20,894 nt of DNA from a virus. Below the pieces are notes generated by a model. It saw nothing but the letters and a program-made list of their open reading frames with translations, had not been told where the DNA came from and did no database searches. Positions 1 to 20,894 of the stretch are shown piece after piece. Where the stretch lies: positions 1 to 20,894 of the IMG/VR virus record IMGVR_UViG_3300030012_003827; one strand, given 5' to 3'. How positions within the stretch are numbered: the first letter of the stretch is position 1; each line of letters starts with the position of its first letter. The translations under genes were made by a program, and so were the position numbers.

Positions 1-2
1 GA

Positions 3-2102
3 GCTGCACCTGACGCGCTGAAAGTAGGGGACTTTGTCTCCTGGAACAGCTCTGGTGGTCGCGCTCGTGGCTTAATTGAACGAATCGAACGTGATGGCAC
101 CATCGACGTTCCAGATTCGTCTTTCACCATCAATGGCACTGAAGATGATCCTGCTGCCTTGATCTGCGTTTATCGCAACGGTGAAAAGACCGATACGCGC
201 GTTGGTCATCGATTTAGCACCCTGACCAAGATTGCTCCTATTCGGGCAGAAGAGCCTGAAGAGAAGCGTTCAGTTGTTGGTGAGCGCATGCAGCGCACTG
301 AGGCGACTGAGATTCGCACTATCGATGAGCGAACCTTTGAGTTTCCTTTCAGTTCTGAGTATCCAGTTTCTCGGTACTTCGGCTCAGAAGTCCTGAGTCA
401 TGAAAGTGAAGCGCCAAACTTCATGCGTCTTAATGACGGTGCTCCTTTCCTTTTCAACCACAATCCAGACAAAGTTTTGGGCGTTGTTGAGCGGGCTTAT
501 TTGGACGAGGACAAAAAGCGGGCTTATGCAAAAATCCGCTTTTCAAGGTCTGAATTTGCCAAACAATATCTAGATGACGTTAAAGACGGCATCTTGCGTG
601 GTATTTCGTTTGGTTATTCAATCGACGAAGTAGAGCAGAGAGAAGAAGGAGTTCTTGCAACTAGCTGGACTCCTCACGAACTCAGCTTGGTTTCTATTCC
701 AGCTGATCCAACAATTGGTATTGGACGTTCCCTTCTTTCAAAGGAGCCCACAATGCCTGAATCTTCTCAACCTGAGGCCACTATTATTACAAACGAAGCT
801 CCTGTTGAAGAACAGGAAACTCGTTCAGCGGTCACGACCGCATCTACACCCACTCCTGTTATGGAAGATCAAGCTCCAAACCTGGAGGTGATCCGGTCGG
901 AGGCTAAAAAGGCCGAAAAAGACCGTGTTGCCGCTATCAATGCTCTGGGTGCTCAACACCGCATGCCAGAACTCGCACAAGAACTGATCGATGGAGACAA
1001 CTCCCTCGATGAAGCTCGTGCTGCAATCCTCGAAAAACTCGGAACTCGTCAAGTGGAACAGCCCATCCGTTCTGCCGATGTCACCTCTAACGATGTCGGC
1101 CTTTCTCAGAAAGAAGTCAAGCGCTTCAGCTTTGTTCGTGCGCTGAACTATCTGGCAACTCCTGGCGATGCATCAGCACGTCGCGAGGCTGAGTTTGAGA
1201 TTGAGGTAGGCGCTGCTGCTGCTAAGCAGTACGACCGTTCTTCTAACGGCATCGTTGTTCCTAACGAGGTGCTGCGTCGTGACTTGAACGTCGGTACAGC
1301 AACTGCTGGTGGCAATCTCGTCGATGATGTGCTGCTGAGCGGCTCGTTCATTGACCTGCTTCGTAACAAGCTGGCACTGGCTGGCGCTGGCATGACCACT
1401 CTGAGTGGCATCAACGGCAACATTTCTATTCCCAAGCAGTCTGCTGCTGCCACTGCTTACTGGGTAGGCGAGGGTTCTTCTCCTACTGAGTCCCAGCAAA
1501 CCATCGAGCAGGTGAACCTTTCACCTAAGACTTGTGGTGCTTTCGTGGATTATTCCCGCAAGCTGCTGCTTCAGTCCAGCATTGACGTTGAGCAGATGGT
1601 TCGTGACGACCTTGCTCAAGTTTTGGCTCTTGAACTGGATCGCGTTGGTCTGAATGGTTCTGGTTCTTCTAACCAGCCCCTCGGCATTATCAACACCACT
1701 GGCATTGGCACTCAGTCATTGACCAGCTTTGGAACATTTGCTGAGTACATCGGTATGGAAACCGATGTTGCTGTTGCAAACGCTGATGCTGGCGCTCTGC
1801 GTTACATCATCAATGCCTCTGCTCGTGGCGCTCTGAAGAGCACCGAGAAGGCAAGTGGCACTGCTCAGTTTGTTTACGAGAATGACGAGATCAACGGTTA
1901 CCCCGTAACCGTCTCTAACCAGCTCGGCAACAACGATGCACTGTTTGGTGATTTCTCACAGCTGATCATGGCAATGTGGTCTGGCTTGGATCTGACTGTT
2001 GATCCATTTGCAGGCGCAACTGCTGGCACTGTTCGCATCATTGCTCTGCAAGATGTTGACTTCGCCGTTAAGCAGCCTGGCGCGTTCTGCTTCGCCACTT
2101 GA
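3..2102 (+). CDS. HVA1/TUDOR-like + HK97 prohead protease + major capsid protein fusion (5' partial)
   Basis: The frame is open from the left edge, so the true start lies outside the window and at least 699 residues are present. Residues about 7-77 (KVGDFVSWNSSGGRARG ... DPAALICVYRNG ... GHRFSTL) look like the hypervirulence-associated TUDOR (DUF2945/HVA1) domain. Residues about 107-243 look like an S78/U35 prohead protease, with the probable catalytic His in LFNHN (codon 459-461) and Ser in LRGISFGY (codon 606-608). An acidic linker and a helical, delta-domain-like segment follow (IRSEAKKAEKDRVAAINAL). From about residue 415 (GIVVPNEV) to the end is an HK97-fold capsid, with GGNLV, YWVGEG, NGSGSSNQPLGI and the C-terminal DVDFAVKQPGAF. 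The protease would process the prohead and the capsid domain would form the shell. A TTG at 159 could be read as a start, but it would cut the TUDOR-like domain in half. Assignment of protease and capsid is firm; the TUDOR-like call is good but made by eye. Confidence 0.9.
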   Translation, partial: AAPDALKVGDFVSWNSSGGRARGLIERIERDGTIDVPDSSFTINGTEDDPAALICVYRNGEKTDTRVGHRFSTLTKIAPIRAEEPEEKRSVVGERMQRTEATEIRTIDERTFEFPFSSEYPVSRYFGSEVLSHESEAPNFMRLNDGAPFLFNHNPDKVLGVVERAYLDEDKKRAYAKIRFSRSEFAKQYLDDVKDGILRGISFGYSIDEVEQREEGVLATSWTPHELSLVSIPADPTIGIGRSLLSKEPTMPESSQPEATIITNEAPVEEQETRSAVTTASTPTPVMEDQAPNLEVIRSEAKKAEKDRVAAINALGAQHRMPELAQELIDGDNSLDEARAAILEKLGTRQVEQPIRSADVTSNDVGLSQKEVKRFSFVRALNYLATPGDASARREAEFEIEVGAAAAKQYDRSSNGIVVPNEVLRRDLNVGTATAGGNLVDDVLLSGSFIDLLRNKLALAGAGMTTLSGINGNISIPKQSAAATAYWVGEGSSPTESQQTIEQVNLSPKTCGAFVDYSRKLLLQSSIDVEQMVRDDLAQVLALELDRVGLNGSGSSNQPLGIINTTGIGTQSLTSFGTFAEYIGMETDVAVANADAGALRYIINASARGALKSTEKASGTAQFVYENDEINGYPVTVSNQLGNNDALFGDFSQLIMAMWSGLDLTVDPFAGATAGTVRIIALQDVDFAVKQPGAFCFAT
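741..746 (+). promoter_or_regulatory. Internal Shine-Dalgarno AAGGAG before nested capsid start
   Basis: AAGGAG is a six-base match to the 16S anti-Shine-Dalgarno and ends six bases before ATG 753-755. It falls inside the fused protease/capsid frame at the domain junction. The nearby in-frame ATG at 861 has no comparable upstream motif. Confidence 0.6.
753..2102 (+). CDS. Predicted nested product: free major capsid protein from an internal start
   Basis: This is an alternative product of the same frame, starting at the ATG that encodes MPESSQPEA. The start lies just after the protease domain ends (PADPTIGIGRSL) and before the delta-like helical segment. AAGGAG precedes the ATG with six bases between, which is near-ideal for bacterial initiation. 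The product would be 449 residues, a usual size for an HK97-type capsid precursor with its delta domain. It would let the phage make capsid in large excess over the protease-capsid fusion, which a shell of hundreds of subunits and few proteases needs. Nested starts of this kind are known in phage head genes, for example lambda C/Nu3. That this one is used is inference from the sequence. Confidence 0.55.
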   Translation: MPESSQPEATIITNEAPVEEQETRSAVTTASTPTPVMEDQAPNLEVIRSEAKKAEKDRVAAINALGAQHRMPELAQELIDGDNSLDEARAAILEKLGTRQVEQPIRSADVTSNDVGLSQKEVKRFSFVRALNYLATPGDASARREAEFEIEVGAAAAKQYDRSSNGIVVPNEVLRRDLNVGTATAGGNLVDDVLLSGSFIDLLRNKLALAGAGMTTLSGINGNISIPKQSAAATAYWVGEGSSPTESQQTIEQVNLSPKTCGAFVDYSRKLLLQSSIDVEQMVRDDLAQVLALELDRVGLNGSGSSNQPLGIINTTGIGTQSLTSFGTFAEYIGMETDVAVANADAGALRYIINASARGALKSTEKASGTAQFVYENDEINGYPVTVSNQLGNNDALFGDFSQLIMAMWSGLDLTVDPFAGATAGTVRIIALQDVDFAVKQPGAFCFAT

Positions 2103-2132
2103 TACTGGCGGTTTACTACCTCGTTCTGACTC

Positions 2133-2357
2133 ATGAAGGTTGAAATTCTGAGGCCAGTAATGATTTCCGGGGAGCCTGCAGACGCAGGCTCCATTTTGGA
2201 AGTCGAAAACAGTGCAGCTGTGACCCTCATTGGTCTTGGCAAAGCTGTTGAGCATCAACAGGAAGCTGTCGCTTGTCCCGCCAAACCTCCGGCAGAGGAA
2301 GAGGCACCTTCTTGCCCCCCTAAAAAGCCCACTACTCGCAAGAGGACTAAGGAATGA
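2133..2357 (+). CDS. Small head-region protein, lysine/proline-rich tail
   Basis: The protein has 74 residues. The N-terminal half (MKVEILRPVMISGEPADAG ... GLGKAVE) matches the pattern of short phage proteins found beside capsid genes, in which a small beta module sets a value-like loop and ends in a helix with GKA. The C-terminal 30 residues are Pro-, Glu- and Lys-rich and probably disordered. There are two Cys residues, in VACPA and SCPP. It sits 30 bases after the capsid stop and overlaps the next start by ATGA, so translation is likely coupled. No clear Shine-Dalgarno precedes the ATG. I do not recognise a proven function; a minor head or capsid-associated role is inferred from position. 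Confidence 0.7.
   Translation: MKVEILRPVMISGEPADAGSILEVENSAAVTLIGLGKAVEHQQEAVACPAKPPAEEEAPSCPPKKPTTRKRTKE
2171..2192 (+). other. GC-rich RNA hairpin just after the capsid gene
   Basis: GGAGCCTGC, loop AGAC and GCAGGCTCC form a perfect 9-bp inverted repeat, followed by ATTTT. It lies inside the small gene that follows the capsid gene, about 70 bases after the capsid stop. The U-run is too short for a confident terminator. It could be a partial terminator or a 3' stabiliser of the capsid mRNA. Confidence 0.5.
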
Positions 2358-2731
2358 GCATCGGCAACACACGACGGACTTTGACCGTCTTGTCTTTTGC
2401 CCCTAATGACGTTGTCACGGCAACTGGCAACGAAACAGGGGTTGATCTTCTGGATTATGAAGGCGACATCACTTTGACCCTTGATGCAGAAGCTGGTGGC
2501 TCAGGCATCACTTATGCAGTCAAGGTGCAAGATTCTGCTGACAACAGCACTTTTGCTGATGTAACAGACGCAGCCTTCACGACTACGACTGCTAACACAG
2601 CTCTCGTTGAGACTCTTACGGTAAACACCGATGAGATCAAGCGTTATGCCCGTGTGGTGATCACTGTTGCTGGTGGAACTGGTGCTGGCGCTGTAAGCGT
2701 CACTGCACTGGGTCGCAAGAAGTACAACTGA
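2354..2731 (+). CDS. Probable capsid decoration / head-associated beta-sandwich protein
   Basis: The protein has 125 residues and is rich in Thr, Ala, Val and Gly, with alternating hydrophobic strands and no signal peptide or membrane segment. Segments such as YAVKVQDSADNSTFADV and RYARVVITVAGGTG fit an Ig-like or similar beta-sandwich common in small proteins encoded next to phage capsid genes. GAGG at 2342-2345 gives a fair ribosome binding site, and the ATG overlaps the previous stop (ATGA). An intrinsic terminator follows 11 bases after its stop, which closes the head-shell transcription block. The decoration role is inferred from size, fold and position; it could instead be a head completion protein. 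Confidence 0.65.
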   Translation: MSIGNTRRTLTVLSFAPNDVVTATGNETGVDLLDYEGDITLTLDAEAGGSGITYAVKVQDSADNSTFADVTDAAFTTTTANTALVETLTVNTDEIKRYARVVITVAGGTGAGAVSVTALGRKKYN

Positions 2732-2742
2732 TTTTGAACTCT

Positions 2743-2767
2743 GCCCCCGGACATCCGGGGGCTTTTT
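2743..2767 (+). terminator. Intrinsic terminator after the head-shell genes
   Basis: GCCCCCGG, loop ACAT and CCGGGGGC form a perfect 8-bp GC-only stem, followed at once by TTTTT. It lies between the decoration gene and the joining-protein gene and ends three bases before the next ATG. Confidence 0.88.
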
Positions 2768-2770
2768 CAT

Positions 2771-3061
2771 ATGGCACTTTCATTTACTGAAGACCTAGAC
2801 GCTTTTTTTGATACGCCAGGCTTCACAGTGCCAGTAGTTTTTGGCTCTACTACAGGAGTTGGTTACTTTGAATCACCCAATGAAATCATTGCTGACGGGG
2901 TGGTCCTGACGACTGACTATGCAGTTGTCGTTAAAACATCTGATTTTTCCACAGTCACGAATGGAAGCGCAATGACTGTGGACGGCGTTGCTTATACGGT
3001 AAGAGAACCAATGCTGCTTGACGACGGTAAAATTATGCGTGTGATGCTCATGAAGGATTAG
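2771..3061 (+). CDS. Head-tail joining protein, lambda gpFII-like
   Basis: The protein has 96 residues. The pattern is that of small head-tail joining proteins of the lambda FII type: an N-terminal DLDAFFDTPGFTVPVVF, a middle beta region and a C-terminal GSAMTVDGVAYTVREPM followed by a DDGKIMRVML strand. Such proteins sit at the head-tail interface and cap the connector. Length and position, after the head genes and before the tail terminator gene, agree. The start codon lies directly behind the terminator T-run, so there is no room for a normal Shine-Dalgarno outside the hairpin. The stop is two bases from the next ATG. Confidence 0.75.
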   Translation: MALSFTEDLDAFFDTPGFTVPVVFGSTTGVGYFESPNEIIADGVVLTTDYAVVVKTSDFSTVTNGSAMTVDGVAYTVREPMLLDDGKIMRVMLMKD

Positions 3062-3063
3062 AT

Positions 3064-3489
3064 ATGACCACCAAGCGTGAAAACATCCTGGCGGCTATCA
3101 GGACTGCTTTAACTGACACAGTTGGTGTTGGCACAAGGATCTATCGCACTCGTGTTGACGCTGTTTCAAGGGCTGAGTCTCCAGCAATTATTGTTCAGCC
3201 AATAAGAGATATTTGCGTACAGAACACAAGTCTTCCAAAGCTCGATTGGACGATGACTGTGCGTATTACAGTAATTGAAAGGTCTGACATTCCTGATCAA
3301 GCAGCTGATGACACAGTTGCGTCGTTGCATAGCAAAGTCATGAACGACTTAACTCTTGGTGGCTATGCACACGATGTTGTTCCTGTAAGAACTGAATTCG
3401 AGTTTGTTGAGGCTGACAGACCTCTTGGATTAATAGGTTGTGAGTTCGAGATCCGTTATCGAACGGACGTTGACGATTTAACTCAATAA
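3064..3489 (+). CDS. Tail terminator / tail completion protein (lambda gpU position)
   Basis: The protein has 141 residues. It begins with a helix (MTTKRENILAAIRTALTDT), then has a beta-strand region with SPAIIVQP and LDWTMTVRITVIER, a second helix near DDTVASLHSKVMNDL, and ends in strands (LIGCEFEIRYRTD). This alpha/beta layout with the paired strand motif is typical of gpU-type and related tail completion proteins, which form a ring ending the tail tube and docking it to the head. AAGGA lies six bases before the ATG. Gene order, between the joining protein and the tail tube, supports the call. Exact family is not certain. Confidence 0.7.
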   Translation: MTTKRENILAAIRTALTDTVGVGTRIYRTRVDAVSRAESPAIIVQPIRDICVQNTSLPKLDWTMTVRITVIERSDIPDQAADDTVASLHSKVMNDLTLGGYAHDVVPVRTEFEFVEADRPLGLIGCEFEIRYRTDVDDLTQ

Positions 3490-3532
3490 GGAACCTGAGC
3501 TACGGTAAACCTAACAACCTCTTCGACTTAGC

Positions 3533-3745
3533 ATGATGGACGAACACAGCGGTCAAGGCGGAACCTACCTTCTTGACCCTGAAACAGGCGTACGCACTTT
3601 GATTTCGCGGACGCAATCACCACAAACATCAAAGGAAGCATCCGATGGCACTGCTACTCCGCAAACGCCTCGTTCTGATAGAGACGGAGTCAACTTACGG
3701 GACCGATCCAACTCCAACAGGAGCAGACGCAGTTCTAGTAAGTGA
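3533..3745 (+). CDS. Small overlapping ORF between tail terminator and tail tube
   Basis: This is a 70-residue frame with two adjacent ATGs (3533 and 3536). The N-terminal part (DEHSGQGGTYLLDPETG, then RTLISRT) has the look of short phage proteins with a GG-Y-x-x-D-P-x-T-G core found before tail tube genes. The last 33 codons overlap the tail tube gene in another frame and read as a Ser/Arg/Asn-rich tail, which is what an overlapped frame would impose. The ORF fills an otherwise empty gap between 3489 and 3645. Its N-terminal part is probably real; the out-of-frame tail of about 100 bases is odd. Function is unknown. Confidence 0.5.
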   Translation: MMDEHSGQGGTYLLDPETGVRTLISRTQSPQTSKEASDGTATPQTPRSDRDGVNLRDRSNSNRSRRSSSK

Positions 3746-4583
3746 TCTGAGCATCACGCCACAGAGTAGTGATGTTGTTAGTCGTGATTTGATTCGTCCT
3801 TATTTGGGCGCATCACCTCAGCTGCTTGCTAACACTCGTGTTGAATGCACCTTTAGTGTTGAGCTGGCTGGCTCTGGAACGGCTGGGACTGCACCTCAAT
3901 ACGGCAAAGCATTAAAGGCCTGTGGCTTGGCAGAAACCATTGTTGCTGGCACTTCAGTCACCTATGACCCTGTTAGTTCTGGGTTTGAATCCGTCACCAT
4001 TCACTACAACATTGATGGTGTGCGTCACAAGATGACTGGCTGTAGGGGAACTGTGGCGATTAGTGCCTCAGTTGGAGAAATCCCAACTCTGGACTTTTCT
4101 TTTACTGGCATCTACAACGCCCCTGATGACAGTGCTTTGCCGACACCAACCTATGCGAACCAAGCAGACCCTCTGCTCTTCAAGAACGGGAACACCACCA
4201 GTTTTCAGTTGCTTTCTTATGCAGGCAATTTGCAGAACTTCTCGTTTGAACTTGGAAATGAAATCATCTATCGCGAGTTGATTGGTGCAGGCAAAGAGGT
4301 TCTGATTACTAATCGTGAGGTGACTGGTTCAGTCTCGATTGAGGCAGTGTTAATGGCGACGAAAGATTATTTCGCTTCAGCTGTTGATGATGATGCGGCG
4401 CTTGGCAACTTGCAATTCACTCACGGCACTGCTGCAGGAAACATTGTCCAATTCACTTCTAGCAAAGTGGATATTGGTGATGTTTCGTACGGAGATTCAG
4501 ATGGCATTGCGATGCTGGAGATTCCCTACACTTGCGTTCCTGACTCGGCTGCCAACGCTGAGTTTGATCTGATTTACACCTGA
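3645..4583 (+). CDS. Major tail tube protein
   Basis: The protein has 312 residues. The opening (RLVLIETESTYGTDPTPTG followed by AVLVSDLSITP) and the run of beta strands are typical of two-domain phage tail tube proteins (Phage_tube_2 type). The first tube domain spans about residues 25-170 (VECTFSVELAGSG, GCRGTVAISASVGEIPTLDF); the second spans about 180-312 (NLQNFSFELGNEI, REVTGSVSIEAVL). It would polymerise around the tape measure to make the non-contractile tube. AAGGAAG precedes the ATG. The preceding gene is the tail terminator candidate, and a strong terminator follows the stop, which fits a very abundant product. Confidence 0.85.
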   Translation: MALLLRKRLVLIETESTYGTDPTPTGADAVLVSDLSITPQSSDVVSRDLIRPYLGASPQLLANTRVECTFSVELAGSGTAGTAPQYGKALKACGLAETIVAGTSVTYDPVSSGFESVTIHYNIDGVRHKMTGCRGTVAISASVGEIPTLDFSFTGIYNAPDDSALPTPTYANQADPLLFKNGNTTSFQLLSYAGNLQNFSFELGNEIIYRELIGAGKEVLITNREVTGSVSIEAVLMATKDYFASAVDDDAALGNLQFTHGTAAGNIVQFTSSKVDIGDVSYGDSDGIAMLEIPYTCVPDSAANAEFDLIYT

Positions 4584-4588
4584 CCTAA

Positions 4589-4601
4589 TACTGTCACAGT
4601 A
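4589..4601. repeat. 13-bp perfect palindrome TACTGTCACAGTA
   Basis: TACTGT and ACAGTA flank a central C. The palindrome sits between the tail tube stop and the intrinsic terminator. The two hairpins are adjacent. It may be an operator, an extension of the 3' mRNA structure, or chance. Confidence 0.4.
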
Positions 4602-4603
4602 AA

Positions 4604-4631
4604 GAGGAGCCTTTGCGGGCTCCTTTTTTTT
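4604..4631 (+). terminator. Intrinsic terminator after the tail tube gene
   Basis: AGGAGCC, loop TTTGCG and GGCTCCT form a 6-7 bp stem followed by a run of eight T. It lies 20 bases after the tail tube stop and about 30 bases before the tail assembly chaperone start. Confidence 0.88.
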
Positions 4632-4663
4632 GTGTATGCTGAGCCAGCTTATGCCGCTATGTA

Positions 4664-4996
4664 ATGGCTTTTGTTCGCAAGAAAGTAAAAACCTTCAAAT
4701 GGCCTGTTGAAGTAAAAGAACCCAGTGATAGCAAGCCTGGTGAGTTTGAAACTTCAGAGTTCACTGCAGTATTCAAGCGAGTCAAGATGTCTGAGTTGAA
4801 AAAACTAGATGATGAGCAGGGCGTTGAATTGCTTAAAAAGGTAATGGTCGGTTGGGAAGGTGTCACAGATGAAGCTGGAAAGGAAGTTAAATTTAGTCTT
4901 TCTGAACTTGTAGATTTTGCGGACGATATTGATTGGTTGAAAGCAGTTTTAGCTGCTTACACCAAAACATATGCAGAGGCAGAGTCGGGAAACTAA
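4664..4996 (+). CDS. Tail assembly chaperone, short form (lambda gpG-like)
   Basis: The protein has 110 residues. It starts MAFVRKKVKTFKWPVEVKEP, has a beta-rich N-terminal part (ETSEFTAVFKRV) and a helical C-terminal part (SELVDFADDIDWLKAVLAAYTKTYAEA). This size, the position between tail tube and tape measure, and the frameshift signal at its end define the G-type chaperones, which coat the tape measure before tube assembly. The stop TAA (4994-4996) follows the slippery heptamer directly. There is no clear Shine-Dalgarno; an ATG-TAA start-stop pair overlaps the first base of its ATG. Confidence 0.8.
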   Translation: MAFVRKKVKTFKWPVEVKEPSDSKPGEFETSEFTAVFKRVKMSELKKLDDEQGVELLKKVMVGWEGVTDEAGKEVKFSLSELVDFADDIDWLKAVLAAYTKTYAEAESGN

Positions 4997-5340
4997 GAGA
5001 GGCGGCTATTTATTGGGTATCAGGGGGGAAAGTCGTTGAAGACAAAACTTATGACGATGCTGCTGCCTTTGGATTAAGCCTGCCTAATCGCACAAAAAAG
5101 AAGAAAGAAGATTTTGAGGTTTGGGATGAAAACTGGGAGACAGTCATGATGTTCATGCGCATGCAAACCCAGTGGACTGTCAGTATGGCTGGATACGTTG
5201 GGTTGAAATATGAGGTTCTCCTGGTTTCCGGGGGGCTTTTTGACCTTTATGATGTGGAGAACCGCCGTGAGGTGCTGGAGGGTCTTCAAATTATGGAGTC
5301 TGCAGCGCTAAGCGAATTGCACAAGAAGGAAAATGGCTAA
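4664..5340 (+). CDS. Tail assembly chaperone, -1 frameshift product (lambda gpGT-like)
   Basis: The frame after 4993 has no credible start of its own yet encodes a well-formed protein (LREAAIYWVSGGKVVEDKTY, then helical segments with ENWETVMMFMRMQTQW and REVLEGLQIMESAALSELHKK). Reading the first frame to AAC (4991-4993) and shifting back one base continues as CTA AGA GAG, giving a fusion of about 225 residues (join 4664-4993, 4993-5340). In lambda, the T part of gpGT recruits tail tube subunits to the tape measure. The stop overlaps the tape measure start by eight bases. The direction of shift and the heptamer match the lambda case, which makes this very likely. Confidence 0.85.
4987..4993 (+). 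promoter_or_regulatory. Programmed -1 frameshift slippery site GGGAAAC
   Basis: The phase is TCG-GGA-AAC-TAA, that is G GGA AAC, a canonical X XXY YYZ heptamer and one base different from the lambda site GGGAAAG. The zero-frame stop is the next codon. AGAGG at 4975-4979 lies seven bases upstream and could act as a Shine-Dalgarno-like stimulator. I see no compact stem-loop just downstream. Confidence 0.85.
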
Positions 5341-8300
5341 GACTGTTGGCGAACTTCTTGTTCAGCTAGAGGTTGAGGGTATTGAGGGCGTTAAGGCATT
5401 AAAGAGTTCACTGCGCGGGCTTTCAAACGCTTCTAATGCAAGTGACAAGCAGTTAGAGCAGCTTGCAAAAGGTGTAAAAAAATTTGGGGGCGAGGGGAAA
5501 AGAAGCAGGGAGGTTATTGCTGGGCAAGTTGATGCATTAAAAAAGCTACGAACACAGGCAAATTTAGGCGGCGAGGCTTTTGAAAGCCTTACCAAAGATG
5601 TTATCAATTATGAGAGAAAGCTTGCTGCAGCTGACCTCCAAATAGACAAAACAACAGCAAAATTCAAAACATTTGCTCAAGTTGCAAATCAAATTCCAGC
5701 CAGAAGGCCAGATGCATTTGCTGGGCAAATTGGCAAATTAAATAAGGATCTTGGAGATTTATCGGTAACTAGCGATAAGTATTTGAATCTTCTTCGTCAA
5801 ATACAGGAAAGGAGCCAAGCTTTTTCTAGGGCTCAAGCTCGTCAAGCTGTTATAGGCAGGGCTCAAACAGCAGCGACAGGAGTAATTGATCCGAGAGTTG
5901 GTCAAATTGTAGTCAACAGAGAGCTACCAAATACAACGGCGGCATTGTCGTTAAGAATATCAGAGCTAAAGGAAAATCTTCAAAACTTAGATTTCACAAG
6001 TAATGAATATAGAGATACGCAAAGGGAAGTCCTTGCCATTGAAAAGCAGCTTACAGATATAGGCAAGCAACGTGTTGAGGCCATTAAAGGAGTAACAGCT
6101 CAACAACGTCGAGCAGAACAGCTAGCTGAGAGATCTAGGGGTCGCAAGCAACGCTTAATTGCAGGTCAAACTGCCACAAACGCTGAGTTTAATGCTGCAT
6201 TAGGTGCGCACATGGCTGCACCTGCCATGCCTGTGCAGAGGCTAAGTGATTTGTATCAATCAATTGGTCAAATCTCTGCTGCTGCTATGGCAAGAGATGT
6301 TGAGATGATGGGTAATAGTTATAGGAAAGTTGCGGCAGATATCAATATGGCTGCAAGAGCTGGGAATGGCAATATTTCCAGTCTCCAGAATCAAAGAGCA
6401 TCTTTTGTAAGGCTACGCAACGTTCTGGACCCGCTCAGCAAAGACTTCAGAGAGGTCACTAGGGAGATAGAAAAGTTAGATACGCGCTTAAGGAAGCTAG
6501 ATCGCAAACCTCGCATGGGAGGTGCGCAGATTGCTCAAGGAGCTGGTGCTATCGCTAGTGCTGGAATATTTGGTGGTGTTGAAGGACTGATTGGTTCTGC
6601 TGCTGGCTTTGCCCTAGGAGGCCCTCTTGGTGCTGTTGTTGGTGGTGGTATTGGAGCACAAGCAAACCAAATTAGAAAACAGCTAGGAGCGCTGGCAGAA
6701 TACACAACTCAGTTAAATCTTTCCAAGCAAACGCTTGCATTGGCTGCTAACGGACAGGAAGAATATAACAAGCTACTAGCGATTAGCAGGGAAATAAGTA
6801 ATGATTACGCGCTTGGCCTCAAAGAGACTATTGGTGGGTTCGCGCAGATTGCAGTTGCCGCCAGAGCTAATAATTTAAGCCTAGAAGAAACAGAGACTAT
6901 TTACAGAGGACTTGTCTCTTCTGGTGTTGCTTTTGGTAAAAGTCAGGAGGACATAAATGCAATTGTAAGGGCAACAGTTCAGGTCCTAAGTAAGGGTAAG
7001 CTGAGTGCAGAAGAGCTTTCAGGACAACTCGGCGAGCGCATGCCGGGTGCCGTAGCCAAGTTTGCCGAGGCAACAGGACGAACGCTCCCTGAACTTGCTG
7101 CTGCTCTTAAGGCAGGAGAAGTTTCAATCGATGATTTTGTAGATTTTTCGAAAAAGCAACTATTTGACTACGACAAAGTTGCAAAACTGATTGGAGATTC
7201 CCCAGAAAAAGCTGGCGCACGTTTAAAGCTGGCACTCGACGAGGCAGTAGAAAATTACGGTGGTTTCTTCCAAAGAGCAGGCGCAGGATTCCAGGATCTG
7301 TTCAAGAAAATAATTGATTTTGTTAACGACAACAAAACAGCAATTAGAAATATGGTAATTGATTTTATTATTCAAGCAGAAAAAATTAAAGAAGTATTTG
7401 CGGGGTTAGGCAGAGACATCGTCAATACCTTGGCTCCGCCGCTTAAGTTTGTAGTTGATATGTTTGGGCGAGGTGTTGACGCAATACATGGAGCAGTGAT
7501 GAGAGAGCGTGATCTTATGGCTGGAGGCTTTAACGCAGAGCAAGCCTTAAATAGAGCTGAAAGCGCTGCTCAAAACGTTACTCCAAATTTGAGTGTTGGC
7601 GGCTTTGAGATTCCAAATACTCAAAGGTTGCATCCAAGCTTCACAGGTAATGTTCAAGAAGCGTATAGAGTAGAACAGCAAAGTGCTTTAATTGCAGGAA
7701 GAAAGCTTCGAGAAGAAGCAGGAGGCAGCGTTGATTTTGATGCAATGAGGGAAGAGCTAGAAAAAATATTTGATTTCGAGGTTTTCAAGTATGGTGAATT
7801 TAAGTCAGGTCAAGGTAGTGGAGACTTAACTACACCACCAGGTGGAGCTGGTGGCGCTGGCATGAAAGATATAACCAAAGAACTTGCTGACGCAAAAATA
7901 GCAAGAATCAATCTAGATAAAGACGCGATAATTGGAGTCAGAGAGCAGATCGAGCTCGAGGCAGATTTGTCAAGAAAGGCTGCACAACAGTTACCAACGC
8001 AAAAGCAAAGAGTTGAGCTTGCAGAAATCAACAAAAGAGAGACTGAACAGTTAGCTGCTCTTGAAGAGCGTATTAAAGAGTCTGGCAAGGCAATGGCTGA
8101 AAAGTTGATAGAAAGAATGAATGCATCCCAGTCGTTAAATCGCAATCTTCAGGATTCTCTTGCAAAGCGCAAGCTAGAACTCGGCCTGATAACACAAGAA
8201 GAATTCAACCAGCTCGAAATTGCAAGAGAGCGTCAACGCCTTGAGGCATTACGTGACCCTGATAAAGGAGGCATCACAGATTCTCAAATAGAAGAGCAGA

Positions 8301-9046
8301 TGGATATGTTCAAAAAGGTATTGAACCAAACGCCTATCGATAAATTCATTAAGAGTGCCAAAGACAGCTTAAATGATCTACACACAGTTGCAGTGAATAT
8401 CTCGCAAGGCATCGGCAATGCAGTTGGCAATGCAATGACAAGCGGCATTATGGGGTTAATAGAAGGCACCAAGACAGCGAAGGAAGTATTCGCTGATTTC
8501 TTGAAGAGTGTTGGTCGGATCTTGGCGCAAGAAGGCGCAAAGATGATTGCCACTTACATTGCTATTGGTGTAGCAAAAATATTTGCTGGGTTGGGTAGCG
8601 CTACAGCCGGAGGAGGTTCTAGTGTCGAAACAATAACGTCTAAATACGGTTCTTTTGGCGCAGAGGGGGCTGCAAAAGCTGCTGGATCCTTGCCTCCCTT
8701 GCCTAAAGCAAACGGTGGTCCAGTAGAAGCTGGTCGTCCTTACATGGTTGGAGAGCGTGGACCTGAGATGTTTATCCCAGGTTCAAACGGTGGAATTATG
8801 CGTAATGAGGACATGCGGCGCATGATGGGACGGTCTCCTGCAGGCGCTGGTGTACATCAGATGAATTTTACGTTTGAGACTACTAATATTGGTGGAACAG
8901 AGTTTGTGAGCCGTGAGCAGCTTGAGCAGGCAATGGTTGTTACTCGTCGTCAAGCAACCAATGATGGTGCAAAAAGAGGTATGAGCATGACGTTAGATAA
9001 AATGCAGAACAGCCCACGCACTCGATCCAGAGTAGGTATTAGCTAA
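5333..9046 (+). CDS. Tape measure protein
   Basis: The protein has 1237 residues. It acts as the ruler and scaffold for the tail and is expected to enter the host envelope at DNA ejection. The N-terminal third is helical and charged, fitting coiled coil. Residues about 393-446 are a Gly/Ala-rich hydrophobic stretch (GAIASAGIFGG, AGFALGGPLGAVVGGGIGA). Residues about 462-700 match the tape measure N-terminal domain, with LALAANGQEEYNKLL, SLEETETIYRGLVSSG, LSAEELSGQLGERMPGAV and FDYDKVAKLI. Near 1021-1087 is a lambda gpH-like C-terminal part (ISQGIGNAVGNAMTSGIMGL, FADFLKSVGRILAQEGAKMI). Near 1127-1146 is the usual GGPVEAGRPYMVGERGPEMF. At about 0.15 nm per residue the tail would be near 185 nm (inference). 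GAAGGAAA precedes the start. Confidence 0.93.
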   Translation: MAKTVGELLVQLEVEGIEGVKALKSSLRGLSNASNASDKQLEQLAKGVKKFGGEGKRSREVIAGQVDALKKLRTQANLGGEAFESLTKDVINYERKLAAADLQIDKTTAKFKTFAQVANQIPARRPDAFAGQIGKLNKDLGDLSVTSDKYLNLLRQIQERSQAFSRAQARQAVIGRAQTAATGVIDPRVGQIVVNRELPNTTAALSLRISELKENLQNLDFTSNEYRDTQREVLAIEKQLTDIGKQRVEAIKGVTAQQRRAEQLAERSRGRKQRLIAGQTATNAEFNAALGAHMAAPAMPVQRLSDLYQSIGQISAAAMARDVEMMGNSYRKVAADINMAARAGNGNISSLQNQRASFVRLRNVLDPLSKDFREVTREIEKLDTRLRKLDRKPRMGGAQIAQGAGAIASAGIFGGVEGLIGSAAGFALGGPLGAVVGGGIGAQANQIRKQLGALAEYTTQLNLSKQTLALAANGQEEYNKLLAISREISNDYALGLKETIGGFAQIAVAARANNLSLEETETIYRGLVSSGVAFGKSQEDINAIVRATVQVLSKGKLSAEELSGQLGERMPGAVAKFAEATGRTLPELAAALKAGEVSIDDFVDFSKKQLFDYDKVAKLIGDSPEKAGARLKLALDEAVENYGGFFQRAGAGFQDLFKKIIDFVNDNKTAIRNMVIDFIIQAEKIKEVFAGLGRDIVNTLAPPLKFVVDMFGRGVDAIHGAVMRERDLMAGGFNAEQALNRAESAAQNVTPNLSVGGFEIPNTQRLHPSFTGNVQEAYRVEQQSALIAGRKLREEAGGSVDFDAMREELEKIFDFEVFKYGEFKSGQGSGDLTTPPGGAGGAGMKDITKELADAKIARINLDKDAIIGVREQIELEADLSRKAAQQLPTQKQRVELAEINKRETEQLAALEERIKESGKAMAEKLIERMNASQSLNRNLQDSLAKRKLELGLITQEEFNQLEIARERQRLEALRDPDKGGITDSQIEEQMDMFKKVLNQTPIDKFIKSAKDSLNDLHTVAVNISQGIGNAVGNAMTSGIMGLIEGTKTAKEVFADFLKSVGRILAQEGAKMIATYIAIGVAKIFAGLGSATAGGGSSVETITSKYGSFGAEGAAKAAGSLPPLPKANGGPVEAGRPYMVGERGPEMFIPGSNGGIMRNEDMRRMMGRSPAGAGVHQMNFTFETTNIGGTEFVSREQLEQAMVVTRRQATNDGAKRGMSMTLDKMQNSPRTRSRVGIS

Positions 9047-9462
9047 TGGCTACAGCAAGTTTCCCTGACATGAAGCCAACATCCCGTCGATTTAGGATGG
9101 GTGACATTCCAAGCACTACATATACATCTTTATCTGGTGCTGTATTTAGACGCGCTTACGGCAACAAGAAGACTGGCTATACGCTGGATCTTACGTTTGA
9201 AAATATTTCAGATGTTGTGGAGTTGAAAGCTGACTCTGGAACTACTCTTGAAATTTTGAATCATTACGAATCAGTCAATGGAACTTTTAAAAGTTTTACT
9301 TTAACGAACAAAACATTTGCAGGCATGGGGGCTTCAGTTAGAGGGCACATCCAAGCACCAAGTAATGTCAAGTGGAGATACGCCAGCCCACCTGAAGTTA
9401 GAGCGGTATATAGGGATATAAGCACTGTAACTGTAAAACTTCTTGGGGAAATTGAAGCATGA
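9046..9462 (+). CDS. Minor tail protein (lambda gpM position)
   Basis: The protein has 138 residues. It begins FPDMKPTSRRFRMGDIPSTTY, has a central beta part (YGNKKTGYTLDLTFENISD) and ends with WRYASPPEVRAVYRDISTVTVKL. The 'Y G N K ... L x L x F x N I' and 'V x W R Y x x P P E V' patterns are typical of short minor tail proteins encoded after the tape measure. It overlaps the tape measure stop by one base (TAATG) and the next gene by four (ATGA). It probably links tape measure or tube to the tip complex. The exact family is not certain. Confidence 0.6.
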   Translation: MATASFPDMKPTSRRFRMGDIPSTTYTSLSGAVFRRAYGNKKTGYTLDLTFENISDVVELKADSGTTLEILNHYESVNGTFKSFTLTNKTFAGMGASVRGHIQAPSNVKWRYASPPEVRAVYRDISTVTVKLLGEIEA

Positions 9463-9905
9463 GCAGTGTAATTCGCATAATGCAGGCATTTGCATTAGTT
9501 GATGCAAAGGGCAATAGTCATACTTATCAAAACTATTTCGTCAACCTTCCAGATTTTGCGCCTTTCCAAGTAGACGGCAGTGTATCAACTCTCGGTGGCG
9601 ACAATTCTCAGATTAAAGTGTTATTTCCTGCAACTAAATATGCAATTCGCCTTGTGGAAAAGGGAGACGGTAACAGAAAAAGTCAGCTTACACTTACAAC
9701 TAATTTCATAACAGAAAGTGAACAACTTGGAGCTTTAATTTCTCAAGAGATTTACGTAGGTATTGGCGCAAGTTTTAGTGAAAGCACTGTTGAATTACGT
9801 TTTAACACTGCAGTCGATGCAGTCGCTTCTAATTTTCCAGCGCAGAGGTTGAATGAAGAAAACGTTGGCATTTTGCCTCTGGATTCCGCTTTGTCATTGC
9901 GATGA
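9459..9905 (+). CDS. Minor tail protein (lambda gpL position)
   Basis: The protein has 148 residues, all beta in appearance, with ATKYAIRLVEKGDGNRKSQL, a helix around SEQLGALISQEI, and a closing GILPLDSALSLR. The short leucine-serine-arginine end is common in tail-tip proteins at this position. There is no Cys-rich C-terminal segment of the kind expected for the iron-sulfur domain of lambda gpL, so only the position and the size agree. GGGGAA lies upstream of its ATG, and its stop overlaps the next ATG (ATGA). Confidence 0.55.
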   Translation: MSSVIRIMQAFALVDAKGNSHTYQNYFVNLPDFAPFQVDGSVSTLGGDNSQIKVLFPATKYAIRLVEKGDGNRKSQLTLTTNFITESEQLGALISQEIYVGIGASFSESTVELRFNTAVDAVASNFPAQRLNEENVGILPLDSALSLR

Positions 9906-10276
9906 ATGACCTTATTGGTCTGCAGTATCAGTGGGGTGCGTCTTTTGCTGATGGCAGTGGCTACACAGACTGCTTCCAGCTCGTATGCGAAATTCGCAAG
10001 CGCTTAGGCCTGAGTGATTACTCTAAGAAGTTTGAGTGGGCTTACGACTCCTACACCCAAGAAACATTCAAACCAATTCGTCTTGCGAAGTGGTTACTTC
10101 AGACCGGAAGACGACTTACACTGCCGGAGCATGGAGCGGTAGCTTTGCTGGCTGATCCAACAAGCCCAGCTTTAGGTAGCGTTGTTGATGGCAGTGTCAT
10201 CTTGATTGCGCCTGGCAAACGTGTTATTCGCATTCCACTGCCGCGTGTGTCTGCTTACTACTTCTGGATTGACTGA
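9902..10276 (+). CDS. NlpC/P60-like tail-tip protein (lambda gpK position), probably inactive
   Basis: The protein has 124 residues. The start (LIGLQYQWGASFADGSGYTDCFQLVCEIRKRLGL) fits the NlpC/P60 pattern, with the nucleophile at Cys24 in TDCF. The second half (GAVALLADP, then LGSVVDGSVILIAPGKRVIRIPL) aligns by eye with the family strand pair that normally carries the catalytic His as H-x-G, but here the position is Ala90 before LG. The only His (77) is in LPEHGAV, before the usual GD-V strand. Family enzymes cut peptidoglycan during tail entry; this one may be structural only. It is shorter than lambda gpK. It overlaps both neighbours (ATGA and TGATG). Confidence 0.7.
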   Translation: MNDLIGLQYQWGASFADGSGYTDCFQLVCEIRKRLGLSDYSKKFEWAYDSYTQETFKPIRLAKWLLQTGRRLTLPEHGAVALLADPTSPALGSVVDGSVILIAPGKRVIRIPLPRVSAYYFWID

Positions 10277-13200
10277 TGCGTAAGCTTCTTCCCTACGAGC
10301 ACCAGCTAATCGAAGCGCTAGGTGTGACAAAAGAAGAGTACCTAAATTTTGTTGCGATACAGCAGGACTATAAAGATCCAAAGGTTGGCACAGCGCTTGA
10401 TGTTAGGGCTCAAGATCCTGGCACTATTGCTCTTGTACTGACAATTGTGGGCACCTTATTTCAGGTTGGTGCAGCACTTCTCGCTCCTAAGCCTGAAATT
10501 CCTGATGGAGGAAGAAGGAAAAATAGACAGCAAAGATTTGCACCAAGCTTTGGTTTTAACAGCGCACAGGATCTTGCTAAATACGGAGACCCTGTAAATC
10601 TTATTTACACTAACAACAATGATAATCCTCTTGGCAGTGTAAGAGCAAATGGTTCTTTAGTTTGGTCTCAGATTGAGAATTTCGGCTCCTCTCAGTTCAT
10701 GCAGCTTATGCTTGTCATTGGAGCATCAAAGCTTAAGAGAGTTGACTTTGACTCAATTGCGTTTGGTCAAAAAGACTTATCGAATTTTGACAAAGGTAGC
10801 TTTTATGTTTTTTCAAAGCTTAATGGCGAACCTGGAGTTCCAAAGTTTAATGAATTAAGGGCTGGGCATGAAAAAAACACATTCTTTCCTGAGCGCCTTA
10901 CCCCAGATGATGGTGCAGACAAGCGACCTGCGTGTCTAATTGCCTTTCATGGCGATAAAAAAGAGGGATTCAGCCAGGCATATACGCCAACAGCATCAAC
11001 CAGTCTTGGAGTGTTTGATGTCGTTCCAATTAATGTAAATGTATTAACTAGAGACTCAGATGGCGACGAGGAAGAGTCAAACATTTTAATAAAACTAAGC
11101 AGCTTTGGGCAGGACGGTACATGGAAAAATAATGCCAATGGTGGGATCTTTCAGGTAAACGATCAAATTGAATTGGTATTCACAAAAACCAGTGGAAAAA
11201 AATCTGAGATAATTCAGCAAGACGAGGATCCAGGGGAAACCGCAATTGATATGCGCCGTCAAATGGTTGAGTCGTTAGATTTTAGTAGCACTTACATGCT
11301 TGGTTCTGCAAAGTTTAGATTTGAAACTTACGGCGGCAACGGGAATAGAAACATTGAGAATGGAGACGTAGAAGTTCGTTTTAAATGCATTGAATCAGGA
11401 GCAGCCCCAGCCAGTTTATACAATACAACTGAGCCAAAACAAGATGACAAGAAATTGAAGAGAGAAATCGAGAATGCAATTCATATTCTCGAAAATAATC
11501 CAAAACCAGAGAAATTAATTCCAGATGTAGACAATCACCCATTAAGCGATGAAGGCAACTTTACAGACCCTTTTGCTGTAACCAGTCCTGCCAACCCCTT
11601 CATTAATATCAAATACAATGACAAAGAAACTGTTTCATGGACTCCAAAACTTAACCTTGTAGATGACGATGGAAAAAAAATTGAAGGTGGTGAACTTGAG
11701 CTAGCTTCAAAGAGTCAAAGAATTGATCGGGCTGGATCAATTGCTTACTCAAAAGAGCTAAAGATAGACTTGCAAGAAGATGTTTTAATTGATGTTAGCA
11801 AGGTAAGGAAGACATTTAGGAAGCGAAAAAAAGCACTTAAAAAACTAATCGAGGCGATAAACAATTGCGATTATGATGGTCAAGATTTAGTCCATGGCAA
11901 CAATGGCTACTTAGAAGGACTCAATCCTTTGGGTGGAGAGGCAAGTGGCCAAGCACTATTTCATAGCAATAGAACTATTGACAATAATGTTACTGGAAAT
12001 GGTTATACTGTTAAGTACGATGCATATAATAAAAAAATAATGGGAAATCGCGGGGACGGAGGCAGAGGAGAGTTTGGTGGCGTTTGGTATACATTCATAT
12101 ACATTGACCGAAACAGGAACTGGCATTATTTTAATTTTAATGGAGTATTCAATAACGATGAAGAAGCCGACATATTTCCCGAAGATCCAAAAATGATAAA
12201 AAGACGAGAAAAAGTTGAAAACAAAAAAGAAGACATTAAAAATGCAGAGGTAAGAAAAAATGACTTAGAAAAACAAAAAACAAAGATCAAAAGTGATGCT
12301 ATTGCCTCAAACTCTCCTAGCGACAAGCAAGGGATATTGAATGCAGACACGCAACTTTTGGAAAGTGTCTACGACGACATCAAGGCTTTTAATGTTGAGC
12401 TAACAAAACGTCAGAATAAACTCAACAACCGCATAATAAGAAATTTTGGCATCATGCATCAGCTAGCAATTGATGTAATCGATGACGACATTGAATATAT
12501 CGATACTATTTTGGAACAACTGCCCAGCGTCGACCAAAAAGACAAGGAGGGAGCAAAAGCACTGAGGACGGCGATGAATAAAATAATCAATGAAAAACGC
12601 TCTGACTTAAAAGAATTTAAAAAGATTTATGAAGACTGGAACGAATACAGGAAAAGTTTTGACAATACGTTTTTCTCGAAATGCTTGGTGAAAGCGGAAA
12701 AAGCCTCATACGAGACACTAAGTGAAATTGATACTATTAACTTTTCACTAAAAGTAAAACTTTTTAGGCGAATATCGGGACGGCAAAAAAAATACGGCGA
12801 GAAAAAAATTAAGAAATATAGCTCGTCTGACAATGGCGTGAAAAGCCGTATGGTATTTTTCCGAATGTACTACAAAAAGCAAGGAGAGGTTGATTTCGCG
12901 CCTGTTGGAATTGTTTTTGCAGTCAGACGAGGCAGTGAATCTGACTTTTACACGCAAATTAGATTTAAAGGATCAAACGGAACAGAGCAGCAGCCACGTA
13001 GCAAGTGGTCTTTTGAGTTTCGACCTGTTTACGATCCTAGTTCGGAATTTAAATCTGGCCGTACGTTTACTCAATACGCTTTTCTTGAAGACACTAGTGA
13101 AGAGCCTAAGATATTTGATATCGATAGCCAAATTAAAGTGTCTTGGTCTGGCAGATATGTCAATGCCAGCGAATTGATTGGGTATTTCCCGGATGAGGAC

Positions 13201-14592
13201 GAAAGAGGGCCCGTTGACACTAACGAGTGGGACATGTTCTCAGTCAACTCTGACACCAATATTCAATTTAGCCACGAAGGAGGTCCTGAGATCACGTTGA
13301 CTGCCGTAACAGAACAGCAGTTTGCACGAAATAATTTTATTCTTGATAAGTATAGTGATTTGACAATGATGGCTGTTGGTGTTTACGCCAATCGCGGATT
13401 ACAAGATTTACGCAGCGTGAGCGCTTTAGTCAGAAAGGGCAAGAACTGCAAAAAAATCAATGTTTCCAACAAGACAATATCAGACAACGTAAATTCTTCA
13501 AGTTTTGCGCCAGATATATTTGTAGATACATTGTTAGATGACATTAACGGCGTAGGCAACTATGTAAATGAGTCAAACATTGATATTGACAGTCTTGCTT
13601 TGGCTAAGAAGTTTTGTACAAACAATAATCTACCAAGGCAGGAGAGCGGTGCAGATAAAGTTACTATGTTTATGGATGGGATTATTGCTGATGCGGGATC
13701 ATGGCGGGAATTTTGGATTAATGCAGCACCTTTCAGCCTGCTTGAGTTGGCACGAAAGAATGGCAAGGACACGCTCGTCCCTGCGCTTCCAGTGAATAAA
13801 AGTGGCAAGGCTTGTCTTGACGACGGGACGCCGATAGAAGTCGAGGTGTCGGCACTTTTCACTAGTGGCAACATCCTTGAAGGCTCTTATAAAGAAGAAT
13901 TTTTAAGTTATGGGGCAAACACCGAGGATCTAATTGCATCTGTTGTCTACAGAGAGTTTAGAGAGCAGGAAGTCTTTAACAAAAATAGAACCGTAGACGT
14001 AAGGCTCAAGGGTGTTGACGACAGAGCTGTTAGGGAGACCTTTGACTTAAGTCAGTTTGTTACGCAACGAGAGCAAGCAATAATGTTTGCAAAACTGTTG
14101 TGCAATCAACGCAGACAGGTAAGAAAAGGTATTGAGTTCAAAACATTGCCTTCAGAGGCAGGTTTAGAGCCTGGTTCTTTTATCTATGTAGATGTTGGTC
14201 TAAAAACTTGGGATAAGTACTCCTCTGGAATTGTGATGGAAAACGGTGAATTAAATTCACCGTTGAACGATCATCAAGATGTTGGGACTGCAAACTTTAA
14301 TTTCTTGCTATACCAGCCTTTGACCGGAGAAGTAGAAAGCAAAGCTTCTGTCTCTGTCACAACCTCTTCAGGCAAGTTAAGCACAGCCTCTAGCCTGACG
14401 GATTACAAAGGCTGGATGTTTGTTATGGGCAACGAAAAGCCAAACAAACGAGTTTTCAGGGTTACTGAACTTGAAATTGAGGGGGACGGCGAGCTGAGCG
14501 TTAAAGCAGTTGAGTACCCTTGTTTTGAGTCAAGCGGAAAAATACGAGCAGAAATAGCTGACTTTCGTAGCGACAAGTTTGAGGTAAGCTAA
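10276..14592 (+). CDS. Tip attachment / central tail-tip protein, lambda gpJ-like
   Basis: The protein has 1438 residues. Residues about 50-72 form a hydrophobic helix (GTIALVLTIVGTLFQVGAALLA). Residues about 88-190 carry the hub-like segment of cyanobacterial J-type proteins (FGFNSAQDLAKYGDPVNLIY, SLVWSQIENFGSSQFMQLML). Residues about 640-850 are Lys/Glu/Asp-rich and coiled-coil-like. Residues about 1214-1279 fit a Phage-tail_3-type module (DLIASVVYREFREQEVF, LSQFVTQREQAIMFAKLLCN), followed by a beta-rich end (YKGWMFVMGNEKPNKRVFRV, AVEYPCFESSGKI). It would form the tail tip and touch the receptor or anchor fibres. The middle is visibly A-rich compared with the head genes. It overlaps the NlpC-like gene by one base (TGATG). 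Confidence 0.85.
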   Translation: MRKLLPYEHQLIEALGVTKEEYLNFVAIQQDYKDPKVGTALDVRAQDPGTIALVLTIVGTLFQVGAALLAPKPEIPDGGRRKNRQQRFAPSFGFNSAQDLAKYGDPVNLIYTNNNDNPLGSVRANGSLVWSQIENFGSSQFMQLMLVIGASKLKRVDFDSIAFGQKDLSNFDKGSFYVFSKLNGEPGVPKFNELRAGHEKNTFFPERLTPDDGADKRPACLIAFHGDKKEGFSQAYTPTASTSLGVFDVVPINVNVLTRDSDGDEEESNILIKLSSFGQDGTWKNNANGGIFQVNDQIELVFTKTSGKKSEIIQQDEDPGETAIDMRRQMVESLDFSSTYMLGSAKFRFETYGGNGNRNIENGDVEVRFKCIESGAAPASLYNTTEPKQDDKKLKREIENAIHILENNPKPEKLIPDVDNHPLSDEGNFTDPFAVTSPANPFINIKYNDKETVSWTPKLNLVDDDGKKIEGGELELASKSQRIDRAGSIAYSKELKIDLQEDVLIDVSKVRKTFRKRKKALKKLIEAINNCDYDGQDLVHGNNGYLEGLNPLGGEASGQALFHSNRTIDNNVTGNGYTVKYDAYNKKIMGNRGDGGRGEFGGVWYTFIYIDRNRNWHYFNFNGVFNNDEEADIFPEDPKMIKRREKVENKKEDIKNAEVRKNDLEKQKTKIKSDAIASNSPSDKQGILNADTQLLESVYDDIKAFNVELTKRQNKLNNRIIRNFGIMHQLAIDVIDDDIEYIDTILEQLPSVDQKDKEGAKALRTAMNKIINEKRSDLKEFKKIYEDWNEYRKSFDNTFFSKCLVKAEKASYETLSEIDTINFSLKVKLFRRISGRQKKYGEKKIKKYSSSDNGVKSRMVFFRMYYKKQGEVDFAPVGIVFAVRRGSESDFYTQIRFKGSNGTEQQPRSKWSFEFRPVYDPSSEFKSGRTFTQYAFLEDTSEEPKIFDIDSQIKVSWSGRYVNASELIGYFPDEDERGPVDTNEWDMFSVNSDTNIQFSHEGGPEITLTAVTEQQFARNNFILDKYSDLTMMAVGVYANRGLQDLRSVSALVRKGKNCKKINVSNKTISDNVNSSSFAPDIFVDTLLDDINGVGNYVNESNIDIDSLALAKKFCTNNNLPRQESGADKVTMFMDGIIADAGSWREFWINAAPFSLLELARKNGKDTLVPALPVNKSGKACLDDGTPIEVEVSALFTSGNILEGSYKEEFLSYGANTEDLIASVVYREFREQEVFNKNRTVDVRLKGVDDRAVRETFDLSQFVTQREQAIMFAKLLCNQRRQVRKGIEFKTLPSEAGLEPGSFIYVDVGLKTWDKYSSGIVMENGELNSPLNDHQDVGTANFNFLLYQPLTGEVESKASVSVTTSSGKLSTASSLTDYKGWMFVMGNEKPNKRVFRVTELEIEGDGELSVKAVEYPCFESSGKIRAEIADFRSDKFEVS
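14242..14264. repeat. 23-bp inverted repeat with perfect 10-bp arms inside the tip gene
   Basis: AACGGTGAAT, spacer TAA and ATTCACCGTT are perfectly complementary. The repeat codes for NGELNSPL near the C-terminal end of the tip protein. No T-run follows. It could be a protein binding site or an RNA hairpin. Confidence 0.5.
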
Positions 14593-14619
14593 GATAACAG
14601 CAATGTTCAGGCCAAGCCA

Positions 14620-15051
14620 ATGGGATTTTTCACTGGCCGCACTGGCTCAGTTGTTTTCAACGGCAAGCCTGTAGCAAAAATTCGGGACTGGTCTCTTGAA
14701 ACAACAGTAGAGCTGATCAGCACTAACACTATTGATAGTGGCGTCAATACATTCGTACCAGGCTCTAAAGGAGCAACGGGTAGTGCGACATTACTGTATT
14801 ACAAGCTGGAATCTGGAGAAAGTACATCATTGACTGAATTCACGGCCTTGCTGGCAAAAATAATGAAAACCAGCGTCATCACTACAAGTGACAGAGTCTC
14901 TCTTGAGCTAAACGTAGGTGGAGGCAGTGCCGACGATATTAAATTTAACGCTTACATTACTTCCGCCAGCGTATCTGTTAGCACTGGCGAGTTAAGTGTA
15001 GTCCCTATTAATTTTACAGTTGACGGTGAATTTACTGAAGTAATCAGCTAA
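14620..15051 (+). CDS. Tail-tube-like structural protein downstream of the tip gene
   Basis: The protein has 143 residues and is beta-rich. It reads FFTGRTGSVVFNGKPVAKIRDWSLETT, then ELISTNTIDSG, then GSATLLYY, then an acidic loop and DIKFNAYITSASVSVSTGEL. This is the strand order of single-domain tail tube proteins: VxxIxxW, a threonine-rich strand, GxxGSA and an AYITSxSxSxxxGE-type pair. A second tube-like subunit after the J gene might form tail decorations, a tip collar or a fibre adaptor. A 27-base gap precedes it with no clear Shine-Dalgarno. It overlaps the next gene by one base (TAATG). Confidence 0.65.
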   Translation: MGFFTGRTGSVVFNGKPVAKIRDWSLETTVELISTNTIDSGVNTFVPGSKGATGSATLLYYKLESGESTSLTEFTALLAKIMKTSVITTSDRVSLELNVGGGSADDIKFNAYITSASVSVSTGELSVVPINFTVDGEFTEVIS

Positions 15052-15926
15052 TGGCTTTTTACCTCGGCAAACACGGTAACGTTCGCCTGCGTCGAGGCAC
15101 TGATGTTTTTATCGGCAGCGTTGAGGCGTCTATTGGCCCTGACGACGTGAATACTAATTTAGAGCGTTTGGGGGTTGACAACGCTACTGATAATTTATTT
15201 ACTGGCGATCGTGTCGATATCTCGACAGAAGATAGTCGTGGGATAGCTTTTGTGCCGGCATCTAATTGGAGCAGTGGAGTCATTGAAGATGCGTTCAGTG
15301 CCTATATAAATGTAAACGAGGCAGGGGGCTTGCGTTTTTTCAATACTTTTCAAGACTCAATAAATAACACAAGAGCCAATGAAATTGATTTGCAAGCGTT
15401 TGCGGGGGAACCGATAATAGTTAAATTTACAGTCAGGGATACTCGTTTCAATATTGTCGGAAACATTTCAAGCTACGAGTTTAATACTTCGCGTGATTCC
15501 GTCGACCTTACAACTCTGTCTGACAAGTATAAACAACAGCATAGCGCAGGACTTATTAGTGGAAGCGGTCGAATTGAATGCGCTTTTGATTATGCAACGG
15601 GAACTGCTATTGAAGCACCAATGATCATGTTGCAAATTATTCAGCGTCTTGACCTTGGATGTGCCTTTGATATTGCTTTGTACCTTACGGATAAAGAGGT
15701 TGTTGCTACTCAACCGAATATTTTTTATCAAACTACCGCTGTTACGACTTCTACTGGAATAACGGTGGAAGCAGGTGGCTTGGTGTCATGCACCATTGAT
15801 TTTGTCACAACAAAAGAAATCAAGCTAATTATTGGCAAGCCTTCTGAGTACATCCTTAAGGAGGATGACGATCGAATCAAGGTTGAGCAGGGGTTGGACT
15901 TCCTTCTTCAGGAAGTAACGGACTAA
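15051..15926 (+). CDS. Conserved phage structural protein with a C-terminal tail-tube-like domain
   Basis: The protein has 291 residues. The N-terminal half starts MAFYLGKHGNVRLRRGTDVFI and contains NLFTGDRVDISTEDSRG and INVNEAGGLRFFNTF. From about residue 129 (VRDTRFNIVGNISSYEFNTS, then TLSDKYKQQHSAGLISGSGRI) the layout repeats the tube-like pattern of the preceding gene. The end is acidic (EDDDRIKVEQGLDFLLQEVTD). I know this type as a protein found near tip and fibre genes of cyanobacterial phages, without an assigned role. Position suggests a fibre base or tip component. Coupled to the preceding gene by TAATG. Confidence 0.65.
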   Translation: MAFYLGKHGNVRLRRGTDVFIGSVEASIGPDDVNTNLERLGVDNATDNLFTGDRVDISTEDSRGIAFVPASNWSSGVIEDAFSAYINVNEAGGLRFFNTFQDSINNTRANEIDLQAFAGEPIIVKFTVRDTRFNIVGNISSYEFNTSRDSVDLTTLSDKYKQQHSAGLISGSGRIECAFDYATGTAIEAPMIMLQIIQRLDLGCAFDIALYLTDKEVVATQPNIFYQTTAVTTSTGITVEAGGLVSCTIDFVTTKEIKLIIGKPSEYILKEDDDRIKVEQGLDFLLQEVTD

Positions 15927-15962
15927 ACTGGGACCAAATGTTCCTGTCAACGGAGTAAGGCC

Positions 15963-18920
15963 TTGGCTGACCAAAGGATTACGCAACTCACAGAGTTGTC
16001 CAAGGCTGGCGTTGCAGCTTCTGATGTCTTAGCTATCGCTGATATCAGCGGTTCAGAAACCAAAAAGGTTACCGTCAAAAACCTGGTAGAAGGTGCTTTA
16101 GACCTAATAGATTCAGACTCTATTCCTCTAAGCAAGCTGAATCAAGCCAGTGCTTCCAAGATTGGCAGTACTGCTGTCGCAGACGATGCAATAACTTATG
16201 CAAAGATTCAAGATGTCACGGCAACAGATCGGTTGCTCGGTCGAAGCACGGCAAATGCAGGTCCTATCGAGGAAATCATTTGTACAGCAGCAGGTCGAGC
16301 GTTGCTTGATGATGCCGATACAGCTGCTCAACGTACAACGCTTGGCATTGATACAAACGACAGCGTAACCTTTGGAACAGTCACTGCAAACTTAAATTCT
16401 TCTAGTGCCGCAATTAGTGGCGGCACAATTACAGGCATCACGGATATAACGATTGCAGACGGTGGAACGGGAGCTTCTACTGCAGCTGCTGCACGTCAAA
16501 ATCTTGGTGTTGAGATTGGAGCAGATGTTCAGGCTTATGACGCTGGCTTGCAAAGCATTTCAGGTCTTACCACTGCAGCCAACCAGAGTATTTATCTAAC
16601 AGGTACAGATACATATGCTGCTTATTCATTGACAGCCGCAGGTCGTGCATTGCTAGACGATGCGGACGCTGCTGCACAAAGAACAACGCTTGGCTTAGGA
16701 ACACTTGCAACGCAAAGTGGCACTTTCAGTGGCACTCATTCTGGAACGACTAGCGGCATTAACACAGGTGATCAAACAATCACGCTCACTGGTGCTGTAA
16801 CAGGTACAGGAACTGGATCGTTTACGACTTCAATTGCAGCAGGAGTTATTGGCACTTCGCAGCTTGCTAGCGATTCTGTTACTTATGACAAGATTCAAGA
16901 TACAACTACTACAGACGTAATCCTTGGTCGCAGCACGTCTGGAGGTGGAACAGTTGAACAAATTGCATGTACTGCTGCAGGTCGTGCATTGCTAGATGAC
17001 GCTAATGCAACAGCGCAACGCACAACTTTAGGCCTAGGTGATCTTGCTACTGCTGATGGGACTTGGACTGATGGGTCTTCTTTCTCTGGCACGAGTTCAG
17101 GTACTAATACGGGTGATCAAACTATTACATTAACTGGCGCTGTAACAGGAACTGGGACTGGATCTTTTGCAACGACACTAGCCACTAATATTGTGGCTGC
17201 TTCAAATATTCAGTCAAGCGCAGTAACGACAGCAAAGCTCAATAACTCAGCTGTTAGCCAAGACAAATTGGGAGACCAATCGACTTGTGTCGTAAGCACA
17301 GCTTCTCCTTCTGGAACTGGTGCTTACGTTGGACAAGCTTGGTACAACACAGGATCTAGCCTTGCTTATCGCTGGACTGGCTCAGCTTGGGTACAAGAAG
17401 CTGGAATTCAGTCAGTCACAGTTACTGAATCAACCCCTTTATCGATTGCAGTAAATAATCCTGATAATTTTACAGCAAATATAACGCTAACACTTGATAC
17501 ACAGGCTGCAAATGCTGTATTTGTCGGCCCTGCTTCTGGATCAGATGCAGCACCAACATTTAGGGCACTCTTGCCTGCTGATTTACCTGATGCAACCTCT
17601 TCAGCAAAGGGAATTGTCCAGCCAGGATCTGGTTTGGCAGTGTCAAGCGGAACGCTAAACATAAACAATACAGTCACTGCCGCAACAAAGAGCGGTATTT
17701 CATTTAGCGCACAAGGTTTAATAACAGGTGCGGTTGATCTTGTCGCCTCAGACATACCTAGCCTTGATGCATCAAAAATCAGCACTGGCTCCTTCAGCAG
17801 TGATTTTATTAGCGCAGGAGCTGTAACCGCTAACAAGCTCGCAAACAAATCAACAGCATCAATTGGTGAAACTTTGCCAATCGCTGCATTTACAGGACAG
17901 CTTCATTTTAACCCGTTAGACAAAAATTTCTTTCTATGGGATGGAAACGTTTGGCAGTCAATTGGTATCTCAGCAGGCGCAATTATTCTTGCTGGTACTT
18001 ATGACGCAAGCACAAATCAAGTTGCTTCTGTTACTAATGATGGATCTGCTATTGGATTAAGTGTTGGAAACGCTCTGCCTTCTCCAAGCAGCAGTAACAG
18101 CAATTATTACCTAGTAGTTTCTGAGCCAGGCACTGGAACGTCACCCGCTCCAACTGTTGCTCTTGCCCCGCCTGATTTGCTGTTGTCTACAGGTACTGCA
18201 TGGCTTGAAATTGACGTTAGCAGCACTTATACAGCACAAACGGCTAATAACGTTGCTTTTAGCCCTGCTGCAAACCTTGGTTCTACTAACGTTCAATCTG
18301 CGTTAGAGGAAGTTAGCAATGAGTGCCGCGATGTAGACAACATGACAGGCGGTACGCTTGATGTTGCGAGAGGCGGTACAAATATTGCTTCTTATGCAAA
18401 GGGCGATTTAATTGCTGCTAGTGCATCAACCACTTTAAACAAGCTAACGGTTGGTACAAACGGCTACATCCTCAGTGCAAATAGCAGCACAACAACTGGT
18501 CTTGAGTGGATTGCTAATCAAGTTGGAACGGTTACTGGCGTCACTGTTACTGCGCCATTAGGTGTTACTAATGGCACTACAACTCCAGCGCTAACAGTCA
18601 GCACCGGCACTACAAGTGCAGTTGGTGTATTACAGCTTACGGATGGAGTTGCCTCTTCTAGTACTACAACCGCTGCAACACCAAACGGCGTAAAAACCGC
18701 TTATGACCTTGCCGCATTGGCAATGCCTAAGGCAGGAGGCATTTTTAGCGGTCAAGTGATGATTGGCAATACTGGTTCTCTAGTGTTTGAAGGACCAACG
18801 GATGACGCATTTGAAACTACCCTTTCTCCAGCTGATCCCACTGCTGATAGAACGATCACACTGCCCAATAACAGCGGAACAGTTGCCTTGACTAGTCAGC
18901 TAGATGACGGGACATTCTGA
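15963..18920 (+). CDS. Tail fibre protein with internal repeats (TTG start)
   Basis: The protein has 985 residues and is rich in Thr, Ser, Ala and Gly. The TTG start gives MADQRITQLTELSKAGVAASD, a conserved opening of such fibres, and GGAG lies seven bases before it; there is no in-frame ATG between the upstream stop and this point. Residues 1-60 are the probable attachment part (SETKKVTVKNLVEG). Residues about 109-400 hold about 115-residue repeats (AAGRALLDDAD..QRTTLG; NTGDQTITLTGAVTGTGTG). Two W-rich motifs follow (YRWTGSAWVQ, FLWDGNVWQ). The C-terminal part has VARGGTNIASYAKGD and ends ADRTITLPNNSGTVAL, a usual fibre ending. It should be a trimeric fibre for host binding. Confidence 0.85.
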   Translation: MADQRITQLTELSKAGVAASDVLAIADISGSETKKVTVKNLVEGALDLIDSDSIPLSKLNQASASKIGSTAVADDAITYAKIQDVTATDRLLGRSTANAGPIEEIICTAAGRALLDDADTAAQRTTLGIDTNDSVTFGTVTANLNSSSAAISGGTITGITDITIADGGTGASTAAAARQNLGVEIGADVQAYDAGLQSISGLTTAANQSIYLTGTDTYAAYSLTAAGRALLDDADAAAQRTTLGLGTLATQSGTFSGTHSGTTSGINTGDQTITLTGAVTGTGTGSFTTSIAAGVIGTSQLASDSVTYDKIQDTTTTDVILGRSTSGGGTVEQIACTAAGRALLDDANATAQRTTLGLGDLATADGTWTDGSSFSGTSSGTNTGDQTITLTGAVTGTGTGSFATTLATNIVAASNIQSSAVTTAKLNNSAVSQDKLGDQSTCVVSTASPSGTGAYVGQAWYNTGSSLAYRWTGSAWVQEAGIQSVTVTESTPLSIAVNNPDNFTANITLTLDTQAANAVFVGPASGSDAAPTFRALLPADLPDATSSAKGIVQPGSGLAVSSGTLNINNTVTAATKSGISFSAQGLITGAVDLVASDIPSLDASKISTGSFSSDFISAGAVTANKLANKSTASIGETLPIAAFTGQLHFNPLDKNFFLWDGNVWQSIGISAGAIILAGTYDASTNQVASVTNDGSAIGLSVGNALPSPSSSNSNYYLVVSEPGTGTSPAPTVALAPPDLLLSTGTAWLEIDVSSTYTAQTANNVAFSPAANLGSTNVQSALEEVSNECRDVDNMTGGTLDVARGGTNIASYAKGDLIAASASTTLNKLTVGTNGYILSANSSTTTGLEWIANQVGTVTGVTVTAPLGVTNGTTTPALTVSTGTTSAVGVLQLTDGVASSSTTTAATPNGVKTAYDLAALAMPKAGGIFSGQVMIGNTGSLVFEGPTDDAFETTLSPADPTADRTITLPNNSGTVALTSQLDDGTF
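16287..16346 (+). repeat. Fibre repeat copy 1 (AAGRALLDDADTAAQRTTLG)
   Basis: First of three coding repeats in the fibre gene. The next copies start 348 and 687 bases later. The preceding LLGRST...EEIICT segment is repeated before copy 3 as ILGRST...EQIACT. Confidence 0.85.
16635..16694 (+). repeat. Fibre repeat copy 2 (AAGRALLDDADAAAQRTTLG)
   Basis: Second copy. Protein identity to copy 1 is 19 of 20 residues, with many synonymous differences in the DNA, so the repeat is kept at protein level. Confidence 0.85.
16761..16823 (+). repeat. Fibre glycine/threonine repeat, copy A
   Basis: Encodes NTGDQTITLTGAVTGTGTG followed by SF. An identical protein segment occurs at 17106-17168 with synonymous DNA changes. 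Confidence 0.85.
16974..17033 (+). repeat. Fibre repeat copy 3 (AAGRALLDDANATAQRTTLG)
   Basis: Third copy, 339 bases after copy 2, with changes only in the middle of the unit. Confidence 0.85.
17106..17168 (+). repeat. Fibre glycine/threonine repeat, copy B
   Basis: Identical in protein to copy A and 345 bases after it, confirming a tandem module of about 115 residues. Confidence 0.85.
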
Positions 18921-18948
18921 GTCTCGTAAGATAAGAGAGTTATTTCCG

Positions 18949-18962
18949 GCCTAGCAATAGGC
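18949..18962 (+). other. Small hairpin with GCAA (GNRA) loop before the second fibre gene
   Basis: GCCTA, loop GCAA and TAGGC form a 5-bp stem that ends seven bases before ATG 18970. The 49-base spacer (18921-18969) has no other feature except TAAGATAA at 18927-18934. The hairpin could affect initiation of the second fibre. Confidence 0.4.
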
Positions 18963-18969
18963 GTTAAGG

Positions 18970-20894
18970 ATGGCTCTCCAGCACCTTCGTAGCAGCACCG
19001 CACACAAGAGACCTATCCCGACTGCTATGTCGGCAGGGCAAATTGCTATTAACACGAACGAGGGATCGCCTGGTTTATTTTTTAAAGACAGCAACGGTGA
19101 CTTAGTAAAGGTTGGTCCTGTTCATATTGGAACAAGTGCTCCAAATTCTTCACCAGACAGCCTTGCTGCCACAGCACTTGTTACTGGAACTGTTTATCAG
19201 ATTCTTACTGTAGGAAATTCTGATTTTACGTTAGTTGGAGCGTCAGCTAATACCGTTGGCACTGTTTTCACAGCAACAGGGACTACTACAGGAACTGGAA
19301 CGGTATCTGGCCGACAAGGTAATGAGAAAGGAGAACAGTGGTTAGATACGACTGGTGGAGCTTATGACCTGAAGATATACGACGGTTCTGCATGGCGCAG
19401 TCAAGCCGGTGAGTTTGTAAATCACACTGGCGACACGATGACTGGTGCGTTGGGTGTTGTTGCAGGTACTGCATCAGCACCTGGCGTATTTTTTAGCGGC
19501 GATACAAATACAGGATTATTGTCTCCTGGAGGAGATTCTGTTGCGGTAGCGACTGGTGGTGCGCAGCGAGTTGTTGTTGACAGCTCTGGCAGGGTTGGCA
19601 TCGGCAGCTCTAATCCGAGTGCAAACTTAGACGTTCTTGTGAACTCTGCTTCTGATTCAGAAGTTCGTATTCGTAACAGTATTGATGGCTTGCGTTTAAT
19701 GATGCAGGCAGATGGTACATCACTTATTCGCTCTGTGTTCAGTAGAGGAATCGTATTTGGCAGTGGCACTAGTAATTCAAATGCAACCTTTAAAGAGAGA
19801 ATGCGAATCGACAGCTCAGGCAGGCTGTTAGTGGGGACATCTACTGCGCGTACAAACTTTTTTAACACAACCGCTACAAGACCTTTTCAAGTTGAAACAG
19901 CAGACAACACTGCGGGACTCTCTGTTGTTCGTAATAGCAACGTCGGGGGAGGCCCCGGCATTGTTCTTGGAGCTTCAGCAGGAACTTCTGTTGGATCAAA
20001 TGCGCTTGTTTCTTCAACTCAGGATCTTGGCGCTATTTCGTTCCAAGGTAATGATGGAACAGAATTTGTTATTGGTGCCGAAATAAAAGCAAAAATAGAC
20101 GGAACACCTGGCGCTAACGATATGCCAACTCGCCTAACGTTCTCTACTACTGCGGATGGTGCGTCATCACCAACCGAGCGGATGAGAATCGACAGTTCGG
20201 GTGACGTACAGATAGGAACAACTGCTCCTTTTGGTGGCAATGTGGCTAATCGCCGTCATTTAACCCTTAACGGCACTAACGATTTTAAATTTCAATGGGG
20301 CATAAATGGAACAGAGCGTGGTTATTTATTTGCTGATGCAACTAATCTTTCAATTATTAACACTCAAAATGGTTATCTAAGGCTTAATACAAACAACACT
20401 GAACGGGTGCGAATCGACAGCTCGGGCAATGTTGGGGTTGGTAGGGTTCCATTTACGTCTGTGGCTGGTTATCCGTTGCAGTTGCGCGGCAGTAGCCAAG
20501 TTTTCTTGCAGATGTCTACATCAGGTCACGGTGATACTGTAACAGACGGTCTTAGTATCGGAACGGATAACTCTAGTGCTTACATTACTCAACGCGAAAA
20601 TGCACCTATTGCTATATCGACAAACAACACCGAGCGTTTTCGAATCTCAGCAAACGGCAGCATCACTGCGACTAGCTCCGCTACATTTGGAAGCTTCATT
20701 ACAGCTAATCTAAATGGCGCTAGGGCAGACGGAGACAATGCTTTTAGTGTTTTAAATTCATCAGGCACAATTACAACATCTATACTTGCCGGTGGCTCCG
20801 CTGAATTTGCGGGTGATCTTACAAACGGGTCATTCCCTTCAGGAAACGGCTTAAAGACAGACGTATCAAACGGAATCCTTTCGCTTCGTAATGA
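18970..20894 (+). CDS. Second tail fibre protein (3' partial)
   Basis: The frame is open to the right edge, with at least 641 residues present. The start MALQHLRSSTAHKRPIPTAM followed by GQIAINTNEGSPGLFFKDS and VKVGPVHIGT is a familiar opening of cyanophage fibre proteins. Residues about 69-115 (ALVTGTVYQILTVGNSDFTLVG ... TGTGTV) look like an inserted beta module. Then come GEQWLDTT, YDGSAWRSQAGEFVN and GDTMTGALGV, a probable shaft-to-repeat transition. Five repeats with the ERMRIDSSG core follow. TAAGG lies right against the ATG with no spacer, which is unusual, but the conserved N-terminus supports this start. It should form a second, repeat-rich host-binding fibre. The C-terminal tip, and any chaperone domain, lie beyond the window. 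Confidence 0.85.
   Translation, partial: MALQHLRSSTAHKRPIPTAMSAGQIAINTNEGSPGLFFKDSNGDLVKVGPVHIGTSAPNSSPDSLAATALVTGTVYQILTVGNSDFTLVGASANTVGTVFTATGTTTGTGTVSGRQGNEKGEQWLDTTGGAYDLKIYDGSAWRSQAGEFVNHTGDTMTGALGVVAGTASAPGVFFSGDTNTGLLSPGGDSVAVATGGAQRVVVDSSGRVGIGSSNPSANLDVLVNSASDSEVRIRNSIDGLRLMMQADGTSLIRSVFSRGIVFGSGTSNSNATFKERMRIDSSGRLLVGTSTARTNFFNTTATRPFQVETADNTAGLSVVRNSNVGGGPGIVLGASAGTSVGSNALVSSTQDLGAISFQGNDGTEFVIGAEIKAKIDGTPGANDMPTRLTFSTTADGASSPTERMRIDSSGDVQIGTTAPFGGNVANRRHLTLNGTNDFKFQWGINGTERGYLFADATNLSIINTQNGYLRLNTNNTERVRIDSSGNVGVGRVPFTSVAGYPLQLRGSSQVFLQMSTSGHGDTVTDGLSIGTDNSSAYITQRENAPIAISTNNTERFRISANGSITATSSATFGSFITANLNGARADGDNAFSVLNSSGTITTSILAGGSAEFAGDLTNGSFPSGNGLKTDVSNGILSLRN
19564..19605 (+). 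repeat. DSSG fibre repeat 1 (QRVVVDSSGRVGIG)
   Basis: First copy of the (E/Q)RxRIDSSGxxxxG motif that marks each beta repeat of the second fibre. Confidence 0.8.
19795..19836 (+). repeat. DSSG fibre repeat 2 (ERMRIDSSGRLLVG)
   Basis: Second copy, 231 bases after the first. Its core is the consensus form. Confidence 0.8.
20176..20217 (+). repeat. DSSG fibre repeat 3 (ERMRIDSSGDVQIG)
   Basis: Third copy, 381 bases after the second. The longer spacing reflects a larger intervening domain. Confidence 0.8.
20401..20442 (+). repeat. DSSG fibre repeat 4 (ERVRIDSSGNVGVG)
   Basis: Fourth copy, 225 bases after the third. Confidence 0.8.
20632..20673 (+). repeat. DSSG fibre repeat 5, diverged (ERFRISANGSITAT)
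   Basis: Fifth copy, 231 bases after the fourth, with DSSG changed to SANG. Confidence 0.7.

Follow-up and report, generated by a model that had tools for sequence, protein, structure and literature searches.

Two tail-tube-related proteins encoded between the tail hub and the fibre gene of an uncultured phage: a candidate side-fibre attachment unit

The fixing of side fibres to non-contractile tails has been solved in few phages, and the locus considered here raises the matter in a particular form: what might be the function of two tube-like proteins encoded after the tail hub and next to a fibre gene, in a tail module that has a separate tube gene of its own? The window (i.e. the whole stretch of DNA analysed, a virus record of 20,894 bases) contains a siphophage tail module, in which the 143-residue protein and the 291-residue protein of interest are referred to throughout as A and B, respectively. 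The relevant features are as follows.

3645..4583, + strand: canonical tail tube protein of the window (Pfam PF18906, Phage_tube_2, 1.1e-26)
4664-4996: chaperone-like ORF, between the tube gene and the tape measure
5333-9046: tape measure, from gene order
9046..9462, + strand: minor tail protein, phrog_15525 (PHROGs), probably Dit/gpM-like, a label given from position
9459-9905 and 9902-10276: two ORFs between the minor tail protein and the J-like hub
10276..14592, + strand: J-like tail hub/tip protein, 1438 aa, 5' of A (PHROGs "tail protein", 2.5e-7)
14620..15051, + strand: A, predicted single-domain tail-tube-fold protein, 143 aa (PHROGs, AlphaFold2, Foldseek)
15049..15053, + strand: TAATG overlap of the A stop and the B start, with one base in common (sequence)
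15051..15926, + strand: B, 291 aa, predicted tail-tube fold interrupted by an inserted domain and followed by a C-terminal tail (profiles, model, alignment)
15963..18920, + strand: fibre protein (Pfam Phage_fiber_2, 1.9e-9; PHROGs tail fiber, 9.6e-22)

The original prediction was right as to the coordinates and lengths of the two reading frames, and both lie directly 3' of the 1438-residue J-like one, while the fibre genes start at 15963, after B. The labels gpM/Dit, gpL, gpK, J and tape measure are presumptive, being taken from gene order and general knowledge, and go beyond the names supplied by PHROGs and Pfam.

The relationship between A and B was originally proposed by eye, from three motifs said to be common to A and to the C-terminal half of B. 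In a literal motif scan all three are found in A, but B contains V..I..[WY] alone, T...[LI]..T and G..[SG]S[GA] being absent from it. The score of a single-sequence local alignment of A with B was matched by 240 of 2000 shuffles and is thus at chance level, while the best BLASTP segment has an E value of 0.17; neither the literal motif nor the direct pairwise comparison being significant, both were dropped as proof of homology. Profile searches, run over every ORF of 80 codons or more in 138 loci and the window (handles such as L007 denote individual loci), gave a different picture. The A profile HMM matches true tube genes (1e-16 to 2e-8, with the L069 tube at 6e-3) and also, with a best E of 2.9e-6, the C-terminal regions of B, and the B profile matches the same tube genes at 2e-8 to 4e-5 (MED4-184/MED4-117 at 1.6e-3), through B residues ~126-260 and in some cases also, separately, through the first residues of B. 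Using hhalign, A aligns over its full length with B from which the insert described below has been removed (E 5.9e-6) and less strongly with full-length B (2e-3), and the values against canonical tubes are 3.6e-15 for A and 7.5e-11 for B, as compared with 0.13-0.77 for controls in which column-shuffled A was aligned with full-length B and with the canonical-tube profile. Judged from such profile comparisons the relationship of A to B is real, even though the alignment by eye would on its own be at chance level. What did not survive of the proposal is the phrase "C-terminal half", as the first strand of the shared domain corresponds to B residues 1-16. Neither A nor B shows any sequence similarity to the window's own tube protein (3645-4583), whether by profile or by pairwise comparison.

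Kinship with major tail proteins emerges from several directions. In PHROGs, A matches phrog_10528 (2.2e-5) and phrog_1407 (4.2e-5), both of which are named "major tail protein"; 33 of 34 members of the A family match phrog_10528, and 19 of 42 members of the B family match phrog_1407 (best 4.9e-6). Pfam tube families are matched weakly, with best E values of 0.0019 for A (2 of 34 members) and 0.0037 for B (21 of 42), and an NCBIfam search returned nothing for either protein. At L007, L092, L025, L036 and L068 the canonical tube gene, lying just 5' of the tape measure, is itself homologous to A, as is that of L012, which also precedes the tape measure and is cut by the contig end; A-like genes occupy this position at L008, L069, L083 and L086 as well. 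The tube gene was typed at 18 loci, giving 10 of A type (L007, L008, L012, L025, L036, L068, L069, L083, L086, L092), 6 of PF18906 type (L005, L081, L095, L097, L099, L104) and 2 of neither (L119, and L016, in which tblastn finds a cut PF18906-type piece); the number of independent loci is lower than 18 because L005/L081, L007/L086 and L025/L083 are overlapping pieces of one contig. Among named relatives S-H1 has an A-type tube gene (2e-7), and the divergent A of L115 matches proteins that carry the annotation major tail or tail tube protein in phages of Roseobacter, Sinorhizobium and Rhodobacter, the best being from phage DSL-LC06 (3e-9), with Sinorhizobium phage phi3LM21 also matched. PDB sequence searches with A and B as single sequences, and with A1, A2 and A4, yielded nothing relevant, while a profile combining A with canonical tubes found the major tail protein of R4C (8.7e-5). 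With this protein (PDB 8gtb) and the major tail proteins of Rhodobacter and Roseobacter phages, A and B have in common both the fold and a detectable sequence homology; the difference is that the R4C protein forms the tail tube, whereas the genes of A and B lie 3' of the hub gene, beside that of the fibre, and a separate tube gene is present.

The predicted structures agree with this. Confidence is middling for both AlphaFold2 models (A, pLDDT 75.7 and pTM 0.67; B, pLDDT 72.9 and pTM 0.59). Foldseek yields 23 PDB matches for the A model with E<=1e-3, headed by lambda gpV (6e-5) and followed by the R4C tube (1e-4) and GTA. The VIA rows for A have Z values of 7-9 (maximum 9.0), with some unrelated proteins among them (a methyltransferase complex and a c-di-GMP protein), so that the assignment of its fold rests mainly on Foldseek and sequence. 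For B the situation is reversed: Foldseek with the whole model is weak (best E 4.2e-3), but the top VIA rows are nearly all tube or Hcp proteins, the R4C tube protein aligning with a Z of 12.1 and an rmsd of 2.8 over 111 residues. The structure prediction that had been suggested as a check thus gives folds that match solved tube proteins rather than unrelated ones. Both A and B are predicted to carry the tail-tube beta-sandwich, and taking sequence and models together they belong to the tail-tube superfamily by descent.

The alignment of B with R4C spans residues 5 to 263, yet covers 111 residues. This span and the alignment with tubes show that an insert of ~115 residues interrupts the single tube domain of B, the tube fold being modelled in two parts (residues 1-16 and about 132-263), as set out below.

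15051..15098, + strand: first strand of the split tube domain, B residues 1-16 (VIA span; alignment with A and canonical tubes)
15099..15443, + strand: inserted domain interrupting the first hairpin of the tube domain, B residues 17-131 (alignment)
15444..15848, + strand: remainder of the tube domain, B residues 132-266 (VIA, hhalign)
15849..15923, + strand: conserved C-terminal tail, B residues 267-291 (conservation; low-confidence in the model)

When searched by itself against family collections, the insert (17-131) has no family matches. The canonical tubes of L025, L036, L068 and L069 carry an insert of 97-106 residues at the same hairpin site; homology between these and the B insert is not established, hhalign giving an E of 0.033 against 0.053 for the control. 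The C-terminal consensus of the B family is EYILKEDDDRI..EQSLDFLLQE, and columns conserved at 90% or more make up 14 of 29 in residues 263-291, whereas the insert has 25 such columns out of 115 and residues 132-262 have 34 out of 131. In the model, residues 267-291 have pLDDT under 50; we propose that this tail may act as a docking peptide.

Neither protein is classed here as the tail tube itself, because both are encoded after the J-like hub rather than before the tape measure, and the window's tube gene is that at 3645-4583. Nor do they fall among Dit/gpM proteins, as the families they match are those of major tail proteins and not of Dit, and the slot directly after the tape measure is occupied by the phrog_15525 protein at 9046-9462.

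The gene order around A and B was compared in loci picked up through their resemblance to A or to B (for A, the best 80 of 187). In the 132 records with A, the window included, the 5' neighbour is J in 112, a minor tail protein in 17 and cut off in 3; in the 129 records with B, a fibre homologue comes next in 114, the contig is cut in 13 and there is none in 2, so that a fibre homologue directly follows B in 114 of the 116 loci that can be judged, and 100 of these 114 match at the fibre N-terminus. Distances between the proteins were correlated over 42 nonredundant loci (from 77), giving r values of 0.82 for A with the fibre N-terminus, 0.68 for B with the fibre and 0.62 for A with B, against 0.43 for B with J, 0.19 for the fibre with J and 0.13 for A with J. 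When loci with the order J-M-A-B (M being the minor tail protein) are removed, leaving 36, A-fibre is 0.83 and A-J 0.44, and in the 18 loci retrieved with B the corresponding figures are 0.90 and 0.66. The segment of the fibre that co-varies with A and B comprises its N-terminal ~70-80 residues. The hub genes vary jointly (L-J 0.96 and M-J 0.78, 32 loci from 55), while A barely co-varies with J, L and M (r 0.10-0.27). The order J-M-A-B occurs in 13 of 96 loci, and in these J is 28-32% identical to that of the window, A 74-77% and the fibre N-terminus 66-70%. Likewise, A is 85-86% identical in L005, which has a PF18906-type tube, and in L007, which has an A-type tube. These comparisons show, at the level of sequence, that a cassette of A, B and the fibre N-terminus is inherited as one, largely without regard to which hub or which kind of tube accompanies it.

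Some details of these loci may be recorded separately. The minor tail protein lies between J and A instead of after the tape measure at 13 loci in all, among them L068 (9597-9971), and in these loci J, L and the tape measure are very divergent. The tubes of L005 (324-1262), L007 (1519-1965) and the window (3645-4583) make up two families without sequence similarity to one another, and the C-terminal 400 residues of J are 61% identical to those of the window in both L005 and L007.

Our preferred reading, to which we would assign a probability of about 0.58, is that A and B derive from major-tail-protein genes that were duplicated, diverged and now serve as a side-fibre attachment unit at the tail tip. 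A and B would each form a ring, or would be present as subunits docked on the tip; with one tube domain in each chain, six copies per ring would be expected. A would provide the ring or the contact to the tip, and B, through its insert and C-terminal tail, would hold the fibre of the adjacent gene by its N-terminal ~70 residues. That A and B are fibre-anchoring adaptors at the tip had been suggested at the outset, and the gene order and the co-variation with the fibre N-terminus favour such a role, inferred though it is. It must be remembered that the co-variation is evidence of linkage and no proof of contact, as the loci were retrieved with A or B and the genes concerned are neighbours; a shared recombination history of neighbours can produce it. 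Against this, J is the direct neighbour of A in most loci, yet it is the fibre that tracks A more closely.

The main rival is a tube ring like that of T5 p140: A and B would be extra rings between the last tube ring and the distal tail protein, starting or ending growth of the tube, with the fibres attached by other proteins. Such rings would resemble T5 p140 or T4 gp54, and a plain tube ring is conceivable for A since it retains the length of the ring-stacking loop; according to the T5 tail-tip study (PMC10038345), p140 is a paralogue of the tube protein in just that place, with the fibre collar around it. The two readings may even overlap, as on the same account the p140 ring itself bears the fibre collar (PMC10038345). 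However, a ring between tube and Dit should track both, whereas A has hardly any correlation with J, L and M and is almost unchanged in L005 and L007 under two tube kinds unrelated in sequence, and the genes are placed after the hub, beside the fibre; overall we regard extra rings as unlikely, if still a serious contender. It is improbable that A and B are assembly factors, i.e. chaperones of the fibre or tip that have a tube-like fold and do not remain in the mature virion: a position between hub and fibre would suit such a role, but their descent from structural tube proteins is clear and the fold is intact. We know of no fibre chaperone with a tube-like fold. Very doubtful, too, is the idea that A is an alternative or minor tube subunit co-polymerising with the main tube and B a decoration of the tube, with the fibre as a coincidental neighbour. 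A is indeed a bona fide member of the tube family, and the hairpin insert of B is at the same site as in the canonical tubes that have one, but co-polymerisation is unlikely because the canonical tubes of the window and of several relatives lack sequence similarity to A, and the linkage to the fibre is strong. Finally, a chance resemblance of beta-rich proteins, which the insignificant comparison of the single sequences might have allowed, is refuted by the agreement of profiles, intermediates and folds, the listed profile matches being tube genes and A or B themselves.

Returning to the fibre-attachment reading, the re-use of the tube fold that it implies was originally called uncommon, which overstates the case: such re-use at tail tips is well known from T5 p140, Dit proteins, JBD30 gp49 and baseplate hubs. 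In the T5 study (PMC10038345), p140, the Dit protein pb9 and the hub protein pb3 are all built on the tube domain, and p140 and p132 form a tip collar carrying the L-shaped fibres. The likeness to what is proposed for A and B is that in p140 a paralogue of the tube protein serves a fibre-bearing collar at the tip (PMC10038345); the differences are that p140 has two tube domains and is a trimer, while A and B have one each, that of B being split by an insert, so that neither A nor B belongs to the p140 type, and that p132 is Ig-like and forms a dodecamer around p140, while the fold predicted for B outside its hairpin insert is that of a tube protein. In JBD30, gp49 (Dit) is described (PMC11445458) as a tube-fold tip protein helping fibre attachment, as is proposed for A and B; the difference is that the window has a separate Dit-like gene (9046-9462) besides A and B, whose matches are to major tail protein families. 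Two further phages provide examples, T1 gp37 having a TTP-like fold and the gpM-like Dit of LSH1 a tube fold in a published model. What appears to be new is a pair derived from tube proteins, one of them bearing an insert, that is encoded 3' of the hub and inherited along with the fibre; its post-hub location, kinship with major tail proteins, hairpin insert and link to the fibre together set this form apart from known tip re-use. No description of an A-B pair was found in open-access papers. Searches for relatives of B gave 145 pattern matches in a collection of bacterial and archaeal genomes, none of them a relative, and in a phage collection one chance-level match (E 1), or none with a divergent B as query.

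In cultured relatives the place of A and B is taken by something else. The Synechococcus phages S-CBS1 (gp18/gp19; L139, 16762-17651) and S-LBS1 (A24/A26; L137, 16928-18361) and the Microcystis phage Mic1 (gp27/gp26; L138, 13029-14758, two of four such Mic1 proteins among those examined) have proteins with M-family domains, of the phrog_15525 type, directly after a J-like hub, as A and B are in the window. S-CBS1 has a tail-fibre gene (gp20) next, like the window, while the S-LBS1 annotation shows no fibre gene immediately 3' of A24/A26. These post-hub proteins match the M-family profile and not A or B, and among the proteins compared from the three phages none is a convincing A or B (best E 0.087 with the A profile, 0.14 with the B profile). 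Sequence searching found no solved structure for the M family, which we take to have the tube fold. Their presence suggests that the position of A and B can be filled by another duplicated tip protein, and the copying of ring proteins beside the fibre might therefore be a recurrent route to an adaptor, as the post-hub slot of these cultured relatives holds duplicated minor-tail (Dit-like) proteins. The cassette itself consists of one plain tube gene and one with a hairpin insert, both forms being found among the normal tubes of relatives. A broader proposal may be put forward tentatively, at rather less than even odds: that this is a portable fibre-docking cassette arising from duplicated tube genes and shuffled among phages with distant hubs and with tubes unrelated in sequence, such copying of ring proteins beside the fibre being recurrent. 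If a tube-derived cassette does move with the fibre, this would explain how phages that differ in tube and hub can exchange fibres, and the A-B cassette, being widespread in aquatic phages, would be a simple marker for fibre-docking genes in unannotated phage genomes.

As to the origin of the window, its canonical tube shares 57.8% identity with the S-CBS1 tube and 50.2% with the S-LBS1 one, a resemblance that makes a cyanobacterial host likely; the phage is uncultured and its hosts are probably aquatic cyanobacteria. In S-H1 (L134) two tandem genes annotated as hypothetical (15582-15998 and 16001-16423, 138 and 140 aa) are both homologues of A (7.7e-14 and 1.1e-16), lie 5' of a long gene in the tape-measure position, and constitute a second case of a duplicated tube gene. 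At the other end of the window, the ORF at 3-2102 (699 residues, open at its 5' end) looks, from its sequence, like a fusion of a prohead protease with a major capsid protein.
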